Source: Pezizomycotina sp. ARF18 (Eukaryota; Ascomycota). From it: a DNA stretch of 64,000 bases. How positions within the stretch are numbered: position 1 is the stretch's first letter; each line of letters opens with the position of its first letter. Below are positions 1 through 64,000 of the stretch, one piece after another. Position numbers and translations under genes: made by a program. Where the stretch lies: contig AZLU01000166.1 in NCBI GenBank assembly GCA_002224055.1, positions 1 through 64,000 of the forward strand. The letters are read 5' to 3'. The notes under the pieces were generated by a model. That model saw only the letters and a list, made by a program, of their open reading frames with translations. It ran no database searches and was not told the DNA's origin.

Positions 1-2437
1 TATGCAAGAGGCTATATCCCCTATATTAGATTGGTGTTGTTATACCTTAGCCATCTTATTAAGAAAGATTTTCAGGTTTTATCTTAACGAGTAGTTTTTT
101 CGCAAAAATTATTTGCTGGCCCTAAACTCAGTTCTTCGCCTTCGCTACCTGCTTGCTTAAATGCACTTCAGCCGCAGATCCTGTAGAGAAGACGGCAAAA
201 GCTTGCTGGCCCTCACTTCCAAGCGCCACAAAGCCTCTTTTAAATTTTAAATAGGCAAGGATCGTCGTATAGTACGCTCTAAGTAACTAGCCAACAACCT
301 TCGGCTCTCTTTCTTTATGTATGAAATGAAGATATTGTCTCATCTTGAAATGACATTGCTCAGCCGTGCGCCTAAAAAAAGAAAGCGGAGGTGTGGTCGG
401 GATTGTTATCGCGTTCATCCGCCTGGTACTGGTACATCTTGAGTCTTTATTATTATTTAGTGCCCTTTTTTCTCCATGGATCATCGCAACACAACAGCCC
501 TTTCAAAAGGTTAGCTTCCGCGGATCGGTAAGCGGAAGACTAAGTGAAAGACGCTATCCTATTAAGGGTACTCCAATTGACCTCGTCTATGAGCCAATGA
601 CCATGCTGCCGCTCTCGCCGCAGCCAAGAAATGCGTCCGGCATCGAGACAACCATTCTTCTACATCAATGGAAGTCCGTGAAACGCGTGTATTGAGGTTC
701 GTGAACGAGTCTACAGGCATCCCCTCGAGTCCCTCAGATCTTTGGTTCTCTCGTACGATGAAAAGAAGAGAATACTACAATCGCTTGAAGGTCTATACAT
801 GTATAAGAAGAGTACCTAGCATGTTCATGTTCAGACGTTTTGCTAATGACCAAAGCGGAAGCGATACTCGTAAATTCAATAGCTATACTGGTCGAAGAAA
901 CCTCTCAGTGACAACGCTATAACCATCGAAGTTGACCAACAGCGGGCCTAGATAGAAAGGAGAATCTTCCTAGTAAATCCGGCGGGAAACAAGCAGACGT
1001 GTTTTTCCCATCCAGACGAGCTCCGATCCGAAATCTCCGAAGTGTAATTCCACTAGCCCGGAATGTGCAGCTTCGTTGTCAACGGGGCCGATTTTTTTTA
1101 AACTCAATACACCTCTTGCAACCCAGCATCGGATTTCGAGGCTCTTACTGGCATTTCATAGATCATTGAAGCGGGAAAGCAAAAGCTTCGATTTACTGCC
1201 TTGTGTGGATACATATCTTCGACTCCGACCTCTTTCTACAACTATCAATTTTGACATCCTCGGCGTCGAAAGGGAGCCTTGCTTAAGTGCTAGAGAAGCC
1301 TGGCTTAAGTGTGGTATAAGTTGACAAAATAGTAGTTTAAAAGACTCATCATCTACCAATACGAGGCGCCGATTTGGTGCTATATAGTAATGGTTCGTTA
1401 GGATGATGGTAGAAGTTGGAGTTTAGAAAAGTAAGCTTTTTTTTTGATCGATAGGCGGAGGACCAGTTGAGAATATTAGTCATAATACCCTTGAAGTTCA
1501 CACTGCAAATTCTCTTGCTGGACAGTAAGTAGCGGATGACCTGTAACTGGGAATATACACACGATTTATATTGCCTGGTTTAGCTCTACCTTGTGGATGG
1601 ATGATAGTGATTCCACGGCGTTCTACTGGGTACGCACGCTAAAACCTCTGCGATGGTAAAATGTGTCCCTAAAGAGTTTAAGCAGAATCCTCAATGATAC
1701 ACCACGTCTAGAGAAACCAGAGGTTTAAGGAGTTTGCGAGTGATTAGGAATTTAGGATCCATAGAAGCGTAAAAACAACACAATATAAAAGAATGAAAAC
1801 TCTTTGCCTTAAATCGTTGACTAGTTGCACGAAATGTCGCGAGATATGTAAGATTATAAATATAACGAGAAAGCATTACGAGGAAGATACTTGAAACGGA
1901 AGAGAATGGCAGACAATTAGACGCTTGACGCTTGACGCTTGACGATGAAAAACGAACGACGAACGACGAACGACGACTTACGTATACTGGAGTTATACTA
2001 AAAAAAGTGACAGGAATCTAGTTTTATTGACCTAAAACGTGGAAAGCTTTTCTGCAATTAGGAATTCCAGTTTGCATGAATCGCTAGAGTTGATTATCTG
2101 CGGGGGGAGGTATGGTGGTAAAGCCTTCTAGTTGTTTGCAAACACTTTCTTGTGATTCGGTGCTGCAGTTCTTCCGATTGAAATCCAGTAGGTATTAAAG
2201 CTCCGGAAGGCTAGACTTGTAAGATATGTTAGTATTTAATAATAGCTAGGGCGGCGCTCCGCAATTGATTTTTTACGTTGCTGCCCCTCTTTTCTCGTCA
2301 CCTTCCTAAGAAATCCTGAAATTTTCCAATATCTTAAGCATTGTTCGTAGATTGCTTTCGCCAATTTATAGTTCGAAGGATCATTACCCTTACTGATATA
2401 CTTAAAGTCTTCTCCTAGTCGACTAGAGGGGATCGTA
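1..2437. other. No recognisable gene
   Basis: Only short open frames occur (longest 109 codons, at 366-695) and none shows a domain, signal peptide or convincing codon pattern. The sequence is AT-rich with scattered stops. A small minisatellite lies at 1921-1977. Confidence 0.5.
1921..1977. repeat. Compound minisatellite
   Basis: Three copies of the 7-mer ACGCTTG are followed, after a short spacer, by about three and a half copies of a GAACGAC unit. Both units are visible by eye. It is a simple tandem repeat in non-coding DNA with no evident function. Confidence 0.85.
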
Positions 2438-5400
2438 ATGAAATTTAAAAATCTTAGTCTGGAAGACCCCGTAAGTATCTCCTTTGAGACAATAATTGAG
2501 GTATTTCGAGTCATTGGGGCCTGTTTTAGGCGAGGCTGACAATAACAACCGTAGCCTCCGACTACGAGGAAGGCGTGTCCGAACGTCGTACTTGCACGAG
2601 ATGCGATCGAGAACGACCTGTGTCTCAGTTACGTTCATGTGCTGCCCTAGCTGCGGCGAGGAGACGCGTCTCTGCGTTGATCTTTGCGAAGATCCCGATT
2701 GCACGGAGACGGCAAGATGTGAAGGCGACTGTAAGACTTGCTGGGAGGCGCATCTTCCCCGCGCTCGTACCATCCGTCCAAATCACAGCCAGGTCTCAGT
2801 TGAAATGATAATGCACTTTCGACAAGTAATGGGTTTGCAAATCAATCAACACAACGCAATAGCTACCACTTCAAAGATCTCGATACAACATGGATTTACG
2901 TGCGCGAGGGAGCGGGCGGGAGGATGAGTTTGGCTTTAAGTAAGACTTTGCAATCGTACATGGCCATCTCGGCCGGCAGCCAAGTTCAGGAATCACCTGA
3001 ACCGGGCGGCGAGGAGAGCAACCTCACTAGATTTCCCTCGTTGGTATCATTTATCGGGGCCACCGGTGCGGGGAAATCAACGTTGATCCGCGCTCTCATC
3101 GCATTGTCGCAATTGAACGATTCAACGCTATTCCCCCTACCAGTCCCTGCGGCGACGGATTCCATCGGAAAGCCGACAAGTTCCAACGTCCATCTCTACC
3201 GAGATCCTGACACCGTCCATAGCCTTTCGCCGATATTTTTCGTCGATAGCGAAGGGTTAGATGCCGGGGAGGAAACGCCCGTATCCCAAGGTGCGTCGAG
3301 GGTCAAGAACGAGGGCTTGCCGCTACTTTAATGGAGGTCGCTCTTGATTATACCTTGGGATTTTTCAACCAGGAAAAGCCTAGAAGCTCCATAGTAGAAG
3401 AAGTATTCCCCAGATTTCTATATACATTCAGCGATGTCGTATGCTTCGTGGTAGGTAATGATCAGACAATCGGGAGAGATATTGTTCGCTTGGTCTTATG
3501 GGCTCGGACCGGAATGTCCAGCTCCGTTAACCAGCCAGCATTACCAAGTCTCATTCTTATATTGAATTACGTCAAGAACATGAGTTCGAAACCAGAAGAC
3601 CCGGCATTGTTAGTGGATAAAATGATGGAATCGGTGGAAAAGTTAATACATAACGACAAATGTTTGAGTGATATTGCTCGAGAGCTTGACCCCAAGGGCG
3701 CTTCTCTCCAGACCACTCAAGACTTGTTGCTAGTTTATTTCTCCCGGATCAGAGCATTCCCGTATACGGTTTAGATACCACATCAGTGGAACACCGAAAG
3801 TCCTCTCGCAGTGCCGGCGCTTACGCCGCCAGATCTGTAGCGATGTGCAGACAATCCAAGACGCTCGAGCGAATAGCCGACGACAATTTGATGTTGACCA
3901 GCTCGGCTTTTTAATGGAGAAGGCGACGCACCACTTCTCTTTTGGCAGCAAAAAGGCCTTCGATGTCTACGAACAGTTTGGCAGCCAGTGCCACGACCCA
4001 AAACCGTAGCAGACCATATCGATGAGTTTTTGCTATCGACCAAAGGCCTTCATGCCGTGCCTGAGACGAGTCTCCCAGTCACGGGGATCTTAGGGCGGCA
4101 TATTGCGTACGGTCTTTGCGCTGATTTCATCAGAAAGCATCGAAACTATGGTAAGTTTTGCCACTACGGTAGTAATAATGACTCAGCACAGTACTTTGAC
4201 AAATGCGATAGTATTTACCCTGGAGGACTTTAAGAAGAGCTATGAGGACCATATTCGGGATGGGTATCGGCAATTCCGCGCGGCCGACACGTGCACCTTC
4301 AGCGACCCAGACTCAGGGTCGCAGTGCCGAAGCCGACGTGAATTTCATGGTGACATTCACCGATTCGATAACGGAAGAAGCCTCATAGGTGTGTTTCGGG
4401 TCCTCCTGCGGACACGCTCTGGTGGACATTTATTCAGGAAGTATACTCTTTCTTAAAGGAGGCGGTGCAATGCGCCTCGTCAAAGGGACTTAACGTGTTT
4501 CTAGAAACCCACAACCAGTGCCTCCGAGACGTCGCGACGAATTTCAGGACAATCTACAGCATAAAAACGTGCCTGATTTGTCTTAGTGCGACGCCAGTTC
4601 ATCAGATCCCATGCAGGCATGGTTTCTGTGATGATTGTCTCAAAGTTCGCTCTAATTGCTCCAAGGATGGTACAGTTTTACATTTAGCTAAATGCCCGCT
4701 CTGTCAATTAGAGTCGCCGACAGAAAGTTGGCCATGGGTCAAGATTCTTAAACCGCCGTCTGCTGGTTGCCGCATCCTCTCGTTAGACGGTGGAGGCATT
4801 CGCGGCATCGTGCAACTGATAACACTGAGAATTTTGGAGCAGGAGCTAGGGCTGGGCATACCGCTGGCGAGGTATTTTGACCTGATCGTCGGCACAGGAA
4901 TGGTAAGTTTTCAACCATGCCGCCTCACCCATTAACCAAAACTCTGAACTGTAAATAAGTCATTGGCATTTTGAGATGCGGTTCTAGCTAACTCCCCTTG
5001 AAATAGGCGGCTTGGTCGCCGTTGGTTTGTACGAAGGGAAATCCATTGATAGCATGATTGAATCTTTCGCCACACTTTGCAAAGATGTTTTCGAACGCTC
5101 GCAGTACAAGGTATTCGATTATATCGTGGTGGGCTCTGTCGCACATTGGATATGTAATTGGGCAAAATACGACTCCAATATTATGAAAGCCAAATTGGCC
5201 GGCATTCTCGAAGATTGTGGCGCCAGGTCGATGCACGACCATCCCCATCCAAAGAATGTCTCTGCGAACCTTGTGCTCACTACCGTGAAGAGTTCGAACC
5301 TTGAGACCAACCTGATCACAAATTACAATCGCGCAAAAACAGGTGAGCAGACAGGCCTGTAGGAAGGATGGATATTTTTTGTTTACCGCTTTGAAATATG

Positions 5401-6411
5401 CAAGATTTTTGACCAGGTGGTTGAATGAATTTAGGGAGAGATGGCCAATTCTACGTCTTAGCACTCCTGATGGTGATATGAGCTGTCTTCAGGCGTAAGT
5501 ATTCAACCACTTCAATGCCATTCATGGCTGTGTAATCGTTAATAGCTTTGAATCAGTGTAATGGCCGCTACCGCCTCTCCGGGCTATTTCAAACCTGTTC
5601 AGTATGGTCCATCACAGTACATCGACGGTGGGTCTAAGTTTAGCTGCCCAGCTGAGGTAGCCCTGGTTGAGAGCGGACTCATCTGGCCTCAGACACATTC
5701 TTTAGATATGCTACTCTCTATCGGCACTGGGGTTTACGGTGGCTCCGAGACTAGTACGGCGATACCTGATAACTGGAGTCAGGGACGCTGGCAGCAGTTA
5801 GCCGGTTTAGGAGAATTTGAACCGAACGTCATGTACGAAAAATTCTCCAGCGATACATGGAAACGCACACGGGTCGCCTTCGCCGTCTCAACTTGGACAC
5901 TAAGGACTGCGGCCCGCCAAGGGCGGACGACTGTAGCAAAATCGGGATTCTGACGAAACTGGTTTTAGAGGACAAACTCCTTGAGGAATACATTAAGGAA
6001 ACGAGCATTCTGTTATTGAGTAGTTTGTTCTATTTCGTTCCTTCAAGCAGATCATACACGTTTAAATATGGATATCGCATCGACGGTTACATAAGATGTC
6101 GCCTTTGTGTAGAGGAAAGCGGTGAACATGAAGCTTTGCGAAAACTCATCCCAAGAATTCTTTTCTTCGGCGAGCGAATTGTCAGGCTTAATGGGCCACA
6201 TGTTCTCAGGCTCCCGGGTTCACAGGACTGGAGCGATAGCATCGGCGAGCATGGAATGTCATTTAAATGCAGCCTTGAGGCAGCAGATTCGAAGAAGGAT
6301 TACTTTCTAGCAGCAGCTTTCGAAGCTGAGAGGACCGGGAGCGGGTTAAGGGTTACACCAATTAGCGGCTTTCCGTGTTCTTTTGCAGGTCGGTCCATAC
6401 TTACTATCTGA
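2438..6411 (+). CDS. GTPase-RING-patatin multidomain protein, frame-broken
   Basis: The order is a Cys-rich zinc-binding N-terminus (2590-2760, CTRC and CPSCGEETRLC), a P-loop NTPase with Walker A GATGAGKST (about 3060) and FVDSEG (about 3240), a C3HC4 RING (CLIC, PCRHGFCDDC, CPLC; 4570-4710), then a patatin lipase domain. The patatin part shows the oxyanion loop DGGGIRG (4790), DLIVGTG (4880), the Asp motif YIDGG (5620) and LLSIGTG (5710). This order is known from large fungal patatin-like proteins that hydrolyse lipids and have NLR-like architectures. The start at 2438 precedes a GTAAGT donor and is uncertain. Likely introns are 4903-5006 and about 5344-5435 and 5494-5550. The frame changes at least six times, for example near 2640, 3290, 3775, 3980 and 5940, so this is either a decaying gene or indel-rich sequence. 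The patatin nucleophile Ser appears to be Gly. Confidence 0.75.
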
Positions 6412-6923
6412 CCGACTATATTCAAAAACCTTATTGCTCCTTTTTATCTTCCACGTAAGGAATATCAGCATATTGATCCAAGACTAACACTATAGTCTAT
6501 ATGATTAGACATCGATCGTACACAATTTGATATTCAAAGTTTAGACGATTCCGATTTGCCCAGGGATACCAGGCTTGTCACAAACCTTCAAGGAGTATTA
6601 TGAGGTTATGCACAAATCAATACTATGGCTAACAGAGATACACATGATGATTAACGGGACATTCCAGATCATTAATTAATGGCCCCAGTTGGAACATGGC
6701 CAGTAGAATGTGTCAATTTACAGAATCTTTACTTGTATACTATCTGTATCATTCTGCTTTTCCGCTATAAATTTTTTAAAATGTTAAAATAAACCAGAAA
6801 GCGATCCTTTTTAACCAAGATGCTATTTTTGGGGGCTTCAAGCCATCGTAAATAACCTGAGGTAACGCCCAAGATTTACCGCAAGGCTCACACTTCAAGT
6901 CTGCACTTTTTCTTTCTGAAATA
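6412..6923. other. Spacer without gene
   Basis: AT-rich DNA between two convergent genes. I see no open frame or structure that I can interpret; it probably holds the 3' UTRs of both neighbours. Confidence 0.5.
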
Positions 6924-7549
6924 TCAGTTTATCATCCGAAAGTTCTCCGGGCGCCCGCAACTTGGGCAATTGAGACCCTCAACTTTGCCGTATTTCGTGA
7001 AAGTTTTCTTATCGTAGCGAGCTTCCTCAGATTTAGGACAGGTAGGGGCGTGACCGTTCGTTTTAGCGACGTACTCCCTGCCTGTGCCAGTGGCTCGAGC
7101 GTGCCTGGGCTTCAGGGTGCTGGTTGAATGCCGGCCGGACGTACTAGCACGATTGTAGTTGTACGCACCCGGACCGGTACTGCTGTGTCCCGTCGTGGGA
7201 GTACGGGACTTTTGCGACTTTGAACCCATTGCAACATACTGTTTTCCGCCGGCAGTCGTTGGCGCGTGGTAATGAACCGTACGAGCCCGAGACGCCTGAG
7301 TCATGGCACAGTAATTGCCGGGGCCGTCGACTTCCCATGTTTGCTGCGTGATGTGGTTGATGAGCGGATCGTGGCTCTGGACGGAGTCCTAGACGGAGCA
7401 TTGGAATATGAGGCGACATGTGTTCTAGAGGAGGGGTGAACAGATTTTCCGTGGCGCTTGTGATAAACTTCGACTTTTTGATTGCCCGTGCCAGCGGAAC
7501 CCGCCTCGGCGACATGCAAGAGTGAACTGCTAGGTCTCCCGAATGCCAT
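6924..7549 (-). CDS. Ser/Arg-rich disordered protein with C-terminal zinc-ribbon-like motif
   Basis: This reads from MAFGRPSSSLLHVAEAG at 7549. The body is low complexity, rich in Ser, Thr, Arg, His and Gly and probably disordered. The last 40 residues hold TCPKSEEARYDKKTF and, 20 residues on, LNCPSCGRPENF before the stop. These align by spacing with the zinc ribbons of the larger neighbour (8359-14560) and of the gene at 47241-48024. Here the first knuckle reads CPKS, so one ligand is lost or diverged. One frame change near 7300 splits the gene. It lies just downstream of the larger paralogue on the same strand, suggesting a local family expansion. Function is unknown. A nucleic-acid or protein-binding role is possible for a zinc ribbon, but that is inference. 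Confidence 0.6.
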
Positions 7550-8358
7550 TTTATTCTTAACCTCTTGATATATCGGTAGGGTTGTTCTCTTTACTAATGT
7601 CGATTCTAGGGATCGTACCAGGGCAACCTTTAATTTGCTGAAGCTTTTATAGGTTAGATAGTCAATATGATTTGCGATGTGGTGGGAAGATTATCGGGTC
7701 CATGCTGTTATATAGGAGGTAAGAGGCAAATGGAATGACTCGGAGACTGTCATTTCTGCAAGTTCTAAGCTCTAATTCGTCTCTTGATACACTAGTGCAC
7801 TGAAGAAATTCGAGTTCGTGTCGTATTATCGATGAAAGAATCCGAATGCGATATTTTAGAAGACGCTTACAATATGAGACCACAACAGTGATACGGAAGT
7901 ATAGGGGCTTGTAGTTAGCATAGATACATATCTCTTAAGTTCAAAGATTTAAATCACCATTATTATCACATCACCTAGTTAATGCAGTGCCCGTTAAGTA
8001 ATGTTAATGAAAGTATGGAACGGCACTACGCGCCGAGTCTATGGAACGTTTTTCGGACATCGAGAACAGGCCTTAATCTTTTATATTTCTAAACATAGTC
8101 TGTCAAGCTTAAGAATCCCTATCATGCATGATAGGCAATGGGATGGACAAAAATCCCGGACCGTTACCTGAATTCCTTAAATTTATTTCTAGTTTCTATA
8201 CATCCTTTACGCAAGAAATACTACTATGAACACTCGTGTAACCCGCTGGCACCTCCATGGAAGCATCTCCATGGAAAGATGTTTATATGGAGCGGCCTAC
8301 TAATACAGTCTTTATTCCTGGACAGCATCCTCTTCGACGTGAGTCAACTCGTCTTTAT
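7550..8358. other. Spacer without gene
   Basis: Upstream region of the small zinc-ribbon gene and downstream region of the large one. Short open frames on both strands (for example 7662-7883) have no recognisable feature. Confidence 0.45.
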
Positions 8359-11300
8359 TCACTCCCGAACCAGCGCCAGGATAAGAGCCTTCAGCCTGCA
8401 AAATTCAATATCACACTTCTTACACCGCCACAGGTTCGTCTTCTTTCCCTCCACCAGATATTTCCCGAACGCGCGACCGGATGCACGTCGTCCGCATTTC
8501 GGACAAAGCCTGTGAAACCCTTAGGAGCAAAGAAAGGATCTTCCGTTACAGCAGCAGCTGGCGGTGGGGGTCTTACCGGCTCCTCTATTTTCTTGCCCTC
8601 GGCAGTGTACATAACCTAAACCTACAGAAGCCCAGATCGCAGGGATCACAGCGCCAGAGATGCATTGACCGGTCTTGCAAATAGAAATCGCTGACGGCCA
8701 TCTCCGTAGAACGCTTTCCGCACTCCGGACAATATTTTTGGAAGGTTTGAAGAGGAGTGATATCCGCTGGTGGTTCCGCTGGTGGCTCCTCTGGTGGTTC
8801 TTATCTGTTTTGTCCTTTTTTTGGTCCTTGTTCGTTTGTCCTTATCAGTTTTGTCCTTATTTGCTTTGTCCCTCCAGAAAAACTTTCTGGTTCGAGACTG
8901 TGGTGGTTTGTCGGCCGGTGCTTCATCGACCGGTTGATTTGACTTATTGCTCGGGCTTGAACCTCGGCGTGATGTCGACTTCAGTGAGGCTGGATAAGGA
9001 AAGCCTATCACCCCGGGTAGTGACGGTCTTTCGGAGGGACCGGGTGATGGCACCTCGCGCTTATATGAGAAGTACTGTGAGAGCGAACAGAGGCCGCCGG
9101 GGAGCTGGATCAGGTGGGACACGGGCGGATTTAGCGGAGCCTGGAGTGTGAATTGATTGCGACCTGGATCTGTGATCTTTCTTAGATTGAACGGATGGAG
9201 GCCGCTCCGAAGGCAGGGGCGATGGAGGGGGAGGCGGAGGAGGTGACATGGCAGGCACAGACAGCGCCCGGGATCCTGGGCGGAGTCGGGTTTTGATCGA
9301 TGCGAACTTTGGGAAGGTTTCTTGACGTAGACGTGTGGCTCGGAGGCCGTTGGGATGGGGCGTAGAAGGCGCCGGGATGCAGCAACTTGGGCGGTCGACC
9401 GATCCGATCCGGAGTGTGATGGTTTCGGCGATTGAGGTTGCACTGATTTCGAAGACCGGACCGAATGAGCCTGAGAGCCCTGAGGGGGAGGTGCAACCGC
9501 CGAGCGATTCGAACCTTGGGAGTGCCTAGCTGAGGTTGAGTGTTGTGGGCCCTGAGAAGGAACTTGCAGTGGTGTCGATGGCCTGGTGGATGGAGCTCTA
9601 GAAGATGGTTGAGCAGGCGGGGATGAGGGAGGCACATCAGGAGCCGGCTCCTCTGAACGATGCGAGCAGCCTGATGGGCTTGAGATGGCTGAGATGGCCT
9701 TCTAGATGACGTTCCAGAATGTCGTGAAGCTTGAGAAGGCGCGGACGTGGGAGGCTTCAACGATGAGCTATGAGAAGGCTTAGTTAGGGGGGTGCGTGAT
9801 GGCTTGAACGCTGTGATGCAGGTCTAGTGGATGTACGCGATTCACCTCTGATGGCTCTGCCTATGTCTTCTGGTGGTTTGTTTGATTTCGTAGAAGCAGG
9901 CTGTGAGTGACGAGAACTCGAAACCTTAGTCTCAACGCGATGTGATGGGCGATAACTCTTCGCTGGGGTAATTGTCCCCAAAGCACGTGATGTCTGTGAG
10001 CATTGACTTTGCGCAGGTGGAGCCTGTGAAGGCTTGGGCTCGGAGGGCCGTGTCCCGGATCGTGTTGACGATCTATGCGCAGGAACTGGCTCCGTGGGAC
10101 CCTTTGAGATCGGTCTAGAAGATCTGGCATCCGATACACGAGACGGCTGCGATGTACGGCTAGGTTGAGTTATTTTATCGCTAGTCGACTTTAGAGGTAT
10201 GGGAATACTTTCCCTCGTCTTCGATGCTGATGTTGAACGAGGTGGAGTTATCTGTCTTTGTGAGCAAATAGAGGAACGGAGGGACGGCTACGAGGCCCTT
10301 CATCGACAGCCTTAAGTGAACTGCCACCTGTAGGACGCGAGCTGCTGCTAGATTGTCTAGATGAAGGCCAAGAACTTATAGTTCTGTGTTCAGATGGCTT
10401 TCCTGGCTGAAGCTGGCGAGTCGAGCTGGGTCTGGATGAACCAGAAGGCCTTGAATTGCGAGGTACAGGCGCTTTGGGAATCCGGTCCGGCTTAGGTGGG
10501 GGTCGGAAACTGTCTCCTGACATGCTACTGTCAATCGATGCCGGTGGGGGTCTACTCCGGAAGTTTGGGGAAATCCGAGTCTACTGGCATTATCGTTGCG
10601 GGCAACTGGAGGCGGGAAGTTTGGAGGTAGAGGCGGAGACGATACTCCTCCTGGTCGTGTGCTGCTCGCAGACGGTGCTTTGCTCGCAATGGAACTACTA
10701 CCAGACCCGTATGGAAAAGGCTCTTCCATCCAACTCGATTCATCCTTTCCCTTGGGATCGTGTGAAGGTTGCTTGTTGATGTCGGGTGGGTCGGGAGCGT
10801 ATTCAAAGATTCCTTAGTGTCCGGCATTGCTGGTCCGTCCTTAGGTCTGATAGTGCGAGGTAAGAAGCCTGGTGGGACCGCGCGCTGAAGCCGTTCAATC
10901 TGCCATGGGGGCATATCAGAGAGCTGTGCATCACTAGAGCCTGAGCTAGAGGAACAGCAGCCAGGAGACGGGGCGCCACGGCCAGGGGAAGGCACGGGAT
11001 CTTGTGGTCTGGTTTCATCGTTGAAAATTCTGAATCGAAGCCTTGTATATCCGATGGAAGCTGGCGATCTTTAATGGCCCTTTTCAAATCGGAATCAAAC
11101 GCTCCGGGATCAGCTGAACCAGGTCGAGCTTTTTCCGAATCCCTTGAGAGACCGGATTCGGGACCGAAGGGTAGCGGAGGAGGGGGTCTACCGCCCCCTT
11201 CCGGTCTTGGGATAGCCTTATGGCCGCCAGTAGACTCTTGAATAGATTCATGACTAAACTCCTGCCCCTTCCCGGGCTGGACGTCGAGTCTGCGTCTGGG

Positions 11301-14300
11301 AACTCTCATCAATCTTGAACTCATGGCCCCACGGAAATTTGGCGACGCCTCGGGGTGGCGGGGGTCCTGGGGCATGGTCCCATCCGCGTCTCGGTCGAGC
11401 CCCTAGAGCTGGCGGCGGCCCAGGGAGATTAAATGCGGGCCCCTGTCTAGGGTCCGGAAGCCGAGTCTGGTATGTTTCATCAAAGTTAGACTCACCGTCC
11501 CATGGAAACTTGTCAGCTCCTCGTTGTGGCGGAGGTCCTGGGAGGTTCGAGGCAGGCCTCTTTCCAGGTTCGGATGCTGGGTCAAGGAACTTTCGCCGAA
11601 TTTGGATTCATCGCCCTCTCGGAACTTGTCGACGCCCCGGGCCGGGCTAGTAGCGGCCCTTTGTCCGAGTATGAGTCGGATCCATCCGAAACCCGGACGA
11701 GCACCTTGAGCTGGCGGAGGCCCCTGACCATATGAACTTAGATCCCATCCTGGTCGAGCGCCCGAGGCTGGCCGCGGAGGCCCTGGGACATTCTGTTCTG
11801 CCTTCCATGGCCTGGGTGCGGAGTCTGGAAATCTTCATTGTACTCGGTCTCATCGCCCCCAGGTAAAGCGTTTGGAGCCCCTGAGGTATCTGAGCGTTGG
11901 TCCCATTCCCGGGGGTCTGGAACAAAAGGCTGCTGCTGAGCTTTCTCCCGAGGTAGAGGCGGAGCACCTGGCTGTGCAAGGAGCGGCCTATATGTTGAAC
12001 CATGGCTCCATGGTGGGATCTGCCTGGGCAAAGTCGGGTCGTTCCGCCCCTTCCCGCCAGGTGCGTTATCAGGGGCTGATCTGGGCCGCGGGATCGGTTC
12101 GAAGCCGAAGTCTTCTCTAGGCTCGGAATCGTAAATTGAATTGCCTCTAGAGTCATAATAGGTTCTTTCATCAAACCCGAAGTCGTCTTGTCCCCGTCTA
12201 GGTGCTTGGTCAACTGGGTCTACCGGAGGCTGCCAATCATTAGGTCCTTGATTTGGTAGTGGATGTTGACCCTCGGGGTCCTTGTCGTGACTTCCAGCCG
12301 GAGGAACTGGAGCTTGCCCACCGCGCTTAGGTGGTTCTGGATAAAACGAATCCCCGTACGTCGAATCGCCAAAATCAAATCCCATGTCCCGACCAGGAAT
12401 ATCCCATGGCGGGCGATGCTGAGGCGCGGCATTGGTAGATCAGATGGGCTATCTTTACCGAAGTCCTTTCTGTCGATCCCTTTACCCCCCTGTGCGGGCT
12501 CCTCGCCAGGGCCACGCTGCTGGTGTGGGGGTTCCCGCCAACTCCCGGCTTTAGACGTCGAGGAGAACCTCGAGTCATCCCGTCTATCTCCCGGGCGGTG
12601 TCTTGCATCTTCTCTACTATAGTAGGAATCATTCCACCCATCATCGAAGTCCAACTTCCCACCCCGCGGGAGATTCGGTTGTTGTCCTTTGTTTACCAAG
12701 TCCTTTTTAAAGTCGGCAGTACTATCCTGAAAGTCACGGAACATGTCAAAATAAGGCGCGCGCGGGCGTGCGTGAACGGTTATTCCATCTCCAGCTTGCT
12801 GCCTCCATGAATCCCTTCATTGGGAGGAACATGCGCTGCAGGTCCAGGATGTTGTATCCTATCCTCCGGCGCCGTCATAGGGGGATGCCAGAAGCCAGCC
12901 CAAGGTACGGGCGCATTTGGCCCGCGGTCAGGTCTCTGATCTGGATCCCCGGCTCGACCTCGATGGATGGGACCCCAGGAAATGTCAGAATCCGCAGCGC
13001 CGGTGGGCGTAAAGTCATCAATCCGTGGTTGCTTTCGGTCATCCCTGCCGACGGGTGGTTGAGTGTCAGACGGATCATTCCACAGCTCAGGAGGGCGGCC
13101 TTTGGGGAGTTCAGCGCCGAATCTACCAGGGACCGGTCCAGGAGCGTTCGGCTCGCGCCCAAGTTTCGGATTCGAATAATCGGCTTGTGAGGAAAAGTCG
13201 GAGTTTGGAGCGCCGGTGGGAGTGAAATCATCATTCTGGGGTTGCCTTCGATCATTCACGCCGCCAGCTGGTTTACCATTCCACGGCGCAGGAGGAAGGC
13301 TTTTAGGGAATCCAGCGGCGACTCCCCGGGGATCGCTCCAGGAGCGTTCAGCTCACGTCCGGGTCTCGGATCCTGATCCCTGCCTCGAGGTGGAGCAAGG
13401 GAGTCTGACGGAAAAGCAAAATCCAGACCACCACTCAATATAAATCCATCGCCCTGTCGATGTTTTCGATGGTTCTCGGCACCGACTGGTCTAGTGTCGT
13501 CATAGAAATCACTCGGCAGTTCAGGAGGGAAACCTCTAGGAGCTTCAACACCAACCCTACCAGGCGTCTGGCAAGGTATCAAGCCAGACATCTGGCCAGG
13601 AGCGTTTTGCTCACGTCCAAATCCGGGATTTGGATCCCCGAGCTCATGTGGATCAAGTTCTAAATCTGCAGTCCCGGTCGATGATGCGTCACGGCTTTCG
13701 AATTGTTCTTGGTTCTTTCCACCCTTGACGAGTCTAAACTCGTAAGAATCCGTTGGAAAATCTATTGGAAATCTATGAGGAAGGCCTTTGGGGCTTCAGC
13801 GCTAACTCTACCATGGATACGTCCTGGAGCGTTTGGTTCGCGTCGAAATCCTGCATCCAGATCCCTGGCCCCGGCTCCGCGTGGAGGAATCATTCCGGCT
13901 GAGGAAAATCCAGAATTCGCAGTCCTGGTCGATGATGCATCAGGACTTCGGATTGTCTTTCGTCCTTTCCACCCTTTGATCTGAGCTCATTGGAATATAT
14001 TGGAGATCTAGGTGGAGGAGGTCTAGGTACTTCAGCGCCGGCCCTACCCGGTATTGGCCCAAATGAGTCGAACCTATCATTAAATCTAAGTAGGGCACCG
14101 CCGTCTTCTCTGGCTCCCTTCGGCCACTTCATATTACCCATTCTGGGGAGCTGGGTCCTAGAGAGTCATCTTGGGAGTCCGTAAAACTATCGCCATGGTG
14201 GAAGCCACCTCTTTGGCGTTGTTTTTGATTAGGTTTATTTGCTGAACTAGATCGAATATCGCGACCTGCTGCAGGTTCTGGCCGTCCTGGATCATGTTTG

Positions 14301-14560
14301 AGACTACTGGTAGAAGATGGCCCGTCTCGAATATTTGGCGTTCTTGATTTATGTGAAGATCTGCTTGTGCGGGTTCCTCTAGACCCGCTGGATCTAGCCG
14401 CAGCTTCAAACCCTGATCCAGAGGACGGCAACTTGGGCGCTAGTTTCCCGTCAGAACCGCCTTTTTCACGAGATTCCGGACTTGAAGTTTTACTTGACGT
14501 TGGTTTCTCTGTCGAGGCTGTTTTCTTGCCCGCCTCTTCTGCTTTTTGCTCTGATGCCAT
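8359..14560 (-). CDS. Giant repeat-rich disordered protein with two C-terminal zinc ribbons
   Basis: The N-terminus at 14560 begins MASEQKAEEAGKKTASTEKP and is Ser/Lys/Pro-rich. It is followed by about six 230-bp repeats (12880-14070; motif NAPG..PGR.GAE.P), a Tyr/Asp-rich part (11740-12740; EDFGFEPIP), Pro/Gly repeats (11300-11720), then a long Ser/Pro/Arg region (8760-10520). The C-terminus carries two zinc ribbons: YCPECGKRSTEMAV then LWRCDPCDLGFCRF (about 8605-8725), and LCPKCGRRASGRAFGKYLV then LWRCKKCDIEFCRLK (about 8380-8510). A Pro/Ala linker (EEPVRPPPPAAAVTEDPFF) joins them. Protein character continues across the whole span, but the frame changes many times. A separate gene starting at MSGDSFRPPPKP (10523) is the alternative. 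I recognise no family; the full protein would be about 2000 residues, mostly disordered. Confidence 0.6.
11300..11720 (-). repeat. Coding Pro/Gly tandem repeat
   Basis: Three to four copies of a roughly 125-170 bp unit. On the plus strand the landmark is a GGAAxTTG.CGACGCC-type stretch followed by GGCGGAGGTCCTGGG, near 11330, 11500 and 11625. The minus strand encodes a Pro-Gly-Pro-Pro motif followed by DKFPW-like residues. Confidence 0.55.
12880..14070 (-). repeat. Coding tandem repeat, unit about 230 bp
   Basis: The minus strand encodes recurring units with GRE.NAPG, PGR.GAE.PKG.PPEL and FTPTG..DSD motifs. The NAPG codons fall near 12908, 13139, 13341, 13600 and 13829, with a sixth partial copy (PGRAGAEVPRPPPP) near 14060. 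Spacings are about 200-260 bp. Copies are diverged, so the array is old. Confidence 0.7.
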
Positions 14561-15328
14561 GACGAAATATCAGATTGTTTTATCGATCCTTATATATTAA
14601 AACTCCTAGAATCGGAGTGGTACGTTCTTTGAGTCTATTATGGTTCATGATCAAGATAACATTGTATTATTCAATCATTGTTGGAAAGCCACGGGTACTG
14701 GAATCAAGACCAGAAATGTTCACGAATGCAATTGTTTCAAACTCGAACCATTTCCACAACACCAAGGATATCGGTATCAAACTTGAATTGATGGCATTTC
14801 AAACACACGTTTATAGCTTCTAGTATTTACATCAATATCACTAGATTACTCCTTGTAGGCGGAATTTGGATTGAGCTTCAAGATGTAATTGTTACATCTA
14901 TCGTATCAAAGGCGCTAATTATGCTACAATATCCAAACCCCATTACTTTATAGCGTAGTTTGGTGGCCAAAATGGCCATTGGTGGGTGTAGGTAGTCAAA
15001 GTCTTTCAGAGGATTCTTGTATAGATGAGTATATTGATTGCATAAACTATTACGAACTCCTTGACTTTATATCCATCACCATTCATTTAGGTCCCGAACC
15101 ACAGGAACGAAATTCCTCATACATCGAACACCGCGTTGAAGCAATCCAAGCAGTCTTAGGCAAAGGCATGGGCCTATTCATATATTTTTAATATAGTGCT
15201 ATTGTAATTGATAATACGTTCAGTCTCGAGTTACTCTCCTACGCTAATAACGATCTCTTCTGATAGTTTTATTGCGAGTGTAAATAAGAACCTGTGAGGC
15301 AAAAACAGATGTCATAGATGCGGAAGTT
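14561..15328. other. Spacer, promoter side of the giant disordered-protein gene
   Basis: AT-rich sequence without a supported gene. It contains the upstream region of the gene that starts at 14560 and the 3' flank of the secreted-protein gene that ends at 15329. Confidence 0.45.
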
Positions 15329-16456
15329 CTATAGAATCAATATAAGAACGATAGGGATAGTAGCGACCCAATACATCTTAAGTCCAAAGCACTGCGTAAC
15401 CGCGGTTGGCGCGCTGTTGCCGGTTGGAAGCACTCCTCCTTGGTTCCTGTTTTGGCCGCTGCTCTGCGGTGACACGACGGTGCCCTGCGTGGTTTGGGAG
15501 CGGCGTGTCTGGATTTGAATACGGTTAGCCTCGGGATACGATCGAAGAACGGGGATTCAAAGGCTATATACTACACGAGTAGCATGACCTTAACAGATTG
15601 GATTACTTACATTGGTCGGCACTCCAGTCACATCTGTAATGTCGATGAACCCAGCCTGTGAGCTTTCAGCAGAAAACGTCAAGGAAGCTGTTCTCGTTTC
15701 AATCGGCGTGCAATAATCCCCGAGAAATCCGAAGACGGTCACGGCAGTGGGATTATTAGCCTCGATGGTCTCGCATTCCCTAGCGCCGGAATTAAACGCC
15801 GATGCGAACGCCGCCGGCGAAACTCCGGACGGCGGAGCGCAGATACAAGTGACGACGTTGTCGGCGGTGAGGGCCACGCGCGTGTCGGACCAGCAATCCG
15901 TGACAAGGTTTAGGATCGCAGTGCAGGACTTTGGAATGAGGGTGGGCGGCTCGGTGATCATCGGTGATGGGGTCGAAGCTGCTGCTGAAAAGAGTGTTCC
16001 CCTCGTTGCGGAAGCGAAGGCTCCACCCCCGCCGTTACCTCCATAGAGCTGACAGTAGTCCACGAAATTGTTGCTCAAGACCGACCCGAAATATGGGTTC
16101 GCAGTCTGGAAGTACTCGATACAAGTCGAGACACTGTCGTCTATGAGTTCGCCCCAGTCTACAGTAACTGGAACCGTTACCTCCGGACCAGGCGTGCCTA
16201 ACGTACTCCAGCAACAAAGAGTTAGAAAAATTGAGACTATTAAAGGTTCGAAGAAGAATGGTTTAGCTTACAAAACGCAGTTAGCCATCGAAGTTGCTGT
16301 CAGTGGCATGTCCGTGTTCGTATAACACTGGTTCAGAATTCCGCTTAAAGCATTACAGACGGTGAAGAGTCGGCTGCTCGGATCAACTTGAGCATTGACC
16401 GTGAGCAAAAGTCCCAACAGCTCCAAGTTGAGAAGGAACTTCCAAAGCTTGAACAT
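15329..16456 (-). CDS. Secreted Cys-rich protein with duplicated module and hydrophobic tail
   Basis: Three exons (16456-16272, 16205-15611, 15508-15329) join in frame with GTAAGC/CTGGAG and GTAAGT/CAG splice sites to give about 319 residues. Residues 1-22 form a signal peptide (MFKLWKFLLNLELLGLLLTV then NAQ). Two related Cys modules follow: Cys34, 44, 60, 90, 113 and Cys156, 166, 182, 206, 227. Both start with C-x9-C, share an LTA....C segment and end in a DYC. After a Ser/Thr/Gln-rich linker the protein ends with a hydrophobic stretch (MYWVATIPIVLILIL), which suggests a GPI signal or membrane tail. I know no family name. It probably sits on the cell surface or in the wall. It is the only multi-exon gene here that I can splice without a frame break. 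Confidence 0.8.
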
Positions 16457-17158
16457 TCTTAATATCGTGACCTGAAAACCCGATTTGAACCCTTCAGCAT
16501 TCGAAGAATCAGAGAAACCGAAGTTGGGATAAATTGTGCCAGAGAAACTCGGAGAAGGCTTAAATCACCGCTATGAAGTCGGTCGGGCTTGACCAGCAGC
16601 GGAATTCCCATATCGTTTTATATACGGAGTTTCCAACCCCATTCACTGGCATCTTTCCTATAAGGGATTAGTACTGCCCGACGGTCGCAGGCTTCATAAT
16701 AGCCCATAGTTTATTATTATTTCCCCAAAGCATGCATGGATGCCGGATGAAGCTCATTGGCCTCATTGCTAGATGGAGGGCAGCAGCACGCAAGGGGAGG
16801 GCTTGCAGAGTATATGTACCCCTCTTCGTGGCTAAAAGAAGAAGACTATGTTCCAGAGAGCGTGAACACTCGATTTGAAAGCCACGGCGTAAAGCCTAGA
16901 GCATTGGGTTCTTACAGTTGGTATTCCGCTTCATGGGCCAAATATCACGAGATTTGGTCCAATTGCGGGTCCGTTCTTCCTTCTACATGAATTGTCTCTG
17001 ATTGCCACTGTCACCCGACGCGGCGATCTCTGTTCTTTGCTATATTAGCCTTTCTGAGACATGAAGACTAGGTTAGTTGCCGTTTGGATAAGTCTGCTCG
17101 AGGGGGCTGGTTAATGCAGGCCAACATTTAGCGCTTGAACACATTTCAGTTCCCTCCC
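16457..17158. other. Spacer without gene
   Basis: Promoter side of the secreted-protein gene. A 77-codon open frame at 16757-16990 has no recognisable feature. Confidence 0.4.
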
Positions 17159-17691
17159 TCAAATAATATCGGGGACAGCCTCATTGAGCGTCAAAACAAA
17201 AGCAATGAAACTAGCACGCGACCTCCGCGGATCTATAGTTGGCCAAACAGGTTTTCGTACCCTATGTCGCCTAAGCCAGATAATCAGGTATTGATGTAGA
17301 CCCTGGGAAAGGAAACAAGATCGCTCTGTTCGAGCGGAGAACAATAGTACTACCGGTGCATTGGGAAGATTCGGTACCGTAATTCCATTTACGAAATCGT
17401 TAGATATATACGAGTGTCCCCACTTCTGCTTGACCTCATTAAAAGGGGGCCTTTGCACAACTTCGATTTTAATCGCCCTCACTGATTCGTAGGCATCAAA
17501 CAACGGTTCTGCAGCTGGACATATCCACCGCACCCTTGGCGGTTGCATTGGGTACAAGTCGGTACTTCAGTACCCTGAAAAAGCAAAATGGTGTGAGTCT
17601 GAGGATGCGGCGGGCCAAGCTTCGCCGCACACCGAAAAAAAGCGCCACAAAGCCAGTGCAGCAGTCTTATTCTTGTCCTTGTACATTCCAC
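17159..17691 (-). CDS. Hypothetical protein, uncertain
   Basis: A 132-codon open frame (17159-17557) is preceded by a second overlapping frame to 17691. Joined by a frame change or intron near 17560, it would read from HPQTHTILLFQ through YPMQPPRVRWICPAAEPLF. The sequence looks protein-like (phrases such as LFDAYESVRAIKIEVV), but I cannot assign a family. It could also be chance. Confidence 0.3.
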
Positions 17692-17910
17692 TAGGCGCCA
17701 ACTGAAGCCACGAGATCCACAAGTACACCAGGTCTAGAACAGGTTCGCTGGCTATATTATCTACGATATATTCTGATATATGCCTCGGTTCTGGGAGGGT
17801 CCTGTTTTGCTAACGTTGGCAAAGTTCACTGGCATTCGATTACCCTCTTAGCTAACCCCCACCGGATGAAAACCCCTCACGCCCTCCTTGTCTAATTTTT
17901 GCGAGAAAAA

Positions 17911-17953
17911 CCACTTAGTTTAAAACACTTTGTTTAAACTACTTTGTTTAAAC
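17911..17953. repeat. Short tandem repeat upstream of a surface-protein gene
   Basis: About three copies of a 14-15 bp unit resembling CACTTTGTTTAAA lie 80-120 bp upstream of the start codon at 18033. Its position suggests a promoter element, but no specific regulator is apparent. Confidence 0.6.
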
Positions 17954-18032
17954 CGCTTTCTTATTTATTTTTTCTTGGTTTCTCTGGTCCCTGCTATCGT
18001 CATAGCACAATCATAATACAAGTACTGAAGCC

Positions 18033-19265
18033 ATGTTACCTCCTAAAGGCTCGTTCTTTGCCTTATCACTCCTGATTCCACTCTGTAGTGCGGTTACTTT
18101 TCCTGGGCCAGTTATAACGCCTGCACCAAAAGTCGCCTTCAGGCAGTTCGAGGGACACCTTGGGAAGCAACGCGCTAGGAAACCTTTCGAAGAGTTCGCC
18201 ATAACAGTTGCGCCCCTTATAAGACGGCAAGACACTACCACGGCGGGCTTCAGAGCTCCCGACAATACCTGTGGATATGTTGACGGTAGATTAGGTAAAG
18301 GCGCTTCTAGTTACTCGATAGCACAGTAAATCTGCACAAGATTCTCTCCTTGCTAACTCTAGAGTTTGAATCGTATCAGGCGCTCCAGAGGCTTGCGCCT
18401 AGGCTTGACATGTGTTGCGGTCTATAACCCCTTAAGCACCGATATAGGCATGATCGGCTGCTGTAGTTCCATGGGCGGGAGTAATGTTAATTGCGCCGCC
18501 CAATTCACTTGTATTAACTCTGCCGACATGAGTGCCCGCTGCGATGAGGGTTGCAGGGAAGATGTCAATACCGTAAATGGTAAGTTTGCTACAGAAGAAC
18601 TGGACGGAATTCTCACTGGAAAATTCTATCGGCTGCTCCAAAAAGAAAGCGGGCGATGTACTGATAGAATTACTGGCGTTACTTTCTACTTATCATCTCA
18701 GTACGAATGTTTTCTCTCCATACTGCTATCCCTTCGTCTTCAGCCAATTCAATTCAGCCACCTTATGGGATTGTCGTAGCTCTTCCTACACGGGAAGCGG
18801 GGTGTGCGTATCGACACAACATACGACGGCGATACCACGGCCGGCACCAACCTATGGGTAGCAGTCACAGGCATCGTAGGAAGCTCGATTGCTTCGATCG
18901 ATTCATCCGCTTCCGGTGGCGGTTTTATCAACCCGGCCTCTTCAAGCCCTCCCACAGGCACAGCACCCAGCGTACATACCACTTCTTCGACCTCTCCTCC
19001 TACCCCGCCGCCCACTAAGTTACCCATCGGCGCGATCGTCGGTGGTGTCGTTGGCGGCGTCATTGGATTAGCCATTGTGGGCTTGATCGCCTTCTACATT
19101 CACCGAAAGACTCGCAACAACGACCGCGAAGTCGCGCCGCAACCTCCATCGGCGCCGCCTACGAGGCTTCACTCTCCTCCGCCGCCGCTTAGCCTCCTAC
19201 TGCCGTCTCGGACTTCTTCGGTAACGACCGGCCAAAGAGCGAGGATGGTAACCTTGATACGATGA
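18033..19265 (+). CDS. Single-pass Cys-rich surface protein (copy 1 of tandem pair)
   Basis: The start at 18033 gives a signal peptide (MLPPKGSFFALSLLIPLCSA). The ectodomain has DNTCGYVDGR, then after an intron (18295-18402) LTCVAVYNP, GCC, FTCINSA and CDEGC. A second intron begins near 18580 (GTAAGTTTG) and ends at about 18700; the next exon holds TLWDCRSSSYTGSGVC. A Ser/Thr/Pro-rich stalk follows, then a Gly-rich membrane helix (IGAIVGGVVGGVIGLAIVGL) and a basic stop-transfer HRKTR with a Pro-rich cytoplasmic tail. This layout is common in fungal putative wall sensors. One frame change occurs at about 18800 between GVC and IDTTYDGD; the paralogue's GECIDTT shows where the Cys belongs. A tandem paralogue lies 2.1 kb downstream. 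Confidence 0.7.
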
Positions 19266-20149
19266 GGTCTCACACGACCGTGACAAGTGTTACGCCGAGT
19301 GCGAATTCTCCTACGGAGGTAAATAGGAACCGAGTGAGAATTTTTACCGAGCGTTCCTCAACCCGGCGCGGGTAATCTGGGCGGAACGGCGCATGAGATG
19401 CCTTGAATGTCTTCATTGGCGGTTAAGCATGTGAACGTATTGATAACCTTAAGTTGCTCAGAACGAACGATCCATCTTGTAGTAGTTCCATGTTAAATTT
19501 TGAATTAAAGGATGTTCCAAGGAGCGCTCGCCGCGGGAAATTATCATCAGTCTCTTTAATAGATGGTAGTGAGTAAATGATTTTATACTTAAATTCATTC
19601 AAGATGTTATGCTCTCTCTTCAATCCTTCAGAATAGTGGATTTGACACCAGTACATCTACACCTCTTTCTCGGGCCGGAGTTCGGTCTATTAGGCTCGTC
19701 AAAACATCATCTGGCATCATGCGAAACCTCATTGGCCTGAGATTCAACTGTATCTGTACAACTCTGCCCTAGCGATGCGGCGGAACTTCACATGCATCAT
19801 ATTTATTAAGAAGAAAAAAAAACATAACCCGGTATCTTCATTATTGTACCTTTAGGTAGGCGACAAAGCTAGGCCATGATTCGGTCCAGAACGTGCGGGG
19901 CTTGCAGGCTATACCTGAATACATAACAGCCTCGAAAGAATATTTTTTTTTGCTATCGATATATATCAGAAATATTTTAATCCAGTGCATAGGTATTATT
20001 CTTTTTCTTTTATACGCTGTCCTCTTCCTCTGCCAAGTGTCAGATCACCCGTTATCTCTTGTCTATCCTGACTTGGCGGGAGGAACGGGCATTTAGGATA
20101 CAGGTCTTGATAGACGGAGAGCCGACAGCTCACCCATCATTTCCCAAAT

Positions 20150-21345
20150 ATGCTTAGGACGAGTCCTGGACGGAAATATTTATCAAGCTTACTGTTGCTC
20201 TTCATTCCGCTTTGCAATGGAGTCGCATTCCTCGGCCCCACTATTACCACTCCTCCAAGGGTTCGTTTCCAACAGTCCGAGTTCGAGAAGCTCTTAGCGA
20301 AACAACAGCCGACGCCGTTTCTCGAGTTGCTATGACCAAAGCGCGCTGCGAAGACGGCAAGGCAAGACAACTATAGGCTTCCAGGCTCCCGACAACACCT
20401 GCGGATACGTAAATGGGAAAGCTGGTACGATATTCTCGCTGTAATCTGCTAAGAGATAGAAAAATCCGCGATCACACCTACTAACCGCTAAAGAATAATT
20501 ATTTCTTTTACGCTTCTAGATGCTATTGAGGCCTGTAATTGAGGCCAGGTTTGCGTTGCGGCTTACAACCCGATTAGTACAGTAACCGGCCCAGTTGGTT
20601 GCTATAGCTCCACCGGCTCGACTGTCGAATGCGCCATTCAGCTGACTTGTATCAACTCTGCCACATGGGGTGAGCTGTGGGCGAAGCTGCTTAGAGTATG
20701 TCGGAACTGCAAAATGGCGAGTGCGCTATTCCTGGACCAAGAATGGAGCATCACGCATATCATAGGCGAAGATTTTTGGGGAGAAGAAGCTATATTTATT
20801 ATATAGTTGTATCCTTGAACGCTCCGCGCTCAGTGACTGACACACTCCGCTTCAGTACAGTACGAATGCTTCCAATCCCTCCTGCCAGTGATACCCGTAT
20901 GTTTTTACAGAGTGGAGGGGCGCCACTCTATGGGACTGCCGGTCAACCTCTTATTCAGGTTCTGGCGGCGGCGAGTGCATTGACACCACATGGATGGCGA
21001 TATAACTGCAGGGCGAATCTGTAGTCCACTGTCACGGAAATTCCCGTGTCAGACTTAAGCTCTCTTATTAATGCAACTCCTCTGAGCAACCCCATAAATA
21101 CCAATAGTCACCTTCTATTTCCGGGCGGCTTAGCTGTCACTAGTGTTGTAGTTCTGCCGACGAACGGGTCTTACACTCCAGCGGCCTCGAATAGTAGTAA
21201 ATTGCTGGTCGGCGCGATTGTGGGGTTGTCGTCGGGGTGTCATGGGGCTGGGAGTTCTGGGCGTGATCGTCCTCGACATTCACGGACGACTCGCGACCGC
21301 CCTCGAGACATGCCGCAGCCACCGGGTCCTTTCGGCCTAACTTGA
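20150..21345 (+). pseudogene. Decayed tandem paralogue of the 18033 surface protein (copy 2)
   Basis: It matches copy 1 along its length: signal peptide (SSLLLLFIPLCNGVAF), QAPDNTCGYVNGKAG (about 20380), VCVAAYNPIST, GCYSSTGSTVEC, LTCINSA, GECIDTT (about 20970), and a membrane helix start (SNSSKLLVGAIVG) near 21200. Breaks are more numerous than in copy 1. They include a frame change after the signal region (about 20330), an in-frame TGA just before QVCVAAYNP (about 20543; probably a former TGG), a lost Cys-rich middle, and further breaks in the stalk and helix. I judge it a true pseudogene, although sequence error may add to the count. Confidence 0.6.
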
Positions 21346-21806
21346 AGGGCACGGATTTTAATGAATATGCAAGAGGCGAATTGGACGCGGTGGAAGCTAT
21401 CATACAAACATATCCCCCGATAAATGTTGGCGCGGTGGAAGCAGACCTTATTAAAACCTTCAAGCTGTTTCAGAGAACAAACCCGAAGTTTTTCATGAAA
21501 TGCAAGCAAATTTCTCATGCATGGGGATGTGTCCGTGAAAGAGAAATTTTTTCATTAAACCAATGCGCTTTCGTCGCTGAGCCAGCTCCACCTACCTACC
21601 AAGGTATTGAACTCTACCTCAATTGTCTCAACATCGAGGTCGAAATGATAATAAAAAGCGTCTTGTACATAACCAGTTTCATCCTGATACTAATAAGTAT
21701 ATATATTTACTTTTGCCATTCGCTGGCCATCATAACGATTTATCGGCCAAGCGCGGTGGATAAGGTATTGCTCCAATTCTGCAAACCTTGCGTTATGCTA
21801 ACATGA
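21342..21806 (+). CDS. Hypothetical 154-codon open frame
   Basis: A long uninterrupted frame starts MKGTDFNEYARGELDAVEAI and includes a hydrophobic stretch near residues 105-125. No family is recognisable. It directly follows the decayed surface-protein copy and may be coding or chance. Confidence 0.3.
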   Translation: MKGTDFNEYARGELDAVEAIIQTYPPINVGAVEADLIKTFKLFQRTNPKFFMKCKQISHAWGCVREREIFSLNQCAFVAEPAPPTYQGIELYLNCLNIEVEMIIKSVLYITSFILILISIYIYFCHSLAIITIYRPSAVDKVLLQFCKPCVMLT

Positions 21807-22820
21807 AGATTCAACCTCAAGGAAAGATAGTGTGATATAAATCTTACCTTATAAAAGCTCCATGGGTGCGAGGCGAATACGAGTTGAATCCGATCACACT
21901 GTAATCTCGGGAGATAGAAAGGAACAATGCAAGACATCGTCTAGAATTTAGCTGATATCGCCATACCAATTATGCTCATCCTCACTTGAGACACGAATTA
22001 TAAGTGACATAGGAAGCGGAATATTTCTAAGGATAGCCCGTCTGGTTGACCCACGCCCTTTCCCCTCATCGCATTCAGCTGAGCGTTGTTTTGCACTTCT
22101 GGACTTTTTGGACGTCGGTCTTGCAGCGGTTGATAGTCCGAGCTATGACGATCCCCACCCAACCAGCGGACGTGCTCATGAACTAACCCACGAATGGACA
22201 CAAAAGCGAGAATTTTCCCCCCACGATGAAGACCCTGGCACCCCAAATTCCCACATGTTTTAAAGCAGTTCATGGGGAAGCGTTGAAGCTGCCGGAGCCA
22301 ATCTCGTCGATGTACGTCGTTGTGTTCAAATTGCGACAGTTGCAGGGGGAAATCTGCATCTTTCGCCAGCGATATTGCTGTATTTTAAAATGCACTGTTT
22401 TGGAGCAAGACAGTATAAAATGTAAGATTGAAAGACGACAAACATGGTCAAAATAGCAACCCCTAACGCCATGTTGAACTTTGTTCGCATCTGCCGACCG
22501 AATTGCATGGTCTTACGATTCTATAAGCTGATTTTGCGATGCAGAACTCTGGGGGACTCCCTACTTAAGGGCCAAGAATGTGGCTAGAAACCACTGTAGT
22601 ATAGTCACGTAGATTCAGCAATCCTCGGTATCATGAAAAGGGGGGAACATTTCGAAAAAACGTTTCTCCGTGTTTATAAAATCCCGCCATCCGGAACGGA
22701 GGTAGGTCTCCAAAAAACTCGGATTTTCTGTAAATCCATGATCTTCACCAAATTCACGATCTGGAGCATCTACTCTATTTACCAATAGCGACCCTGATCG
22801 GTGTACTCCATATCTTCGTA
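21807..22820. other. Spacer without gene
   Basis: Only short open frames on both strands. It forms the upstream region of the rhodopsin-like gene at 22821. Confidence 0.4.
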
Positions 22821-24371
22821 ATGTCGCTTCCGCAAGAAGTCGAGGACGCTCTGTCCGACATGACTCTGTCGATGATATACGCCCCGGGCGTACCTAATGA
22901 CATTACAGCCGTCCAGCTCGCTGCCACTTGGCTCTCGAGCCTAGACTCCAACGTGACGACGTACAATGGTTACCAGATCATTGATTACGTTCGCAACGCG
23001 ACTGAGAACGCGACATTAGCCGTCGATGAGGCGAAGGACATTTAGGCAAATTTGCTTTCATGAAGTCGGACGTCTGGCCTCACGGCACGAAGGCTCTCTG
23101 GATCCTACTGCTGATTGCTTCAACAGTGACCTTCGGGCTACGGCTGTACGCTCGGCGGTATTATATGGGAGGTCTGAAGAATGACGATATTTGTTGATTG
23201 GAGCATGGGTGCGTAACCCGTCCAGTGGTATACGTGATCTCAGCGTTGTCGGATGGGTAAACCTAACTAATTTATGGCCGTGTTGGTTTCTAGATTGTCG
23301 CGATGCAAAATAGCTGCGAGGATCTCTTCCTCATGTTTGCTCAGCACTGGGATCATCACGCTTGGAATGCTACCAGAAATATGATCAGTCTGCACTTTTA
23401 TGTAAGCGGTCCCCATTTATCAATACGTGTGCTTCCGAGTATATCGTAACGCGATGAGTAAAATAGATTGGCACAATCGACGATCTCCTCTTCCCTATCT
23501 CGACATTGCTCTACAAGTCCGCTCTCATCGTCTTCTTCCACGACCTCTACCACGCCAAGCCCTTCCGCTTCCTCTGCTATTTCGTGGAACTCCTCGTTGT
23601 TGCCTTCTCTATCTGGAATACGGTCTGGATCGTCTCCATGTGCCACCCCTTCAACAACTGGGACAACCCCTTCATCCAAGTCTGCCAATCGAACACGCTA
23701 ATGATGTTCAAAGGCATCACTCTACTGAACGTCTGCAACGACTTCATGATCCTGTTGTTGCCCATTATCGTCACTTACAACCTGAAGATGGCGCTGAAGA
23801 AGAAATTTGCTGTCGTTTGCTTGATGGGACTCAGTACAGTTGTCTGCGTGGCGGGCATCATGAGGTATACAACGCTGAAGTATTGGATTACTACCCATGA
23901 TGTCCTGTGGAGGAGTATTCCGGTTACTACTTGGTCGCTGTAAGTTCTCCTCTTCGACTAAGGATGTATTCCTGGTATCTTGGCTGACAGAAAGTTCAGA
24001 GTCGAATTACACCTCGCGATCGTCTGCGCTTCGATACCAGCGGTCTGGAAGCTATATAACCGAACCATGGCGGCTAAAGTCGCCGAGTTCTTCCGCCGAC
24101 GTCTGCTGCGTCCAGCGAAGGTCCACAGCCATTCGCAGGCGGGACTATCAAGACCATGTTTCGCTCTTTCGGTAAGCTCGGTCAGAAAAAGCCGGTCGGT
24201 GAACTCACCCGCATCATGAACATGCGCACCGGCACGAAAGACCTTGAAAGCGGTGTCCATGGAACTGTTATTGGGTATCGCGGTGATTCGAGTGGACAGG
24301 ATAGTTCTGACGCAGGCTCTAAATCGAATGAGAAGAAAGCTCTGGAAATAACGTCGGTAGATTCGGAGTGA
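22821..24371 (+). CDS. Fungal rhodopsin-like 7TM protein (first of two)
   Basis: A glycosylation-rich N-terminus from ATG 22821 (NVT, NAT sites) is followed by a helix (ALWILLLIASTVTFGLRLYA, about 23090). Further helices lie in 23506-23940, including NTVWIVSMCHPFNNWDNPF and NDFMILLLPIIVTY. The CHPFNNW loop and the Asp-x-x-ILLLP helix are typical of the fungal rhodopsin-domain/PTH11-related integral membrane family. An intron at about 23942-23993 splices in frame to give TTWSLKFRVELHLAIVCASI, the conserved last helix. A basic C-terminal tail starts MFRSFGKLGQKKP. Breaks near 23045, 23210, 23400-23500 and 24150 interrupt the frame. It probably senses or signals at the plasma membrane; the ligand is unknown. 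Confidence 0.7.
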
Positions 24372-24741
24372 GCAGAGTAGTGGGTATGGATAAGTTTATG
24401 TTGACTTAAATGAGGGACCAGACTAAATTGATCCTCACTCCGAATGCCGTTGGATACGCTATATTGTTCTCTTGTACTTTTTATCTTCCTTTGTAATATT
24501 CATTAATTTAGCTCACTGATATCTGGTCTTGACTTGATTGATAGACCGAGGAATCAAATATGTATTATCCTAAGAGCGTACCGAAGAATTTTTATCATAT
24601 TCTCATTACGTAATAGTTTCTAAACGCAGGTATAACTATAAATCTATTTGCGGGATGAAAAGTCATCAAGGAAGGCGTACAAGCTGTGAAGTAGACATCT
24701 ATATCGTTATGATGCGATTCACGTGAGCGTCATATCATGCA
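24372..24741. other. Convergent 3' spacer
   Basis: AT-rich interval between the ends of the rhodopsin-like gene (+) and the aspartic-peptidase-like gene (-). Nothing else is seen. Confidence 0.45.
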
Positions 24742-25987
24742 TTAAGCGCTGGTTGCTGCTGGCGACGCGGCAGTAACTTGAACCGAACTTGTCGCGGCCC
24801 TCGGCCTCAATCCGTAAACGCCATTCGTGTTATCGATGAACATATCATTGGCCCTCAGCAGCCTACTACCCGTATTCATCAGCTCGGGCTCGCTCGGCTT
24901 TCCGTCCTGGACCGTAACGACCACCTGCGGCGGGTACACCGTCGTCTTGCCGTCGGCTGGAGACTGCTCTCCCTTCTTTGGCTTTACCCTCGCGTCGAAA
25001 TCGTACTCGTACAGCGTTGTCTTATCGTCCCCGACTTTAACCGCCACGTGCGTTCCGGCCTTCATGTGGTGCTGCGGGTTGTTATCGCTAGTAACAGGCC
25101 CAGCGACTCCGAGGGGTAGTCTGACGGAACCCAATTGATCAGCATGTAGTTGATACCCGTATCGACGAGGATTTCCGTCTGGCGCCAGTCTCCGTTTCCA
25201 TATTTGTAGGATACGGGCGCCTGGTTCCAGCGATAATCGCTGGGGTACGGTCCGTTCTGCGTGAGTTGTACGGTGTTAAAACCCTGCGTGATATTTGACG
25301 TGATACCAACCCAGATGCCGGTCTGAGTGAACATGTAGCCTTGACTTTTTGTCTATCGACGCTGGCGATGTTAAGCAGAGCTGCGCTGGGTGTATTAACC
25401 GAGCTCGTCGCGTCCCATTTACGCCTGGAGAAGCCGATGCCCATGTATCCCTTTCTCATGGGATTCTTTGCCGGCGGGGTGTAATCCCTCGACGGCTTGC
25501 TCGCGGTTTTCCGGGGCACTCGTGCGTTACGGCCTGCTTTTCGGGCGGTAGCGAGTTGAATGCCTCGCAACCAGCCGACCAAGTCTGCACGAAGACTTGG
25601 ACTTGGACGGACTGCATGCCAACGTCTGGCAGCGTGACGGTGGTATTATAGTGCCAGCCGGTCAACATGACATAGTCGCTGACGTAGTAGATGTGCGCCG
25701 GCTCTACCTTCGAGTCATCCTTGACGATGTTTCCCAGTCGGGGATCTGCTCGGGAAGACTTTGAAGGGGCTGGAACCGGTGTCTAGGCGGCGGTGTAGGT
25801 TGTTTTATCACCGGCTATTTGATACTTGATGTGTTGTGTGTCCGCGTAGTTCACGTCCGGGTCGGTAAACGGGAGATCGTGTATTTGTCATAATTCTGGG
25901 TAGTGGGTCCTGTTGCGATCGAGCAGCTCAATGGCGGCAATGCCACCGCGGACAGGAGCGCCGCAAAACGATGAGCTGGGGCGCCAT
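24742..25987 (-). CDS. Secreted aspartic-peptidase-like protein
   Basis: A signal-like start (FAALLSAVALPPLSCSIA, about 25960) is followed by NYADTQHIKYQIAGDKTTYT and the first active-site motif LDTGSS (about 25785). Later come TGWHYNTTVTLPDVG, MGIGFSRR with DATSSVNTPSAALLNIASVD, TGIWVGITSNITQGFNTVQL, and the second motif ILVDTGINYMLI (about 25170). This matches a fungal family annotated as acid proteases, related to pepsin-like A1 peptidases but with a second motif of the form LVDTGIDYM. Two DTG motifs imply that catalysis is possible but do not prove it. The frame changes about four to five times, for instance at the first DTG (a codon short before CTAGAC) and near 25400. Likely secreted. 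Confidence 0.65.
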
Positions 25988-28069
25988 TTGGTACTGGCAG
26001 AGACTTGAAGCAGGAAAAAATTAGTAAAATTATTAACTAAGAATTAGATCTATAGATAAGGTATTGATGAGAGTTCATGAAGACGGGAAAGGAGCGTCGG
26101 AGGTTGTTCATGTCGACAAGAAATAATCTAGGAATTAGAACACTTTGAGCTTTATAAAAAAATCTCGTCGGATTGCCACTGGTACGAATTCATTTGCCTA
26201 ATATGCGGGAACATTGTGTGATCGATCTTACCGTGCTCACATTTTGAATTGGAGGCGAGGCGTTTTCCGCAACAATGTTTCAGCGTTTTTAGAAACCTAG
26301 CGGGAGCACATCATTCTTACGACTCGGACTGTTCAATCGCCGGGGACTTTCTATTACCCGATTGATGTTCGACACTAGTTAAACAGGAAACTAGTAAAGC
26401 TTCGAGGTCGTATTATCGGTGATTTCTACTATCGATAGGCGACGGTCTGGACGACTTCCTTCCCTTAGATGCGGCCGAAACCCTTGTCGGGAATCTGAAA
26501 GCCGCTATGGTTCCGCTTTTAGTTTCCATGGAAGGGTAAATTTTGTCCTCGGTAAATCGAAGACGTAATATTGGAGTTTTCACGGGATCGACGAGCATGG
26601 CAGTGCGTCTGTTTCATTATCGAAAAATAATTCCCCATGTTTAATGCTCCTATCGCTCTACTCCTTTCAATGTCGCGGTCGTTAAGAATGGGTAATATTC
26701 AGGAGACGATCGTCAAATCATGGCGCTCTCTTGTTATGTGTTGGTGTATATCGGTGTGGTAGGACAACTGTAAGGCAAAATGGTCACAATACACGATGCA
26801 TGGAGAGCTGCAATATCTCCAAATGGCTTGATTATCTAATCCTATTATAGCATGCGTATATTTTTCTATATGGGAGCTTATTCCCACATTTTTGTAGTTT
26901 TAGAAACCATGCTCGCAAATTGACATATATTCTATAAAATCTGAAATTTCCGCGGGTAAACCGACATTATGCGTTCAAACTAAAGCTTATTATGTCAACG
27001 ACAGATGTTCGGTAAACATTCCTACCATGTATTGGTGCTTCAACAAAAACTCTAAATTTCTTCGGGGAGATATTTTATGCATAAAAGGCTTAGCCCTTGT
27101 CAAGCGAGGTTTCTATGAAGTCTTGCGCACGTCGATCTAGAACCGTAATTATTGTCTTCTCGCTTCAATGCCTTAAAAAAACTCCTTGAAAGCCCTCGGG
27201 TTATTGATAAGCAGCTGGTTCTTCAAGAGGATATTTAGTATTGATGTAACGAACAATCCACAGAGGTTCCGCGTGATTCGCTGTTTAGGTATTATGATCG
27301 GTGTTAAATTCCGCTTCTTTATCTCATGCCATTGTATTGTTTCTATTATTCCGTTTCAAGACACTGATACTTCCTATAAAGTGGTCAAACGAAGCTTAGG
27401 CTTTCTTCAGTCGCCATACGATCGGTTGACAGACTTTAAAAGGAGGACGTATAATGCTTCTCTAATAAGAGACACGTACACCGCCCTAATACACAACTCG
27501 GGGAAGCTTGGTTTACGGAGGAGCATTTCAGCAATTCTCCTCATTCTCGTTCTCAGGAAATCGAACTTCCAAGCGAGGATTTGAAACTATTCCACAATGA
27601 GAAGGTGATGAAAATGAACGGTTCCATTTGTCGTAGCACGGACATTTATTCGAATGCTACCGTGAAGCAGTTTGTTATCAAGTTTAATGCTATGTTCTGA
27701 GGTTAGGTTGACTGAGCTCTACGAAGTGTAGCCGCCGTTCAAAGTTGCCTTATACTTTCACGCTTGCACTGGTGTGATTACTATTAATAGTATCAATATA
27801 CATTCGACTATATACATCTATTAACATTAACCGTGATAGTCAATAACTCTTCGTGTGTTCTTCTTCTACCAAATTTTAAACGATCAAGACCCAAGAACAT
27901 GTACTTGTTTCGCTACTAGCAGCTGGGATGGATACGGGTAACAGTAGAAGAAAGAGGTTGACGCAAGGGAAATTCTCATTTAAGCACATAAAGCATCTCG
28001 AATTTATTTTTATTTTATCATGTTATTCAACTTATTTTTCTCAACAAAGGAACCTTGCTTCCGGGCGAT
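25988..28069. other. Long AT-rich spacer
   Basis: No supported gene over 2 kb. One 132-codon frame at 27186-27584 has no signal or domain. The interval includes the promoter of the aspartic-peptidase-like gene and the 3' flank of the BIM1-like gene. Confidence 0.45.
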
Positions 28070-29081
28070 TTAAGCATCGTGAGAAACAACCGACGCGGCC
28101 TTATTTTGAACCATGGCACGCTGGGCAGCTTCGGCGTCCTGAGCATCACGCTTCTTCCGGAGACCGAAGAAAACAGCGAGACCGAGATGGCGGAAGCACC
28201 AAGGATAGAACCAACGGCGATGCCGGCCTTAGCGCCAGTCGACAGTCCGTTATCGTGGCGGGCGGGAGCGGGAGTCTCCTTCGGCTTGCTATTAGACTGC
28301 GAAGAAGCGCGGCGGTAGACGAAGGGAGTCGAAGTCCGCGGCGGTGACGTTGAAGCAGGGATCTGAGAGTGGAAGTTTTTGGGAGCAACGAATTTCTAGA
28401 CCTACACATTAGAAACCGGATCACAGGGGTGAAGTGCGATGGAGGAAATGGGGATAACATACGACATCAGCGCAGGCGAAGAACGACTCGTCCTTGCCGG
28501 AGTCGTTGGACCAGTACTCCATCTGAATGGTGGCCTTCGTTCCCTCCGAGACGTCCTTGAGGAGGTCCGAGGGACGCGGTAGCACTGGTGACCAGGCTGG
28601 ATCTTGTCAACCTTGGCGGGATCAGGCTCTGCTGGAACTGAGACTGGATGCTAGGATCTGAAATGACAAGCATTAGAGCTCGGTGGCCTCTATACGCACA
28701 ATACGGTATTTTCGGTTTAGTTTTGAATTACTCACTGTCGTTATAGGAGATGTGGAAGGCGACGTTCCAGGCATCATCGGCAATGGAAAGAGCCACGGAA
28801 CCACCAGCTACAGAAAGAGAAAGAACAATGTTAGTTCATCTAGCCGAACAGAATATCCTGAAGACGATCCGTGTACTCACTAAGTGGAAAATCGGTCCTG
28901 TTGACGACGCCGCTAGAGCTACCGCAAGGTCCCTTGTTATCCTCAGAGGCAGACCACGGGCGGTCCTCTGGCCACAGGAAAGCAACCGGTCCCATAACAG
29001 TACCCTCAGCACCTTCACCGTGCTTCTGAGCAGTAGCAAGTCCCGTGAGGGCTGCAGCGAGAACTAAGCTTCGCGAAGCAT
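28070..29081 (-). CDS. BIM1-like copper acquisition protein (X325 domain) with C-terminal helix
   Basis: Four exons (29081-28881, 28807-28736, 28657-28464, 28401-28070) are delimited by canonical splice sites. A signal peptide (LVLAAALTGLATA) leads to KHGEGAEGTVMGPVAFLWP and EDRPWSASEDNKGPCGSSS, which match the mature start of the BIM1-like family with its N-terminal copper-ligand His. Further family landmarks are NRTDFPL, SVALSIADDAWNVAFHISYN, PGHQCYRVP and FFACADV. The family takes part in copper uptake (Cryptococcus Bim1) and has an LPMO-like fold. The C-terminus has a Gly-rich helix (GLSTGAKAGIAVGSILGASA) and a charged tail (FGLRKKRDAQDAEAAQ), so it is membrane-anchored. Five single-base gaps break the frame; three lie at CCC/GGG runs (28358, 28571, 28618), consistent with sequence error. 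Confidence 0.8.
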
Positions 29082-29859
29082 TGTTATCTTTTTGTTCGAT
29101 ATGGGCAAAATTGTCTTCTCGGCGAGAGGGTGGACTTGTAGAGACACAAGTATCGCAAATCTGAGAGTAAATCCTAATGGGAAGATAACTGAGGGATTAC
29201 AAGAGAGACAAAAGTTCTATCAGAGGTGCACCTAAGGGGCATAAAGCCCGAGTTAATATAGTTTCCCCAACAGCTTTTGGTTGGAATGTATTGCAAAGAC
29301 TACAATGAAGTCCTTGCTGCATTCCGAACGGGCCTCGCCGGTCCGGCACTGCATATCATATTTCCATGTGAAGTAGGTACGACGATAATACGGAGGTCAC
29401 AAGAAAAACACTAACCAATACCTCGTCGAAGATGTAGTATTGACTAGCCCTGAAGGGGCCGCGCATACAGTGTAGCTGATCTCTTGAAAACGGTCATGTC
29501 TAGCGGTAAACGGCCCAGGCCAAGCAGTATACTCTCCGTTCACTCTCTCGCCATCGCACTAGCGATTTAGTATCGATGATAAAGTCTTTATAAACATATC
29601 ACTAGCTTCATCAGATTTCTAATGAAAGGATCTAATCTGATTCATTTGGCACTCATGTGTCAATGACTGCCTGTGGCCCACTTGAGAACTAGCAGAAGTA
29701 CTTAATGCACGAAAGACAATCTAGAAGTATCTAAGGGTACCTTCGAAGATTAGAAAAAAATCTCATCCATCCATGCAAATTTCATGAGTCCTTTCCACGC
29801 ATTTCCTAGCATTTCCTATCACTTCCAGCCATCTCGTCCATGCTCCGATTCCAATAATC
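29082..29859. other. Intergenic promoter region of the BIM1-like gene
   Basis: No coding frame is supported. This is the upstream region of the minus-strand copper gene and borders a dense cluster of ATCWGATAA sites. Confidence 0.5.
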
Positions 29860-29868
29860 TTATCAGAT
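29860..29868 (-). promoter_or_regulatory. Iron-GATA (SreA-type) site 1
   Basis: TTATCAGAT is a perfect reverse-strand match to ATCWGATAA, the consensus of fungal iron-responsive GATA repressors (SreA/SRE type). With site 2 it forms a near-perfect 12-bp inverted repeat. Confidence 0.65.
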
Positions 29869-29883
29869 CCTGCATGTTCAAGG

Positions 29884-29892
29884 ATCAGATAA
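29884..29892 (+). promoter_or_regulatory. Iron-GATA (SreA-type) site 2
   Basis: ATCAGATAA is a perfect match on the plus strand, 15 bp after site 1 and facing it. Confidence 0.65.
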
Positions 29893-29955
29893 GATGGACC
29901 TTCCAAGACAATTCGAGACACTTATAGACCCTTGGCGTTATTCCGTCCTTGATTT

Positions 29956-29964
29956 TTATCAGAT
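29956..29964 (-). promoter_or_regulatory. Iron-GATA (SreA-type) site 3
   Basis: TTATCAGAT is a perfect reverse-strand ATCWGATAA match. Confidence 0.65.
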
Positions 29965-29972
29965 ACGCCATC

Positions 29973-29981
29973 TTATCTGAT
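29973..29981 (-). promoter_or_regulatory. Iron-GATA (SreA-type) site 4
   Basis: TTATCTGAT is a perfect reverse-strand ATCWGATAA match, 8 bp after site 3. Confidence 0.65.
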
Positions 29982-30043
29982 GCGGAATATACGGAAAAAG
30001 GCAGCTTATTGGCCAAGGACTAGTTGGCGTTGGGAGTTCCTTC

Positions 30044-30052
30044 TTATCAGAT
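30044..30052 (-). promoter_or_regulatory. Iron-GATA (SreA-type) site 5
   Basis: TTATCAGAT is a perfect reverse-strand match just upstream of a TATATA-like box (30055-30062) and of the small secreted-protein frame at 30078. Confidence 0.65.
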
Positions 30053-30077
30053 CCGCTATATACAGGCGCCAGGATAC

Positions 30078-30431
30078 ATGGATATAGGCAATAGCCTTTC
30101 TGGAGCTTTACTGCTTGTTCTATGCATAGCTTCCCTAGCTCCACTCTCCGAAGGAAAACCATGTCGTGATGCCAATTATCGCAATATCGTTCAAGGTTGG
30201 CTAGGTCTTCAAGGGCAATTGATACCGAGCGGCCGAGGATGGAGTACAAACGTCTACTTACGACTTCCAAATGACTGGGCAGAACCCCACTTTTTTTTTG
30301 AATCGAAGCATGTCTGCGACGAAGATATGCGGGAATTTTGCAGTATTCGGACCCGTTGTCTTTCCTTTTCGAAGACAACGGTGTTAATGGTTACAATGTC
30401 TGTCGCTGGCATGAGCGGCACTAACTTTTAG
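30078..30431 (+). CDS. Small putative secreted Cys-containing protein under iron-GATA sites
   Basis: The frame begins MDIGNSLSGALLLVLCIASL, a plausible signal peptide, then APLSEGKPCRDANYRNIVQG and LRLPNDWAEPHFFFESK. Near 30340 another frame reads FEDNGVNGYNVCRWHERH, which looks more protein-like than the continuing one. A single-base break there is likely, so the C-terminus is uncertain. No family is recognised. A TATA-like box ends only about 16 bp before this ATG, so the true start could lie downstream or the box may be incidental. Five ATCWGATAA sites within 220 bp upstream suggest iron-dependent control. Confidence 0.45.
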   Translation: MDIGNSLSGALLLVLCIASLAPLSEGKPCRDANYRNIVQGWLGLQGQLIPSGRGWSTNVYLRLPNDWAEPHFFFESKHVCDEDMREFCSIRTRCLSFSKTTVLMVTMSVAGMSGTNF

Positions 30432-30814
30432 AAAGGAAGCCAGTCTTTCGGTCACGGTCTCCGGCATCGCGCGAGGGAGTACAAGATGTGTTACAAGACG
30501 TGAAAGTGTGATAATAGTTAATAGAAAGAATGTTTCTGAGTAACCTGTAGGAGGTCCGGTGCTCATTTACCCGAGCTATATTTTAATGATACGTATACAT
30601 GGATGTCAAGCTTCTGGAGCTTTGGGTACGTTATAGGTCTTGCCGAAGATTTTGCCTATATTACGCTCTGAATTCCCCTCTTCTCCTCTCGATCCCGTGA
30701 AGGCATTGAAGCAATACTATTCATCCTCTAATTCCAGCGTATCGGTCACTCGTTTACAACTTAAGAAATTCGTCTCTCGTTCTTCAAGTTTATACAATTC
30801 ATCCGTCATCGAAA

Positions 30815-31820
30815 ATGGTTAACTTCCAGGTATCCGCTCTGATCCTCGGCGCCGTCGCCATCCAAGGCGCTTACGCGTCCGCCATCGACGAAGACTGGCC
30901 CATCAAGCTTCTCAAGAGGCAACAGCCCGGTACCCCTGCGTACAACTGCCACGACAACTGCGGTACGTCTGGTCCACGTGCTTCATTTTATCCACTCTGT
31001 AAACCTAGTCTGATGATTCATCTGTTACTACTCTGCAGGCCAAGCCATCATCGCTTCCCGCGGCTCCACCCATGCAATGACAAGGTCTTCACCACCGACT
31101 ACAAGGTCTGCCTCTCCTGCGCCGGCCCAGACAACTACAATATCTGGCAGTACTACGGCCGCACCTTGAGCATTGCTGCCGGCAAGTGCAACTTGCCCAC
31201 TACTCCGGCGTCTGGCAAACAGCCCGACCCCCCGGTCGCTCTCACCGCTCCAGGTGGTGAGGGTATCACCGGCCCACCAGGAGGAAATGCGTCCCAGCCC
31301 CGTTCCGAGCCCGCTTCCACTGAAGCTGCTTCTCCCAGTCCTGAACCGGCCAGCCAAACTCCCCAGGCCCCGTCCCAGACCGCGGTGCCTGTGACTAGCC
31401 TAGCTGCGTCTGGGGCCCCTGCTAACCCGTCTCCGAGTGAGACCGCTGGACCCGCTCCGGTCACCCAGACCCGGCCACTTCCGGGTCCGACTCCGGTAAG
31501 TACAATTCCCTCGCACCGCGTATATTTTAGATTCGACAAACTAAACGCGCTGAATTTAATTGCAGCTGCCCCTCCCGCTCAGACTACCGCCGGCAACGCA
31601 ACTGTACGTAAACCTGGTAATGGAGCAGAATCGGAATCCCCTCCCCAACCAGTTTTCCTTTTTGTCTTAACTAATTTGCGCACGTACTAACGATCCGAAT
31701 CTTTTCCAGACTTCTGCAGGGCCTATCCCCCCGCCCGTGTCAACGGGCGCCGCTAATTCCCTCTCGGCCAACATCTGGGCGGCTGCCGTCCTCGCCTTTT
31801 TCGTTGCTATCCGCATCTAA
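30815..31820 (+). CDS. GPI-anchored Cys-rich surface protein
   Basis: Four exons (30815-30962, 31039-31495, 31566-31603, 31710-31820) have canonical splice sites. A signal peptide (MVNFQVSALILGAVAIQGAY) is followed by a dibasic KR before QQPG. The Cys-rich domain holds YNCHDNCGQAII, CNDKVFTTDYKVCLSC, IWQYYGRTLSIAAGKC. A long Pro/Ser/Thr/Ala-rich stalk follows, then a GPI-type tail (ANSLSANIWAAAVLAFFVAI). It resembles a fungal family of wall proteins with a C-H-x-N-C-G start. Two single-base gaps remain, both at CCC runs (31069 and 31470). Adding a C at each restores every exon phase, so the gene is probably intact in the organism. Confidence 0.8.
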
Positions 31821-32286
31821 GCGTGGCATTTGCGAATTTCTCAGCTCCTCGTTGATTCGCAAATACATTGTACGAGATTTGCAGATCGCTGATGGCGAAA
31901 GAGATGAAATTTACGTGACTTAAAGTCTCAAACCTCAAGACACGATACAGGCTCCGATGGTCATGAACCGCGAGCTCAATTGTTAATCTTCTAGACATTT
32001 CGGTTTTGCTTCAGAACAAAAAAATTTCCCGTTGCATTTGTGATGTTTTGTTATTGCATTGTAAAATAAAAACCACCCTTGTATGATAAAGAGACTCCTT
32101 AGTCACTATATTAGAAAGAATAGACCTAATTTCTATGAAAATGATACGCACTTATATGTATAACAGCCTAAAGCAAATATTCAGTCATTAGACTTTAGAA
32201 GTGCGAAGTTAAAACAGTCTAATCATCGACGAACATCCTTCTGCCGGAGCGAATCACATTGAACCGCTCGGTAACCATGCATAGTA
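31821..32286. other. Convergent 3' spacer
   Basis: AT-rich DNA between the GPI-protein gene (+) and the F-box-like gene (-). No feature is seen. Confidence 0.5.
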
Positions 32287-33704
32287 TCAGCAAGCGTCAA
32301 ACCCTTCGCCTCCCTCCTCGCGAGCACTGCATTCTGCAGAGCAGACAATGCCAATCCGTCCGTGAACCTCGCATGATGAAGCCCGTATACCAGCACGGGC
32401 CGGAATGGTCGTGAGGCCCACCACCGGACCTAGAGGCTGAGGCGGCGTTGTTCTGGATATAGCCGCTAGATATTTATATGTATACACGAATGTTCTTCCC
32501 GTGACATTATCGACCTGCTCGTAAAAGTAGCAATTTTTGTGAAAGATGAAGTCTTCTAGATCTTGCAAGTCGTCTATAATAGTGCTGATGACGTCGCGCC
32601 GGAGTACCGCACGTGTATCGAGAACGATATTTATTAGCTGGAGGAATTTCAGGCGCGGGAAATGATGTAGTGTTGTTGTGAGACTGGTGCCGCCGAGAGT
32701 CATCCCCGCGATCGTGAGGCGCGTGAGGGATGCAGGAGTGTTCCTGGACCTTCGCGGGAAAATCCAAGAGGCATTACTGAACTTGCAAAGCTCTAAATCG
32801 TCCAGGAGCGTCATCCGCGCGAGAAATTTCTTCCGTACAAAGTCAAATTCCTGCTGGTTAGCATACTTCTTGGCATTGTGACTCCAGAGGTTCAACTCGA
32901 ATCTCCTAGTCTTGCGTATTGCAGGGTGCAAGTCTCTCCGTTCTCATGTGGGAAGGGTCAAACGATTAAAACAGGCGGAAATGATTCTGAGAAGCGCGCC
33001 TTCCTAGGCTACGCAAGCGCTGTTGGCCATTGGATGTCTTATCAGCCAACCCAGTTTTAACGAAGTGAGGCGATCTTCACAGGCAGATAATACGGGACAC
33101 AAGTAATGCATGAAGTTGTATATCGCTGTTGCGCCGGCGGCTTATAGTCCAAAGAGATTGTTTCTTTAGGGATCCTGGCCACTCGCGTCCGGAACCTCAT
33201 CGTCGGAGCCAGAGTCATCTGAGGTATTATCCGTATTTCCAGAGTCTATAGTCAACCAGTTACATCGCACGGTCTTGTAGTATCTGTAGCTAGAAGCTTC
33301 TTACCACTATCATCATTCACTGTACGAACATGCGCGCTTGGAACGCTTGGAGCCTCCGTTATGTATCGTGGATCTGTTGCTCTTGCATCGTACCTTTCCA
33401 TGCCGATCGATGCGTCTAGAATAATTCGTGGGATGATCGCCGTGAAAGGAATTTTGAGTGACCAGACATGGCAAGCCACTTTCGCTTCGTAGAATAGAGC
33501 AACGAGCTGCTCAGTGGATCTCTCAAGTGAGGATTTGACTTCGACTCTGCTAAAGACTAGAGGTGTCGCTAAATCATGAAACGGTTTATTTATCAGGCGA
33601 AGGTTGCGTAAAGTCTGGCGCTCCTCCTCGCAGAAACTATTGTGGTCGAACGAACGGGAGATCTTCAAGTTCAACATAGTCATTGGTATATGGGTTAGTG
33701 CCAA
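32287..33704 (-). CDS. F-box/leucine-rich-like protein
   Basis: The N-terminal part has EERQTLRNLRLINKPFHDLA followed by TPLVFSRVEV, the usual start of fungal F-box-type proteins in which the box is degenerate. An acidic segment (NTDNTSDDSGSDDEVPDASG, about 33200) follows, then LRR-like lines: ATAIYNFMHYL, DRLTSLKLGWLIRHP, RMTLLDDLELCKFSNASW, PASLTRLTIAGMTLGG, FPRLKFLQLINIVLDT and LQDLEDFIFHKNCYF. Such proteins select substrates for SCF ubiquitin ligases, but the substrate is unknown. Frame changes lie near 33175-33250 and 32935-33070. The exact start could be either of the two first Met codons near 33704. Confidence 0.65.
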
Positions 33705-35308
33705 TCAACTTCCTCCTGGTATAATCAATATAGAACTCTGGATGCGAACCTGTAAAAGAATTTCTGATGGTAAGTCCCCATCACGTTTCTCCTACACAAT
33801 AACTGCAGGGTCTATGATAATCTTCCTTATAGCCTGTACGTCAGTTATAGAGTCGAGAGAACAGCCACAAAGGAGGCTATTGCGTTTGGTTGATTACCCT
33901 GTACAGCTGTGACGTCAAGGAAGAGAAACCCTTCTGGTCTCGTACTTTTATAGCTTCCCTTGAGAAGAATACAAAAAATTCGGCCTCAAACTTTCTCCCG
34001 AGCAGTACCATATTGTCCCGTCTCAGTGTTGTCTAAGTATTCCTATCTAGAACTCTTTTTCTCCTATGAGATGTATACATATATTTAGATGAGCTTTATC
34101 GTATGTCGCTACTGGCGTTCAAGTATCTATCAAGATATCTAACTGCTGAACATCCGATGCGATAAATTCGGAATCGTTCCAATGGAGCTAAATTTGCTTA
34201 AGCCAACGAGACCAAACAGTAGCATTCCTAGACTCTTTATATTTGCTATCTATTCAGCAGATATTTAGCTTCGGTTTTCAATGAGGTGTGGAACGGTTCT
34301 CATATTTGTGAGGAAGCATTTTGGCACAGGAAACGAACCCTCCGAGTCTTCCCCCTCTCCCTAGAATATCATATGAAGCCTTTATAGAATCAACTGGCTC
34401 TATAGTGATATTATACCTTTTGGTCCAATGGCGATGGTGGACGCATTTAGAACTTAAAGAATGCCAAAGATAGGGAACTAGATAGAGAATCTGGAAGAAT
34501 CACGTATAACGGCTTCAATATCTTTCTAGATCCGCCGATCGAAACTTGATAGGAGTCGGAAGGCTTCCCTATTCGACCGATATCTCGTGGACCTCATGTC
34601 CAACTATTTTGTTTAGACGGTCGGGCGGCTTGCTGAAATAATGGCATTCATACCAAGAATGTCTATTTTCATGCACTTAGAAGTCTGCATTAACAGGACG
34701 GGTTTCCCTTCTTGCTCTTCCCCGGTATTTAGTTTCTTTATTGCATTGCCTCGCAAATTGAATGCCTACAAAAAGAAGCTTGTTGTTCACCCTAGTACAT
34801 TAAAACTCGCCAGCGTTTTGTTTAGCTATATTGAACCTGCTTCCTAATAATAATCATTGAATAAGGAGCTAAGGTGGCTTTCTCGACACATATAGGTACT
34901 AGGCCTGCTATAAAATAAAGAGGATCGAATACCAAGAGCCAAGTGACCCCTAACATTTCCACCTCGAGTCCGAGAGGCCCCCTACTATACTCTCCTTCTA
35001 CATATATACTAGATATAGCCATTTCACTATCTTACAAATGCAATGCCAAATAAGCGGCCTCCTAACGGCTTCAGGTTGTCTTTTGGACCCATGCCGGCAT
35101 GACACTGTCAAAATGAGGTTGCGAGATGGGTGTGATAGGAGCATTTAAAGCTTCAAGATAAACAGATATATACTGGATGCGAACCTTCCTTCATTTAAAT
35201 AGCGCTGTGTTTACGATCTTCTGTTTACTACAGAACGCAGATACCATCTCTTCTTTGTTTATATCAAACTCATCCCAATTCGATAGTGTAAGGCGACCTG
35301 ACATAGAG
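33705..35308. other. Long spacer without gene
   Basis: Divergent interval between the F-box-like gene and a small secreted-protein gene. Only short frames occur (longest about 100 codons at 33604-33912, antisense or upstream of the F-box-like gene). Confidence 0.45.
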
Positions 35309-36132
35309 ATGAAGGCCGTAACATTAGTCATCTCATGGGTTGCTTCCGTCGCGGTCGCATTACCAACAGCTCAAGAGCGTCGGGCGGCAACTGGCTCTGA
35401 TGTAGACAAGTTCGGCTTGTACATGGAAGTTCTCTCTGGCCCTGCAAATGTCCACAACCAGGCACTTAAAATGTAAGTCTTCATTTTTCCCGTCGAACCC
35501 TTTTATTTTTTTTAATCCCTTTTTACTATATTTGCACCGCGTGCTAACTCTTCTATCCATCACGTATAGTGAAGTCGCTACCATCGCACAACCACCAAAA
35601 TTAATCACGTACCTAGGCGGCAACCCCACCCAGCGTTACGGCACCGCTTTCCGCCTAGACGACTCTGGCACGCTGATAATTGGCGACCCGAACATAGTAG
35701 GTGACGTTGGATACGCGAAGTTCTCGCTGAAGGGAGCATCAGATGGTGGACTCTCATACTACAGCTTACAACCCTTAATAATCGACAAACTTAGGCCGAC
35801 GGATATCGGCTGGTCGACGACCGATGAGCCCATCCCGCCAGCTTCGAGTTCGGTGGAGAGAATTATCTCAGGGATAAGGAAAATAAGGATGATATCTTCT
35901 TCTATGTGGGGAGTTTGAGGTCGGGTTCAGGGGCGCGTCTAATTTCAGGAGGGAAGCTGTGATCTTGAGAAGGCTGTATAGGACTGCATACGAAGACAAT
36001 GTGGACTGCGCGCAGGTTAGGTTGAAAAGGCAGACTATCCCTGACAGGGTCCTTGAGGATCCTGCCCAGAATCCGCAGATACTAGCCTGTCTAGGCGAGA
36101 AGTTCATACGTATGAGTGGAAGACTTATCTAG
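35309..36132 (+). CDS. Putative small secreted protein, unknown family
   Basis: The start at 35309 gives MKAVTLVISWVASVAVALPT, a signal peptide, followed by AQERR as a possible basic processing site. An intron (35473-35569; GTAAGT..TATAG) splices in frame to ALKIEVATIAQPPKLITYLG. The body includes LDDSGTLIIGDPNIVGDVGY and KFSLKGASDGGLSYYS. The first frame ends at 35918. Other frames carry on with protein-like text (EVGFRGASNFRREAVILRRL, YEDNVDCAQVRLKRQ) up to about 36132, so a frame break near 35870-35920 is likely. An upstream in-frame Met exists at 35177, but the signal peptide favours 35309. Confidence 0.55.
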
Positions 36133-36550
36133 AGATAGACACGTACTGGAGTTCAGTGGAGTTCAAAGGGAAACAAAAGTACATAAATAGCCTCATATCA
36201 ACAAATGGACAGAGCAGAAATATGATTGCTCTAGAAGAATATAGGCATTTGTCACAAAGTATGTTAATAGGCTTCCGTCCTTTGCGATTTCATACGTATG
36301 AAAATAAGATCAGGATTTTGATTAAACGTTAGACAAATTTCTAGTACTTGATACATAACAACTCCGGTCAAGACAAAACTAAATGTTTCCTCCCATAAAT
36401 ATGCAATATAGTCACGAACGAAGGGGGATACATGGTACGCTATGGCTGGGCGGGTGGGCCATCGCCGGCGTTTCGCCATGCAAGTTGGCTGCCTCTTGCT
36501 CTGCTTTCATTTTGATCTATGTAGGATGTCATCCAGCTGAGACCTGCCCT
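36133..36550. other. Convergent 3' spacer
   Basis: No feature is seen between the two flanking genes. Confidence 0.45.
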
Positions 36551-37960
36551 TTACAACGTTGAATCGATGCGACTTAACCACCTGCCATCCGCTTCAACTC
36601 TAGGATCCCCACTGGGCTTCAGCACTTTAATAACAAACCTATAAGTTCCTGGATCGGGAGACTTCAGATCGCTGCTCTGCTGCCCCATCCAGGTAAACTT
36701 AGTTACATGCGCGGTCTTTTCCTTTGCGGTATCCATCGGCGATCCTCTCTGCCTCTTGAAGATATTATCACCCCGGATAAATTTCTGGCGAATCTGCACC
36801 GGCGTCGTCGCCTTATCCTTCAGGACGGACTCGATCAAGACGTCTATCTCGGAAGACCAGAAATCCATCGAATACTCGACGCCGATCTCATCGTCGGCTC
36901 GTGATAAACGATCGAAAAAGTGTCAAGGTTCTTCAACTCCGGCGCAGGATCCGTCTTCTTAGCCTTACCCTTCTCTGCCGCCTCACGTGCTTTCCGGATG
37001 TTAGTAAACTTGACGGACTTCTCGTTGATCGGTGCGGGGATATTCTCGGTCATCAACGACGCGACGCCGATGTACGGGACCGATACCGACGACTTTGCGC
37101 CGTCGGAAGCGGTTACCAATATCTTCCGGAGTAGATAGGGACCTGCTTCGCCGATACGCCGGTAGGAGGGGTGATGGTGACTGTCAGGCCATCTCCGCCA
37201 CCTGGCTTTAACGTAATGCTTTGCTGTGAGAAGGTCACGCTCGCGACGGGCTTCTCGAGGTTCGGAGGGAATTTAGTAACAACGGTGGAGCTGTCGAGGA
37301 AAGAGCCTCGGAGAACGTGTCGAAGGTGACCGCAGGGACGTGGTGAGCGTGTAGGTGAGCATCTTCCCCGTAGGATTGTCAATGGTTAGCGGAAACGACT
37401 GCCGCTCACGTTCATATTCATTTGGATAACGGGTGTATCGAGAAGCGCCGGCGGGTGGACCGCGAGAAGGGCGTTAATGCCGCCGTTCCCTTGTTGGGCC
37501 GTGGGAGCGAAGAGGTCGTGACTCTATTTAGTGTTTCTCATGTTAGCAAGGCACTTAAGAGGAGGTTTGGTGTTAAATATCGCCGCTCTAAGGAATACTT
37601 ACATGACTGAACGACCGTCGTACCAGTTGACGAACTGGCCGCTGGCGATCATCCGCTTTTTCAAGCCGATGATGTACTCAAGGTTATTTGTTTACCTTCC
37701 TGTCTGCTGAGTCCGATGGCCAGCACAGCCACGCCAGCAGCATACGGGGAGGACATGGAGGTCCACTGATTACGGCGTAGCCCCGAGCCTAGTCGGCTAG
37801 GCCGAGAAGATCTTACCGCCGGGAGCTGAGATCTCAGGCTTCAGCCTAAAGTCGTTCGTCGGACCCCACGTGCTTGACAGGGCCATGTAGCCCGCATCGA
37901 GCCGCGTGGCGTCGTGGCCTTCGGGATGGCCGGTGTCAAAGGAAACTGCGAACTTTATTT
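36551..37960 (-). pseudogene. 5'-truncated subtilisin-like serine protease (S8)
   Basis: From the 5' end it reads DAGYMALSSTWGPTNDFRLK, PEISAPGGKIFSA (about 37810), GYAVISG then TSMSSPYAAGVAVLAIGLSR (about 37700-37765; the catalytic Ser motif, one base short at GGACCTCC), and GNGGINALLAVHPPALLDTP (about 37450). An Fn3-like C-terminal domain follows: SVTFSQQSITLKPGGG, PTGVSAKQVPIYSGRYW, SVPYIGVASLM. This is the layout of large fungal secreted subtilases. The segments with the catalytic Asp and His should lie upstream (above 37960), but that DNA shows none of them. The start is lost, moved or unrecognisable. Several frame changes and stops also occur. Confidence 0.65.
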
Positions 37961-39476
37961 TCCCCAGGCTACGCTCAACAGGCGATCGCCTGTAATTTTG
38001 ATAAAACTCGAAATCGCTTGGTATTCAGGCGCTTTAGTGCCGTTGGCTCTTGATTGGTGTCACCGCTGCCCTATGAGTGGGTCTATCAGGGCTCGGAACA
38101 TGTGCTGTTAGCTGGAAATCACGGAAATCTAGCCTAAGCTTTTCAAATAGTGAGTCCTTACTATATAGTAGGTAACGTTTCATCTTAAGTATTATCGAGT
38201 GCCTCAAAGCGTCGTCGAAGTTTTGGTAACGATCTTCAGCCCTTCATCATGCGGATATTTAGTGTATCGTCAAATAGATTGCAAAGGATTCCTAGAACCG
38301 ATTGATAGATAATGCAGATAGAAGCACGCTGTTGACCGGGTTTCATGATTTTCCGGAAGATACTTTCGGAATGCTAGTTTGAGGGCGGCCATATTTGAGC
38401 CCTACTATTGATAGCTCTGAAAGATAGCGTTCCAGAGTTACTCTCTTGGACCCAATCGAGAATTGGTATCTGGAAATTGGAAACCAAAGCGTGTCGCCGG
38501 CATAGACACTCAAATATAATATACGTATTATAACCCTCTACATTATCTATATATTACTTAGATCAGCGTTTGGTTTCAGTTTGTTGACCTTTGAGTCGGA
38601 ATATCGGAGCAAAAGCGTAGGAAGCGAGACGCAGATATGATCGACTAGATTTTCCGGCAGTTGTTTTCGGGCCTCTCTGACAATTTGTATTTTATATCTT
38701 GAACAACGAGATTGTCAAAAAATATATAAAGGGCACAGGTAACTAATAGTTGAGAGTTAGATATGATTTGGAAGCCCGGACTCTCATAGAATTGAAAATT
38801 CCGGAGAATCAAGGAGTATCAAGGGGCATTCAAGTCCTGGGCTTTAGTGGAAGCTCACGTTCACGGCGGTGAAGCAGTTCGCGAAGTCCGGTAACAAAGC
38901 GTTTGGAAAGCAGGGGTCGAATCATGAATTTTGTTTCTGTTTCGTGTAACGTGTTTCACGAGAGAGTTTCGCCAAATAAACAAGCACTATTTCGCCTGAT
39001 AAACAAGTTCTTAGTGCTGTCAGTAGTACGAGCAACCGCAATGATACCTATACGCCAGATTCTAGACGCTGTATCGATAGTGTTAAACCCATTCTTTGTC
39101 CAAGAGTGGTTAATGCTAATATCTATTCGGCGTTTCGATTTAAACATGTTCGCGACTGGTAAAGCATTGAACCCTCGATATACGATTGTATCATTGAACC
39201 GTCGAGGTCTCGGGAGAGGACCAAAAACTGCTAATTTAGTGGCGTTATACAAGTTCCAAGTGGCTAAACCGTTCCACAGATTTGGTATGGGCTGTGCAGT
39301 CCGGAACCAGAACAAAGAGCCTGAAAAGACTGTGAGGCTGGGCGGCTGAGAAAATGAGGGATACAACGAAGCTATCTATCACACAATGCGCTTCCCTAGA
39401 TGTATCTTTAAGCATCGCACGGTATCAACTTTCAGTTGCTTCACGTTCGTGTATATCGAGACACATCGCCTCAACC
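37961..39476. other. Spacer; missing 5' part of subtilase not found
   Basis: AT-rich around 38100-38800. Open frames of 136-148 codons on both strands at 38903-39366 overlap each other and have no recognisable feature. I found neither a P-loop nor subtilase Asp/His motifs here. Confidence 0.45.
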
Positions 39477-41718
39477 ATGCAGGATTCAGAACGCTCACTT
39501 CCGGATGATGTGGCGGCAATTAATGAGAACATGGCGGCGCTGTCGGTGGGCCCGAGCAAAGATGAGGGTTACCGTGGTCTCGTGGAAAGGCTATGCGGTG
39601 GGGGGAATGATGAAGCGGTTAGAGCTTTGAAATGGGTTCTTTGCAGCAAAAAGGCCGCTTACATTCGCTGAGTTGGCGGATGCTGTTGCCACCGACGAGC
39701 ATGATGGGCTTCAGACTCGAGAGCAGATCATCGCGCCATGTCATGGGCTTTTCAAAGATATAGGAGGCTACGCGTCGTTCTCAGACCCCTCGATCCGCAG
39801 TTATCTTGAAGGCACACCTGGCTTCAGTAACAGGGATAAATGCGAGGAAGGCCTAGCCCTATCTTGCATCGGTTACCTCTCCCGCTTTACCGAGGGCCCT
39901 TGCAAGGCTAGGCCAGAGCTACACGACCAGCATGAAAAGCACCCATTCTTCGACTATGCGGCGTGCAACTGGGGCCATCATGTAACGGCAAGCTATCAGT
40001 CTACCTCTGGCGAAAGTGAAAGTGAAGAACTCCAGAGCAGTGTTCTCGCTTTCCTCAACAATGACGCGCTACGAGACGCGATGGTACAAGCACTACATGT
40101 ATCTCCACACTCGCCTCTGAACCCTTGTCCGGTAAGTTAGCGTACTTCGATGGGTACCCTAGGTCCTCAACCCCGCTACACCTCGCAGCGTACTTCGACA
40201 TGGTACCCGAAGCACGGATATTGCTGGGCCTCCCTGGTAACATCAATAATTCGATTCTCCTATCCCGCGACTCTGACCAGCAAACTGCGCTGCACGTAGC
40301 CGCCAGCGCCGGCTCAAACAATTTCATAAGCTGCTTTTATCGCTCCCCGCAGCAGAGATTGACGTAAACGACGTCGCGGGATCGCATAAAGGCGGAACGC
40401 CGCTATGCCTCTCCGCGGGGGCAGGTCATTACCATACGTGCGACCTGCTGCTGAAGCACGGCGCCAGTGTAATGCGTGCCTGGCCACAGACGGGTTGGGG
40501 GCCTCTGTTGGCAGCGAGCAAAGGCGGCTACGCGAACATCGTCCTCCTGCTACTAGCGCACCGTGGCGTGGTCAGCGGACGTAACCGCGCCGGCAGGAGT
40601 CCATTACTCGAAGCAGTGGAAGGCGGGCACGTAGGCGTCGTCAAAATACTCCTAGACCACGGCGCTGGGAAGGAAATGCTAGTTACTGCGAATTTCAGCT
40701 TCGCGACACCGCTGCGTAGCGCTGTCGAGGGAGGCGATGAGATAATTGTCGAGATGATGCTCGACGATGCCGCGAAGGAAGGATTGGAAGTTGACGGCGG
40801 TACTTTGGTTAAAATCGCGGCGGAGAACGGAAATGTGGATGTTATACGTCTTTTGGGGAGCGAAACCTTGTTCCGGATGATGCGATCGGTGGCGCGGTGT
40901 ATCAGGCGGCGTATAAGGGACAAGAACACGTCGTGGACTTGTTTCTCGGAGGGTCGCATAGTATTTCGGGGTATCGAAATGAGGCAAACGGGTGGACGTG
41001 TTTACACGCCGCGGTGCATAAGTACGATCCTACGAGCAGCGTGAGTATAATTGGGAAACTTGTCTCGCTGGGCGTTCCTATTGATGCTTCTGATAATGGC
41101 GGGGAAACGGCGTTGCATCGAGCCGCTCTCCGTGTTCACACGTCGCACGTTGAAGCGCTGCTAGGTCTAGGTGCGAATGTCAATTCTCATCGCCTCGATG
41201 GCATGACGCCGATGCATCTGGCCGTCGAGAGCGGCGCAGTAGACGTCGTCGAAATACTGCTGAAAACGCCAGAATTAAACCTCGACGCCCGCGATGGAAA
41301 AGGCAGGACCGCGCTACACGTCGCCGCAGAGCGAGAGCATTTAAAGTCGCGACCGAAAGCATATTTCAGCGGTGCTAACAGGATGAGGGAAGAGAACGTT
41401 TTCGCGACCCACGAGATGGTCGAGCTAATAGCTCATTCAGCTTCTGGAAAGCAAATACTCAATACGACCGACAAAGACGGCAGAACAGCCCTTCATCTTT
41501 GCGCCGAGACGGGGAACGCAGGAGTTGCGCAGTTTCTCGTGAAGTACGGCGCCGACGTTACTATGGAGAACTATGAAAATTCGACGGCCCGGCAAATAGC
41601 CGAGAGGAACGGTTTTCAGCATGTTGTGAAGGCACTCAATGGTGAAATGGCAGAGGTGATTGGCAGGCGGTGGAAACGGAGAGCGGATCCATCGAACCCC
41701 ACTGAAAACAGAGCGTGA
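39477..41718 (+). CDS. Ankyrin-repeat protein with NLR-type winged-helix start
   Basis: From MQDSERSLPDDVAAINENMA it reaches ALKWVLCSKRPLTFAELADA, then CHGLFKDIGGYASFSDPSIR and a CIGYLSRF segment. This order is seen just after the NACHT domain of fungal NLR-like proteins. About ten ankyrin repeats follow: TPLHLAAYFDM, TALHVAASAG, GWGPLLAASKGGYANIVLLL, SPLLEAVEGGHVGVVKILLD, TALHRAALRVHTSHVEALL, TPMHLAVESGAVDVVEILL, TALHLCAETGNAGVAQFLV, ending NPTENRA. No NTPase domain precedes it. Four frame changes remain, three at homopolymers: AAAAA 39648, CCC 40122, a gap near 40335, GGGG 40855. A normal intact gene is likely. It may be a scaffold or an NLR fragment. Confidence 0.75.
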
Positions 41719-43537
41719 TCACAGTCTATCTGACATGGCCGCTCTAACAGTACGGAATCCGTTCCATATTAGGCTAAATCAATTGACGTTCCCAGAATCA
41801 TACGATTATCGTGCTTCCAGTTCTTTTATTGTTGAGTTTCTCTGCATGTGCAAACCTTCAGGGTATATGCTTATTAACCGGGCGAGTTTTCTTTGCGCCG
41901 GAGGCTTGGCAAGAAGCAGAATCAAGGATGTCACGGTCACGATGACCTGCGCCTATGTGTAGGGCGAGCTCTGCTGCAAGAAGCTGTCTCGTGGTGCTGT
42001 TTGCAGATACTCGAATGAAAACAGCCCCTTAACAAAGGCGAATTTCTATCTTATAACAGAACGCCTACCAATGATTCCTATATAAATACTAACTGGAGAA
42101 CGCCCGCATGCCGTTTCCTAAGAATATCTCTTGCCTGAATAACAGCGAGGACTCTTATATAATCGCACCTGTATAATTCATGAATTCGCTTATTCAATAC
42201 TGAGAGCCTTCTAGACGAAGATGAACGACACGGACTGGCCAAGAAGAAATCGGGGGCTATATCGTCTAAGATTGCCTCTATGCCTATCAAATGCCCTCCC
42301 TGCCTTATTTCGATATAAGCGGTCTCTCCAATGATAAACGGAGCCTTTTGAACTGCAAAAGGTGGCAGATCGACCTAGAGTCTGGAATTGCTTCCGTCTT
42401 TACCGGCAATCACCAATGAACGTGATCTGCTTGGCACACAGTACTGAAAACCCTTCCTGACGTCTAAGACTCATCGAGACGCAGTGGGGCAATTTTCTGG
42501 CTACACAGCCCGTGGCCAATAGAGAAGGAAATGCGCATACTGCATGTCAACGTTGACAATTTCCTTACCTGATGCTCCGGGGAAGAAATTGGACTAGATG
42601 GATGCAGGAAAAATATTTCCGATGGTGGAAAATCGATGACAACCCTATCGGATTGTTTGCTAGCCATCGTAAAGCAAGAAAATTTGCTTCTTGCCTTCCA
42701 TTTCTTTCGCCTTAGAGCAAGACAAGCTATGTAAACAAACATACCAGGTCTCGATCCGGGTTCTCCCCATGGACCCTGCTCAACTGTTAATCTAATCTCA
42801 CTGAAAGACTGAAGACTTTTTTATTACTCTGAACTAACCCGTAAGTTTATACTAGGTAAGTAATCGTAAATTGGTGGCTTCTCATGCGTGAGGGAACTAT
42901 GGTCGTAACTGGAAGTTCTAGCACGCAGTCGTATTCTAGAGTGCTATTCATAAAACCAATAATCGCTCAAAAGCCCCAAGTTCTAAACATGCTCTTCCAT
43001 GCTCCTCGTAATACTTTGGTTGAATATGCAAATTAAAACAGAATTCGACTTCTGGATTCTGGCCCTGGGTTACAGCCTTAAGAAGTAGGCGCATACTTTG
43101 GAGGATCATGAATGCCAGTAGTATAAAGGAAATTATATGAAATGAAACTCACTTATACCCCGATAAGGAGCTGTTGGCTGTTGGGGTTATGAAATTATCC
43201 CAGCGTTGAACCCCCCTTCGGCGCAAGACCCAGCCTCAGACAGGTGTGAGAGCCCCTCCTTTAAGCCTTTTCTTTGCAATCGACGGTCTAGACGCTCTTA
43301 GAGCGTCTTTCTGACGTTCCTTGATCCGACTTGTCCAATAAAAAGCCACACTCAGAATGTACTGGCTGTTTTTGTTGTGTACATGAATATAAGTGCTAAA
43401 ATAGATTAAATCAGTGCTAGTCCACCCAGAACTAGTCCATATTCATCCAAATTCCGTTTTTAAATATAATCACTGCTGAATCCTCTTTTTTTCTTTGCTT
43501 TCTATATCCTTCACAATTATTTTCTTTGTAAGAAACA
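41719..43537. other. Mostly spacer; weak minus-strand coding signs at 42078-42664
   Basis: On the minus strand MASKQSDRVVIDFPPSEIFF (42664) and, further on, VDLPPFAVQKAPFIIGETAY and QGGHLIGIEAILDDIAPDFF (about 42220-42350) look protein-like. The frames are short and broken and I cannot name a family. The rest of the interval shows nothing. Confidence 0.3.
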
Positions 43538-44415
43538 ATGATGGGCTCCGCATGGGCGAATCTTGCTCCGATGAAACCTCTCGCCGGCGCAGACGCCAAC
43601 GGCGAAGTATGGAACTGATCCCAAACAAAGTCTTTTTGAAAGCAGGCGATAACAGCGCCAACTTATCGACGGCGGGCAGATTTGTTACATCTGTTGTGCA
43701 CCTACAGTCCTTCATGGCGAACCCCGGTAAACACACATTCACAATCATCGACCTACGAGAAGCCTGTAAGAATAACATGCAATGTCTTTGATTTACTCAA
43801 GAGTCTAAGAATCTTAGCTAACATGATATCTTTCAATAGCCCTCTACAATTACGCACACATCCGCTCCGCCCTGAGCTTCCTCTTAACGACCCTGACACC
43901 CGCTCCCGCTCGCCTTCCCCGCCTCTTCTTGGCCTTCCTTTACCATATTCTCCGGCCCCGTATCCGTCAGCCAAGCAAAGCATCTCATCCATCCTTCTGT
44001 CGACTCCGGCTCGCTGCCCGATGTTTTCCAGGAAGCGCTAGGAAAGGATTACGTTATATTCCATTGCCAACAATCAACACACAGAGGCCCGACGATAGCG
44101 AGTGCATGGGCGAACTATTTGAAAGCAAATGGCGACAAGCGGACAAAGGTGGTCCTACTAAACGGCGGCTGGTCTGCTGTTGAGAAGTGGGATACGGGTC
44201 GGGAGCATATCGAGGAGAGAGTACAGCTTGAGGGTTCCAGTGTTTCGTCTTCGGCTTTATCGACAGTTTCGTTACAATATACAACTTCAGGGAGACAAAA
44301 CGTCAATACAGTGATAATGGGTTTCCCAGTGTCAATCAAATTAGCCCGATCAGGCGGTCGGAGTCGGCTGGTACGTGATCACTCTGGGACGAAATCAGGC
44401 TTCACTGGCGGATGA
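43538..44415 (+). CDS. Rhodanese-like protein with C-x5-R active loop
   Basis: ATG at 43538 (MMGSAWANLAPMKPLAGADA) precedes RFVTSVVHLQSFMANPGKHT and FTIIDLREA. An intron (43766-43839) then splices to SLYNYAHIRSALSFLL. This IDLRE...AHIRSAL pattern is the rhodanese fold start (usual form DVRE...GHI.GA). Downstream come GKDYVIFHCQQSTHRGPTIA (about 44041-44100) and VVLLNGGWSAVEKW. The loop CQQSTHR is a C-x5-R signature as in Cdc25 and Acr2-type rhodanese phosphatases and arsenate reductases. A Ser-rich tail follows. Frame breaks lie near 43610 and near 43990. Whether it acts as sulfurtransferase, phosphatase or arsenate reductase cannot be told from sequence. Confidence 0.65.
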
Positions 44416-47240
44416 ACCACGTACACCGCCGGCAGACTTGTCGCACCCAAGGACATTTTTACGACACCAGGTGGAAGAACCTGTACACGCAGAGCCGGGG
44501 CCTGTGAGGATCAAGCTGAGGTTCGCACGACGGCTGGTTACAACACCATACGCATGAAATCTTAGTAAAAACTTGTTATGATACTTTTCTCCACATCTGA
44601 GCATTTCTACTAGCACATACCTTTCCATTCTATAGTCATGTTTCTTCAAGCGAGCGGGTCACAAAAGGGAATTGGCGTTCGTAGGGGTACTTCTTTCTTT
44701 TTCGTTCTTGTACATAAATTCTTCATTCAAGTTACAGTATTATATAGTATACACCGGGTTCATGAACGTAACGGGCTTAGATTATACGTGTTTTCCGATC
44801 ACTGGTCTTTGATCACTCCACTTTTTTTCATATTTCAGCTACTTTCACACCTTTTTTTCGCAATGTATCAAACTTTACTACTATTAACGTAATTATTTCT
44901 CCTCAAGCAGGCGGTTACGGGGCTTTCTAAGGCTTCAGCTACTTCAATACATCGTACGATACTAAAGTACAAAGCAAACTGGTAATACAGAGAAATAGTC
45001 CACTATTAAACAAAAGGAAAGAGGCATGCATTTGTCGAACGACGACACTAACTCAGCCTACAGCGTTTAGACGAGGCTAGAGTTAGGTCAATGCGAAAAT
45101 TGAGCGTATTACTATCTTAGCTTAACCCCTCAGCACAAGCACAACACATAAAAGGAAACAGAGCAGGCTACTAACCATGGACAGAGAGTGAATTTGGAAC
45201 GCAAAGTGTTTTGTGTAAGCACCCAGGCTTTTAGGCACTTTGGTATATTGAAACGGCCTGCTATTTGGTATTTAGTTCCGGCCAGATTGATTTTTTTCTT
45301 TGGTGGAGCTGATGTGGCCGTGGGTAACGAGTCTAGAACGCGATGGACCCCAGTCTTAAACGGCGCGGAACGGGAGTCGAAGCTCCACACAATAATCCTT
45401 AAATTTTTCGCAATCATCGGACAAACAACGACACGAAAAAAAAAATTTCTTCATGTTTTTTGAGTCAGGGTTTATGGCTGTCCTTTTCGTGAGTCGCCTT
45501 ATGGAATTGTGTAGTAATATACAATGCTTAGTATGGTCTTATTAAACCCTTATAAATAATCCTATGAGTGTTATATATCTTCAAGAATGTTTATACGATT
45601 CCGTTGTGAAATTTGGCGGGAGAAAGCTAGCCCAAATTCTAGAGAATAAGACCACTATCATGCCATTTCCTCGGCCATAGTTTTGGATAGCTCATAAGGA
45701 TTCAACTCAACTTTGCAGGCCAATGATCGGCATATAGCGCCGTTTCGCCGTCTACTAGTCAGGTGAGCCTCAGAGAAGTGGATATTAGCAAGGCTCGAGA
45801 CGAGCGATTTAGGCATTGGATGTTCTTAAATGAGAAGGGCGAAAAATTTCGAGCCTCGCCAAATTGCAAATTCGAAAATTATCGTGGCTTTCAGGTGGCT
45901 TGTTCATGTTTTGCATTAGTGGTAAACGAGAAAACGCAATCAAAATCGGCTGCACCGAATATTCAGACCTGATTAGAATAGAGGCATGTACATGGAGCTT
46001 CCTTGTGTAAGAGGAAACACAGTGTCGAGTGTAGTCTAGTAAGCAACACCAAGATATCTTCTAGTCATTAGGATAAGACGGTAATGAATAATTTCCCCTA
46101 TCCCAGCCGCTGTGCTGTCACAGACTGCAGGTAAGTCCAGGTACTAGTGGTCTTAATTACCACGAACGTTAACTTTACAGCTGCAGCACAATACTACTTG
46201 CTGGATTGTCTCTTAGCTCCAGTTCCAAGCCGCTGGAGAGGTATAAAGACCATGTTCTGGACGATAGATACCGTAGCACCACACAGGCGATTAGATAGAT
46301 GGAAGGAATATGAAAAGTATTGTGCGACGTACTAATAATCTTTAGCATAATCCAAAGTGAACCCGCCAGAGTGAAATTTTGTATTTTCTAGTTCAATAAG
46401 GAGCAATTGCTTTTCGGGAGCATTCGGATCACACTCGTGAGATCGGCTGTCCTTACAGAGGAGTATCGATTCATAGCGTAGACAATACCGGAAAACGGAA
46501 TTATTGCGAGTCGTTACAGCGAACTGGGGCCATGTATATATAACTCCCCTTTGTAATATAATATTCAAGGGTAGGGAAGAGTAATTATTTCACCAGAACC
46601 TTCCCTACGCGTGTCACTCACTCAGTTCAATCATGAGCGTAATTGTGCGAGTTTGGATACCAGCGTGAGCTCTATAAAAAGTCGAGACCAGCCGAAATGT
46701 CGGGGTCAAAGCGGATAAATGGTGGGTCATTATACCATTTGCCTGCTGTCTTCTTGACAAATGAGGTATTACTCCCAGCCAGTATTGAGAGCGCTCAGCA
46801 TTGGTTCTCAAATTGTCCTCACACATACCAGTTGATCGGTGCATCGCGCGTCTCCTCGGAGTTGTACATGATATATATGTTTAAAGTATTACCGGCTCTT
46901 CGAATTGGAGAGCATTTCCCTAATGGTAGGTAGTGCTTAAAAAGGAGGAGAAAAGACCCGGAGCATAGACTGCATGCACGATAGTAGTATTGAAATGCTT
47001 CGTTTATATAGCTTAGATATTACTGTTTAAGTAATTAATCAATGAATTACTTAATTATTAGATACTATCTACTACTAGGTATTATGGTACCATAGACGGC
47101 TGACCACGGTTAGCAAAAAAATATAGATGAGAGCTATGAAATCTGAGTTACTTCCATCTAATCCTACAGGAGGGTAACCTCACGAAACCATTAACCTAAT
47201 AAGCAGAAATCTCTACATTCTAAGAAAAAAATACAGGGAT
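44416..47240. other. Long AT-rich spacer
   Basis: Nothing over 100 codons and no recognised motif in 2.8 kb. It includes a perfect 10-bp-arm inverted repeat at 47027-47054. Confidence 0.45.
47027..47054. repeat. Perfect AT-rich inverted repeat
   Basis: The arms TTAAGTAATT and AATTACTTAA are separated by 8 bases. The hairpin lies about 190 bp downstream of the stop of the minus-strand zinc-ribbon gene. It could be a 3' processing or structure element, or chance in AT-rich DNA. Confidence 0.55.
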
Positions 47241-48024
47241 CTATTCTTTGGGGCGGCAGAAGCGCTTATCGCATGGCTTGCAGTGGAAGAACCTCTGCTC
47301 ACGCCGTTCCTGTGCCACACAGCCGACGTCTCGTCCTCGCCACTTCCCCGCAGGCGGGGCAAGTCCTCCTTATAGGGTTCGTGGGCATTCCGGAAGTCGG
47401 ACCGCCGCCGAGGCCGGGGCCCCGTGGAGCCATCGCGGACGGCGTCCTGGATGGTGCGTACCGAGAGCTCTGGCCCTTCTGGCTTCCCGCTCCCGGCCGC
47501 GTTGAGCTCAAACCGGCGGACCTGTGAGACGGAGCTGCCTGGGATCCATGAACAGAGGGTCCGTGCCCAGGGCATAAGAGCCTTGTCCGGGGCACGGGAG
47601 CCGTGTCCAGCTTGGCTGGATGAAGAAGACTGGATACTGGAATGATGCGAACCTTTAGCTTGGCCCCTGTGGCCGCCGTAGCTCGCCGTCCGCCGTAGCT
47701 CGGCTGTCGTCCCTGGCTGCCGGGACCCGACGACGATGCTGGCGCGAGGCCGCTTTTAAGTGCCGAAGAGCGGTGGGAGTGGTGACCGCCACTTGTGCTA
47801 GGGCGGTAGCTTGAGGAAGCCCTCGAGCGGTGACCGCCGTAGCTACCGGTGTGCCCACTGGCAGTGGAAGGGCGGTTGGTCAACGCGGTTTTAGACGAGC
47901 TGCCGGGCATCTTGGTATGCGCAGCGGTAGGGGCACCTACCGGGAATCCGGAAACGCCACCGGCCCTCGTGTTCATCTGGCTGGGGTTCACCGGCGAGGC
48001 TTGGCTCCTGTTCGACCGTGACAT
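47241..48024 (-). CDS. Ser/Gly/His-rich disordered protein with C-terminal zinc ribbon
   Basis: It starts MSRSNRSQASPVNPSQMNTR at 48024. A low-complexity body of about 215 residues is rich in Ser, Gly, His, Arg and Pro (SYRPSTSGGHHSHRSS). Near the end RRTCPACGEVARTRRRL is followed, after one frame change near 47310, by EQRFFHCKPCDKRFCRPKE and the stop. C-P-x-C-G, then about 20 residues, then C-x-x-C-D-x-x-F-C-R is the same ribbon as in the genes at 6924-7549 and 8359-14560, and the STSGxHxS phrase also recurs in the 6924 gene. It is therefore the third, dispersed member of this family. Function is unknown. Confidence 0.7.
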
Positions 48025-48737
48025 GTTTTTCGGAGAGGAACTCGCGGGCAGTACGGTAATGATCTGCGAGGGAGGAGCGCGTGGGTAGAAGTGATGCGTA
48101 TATGTATGGGGCGGGTTTGAGTACTAGGTAGAGGTTCAGGATACCTTGGCCTAGGGTGTTCGTTTCTTGTAGTACGTTGGAAGCTGATCGATGGCAATAT
48201 ACTATTAGGATTCTTAGAATTTAGATAGATCGGGGTGTCTTTCAAATTAATTGGCCGCCTTTCTCTAAAAAGTTATAGATTGGGGAGGTTTTCTTTTTTT
48301 TTCTTGAGCTTAGGATCCGCTGCTAGTGGGCAATCTCGAGCATATAAATAGTACACTGTTCAGGCCAACTCCTTTTGGTCTACCGTCTACTAGTAGAGTC
48401 AGAGAAAGGACCACGAGCTTGGATTCTCTTCTCAGGTACCGCTGAGAAATAGTGATATATGATACCATCAATAGAGTGTGAAAGTCGCTGTTCAGGTTCA
48501 AACTATGAAGTTCAAGTTCACGTTCATCAGATATCAACATATCGACCGAGAGGAGATTTGAGGTATTGTCTGAGATGTCTCACGAACGTAAACAACGTAT
48601 CACCATTGGAAAATAGTTTCGGTCCAATACCACTTTACCTCTTTCTTCAAGTTGGTCTTGTAACTGATCATTTCCAGTGGACTGAAATAGAATCCGGAGT
48701 ATCCTGAAAAGAAATATCCATGTAGCAAAATTCAGCA
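48025..48737. other. Spacer
   Basis: Promoter side of the zinc-ribbon gene and 3' flank of the membrane protein gene. Only short frames occur. Confidence 0.45.
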
Positions 48738-51036
48738 TCACAGTATCACGTCTTCCAACCTCATTCTCCTCGCTCCTCCGCCGATTACTGTCGCCATTCC
48801 GCCCCGATACTCGCGCCACTGCATCTCTGGTAATATCCGCCTCCTGCTTGAACCTCTCACACAGTCTCCTGGCCGTCCTCGCCCATCGCTGGTACAGCCA
48901 TGATCAAATCCGGCTCGCACACTGGCACTTATCGTACTTTTCCCCGCCGTCCATTCCCCAATCCCCATCTTCTCGTGCACGAGCTTGAGCAAATACAGTG
49001 GCGCGTCCAGCTCCACGCCATTATCCTTTTCTTCCCGCCGACCGCACAGCAGCGAACCTACGCTGTCGATGTTCATTCCCAAGGTGACAATTACTAGCGT
49101 GCCGACGAGAACAAGAGTAGGCCAGCAGGTTAAACGACGTGTGGCTGTTTGAGCGTATATTTCACAGCGGAGCAGAAGAATTGCGTTTCTTTTGATAGTA
49201 GGAAAACGGCGGTAACGAGCTGTCCAAACATCGCGGTGGACCACGGCTGGTTTGGGAAAAATAGGATGGTAAGCTGTAATGATGCAGCGCGACTTTGAAC
49301 CAATTCGTAACTTCGTCCTTCCAGTGATCGTCGGAAATATTCGCCGTTTGTAAATGCTGGAAACCGGCGACTCCATCTGGAAACGACGCACCGCTCTCGA
49401 GGGAAGTAGTGTATCGTGCGCTAGTAGGCTTGAAGAACCCGCGATCTGTCCGATGGGTTTAGGACTTGCTGGTCCATCACGTTTGTCGAAGAGTCCGCGG
49501 TCGTGACCATACTTTCGTTGTACATCTTTGCGAACCATTTGGTCTTCTGGTCGAAGAAGCCTCCCCATGTACATTCTGTTATCCGGAGGATGACGTGCGG
49601 CAGAGCTGTAGCCGCTCGAAGCAGGCTATTGTGGTCAAGCGCTGCGAAGTGGTAGGTGTGTACGCGGGAATATTTGCAAACGGAAATATCGGAAACGGCA
49701 CTTTGGTTGCCTTTGTGGCCCCGAATGTCGCGCTACTGTTTCGTTGTATAAGCGACGCAACGCCGTTTGTTATAACGTGGATCAACGTTAGTTGACCGCC
49801 GTCGTTGGCTTCGACATCTAGCAGCGGGAAACTTGAACGTCGGATCTGATGCGACCTCGGTGATAACCGCGTAGTCGAACGAACTATCATTACCCGCGAC
49901 GATGGTTTGTTACCCGATAGCAGCCGCTCGGCGAAGGAGTACACGTTTGTGCGGTTATATCTAAACGCTTGCGTATGTATCGGGCGCAGATTGCCGTTTG
50001 TCGAAACCTGACGGTGGAGCGTAGGTTCACCCCTAACTGCGACGGCGACTGTAGTCCTGTATCCACCATGACCGCCTTGTCCGCGCACATCCTCGCGTTC
50101 TTCAGCGGGCACCGCACGTTTTCAGTCATTTTTTACGTCAGATTTGGTTTTGAACACCCTACTACAATCTGCGGTATTGTAGTTCTTCTGCAACCCCTTT
50201 CCCTGTTCGTTATTGTAACACACCCTGGCGTACGATTCCGCTAGCGTTGTACGTAAACTTAGTAGACTCCATTGTGGAGTATCGGTATATTTGTTTTTGT
50301 GTCGCCTAGGTCCGTCCGGCCTCTTGAAGTTCCAGAGTCCGCAGTTTAGAGGCTTTTGGAGGACGACGTTGGATTGTACAAGCGAGGATGTACCCACGAT
50401 CGCGACGGCTTGGAAAAGTAGCGTGTGGAAAATGGTGAAGAGGGAGATGGAGATGTAGAAACCTCGCCGGCGTTCGCGGTGGAGAAGGCCAGCTTTGGAC
50501 CAGGCGCGTCAATGTTGTAGAGGGGTTACGATCGCTATATGATCATCGTGAACTTAGAAGTGGGCTGTAGAAGATGAGGAAAGAATGGAGATGGATGCTT
50601 TACAGAGAGCGGATTCGGCGTTCCGTATTACGATTTCCTGCTGCCGGATCACAGCGCGCCGCGGTAGCTCGTGGCGGCCGGTCTGGTGGATTACGAAACG
50701 CCAGACGAACCAACTGTAGGTGCCTGCGAGTTGGATCTGTGCGAAGGTAGCCACCATTATTAGAGAACAGCTCATGCAGCTCGAATCATACATACCAAGA
50801 CGGGGAAGTTGACGGCGGTTCAAGTTAGACTTACCAGCAGAGATAACACGGAATGAGCTGGTAGCCGTACTGGGATGGAACCGTGACGTGGCGCCGATAA
50901 CGTTATTGCCCTTCGAGACGTCGACCCAGACGCCGGTTCGACCGCTTGAGTCGTGTCCATCACTCGAACGACGACCCAAGGAAACGCTGGCGTCAGATAC
51001 TAGCTGCCTCTTTCGAAGAAACAATCCTGTCATCAT
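48738..51036 (-). CDS. Uncharacterised fungal multi-pass membrane protein family member
   Basis: Landmarks from the 5' end are RQQEIVIRNAESAL (about 50610), PLNCGLWNFKRP (about 50330), ESYARVCYNNEQ (about 50220), NVRCPLKNARMCADKAVMVD then TGLQSPSQLGVNL (about 50110-50040), TTIACFERLQLC (about 49630), NWFKVALHHYSLPSYF (about 49270) and a hydrophobic helix near 49080 (TLVLVGTLVIVTLGMN). A CP(F/L)-x5-C ectodomain, a DTG(L)..H/SP.LG(I/V)N phrase and a C-x-E-R/Q-x-Q-x-C segment identify a widespread ascomycete family usually annotated as hypothetical. Its topology is N-terminal helices, a large extracellular part, then C-terminal helices. The role is unknown. Five or more frame changes interrupt the reading. 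Confidence 0.55.
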
Positions 51037-51880
51037 AACATTGAACTGGACTTACTTACGGGCGTCACTGGTATATAAGAAAGGAAGAATTGAATCCATC
51101 GGCCTTTGTAGGCGTTCTTTCGGTTCATTTTGCCTGCTTCGCCTCCACCGAATTTCCCGCCAGTTTTGCTCTCTTCGCATGCAAAACTTTCTTTGTACCA
51201 CGATCGTGTCCAGTTTCAGCCTTCGCCTATCGCAGCCAATCAAGCTCTTGTGGACCAGCTAAGCATTTTAGAGGCTTTTGCATCTTGAGACTAAGCCTAA
51301 GGCCATTAGCTATTAATAGTCTCTGCGTGGAATGGGTCTATCTTATCAATAGAAACATGTTAGGAGGAATGAGAGCAATGACCATGTTCAGTCAAGGCGG
51401 TCTCCTTTCCAAGACTTAATAAGGCTTCACATGTTCCTCGACCCTCATCGTCGATCGGACAAATGCTCGAAGTTTTCCTTTGTTTATTTCATTCATAATA
51501 TTACATTTAGCTATCGAAAAATTTGATGTATAATGCACAAGTATTCTAACTTGAAAGCCCTCTGATCTGAAGAGGTAGGTATCATAATGTGATATATGTA
51601 AGGGTATCTGTAAGGATAGATCAACAGTGTATAAAAACTCACTAGGAGAACAAAAGGAAGGATTAATAATGATGCGTAGAATCGATATAGCATAGCGTGA
51701 ATGATAGAGAAGATATGCATTGCTGCCACTGGAGGGAAGGAGCGAAAATGAAATGACGCAAGTTGTGACGATGATAGGAACGGAAGGAAGACAACCAAAC
51801 GAAACCATACGAAGAAGAATAAAAATGCATGCCAGATAGTAGCCCTAGAATAATAGTAGAGAAAGAAGAGAAGGATTTAG
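51037..51880. other. Spacer
   Basis: Open frames up to 130 codons at 51416-51808 (-) and 51090-51419 (+) lack recognisable features. Confidence 0.4.
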
Positions 51881-52232
51881 TAATGATGACCGCTCAAACA
51901 TCAGCTTTAACTCATGGTGATGCCCCTTCTCGTTCTCCTGCGCCTCCAGTCTCTTACCGTATCCTCACCCGGCCCATCGTACATTTCCCGCATCCTCTTC
52001 CTCGTCGATCATCGCGAACGTCCACCCTTGTATCCTATCCTCGCCTGTATTTCGTAATTGATGACCGCTCAAACATCATGCTTTAAGCTCATGGTGATGC
52101 CCCTTCTCGTTCTCCTGCGCTCCAGTCTCTCTACCGTATCCCTCCACCCGGGCCCATCGTACATTCCCGCACCCTCTTCCTCGTCGATCATCGCGAACGT
52201 CCACCCTTGTATCCTATCCTCGCCTGTATTTC
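51881..52232. repeat. Direct tandem duplication, about 174-bp unit, probably an assembly artefact
   Basis: Copy A (51881-52053) and copy B (52055-52232) both begin TAAT(T)GATGACCGCTCAAAC and end with CTATCCTCGCCTGTATTTC. Within the unit they differ at about eight single-base insertions or deletions and about one substitution; the last 55 bases are identical. Copy B carries the stop and final codons of the rhodopsin-like gene. Confidence 0.85.
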
Positions 52233-53725
52233 TCAGCAGCCTCGCCCCGCTCCCCTTCGTGCTCCCCGAATTCACCGTATCGCTCGCGAGTACTGCCGCG
52301 GGCTTCTGCAAGCTCTCCACGGTCACGACACCACCCACCGTACTTCGAATCCCTCCTACTTCCCGAACTCTTCGAGCTCTTCGAATTAATCCTGTAAATC
52401 CCCGCCCCGAACTCCGCATCTAACGCCGCGGCATCCAGCGCTCCGTTCCGCCTATCGTAACAACGCGATTGAATATCCGCATAATGCAACGACGGCGCGC
52501 CGCGGAAGCCGTTACTCTTGCTAACCCTCTCCACGAGAACTATCGTTCGCCCCGTTACCGCCGCTTTCGAATTCCGCTTGCTACTCGATCTAGCTTCCGA
52601 TTGCGCTATGAGTACGGCGACGCAACCGGCAGGCTCGCGCCGAGTGTGTACATCAGTACCTCCAGATTATTCAGCAGTATATACGGAACCTCCGTCACTT
52701 CGAGTCCGTATTATTCGCCTTTCTATCTACCATACTCCGTAAACGCTAGCGGCGCACGTAACCGTACCTAGTAAATTCGCCGCGAATACCCACCGAAGTA
52801 CGCGCTTCTTGTGCGGCGGTAAGTGGGCGTTGCGGACGATGACGAAGGGGATGGAAAGGATGCAGATGTCGATGGCGCAGGATACGGCGACCCAGGTGTA
52901 CCGGAAGGGTCGAGGGAGAGGCAGGAGGTGGCTTCGGCGTTCCAGACGAAGTTCGTTATGGCGGGGGTAGCAGGCGAAGAGCCAGACGAAGGTTTCCATC
53001 AGGCCGACGGCCATGATGAAGACGCATAGGCCCAGGACGTGGCGGCGGTAGATTACCATGTGCGCGGGACTATAGATATATACCTCATTGTTAGAGGTTT
53101 GATGTTACATGGTTTCACTTTTTCAGCTTAGGCTGAAGAAGGATACTTACGGATGTGTAAATGGCAGCAGCACATCGATATCTTGACGAAAGTGCATATG
53201 AGGTAGTAACCCGCCCAGACGTTGTTCGTGCCGAACAAGAGATGGTAATTCTCGGGTTTTACATTCTCCCAGTAAAGCCCTATACCGATAGTATGTTTAT
53301 GACCTGTACTGGGAAGTACGCCAACATTATTACTCCCGCAGCCATCATCCACCCGTCGTCCCAGCGGAACGAGTGCATTTTTATCCGCCGGAAGTAGGTT
53401 CGAGCTATTATTATCATTACTATAAAAAAAATTACCGGTCAATTAGCATATCTAAAAATTTACTAGCGCTATAAAATCATGTAGATTCAATATTAATGAA
53501 GAATCGTGGCTTACATGTCGAAACGTCAAATATAATAATAAACGCCAGCGCGAGGTGCTGGTGCCAGTACGGTACCGGTGCGTTCGGATCGTATTCGTAG
53601 AAGACTAGCGAGCCGGAGCCTTTTGCCATATCGCGGACCTCCGTCATGTTGATGTAGTTCGTGTTATTCGGATCCGACGAGATCTCGTTCGTCGGGATCA
53701 GCTCGAACGTCTCGACGGCGACCAT
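52069..53725 (-). CDS. Fungal rhodopsin-like 7TM protein (second)
   Basis: The start at 53725 gives MVAVETFELIPTNEISSDPN, with an extracellular NNTNYINMTEV. Helices include HQHLALAFIIIFDV (about 53530), DDGWMMAAGVIMLAYF (about 53340), LGLCVFIMAVGLMETFVWLF (about 53020), TWVAVSCAIDICILSIPFVI (about 52890), RWVFAANLLGTVTCAASVYG (about 52760) and VPYILLNNLEVLMYTLGASL (about 52650). The Asp-x-CILSIP helix and a LEVLMYTLGASLP last helix fit the fungal rhodopsin-domain family. The C-terminal tail is long and charged and ends MSLKHDV inside copy B of the tandem duplication. Introns lie near 53515 and 53150, and there are about three frame breaks. Plasma-membrane sensing is inferred from the family. 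Confidence 0.65.
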
Positions 53726-56700
53726 CGTGACTGTTCTTCCCTCTTCGATGCGTTACAAATACCGAATAGTTGAAGAAGACCTCTATGTTGAGTTTGGACT
53801 ATATTGTTGATTGAGTTGACATTACCACTAGTCTTCCGCCGTGAAACGAAACAAAAATATCAATAAAATAAAAATGAAAGACCAAATAAAGCAGGGGGGA
53901 AAGGAAAGGAGAGGAAGAAGAAAAACGGAAACTAAGGTAAGGGAAGGGGGTATGGTTAGTTTATGAGGAGAATTTAGAAGAATTACTCAAGTGCAGCGGA
54001 AGGAATAAGCCCACATGGCAATTGGAACAAAACAATCTAAAGGGGGTAGCGGGCATTGGATCAGACGTAAGGTGTATTCATTGGCGCGGATGGAGAATAA
54101 TACATTAGGAATGGACATGCTTACGGTTTACCCATGAGGCCGTGCACGGGTGGGAAAACGCAGTCAATAATTGACATTCAGGACAAGGATCTCGAGTCCA
54201 AATCTAGTATTTACATTACGCAAGACTTCTGACAAGGGATTGCCGGCTATAGCGAATGTACCAGGGTGCTAGGTTTATAGACACACCTTTTCTGCTGATT
54301 TATTCAATTTTAAACACACTAGATTCAAGATAGTGTTCTTTTGGGAACAGCTATCGAAAACGTTAGACCTTCTAGATATCGTATATCATCCATCCCATCC
54401 TCAATTTCTCATCGGGAACACACGACTCATGATGGAGTTGTGGAGTTTTATCGCTGGGAACATACGCTTTTGAACTGGAAAATTCTGGGACACCATTGTT
54501 TAATTAGGAAACTCGCTAATTGATAGGGAGGGTCAAAACAAAAGGCAGATGGAAGACGCCGTGCCCGAGCTCCGGATTCTACAAACCACAAAGATAAGTT
54601 CAATGGAATACGTTTGTTCTCTAGAAAGCTCTCGATAGATAAGTTTGGTTCATGAAATGCCGAACTTCTTGTTCATAGTGATTGAAACTTCAAGGCTCTG
54701 AGGGGTTGGAATTATGAGCTGAACAGCGAAGGAAACTTTTTCGCTGCATCCTATCGGTATAAGCCCCTTAGCCCAAAAGTGTGAGTTACTCACGTAGGCG
54801 AAATGGCCGAAGAAAATTCTCCTGTTTGCTATTTTGTTCTTCCATGTGTACAGTTACATTACATTACATACCCGCCGAGCCCGCGCCTTAAGCCTTTCAG
54901 CAAGCAAAAGTTCTTTACCTGCCTCAATGATCAACCAATACGAAGCGGCAGATTGGGTAGGCTGTCGTAGCGTTCTCCGAGCGCGGCAACGTACGCCGGT
55001 TCATGTTGGATTTCTCGGGGGGAGGAGTTGAAAAAGGAAGAGTCAACCATGCTCCTATTGCGACAGGTCTGCCTGGAAAGTAGAAATGTACTGTACAGTG
55101 GAGAGAGATAGCGTGCCGAAATTCTTTGCAGTTTCCTCTTCCGGCGCGTTCGTTTAAATTTGGCAGGAAACATTCGGGAATCACGACATTTCTGTAGTTT
55201 CATTCCTTAATATTTTGTTTTGGGAAGAAAGAGGGGTTCGATAGATAGTAATAAGACAGTGGCAAGGAGTGTGGGGCCCTTCTTGAGTTCTGTGGGTCCA
55301 CTTCCAACGGGCTAAGAACCGTTTGCCGAGATAGGAGGCTGCTAAGAAATGATGGACGTCTAGTCAAACAACCGGCACTCATACCTCAGCATCTGGAGGG
55401 TAGAAAAATCAAGAATGACCCTTGTCCGACTTATACGGTCCCGTGCCTACCTTTTGATATTGTAGATCGCTTATCAGTTAGTCCATTTGTTCAAGGTATT
55501 ATTTGTTCAAGGTAGTTCCCGCTATCCTATATTATTACATTTACCTATCAAGATGCAAGAACTAGTATCGGTATTTTTTAAAGACACTTTTAAGAGAGAC
55601 GATAGTGGGGCTCAAAGATTCTATCTCAAACTTCGATACTGCTCTTTTTATGTCGTGATCTTCGAAAGCTTTCCACTGATCGCTGTTTTTTTAAATCTAG
55701 AAGAGACTAGCAGGCTTCCGTCGCTTCGAGCTCCCTCAAGAGCTTTGGTAAAATCCATCCGTTCACATGCGCATGTTTTAGAATGTCCCGATCCCTTATA
55801 CCAAATTTCGGCGTTTTTCAAGAACAATTTTTATATCTCACATTTTTCAATAGGAGTAGCGCCACTTTTCTCATACTTAGGCTTCTAGACACACTGTAAA
55901 ATGAAAGGCACTGGCAGTTTGATGAGATAAGATGAGATGACCACTATTTTAGGCATTCTCGCGAAGGGTTTCCTTTCGTATGGGTGAGAAGGAATGTTTC
56001 AGGAAAATTTTATTAAACCACGGTACGAATGCCCCGCGGGAAATTGGAAACGCTATTAAGGACAATTAGTGAAAATTACGTTAACATCTTTAATATTGAA
56101 CGATATTGATTTTTCCGCGTGCGTGAATTCACTTCAGTCCCATAGGTATAGCAGCTTATTCTTTCGCGATAAATACCTTTAGTCCGTGTTGCGAGTACAA
56201 CAGTCATCGGTGAAGGAAGACGGTACAAAATAAGGGGAAGGGTGGGCTAACTATCCTGAACGGGCATGTCCGAACCATCAACGCGGCAAACGTCGTGCAT
56301 CTGTACCTCCTTCCAGAAACTCCCTAGCCTCAACATTTATCATTATCGTGAAAAACCAACTCTGGGGAAGAATACATGTCATGACGAAGTATGACGTCTA
56401 GGTGCATATCGTAGGCGGGAGACGATAGAGGTGCCCGTGAAGACTGATAATAGTTATCGTGAGAAACCTTACCGCCGAGTTTAGGGCGCGTACTCTAAGT
56501 CACGAAAGCAGATTATATATGGTATAGGCCATGAATTTCTTAGGCCAGCCTTATAGAGATTTATCGATTGAAACCCTGGTGTTTCTTTGGGAATATTCAG
56601 AAGTGGCTCAAGAAAGTCAACGTCAAATGTCTCAGACAATACTTCCTGAAACTCACGACCGGGTTACTTTGCGTCTCTGAAGGCGAGGGAGATAATAGAT

Positions 56701-57550
56701 AGGCGGGGGAAGGGGCTAGGATAGGGGGCACTGGAGCCTCGAGCGTTGACAGATGTAAACGGATATTTCCACTTTACTTCGTGAGAAGATATTGATTGTT
56801 AAATCTTGAAAGGCAATTACATAAAAAGACGGATCGTTCCATAGTCAAGGGAAGGGATGATAATGGATTAAGATAGAGAATGAATTGATGTCGATATCGA
56901 TACCTGCCTTAGTGGATTGCGTATCCAATCTGGAGGAGCGTTTAAGCTTTGGTATTTGCCTTTCTGGACGAGCTGTCTGGGGTGGATTTGAGGAGCTCAT
57001 TGGATATCGATTTCCGAGCCTTTCAGACTTTTCCTGAGCTCTTTTGCGATATTGTGTTACTATATACGTCAAAGGTATTGTTTTTCTGCACAGAAAGAGT
57101 TTTGAGTATTGGTGAACAAATGGTACAACACAATAATCACGAATAACAATATGAAACTGATTAAGACGGCTTCTAAAGTGGTGTCATAGGATTTTTACAT
57201 ATATATTGAGATTTTAATTCTTACAAACTTGAAGGATAAAGGAAAAGAAAATATAATAAAATCTATTCAGGCATGATACCGAAACCCAAAGAACGCCGGT
57301 CGGAAACAACACATTTATGTTAAATAAAGGAAAGGTCATGTTAATATCGGATAAAAGAAAATGAAACAATGTCAGGATAGAATGTTTTTCTATAAATACT
57401 CCTTGCGGTAAGAAAAGAAAGGCCAACGAAAGAAAAAACAGGTACGGGCCTCGAGCCGAAGAGAAATGAAGTAGGAACACGCCCGCGAAATACAAAAGAA
57501 ATGGACCAGTCGTGATAGATGATCTTAAGGTCTACATGAATCAATATAGA
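53726..57550. other. Long spacer without recognisable gene
   Basis: AT-rich and largely closed in all frames. A 133-codon frame at 55487-55888 (+) and a hydrophobic 93-codon frame at 57214-57495 (-) show no family features. The latter is probably the 3' UTR of the wall-protein gene. Confidence 0.45.
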
Positions 57551-58725
57551 TCAGGAAGCAGTCAGGGTAGTAGTAACAGTCTGCGTCGTTGTCGCTGTCG
57601 TAGTAGATACTGAAGTCACAGTCGTTGTCAAAACACTCGCCGAGGAACTACCTCAACCATCCGTAGAAGTAGGAGTAGCGGACGCCGAACTACCGGGGCT
57701 GGAACTCTGGCTCACGCTCGCGCCGGAATCCGACGTGGTAGAAGTCGGCGCGGCATCGCTACCGTCTCGTACCTGCTGAAGTATCACCGGCGGAAGCAGT
57801 CGGAGATGAACCGGTTGCCGTTGCCGTCGGGTCTGCGCCCGTGGCAGTCGCGGAGACTGCGTCTCCGTATACGGTTTCCGTCTCGGTTACTATGGATGTC
57901 GTCCTCGGCCCGCGCGTCTAGGTTGTTCTCGTGACGGTGTGCGAGGTAAGGGACTTGCAAGAGCATGCGGACGAGACGCGAGCGGCGCCGTAGGGGCGTA
58001 GGAACCACGGGAGCTTTACGGGTGAGGCGGAAGGTGATGCAGCTCCCGTCGGCGAGGGAGATTGCGTATCACTACCGCTTATGGAGGTGGCGTCGCTGGA
58101 AGATGGGGACATTAGCCGCTTGAAGCCGGCGTTTGGAAATCATGTTGGGATGAGACGTTCGCGGAAGTTGATGTATCCGATGACGATGAGAGTAAATCTG
58201 ACGAGGAGGTAGTAGACCCTGAAGCAGGTGCTGCCGAGGACGTGGCCGTAGGATCGAGGTCGAAGGAGTCGATGTGTTAGATGCAGCAGCCGACTTGCTT
58301 GTTGGTTGGGCTGTAGCAGTGGCTGTGGGTTCTTCGTCGCCGGCCGTTACGTTACTGTAATCGTCGTCCTAGCACTACATCGAAAAGCTTCGAGTCCTCA
58401 GCATTCTAATCTTTTGTACACAAAGGAATTGAAAGGGGAAGGATGTGACTTACGGCCGTAATCGCCTCGTCTTCGTCACTGTCTTCGTCACATCGGATAT
58501 GTGCAACAGGGCACTGCAGAGGTCGTCTGCACCGTTGTAGATCTGTAATGCTCTATCGAGGCGGTCGTGGTTGACACAATCGTCTGTGGTAGTCGCGCGG
58601 ACGTCGACGAAGCCAGCCTTTACGGCGATAGAAAGGGAAAGGGACGGGAGAAGAGATTCGGTGAAGATGGCCAAGGATAAGCCTTGGTAAGAGTAGCACC
58701 CAATGAAGGTTAAGCAGTGTACCAA
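57551..58725 (-). CDS. Ser/Thr-rich secreted cell-wall-type protein
   Basis: Exon 1 (58725-58454) has a hydrophobic start (MVHCLTFIGCYSYQGLSLAI or a later Met) and then DDCVNHDRLDRALQIYNGAD and LCSALLHISDVTKTVTKT. An intron begins with GTAAGT at 58453. The second exon is low complexity: EEPTATATAQPTSKSAAASN, SSACSCKSLTSHTVTRTT, IVTETETVYGDAVSATATGA, and a final TTTVTSVSTTTATTTQTVTT before TLTAS and the stop at 57551. The SSACSC motif and T/V-rich ends recur in fungal wall-associated secreted proteins and are heavy O-glycosylation substrates. Several frame changes lie in the repetitive part (57640-58300). No catalytic domain is seen. Confidence 0.6.
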
Positions 58726-61222
58726 TAGGAAATAAGCGAAAGGTAGGTTAACGAGAGTGAACGAATTCGAAGTAGATTATAAAGGGGAGTGAAGTGTAAA
58801 AAGGAAGCTGTGTTCAAGGGCTATTATAACAGCCTCAGAATACAATTGTGAGATTTAGCAAAATATGAATGAATGCTGAACGTGAACTGGCTGATGAAAA
58901 TTCTGAATGGGAAAGCGCAATGTCGAGGTTTATATATTGTTCGGCCTGATGCTGGGGCTCTAATATCAACAGATAAATGCGAATCCATAGGCAAACTTTC
59001 CAACGATTCTTATTTCGGCTCGTGGTCTCGGTACGTACCACTCGAAGGGATCTAGATCATTCTAGGGACGATCCCCTCCACCGTGACGACAGATCTCGAT
59101 ATACGGGAACGAGGCGACTATATATATCGCTGCGTTGCTAACGCTAGCATGGCGTGAGCCGGATGCGGCCACCGATCGCACTTCTACATCGACATTCGCG
59201 ATAGATTAGCGGCTAGACGTCGTCTTCTAGAAGGTTTTTTCCCTGTATATGGTCTACCGCGGGAAACATCGGGTGGAACCTACGGCATAATAAATGTTCT
59301 AGCGTACACCAATGAGCTGAAAGGGGCAAGAGATGACAGAGTTACGGAGACGAGATCGATGATATCTTAGCGAGGCACTGAGGATAACACCTCGAGTGGC
59401 TGATGACGGATTAGTGGCCTGGGTGCGGCGAACTAATACTGGCCATGAGTGAGGTAATCTGCTGCATCAAGAAATCTGTTTGTGGTAACGGCTTTGCCCT
59501 TCTAGAAACCCCACCCAACAAAGAAGAAAAGATCGGATGAAAAGATCGATGAAAGGGGCATGCAGGATACGGAGAAATGGCCTTCGACGGATTTGGTATA
59601 GCTGTGTTGGAGTTAAATTCAAAAAGAAAAGGTTCCCGTAGACTTAGCTAGTGATCATCACCGAAGGGAATAACCTAGGCTGGCCTTATCCAAGTTCTTA
59701 CAAAACAATAGCCTTGGACTCCAGTGAATACTACTATCTTCAACAAAGAGTTCATACTTCTTTCATAGATTATGATGGAATTGCGCTATCGAGTTCCACT
59801 AGGCTATCATCATGCTTATGTATGATCCTTTATCCCATGAGTGCTTGGAGGTCCCACCTGGCTAATGGATACTGCTACCTATTCGATACTGCATTGACAA
59901 GGCGAGGAAGTCTATAGCGCTAGCAGTAACAGATATTCGAGGAGCTCCACTGCTCATACATGCTTGTTGGTAGATACAGGCTTGGCGCTATAAACGTGTA
60001 AGATAGCAAACTTTGAAGCCCTGTTCCATAATGTTCAATGTGACTGAGGTCTAGTAAAAAGAACCGCGCAGGTAGGCTCTCCAAAAGACGCCATATTATT
60101 TCGTTAATACTGTCAATATAGAGAGGTGAATCTCTCATTTATTTTTGAGGCACTATAGACCGCATCACGTATCTTAGTAGGAGAACTCCCAAAGGCTGCA
60201 TTGGCCAAAGGGAAGCTGTCGAGCTTTAACGTCGGCTCAAGCTTGTGCGTATTATGAGTTCAGCATGAGGGGGGAGCTTCAATCACTCTTCGATAAGTTA
60301 TGGTTAGCATAAGGCCCTTAACTCACGAGAGATACCCGGCGAATAGGGAAAAGCACTCGAAAAAACCGGGCGGCGATCCGAGCCGTGTAAATAAACAAGG
60401 CCAAGGTCTGTCGGAATGATGAATCACCCTCGATTCCTCGTATAATGATTCGTATATAAACGCGAAAATTAGTGAGTATATCTGCATATGCATCTGCAGC
60501 TCTTCCTCGCTTATACCATTGTGCTTAAACCTTAATGGTTGCTTTCCTCTTGAGCTCGCTCGGCCTGGTGGAGTTGGAGCATGAAACAGGAAACAGCCGG
60601 GATCTAGAGCTGGCTATGACTACTCCTCCGTCTGATTTCACTACAACGGGAGGCTCAGCAAGAGCAATAGCACTCTAGGCAGCACCTGCAGAAAACATAC
60701 TTGCAGTAGCTCGCAAAAGTACGAAAAGGCTTCCCATTTCCCTGCTTTTCATTCCTATATGCAACCAAGAGGATCCACAATACATCAAGGGCACGGCCGT
60801 TGCTCTGCAAGTAGGCACCTGGCCGGGAATAAACGAGCTGGGCCAGGAGGATTTCACCGTTCTCATTCGCTGTTTCGGCGTCGCTCGGGTATAAAAACCC
60901 TGCGAGGCTATGTTCAGCAGCCTAGGAACCCCACATGGCACATAAGCGAACAAGCAAAGCGACAGTCAGCCAAGCGGGGCTGACTCGCATCCTTCAACGC
61001 TTTACAAAAAAAAAAAAAAAAAAAAAAAATTTCCTCAATCCTGCTCACTCTCCCCCTTTTTGATCCTCCTGCTCCCGCCTTTCAGACTCCACTCACTGCC
61101 GAATGTAAAACCTCCTCGAACGCCCCTTCCTTCAGTCTTCAGTCGTTTCACCTCCTTATTCACCTCGAGACCTAACGTGCCTCTGAGGCCGCCTAGTCCA
61201 GTCAATCCAAGACATCACCACC
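58726..61222. other. Long spacer with a 24-bp poly(A) tract
   Basis: No supported gene. A run of 24 A lies at 61006-61029, about 190 bp before the start of the downstream Pro-rich protein. Open frames near 60675-60983 on both strands lack features. Confidence 0.45.
61006..61029 (+). repeat. Poly(A) homopolymer tract
   Basis: Twenty-four consecutive A residues in intergenic DNA. It could be a promoter poly(dA:dT) element or the tail of an inserted cDNA; no upstream element is recognisable. Confidence 0.8.
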
Positions 61223-63300
61223 ATGGACTTCCGCTGGCCCACGAAACTTCCACCTCCACCTCCACCTTCCACCCCTCCAATCCCTTCGCCGACCCCTCCC
61301 CCCGATTCCCGCACGAACACGAACACGAACTCCCCGCCGCGATCAGAGCCCAACACCGTCCACACCGTCGAAAGCGTCGACGCGAGAGATTTACAATCGT
61401 ACACCGACCGGCAAGCCAAACTACCAGAACATACATCCCCCGTCCGAACGTCTACGCACGAGAACAATGTCAATGTAGATGAAGACAACGTGGTGAGGGA
61501 GAAGATACGGACCTAAATATCAAGATACGCCGCCCGTCCCTCGGCAATGAACGCTTTGTAGAAAACAAAAATCGGGTCGTTGTAGGAGAGGAAAGGAGGG
61601 GTAGCGGCGGTAGCGGAAAGAGCAGTAGCAGCGGTCGCAGCGTGAAGTGTACTCCCGAACAGTGCGTACAGTTCGCACGGGCGGTGGAGGAATGGTTATC
61701 CGGAAAGGAACCCGCCGCGATCTCACTATCTCCAACATTACAAAAGAACGAGGAGGATATGAGTATGGATGAACAACTCCTCGAATTCCAATTCTCTGAA
61801 ATTGCTGGTTTGACGAGTAGCGGTTCTTGGACTGAGCTCGAGGAAGTCGTCTCGAGATTTTACGGAATCCAGCTTTAACTCCTCAGACGACGATAAACGC
61901 CTCATCAGTCTTCATAAAACTCCTTGACGTCCACCTAATAACGAACAATTGGCCCGCCATCCGCTCCTCACGACCCGCTTCGACCACGATACCCCGATAG
62001 TGGTCCGTAAACTTTCTGACGGCGTCGTCGTACTGGTTACTGGAAAGAATATACTGGCGAAGGAATTCAGTAAGAAAAGTGCGAGCAGAGTCGCGTGGAT
62101 GCCAGTTATGCCGCTACGAAAACGGAAGCGATGGCGCTCATGGCGGAAATACTGGAGGGAAGGGAAAAAGTTGAGGGAATTTTATAGGAGTAAAGTACGA
62201 GTGGTTGAAGCCGGCGCTGGAGAGGAGAGTTGGAAGTCGAGGGCGGGTCGCGAGGAGTCCTCCCGCTAGTATCATTACTACTACCACTACCACAAGCCAG
62301 GATGTTCCTATAGTAGTAAACGAGAATTTACAGCAGCAGCAGCAGCAACAGCAGCAGGAGCAGGAACAGCCAACCCCCGTCGCACAAACCCGCAGCATCA
62401 CAGACTCCACTACAACCTTACAATACCGCGACCCGATAATCCGCTCCGGAATACCGAACCTCTACTCCCCACACACCTCCATACCCAACCCTTCCTCCCG
62501 GACAATCCTACTCCGTCGCCGACCTAATCCGCGGCTACCACAACCCTTCCTCCCACCCGTCCAACTACCCACCGGCCTTCTAAGACCGAAAGACATTCTT
62601 CGCGGTTACCCGGTCTCCTTCGATCAATCCACCGGCGCTTCAAAAGTAAAGCTACAACATAATCGCAGCGTTCGAGAGTAGTATTAAGAGGAAAATAAAC
62701 TAAAGTATCAGATGGGTAACACGTTATTTCTAGATCCAGATTTCCCGTTCGATAAAGACGGAAAGGCGATGAAGTTTCTGGGTATGACGCCGCTGCATTT
62801 TGCGCGAAGTACGACGAGAAGAATTATTTCCGCTCTGGTACAGCGGGGAGGATATAATGGTATTCTAACGGGGGATTAACGCCGCTTGGTATCGCGGCGG
62901 AAAGGGGAATGACGTCGCGCTGCAATGCCTACTAGAACACGGTGCGGACGTAAATATTCCGGAACGCGGACGTAGCGAGATGACACCGCTGCGTAAAGCG
63001 GTAGAGAAGGGGAATGTTAGTACTGTGGATTACTGTTGAAGAGGGCGCGAGGTGCGACATTAGGATGGCAGGGGAGGACGGCGGAGGGATAGCGATTGCG
63101 AACGGAAGAGGAATAGTGGACGGGAGATTGTGGGTGTTTTTAGGGAGTGGGAGAGGACGAAGGGGGAGGAAGGAAGGGCCGCCGCCGTATCGGAAGGAAG
63201 TTATGGGGGTGAGAGGTTGTGGAGGAGGGGACGGTGGTGTAGTGGTGTGTGGAAGGGCGGTAAGTATGCACAGGGGAGATTCATGTTCAGTTTGCTTTCA
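61223..63300 (+). CDS. Pro-rich, poly-Gln, ankyrin-repeat protein
   Basis: ATG 61223 starts MDFRWPTKLPPPPPPSTPP, a Pro-rich disordered segment. A helical region follows at 61640-61870 (KCTPEQCVQFARAVEEWLSG, MDEQLLEFQFSEIAGLTSSG), then VVRKLSDGVVVLVTGKNILA, a CAG/CAA tract coding about nine Gln (62332-62358), then GIPNLYSPHTSIPNP and ILRGYPVSFDQSTGASKVKL. Ankyrin-like repeats close the protein: GMTPLHFARSTT, LTPLGIAAERGNDVALQCLL, EHGADVN and MTPLRKAVEKGN (62780-63030). At least five frame changes separate these blocks. The 3' end past 63050 (Gly-rich) is uncertain. Binding-scaffold function is inferred from the repeats only. Confidence 0.55.
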
Positions 63301-64000
63301 AGTTTTTTTTTTTATTTTACTAAAAAGCGTTCCTTTATACCGCTGTTCATCAGTCGATGATGATAATATAACCTTGAACCCTGGGAGGCTATGATACGTC
63401 TCCCTCTCGGTTGCAAATACAATAATAGTAATACTTTCAAAGCTTCAAGTGTTCACTGAAGGTCTCTCGGGGAGCAATATCTAGAGTCATCCAACTTGAG
63501 ATCCTCTTCCCGGATCCTCTCCATCTCCCAGAAATCATATCAGAAGCAAGCGCAGTTTGTGAAAATTACTATCCGATTTAACATAATGGGAGGAATCATC
63601 AAAGAAGAACGAGCCATTATTCACAGTGATATTTGTCGATTCCGCAAGACTCCTGCAGGTTATAGTAGTCTCGTAATAATGGTATTGTTGATTGTTTGAC
63701 TGTGGGACGAAGAGTGAACTATATGTCGCCCGGGCCGGCATTATAATATGAGCGACCTCTCAGGTCGAGCCTCAAGGCACTGAGCGCCTGTGAGGCTGTG
63801 ACACTGTCGTCGCTATTGACAAAAGCAGTCTAGCGTGATTCAGGTCGCAAAAACCCGACGAATTCTGCCGGAGCTAATCGCAAACAAAAACGTGGTTTTG
63901 GTCCGACTCTTGGGCCCTCTAGCTAGACTGTTCTTGGGACGTTGGCTCATAGAACCAAAAAAAAAAAAAAAAACAACGTTATAGTGTCTGGTGGGGGCAA
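63301..64000. other. Spacer with poly(A) tract at window end
   Basis: No supported gene. An 18-A run occupies 63957-63974. The 200 bp before it is GC-richer with small self-complementary stretches but matches no RNA gene that I can name. Confidence 0.4.

What the first reader, a model, noticed from the sequence alone, without database searches (positions are those of the whole stretch)
29860..30052. Five perfect iron-GATA (ATCWGATAA) sites in 193 bp
Five exact matches to the SreA/SRE-type consensus on both strands, at 29860, 29884, 29956, 29973 and 30044. About one match is expected by chance per 64 kb. The cluster lies directly upstream of a small secreted-protein frame and about 0.8 kb upstream of a divergent BIM1-like copper gene. 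It predicts strong iron repression of one or both, and a possible iron-copper link.
Basis: partly seen in the sequence, partly recalled or inferred. Interest (0 to 1): 0.75.

Follow-up and report, generated by a model that had tools for sequence, protein, structure and literature searches.

The report
Dense iron-repressor sites in fungal promoter
A 193-base stretch just upstream of a small, probably secreted fungal protein carries five perfect copies of the sequence that fungal iron sensors bind, so this gene is probably switched off when iron is plentiful, but that has not been measured and the protein itself resembles nothing found here.

Summary
ATCWGATAA occurs exactly five times in the 64 kb, all within 29860-30052, at the stated positions. 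Of 1,106,919 nine-letter patterns (at most one two-fold ambiguity) it is the only one reaching five non-overlapping copies in 193 bp. None of 900 simulated windows reached four copies of it. All 5 WGATAA boxes in the array carry the ATC extension; 0 of 73 elsewhere do.

Best reading: an iron-GATA (SreA/Sre1/Urbs1/Fep1-type) repressor array in the promoter of a 117-residue frame with a signal-peptide-like start (ATG 30078, 25 bp after the last site), silencing it when iron is plentiful. A BIM1-like gene (PF20238) lies divergently 0.78 kb away and an unclassified secreted gene 0.76 kb downstream; either could share the array.

The iron-copper link is only positional: no TTTGCTC copper box or CBC:HapX site lies between the BIM1-like start and the small frame. 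Some sites may be local copies of each other. No fungal genome was available, so regulator, conservation and iron response are untested. It is a dense example of a known kind of element, on an unknown gene.

The parts
29860..29868 (-). iron-GATA site 1, ATCTGATAA
   Evidence: exact match
29884..29892 (+). iron-GATA site 2, ATCAGATAA
   Evidence: exact match; inverted match to sites 1 and 4
29956..29964 (-). iron-GATA site 3, ATCTGATAA
   Evidence: exact match
29973..29981 (-). iron-GATA site 4, ATCAGATAA
   Evidence: exact match
30044..30052 (-). iron-GATA site 5, ATCTGATAA
   Evidence: exact match
30056..30064 (+). TATA-like stretch between site 5 and the small frame; inferred by eye, function unproven
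   Evidence: sequence
30078..30431 (+). small frame, 117 aa plus stop, signal-peptide-like N-terminus; nearest candidate target
   Evidence: translation; hydrophobic start rare in simulations, codon usage neutral; no family
28070..29081 (-). divergent BIM1-like (PF20238) gene, with introns and a broken frame; candidate second target; limits approximate
   Evidence: sequence; frames; Pfam on pieces
30815..31820 (+). unclassified secreted Cys-rich gene with hydrophobic tail, with introns and a broken frame; candidate third target; limits approximate
   Evidence: no Pfam family at a meaningful score
29851..29855 (+). CCAAT box beside site 1, without the CBC:HapX half-site
30008..30012 (-). CCAAT box between sites 4 and 5, without the CBC:HapX half-site

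Best explanation
The five sites form an iron-GATA repressor array in the promoter of the small secreted-protein gene at 30078. When iron is plentiful, the fungus's Sre-type GATA factor occupies the partly palindromic ATCWGATAA sites and shuts transcription; when iron is scarce it lets go and the secreted protein is made. Shown here: the sites, their exact consensus, their non-random clustering, and their position at -218 to -26 relative to the start codon. Inferred: that the frame is a gene, that a Sre-type factor exists in this fungus and binds, and the direction of the response. The protein would be an extracellular iron-starvation product of undetermined activity (scavenging, cell surface, or aimed at hosts or competitors). 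The divergent BIM1-like gene and the secreted gene at 30815 may share the control.
For: Five exact matches, all in 193 bp; the only one of 1,106,919 nine-letter patterns with five copies in 193 bp; none of 900 simulations reached four; 5 of 5 WGATAA boxes inside carry ATC against 0 of 73 outside. The nine-mer is the motif enriched 5.4-fold upstream of SreA-regulated genes (PMC2610380, passages); FgSreA occupies ATCWGATA-bearing promoters by ChIP-qPCR (PMC10602907, passages); mutating a motif that contains ATCAGATAA in the A. fumigatus ftrA promoter ended iron repression (-Fe/+Fe ratio 1.1; PMC10294635, passages). Frames of at least 110 aa with as hydrophobic a start as the small frame average 0.033 per simulated window (2 in 60).
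Against: No expression, binding or conservation data. Codon usage of the small frame is neutral (-0.010; simulated frames -0.050 +/- 0.044; rank 43 of 80 ATG frames); no Pfam family, PDB sequence or confident fold supports it. Site 5 and a TATA-like stretch lie within 35 bp of the ATG, an unusually cramped promoter. No iron-uptake family among the frames scanned. Possible duplication lowers the number of independent sites, and no CBC:HapX site was found.
Confidence: 0.6

Rival explanations
1. The array is an iron-GATA repressor element, but its target is the divergent BIM1-like gene or the secreted gene at 30815 (or both), and the small frame is not a working gene.
For: The array lies about midway, 779 bp from the start codon at 29081 and 763 bp from that at 30815. 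The small frame has neutral codon usage and a cramped start. A site between divergent ftrA and fetC is functional (PMC10294635, passages).
Against: The small frame is only 25 bp away and has a rare hydrophobic start. Nothing but distance ties the array to the other genes; both have broken frames in this sequence.
Confidence: 0.2
2. Another fungal GATA factor (nitrogen, light or development) reads the sites.
For: Every ATCWGATAA contains HGATAR, and two pairs of sites lie 24 and 17 bp apart. In the larger interval 29083-30077 there are 11 HGATAR boxes, six of them outside the array.
Against: The ATC extension is on 5 of 5 WGATAA boxes in the array and on 0 of 73 elsewhere, which plain GATA readers would not require; the palindromic form is the one tied to SreA orthologues (PMC2610380, passages).
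Confidence: 0.08
3. The array is a local duplication of a GATA-containing unit, without regulatory effect today.
For: Flanks agree (51 against 40.1 +/- 2.6); unit pairs 1-5 and 3-5 align better than nearly all shuffles (1 and 8 of 400); 19-base direct repeats at spacings 96 and 88. Neighbouring frames are broken.
Against: The nine-mers are perfect while the spacers have diverged; pair 1-3 aligns no better than shuffles (77 of 400); sites occur on both strands; the region has no other copy in the window.
Confidence: 0.12

Closest known systems
Aspergillus fumigatus SreA regulon promoters (PMC2610380, passages seen)
   Same: The identical extended motif ATCWGATAA, 5.4-fold over-represented upstream of 49 SreA-regulated genes; secreted products such as the endopeptidase Pep1 are among the targets.
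   Different: Here five perfect copies in 193 bp stand beside a frame with no recognised iron function; binding and iron response are unmeasured.
A. fumigatus ftrA/fetC bidirectional promoter (PMC10294635, passages seen)
   Same: An ATCAGATAA site between divergent genes; mutating the motif ended iron repression.
   Different: There one extended site paired with a complementary GATAA, plus SrbA and AtrR sites, at iron-uptake genes; here five extended sites, no TCANNCCA box in 29083-30077 and no iron-uptake gene recognised.
Siderophore-cluster promoters with (G/A)ATC(T/A)GATAA in Histoplasma, A. fumigatus and Paracoccidioides (PMC4144954, passages seen)
   Same: Same core; 3 of 5 sites here have G at -1, as in that consensus.
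   Different: Those sites lie at siderophore genes; none was recognised here.
Ustilago maydis Urbs1 sites at sid1 and S. pombe Fep1 sites at str1 and fio1-fip1 (as described in PMC2610380, passages seen)
   Same: In vivo sites of SreA orthologues that conform to ATCWGATAA.
   Different: Different genes; those sequences were not compared here.
BIM1/Cbi1/X325 copper proteins (PF20238)
   Same: The divergent neighbour carries the domain: N-terminal piece 42 bits against a cut-off of 27.
   Different: Known control is by copper (Cuf1 in C. neoformans, PMC9258870; copper withholding for two of three P. destructans genes, PMC12113139); the passages seen report no iron-GATA array.

Membership tests
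Iron-GATA (SreA/Sre1/Urbs1/Fep1-type) repressor element | Exact ATCWGATAA sequence | tested here: met
   5 exact matches
Iron-GATA (SreA/Sre1/Urbs1/Fep1-type) repressor element | Over-represented upstream of a start codon | tested here: met
   5 of 5 window matches lie at -218 to -26 of one ATG; 0 of 900 simulated windows reach four in 193 bp
Iron-GATA (SreA/Sre1/Urbs1/Fep1-type) repressor element | Extended palindromic form rather than plain HGATAR | tested here: met
   5 of 5 WGATAA in the array have ATC, 0 of 73 elsewhere
Iron-GATA (SreA/Sre1/Urbs1/Fep1-type) repressor element | Bound by a Sre orthologue of this fungus | not testable with these tools
   No genome is held for this window
Iron-GATA (SreA/Sre1/Urbs1/Fep1-type) repressor element | Iron-repressed transcription of the adjacent gene | not testable with these tools
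   Needs RNA from cultures
Iron-GATA (SreA/Sre1/Urbs1/Fep1-type) repressor element | Conservation in related species | not testable with these tools
   No fungal collection on hand; no relative of the small frame in viral or prokaryote contigs
CBC:HapX iron-starvation promoter | CSAATN12RWT bipartite site | tested here: not met
   0 in 29083-30077 against 20 in the window; three CCAAT boxes without the second half
Mac1/Cuf1-type copper-responsive promoter (BIM1-like gene) | TTTGCTC or TGTGCTCA box (motifs recalled, from no call) | tested here: not met
   0 of either in 29083-30077 (12 and 1 in the window); the looser TTTGC[TG] has one hit, TTTGCG at 29154(-), against 1.36 per kb in the window
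BIM1/X325 family (PF20238) | Pfam domain above the curated cut-off | tested here: met
   N-terminal piece E 1.6e-10, 42 bits against 27; a second piece 22.9 bits, below the cut-off; a third, 24-residue piece no match
BIM1/X325 family (PF20238) | N-terminal histidine of the mature protein (copper brace) | tested here: inconclusive
   A His lies near the likely signal cleavage (AQKHG); cleavage cannot be set and the frame is broken upstream

The most novel reading that the evidence does not exclude
One iron-GATA array between a BIM1-like copper-capture gene and two secreted-protein genes switches all three, so that iron starvation raises surface copper capture (copper being needed by the ferroxidase of high-affinity iron uptake) together with a new family of small secreted iron-starvation proteins.
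Probability: 0.12. Interest if true: 0.7.

Novelty: new member of a known kind. Interest (0 to 1): 0.42.

Why it matters
If the prediction holds, an uncharacterised secreted protein is assigned to the iron-starvation response of its fungus from DNA alone, with a cheap test at hand. Five perfect sites in 193 bp would make the promoter a convenient model for how the number and spacing of sites set the strength of iron repression. Co-control of the BIM1-like gene would tie iron sensing to extracellular copper capture at the level of transcription.

Tried and rejected
Chance clustering: rejected. General AT- or GATA-richness: rejected; the 438 bp upstream of the frame is 57% AT and holds only one HGATAR box outside the five sites. 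CBC:HapX site and copper boxes TTTGCTC/TGTGCTCA: none in 29083-30077. Multicopy repeat or transposon: neither 29600-30500 nor 27900-32000 has a second blastn match in the window at E 0.001. Other dense clusters genome-wide: not testable, no genome held. Identity of the small protein: Pfam gave only KASH at E 0.098, below its cut-off; best PDB sequence E 0.31; AlphaFold2 without an alignment gave mean pLDDT 53.8 and Foldseek had 0 of 644 matches at E 0.001 or better, so the fold is left open; no relative in viral or prokaryote contigs. Gene at 30815: first exon no Pfam match, a second piece only TPR_17 at E 0.12; best PDB sequence E 0.072, a designed protein. RNA genes: no Rfam family at gathering score and no tRNA. 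Iron genes in the window: 44 of about 115 stop-to-stop frames of 110 aa or more (counted by hand) plus six sequences at the locus were scanned against Pfam; matches were BIM1-like, patatin/RING, ankyrin, a weak rhodanese and weak P-loop or transmembrane-type hits, with no siderophore, reductase or iron-permease family. The other frames were not scanned, and introns and broken frames could hide an iron gene.

Full report
What was checked. The window reads as filamentous-fungus DNA (inferred from short GT-AG introns in the genes near the array; GC of 2-kb steps 0.41-0.57). Shuffles expect 1.45 in the whole window.

Is it more than chance? Three controls agree. First, 300 simulated windows for each of three Markov orders: the best cluster in 193 bp was 3 (once in 900), never 4 or 5. 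Second, a blind scan of 1,106,919 distinct nine-letter patterns with at most one two-fold ambiguity found one pattern with five non-overlapping copies in 193 bp, ATCWGATAA itself. Eight patterns had four, two of them shifted readings of the same sites, and 12 simulated windows had no pattern with four (first run). So the densest nine-letter cluster of the window is, without choosing it beforehand, the published iron-GATA motif. Third, of 78 WGATAA boxes in the window the five in the array carry the 5' ATC and 0 of the 73 others do. It is the extended form that is concentrated, not GATA in general.

Caveat on independence. Beyond the nine letters all five sites share G at -2 and A at +2, and the 8-base flanks agree more than random letters of the region would (51 against 40.1 +/- 2.6; 1 of 5,000 as good). 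Units around sites 1 and 5, and 3 and 5, align better than shuffles that keep the nine-mers (1 of 400 and 8 of 400 as good); 1 and 3 do not (77 of 400). Sites 1, 3 and 5 lie in a 19-base direct repeat at spacings 96 and 88, and site 2 is an inverted match to site 1 (15 nt, 93%) and to site 4 (14 nt, 100%). Either some sites descend from one another, or the shared flanks are part of the binding preference. If some are copies, five sites are less improbable than the simulations say; perfect nine-mers in diverged spacers still hint at maintenance.

What lies around it. (a) A frame of 117 aa starts at ATG 30078, 25 bp after the last site. Its start is signal-peptide-like by a hydrophobicity measure (peak 3.0 over 11 residues). 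Frames of at least 110 aa with that strength average 0.033 per simulated window (60 windows), and 2 of 80 real ATG frames of at least 90 aa reach it. Codon usage is neutral (the training set was only 1,118 codons), so 'probably a gene' is as far as the evidence goes. A run of nine T at 30291 lies inside the frame, so its C-terminal part is less certain. (b) On the minus strand, start codon 29081, is a gene whose N-terminal piece matches PF20238, BIM1-like (42 bits, cut-off 27). (c) From 30815 runs another secreted protein, Cys-rich then Pro/Ser/Thr-rich, with a hydrophobic tail like that of GPI-anchored proteins (read), without a meaningful Pfam match. The array starts 779 bp from (b) and ends 763 bp from (c), so it is nearly midway. 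Genes (b) and (c), and the ankyrin gene at 40-41.7 kb, cannot be read in one frame per exon in the sequence as given.

How it most likely works. Schrettl et al. (PMC2610380, passages seen) report ATCWGATAA as 5.4-fold over-represented upstream of 49 SreA-regulated genes. They note that in vivo sites at U. maydis sid1 and S. pombe str1 and fio1-fip1 comply with it, and describe orthologues with two GATA fingers and an interjacent Cys-rich region (C. neoformans Cir1 lacks the first finger). In the ftrA promoter the motif containing ATCAGATAA was mutated and iron repression vanished (ratio 1.1; PMC10294635, passages). FgSreA occupies ATCWGATA-bearing promoters by ChIP-qPCR, more so in excess iron (PMC10602907, passages). 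A Scedosporium paper and a Paracoccidioides paper use the same consensus (PMC5932178; PMC4144954; passages). Applied to the array, this gives repression of the nearest gene, the small secreted protein, in iron-replete cells and release under iron starvation. Secreted products without an obvious iron function have precedent in the SreA regulon (Pep1). The step from site to regulation is inference.

Which gene? By distance the small frame leads. Against it stand neutral codon usage and a cramped start: site 5 and a TATA-like stretch lie within 35 bp of the ATG. The divergent and downstream genes remain possible, as the ftrA/fetC intergenic region shows. HGATAR boxes outside the array also occur in the interval (six of 11 in 29083-30077, two of them at 29084 and 29183 close to the BIM1-like start), at a density no higher than expected from the window's 3.78 per kb.

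The iron-copper idea. BIM1/Cbi1 in C. [quoted passage not shown] In P. destructans two of three BIM1-like genes are named as induced by copper withholding (PMC12113139, passages); in its proteome the third was not detected (PMC13208438, passages). X325 relatives are also tied to cell-wall and developmental roles (PMC9695133, passages). Between 29083 and 30077 there is no TTTGCTC or TGTGCTCA box and no CSAATN12RWT site; a looser TTTGC[TG] occurs once, at about its background rate. So an iron-driven BIM1-like gene would be unexpected, but only position argues for it. Literature: none of the 12 papers listed held Cir1 together with Bim1 or Cbi1. One search showed only 10 of 1,004 papers, ranked in a way that could hide one with BIM1-like and iron terms, so absence from print is not established; many papers are not held.

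Verdict. The element is a new member of a known kind (iron-GATA sites), unusual for its density and for sitting on a gene of unknown family. Iron repression is likely but unmeasured; the iron-copper link is a possibility with little support.

Noticed in passing
28070-29081, 30815-31820, 40277-41715: Reading frames of recognisable genes shift within exons; the sequence may carry assembly indels, or some genes are decayed. Not mended.
   Followed up: partly
30291-30299: Run of nine T inside the small secreted-protein frame; the frame beyond it is uncertain.
   Followed up: no
30815-31820: Secreted Cys-rich protein with a Pro/Ser/Thr-rich region and hydrophobic tail; no Pfam family at a meaningful score.
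   Followed up: partly
29519, 29931, 30012, 30068: Four PacC-like GCCARG boxes (motif recalled) in 29083-30077, three of them in the array region, against 0.92 per kb in the window; a pH input is possible but was not tested.
   Followed up: no
4372-5950: Frames with weak RING-type and patatin matches, below curated cut-offs.
   Followed up: no
40277-41715: Ankyrin-repeat gene read in two overlapping frames of one strand.
   Followed up: no
2804-3328: Frame with weak P-loop (AAA/ABC/GTPase) matches, below cut-off.
   Followed up: no
43897-44412: Weak rhodanese-like match, E 0.004, below cut-off.
   Followed up: no
8809, 9681, 47673: Three other places where a nine-letter pattern occurs four times within 193 bp.
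   Followed up: no
53059 (-): 110-aa frame whose N-terminus is as hydrophobic as that of the small secreted frame.
   Followed up: no
61006-61029: Run of 24 A.
   Followed up: no
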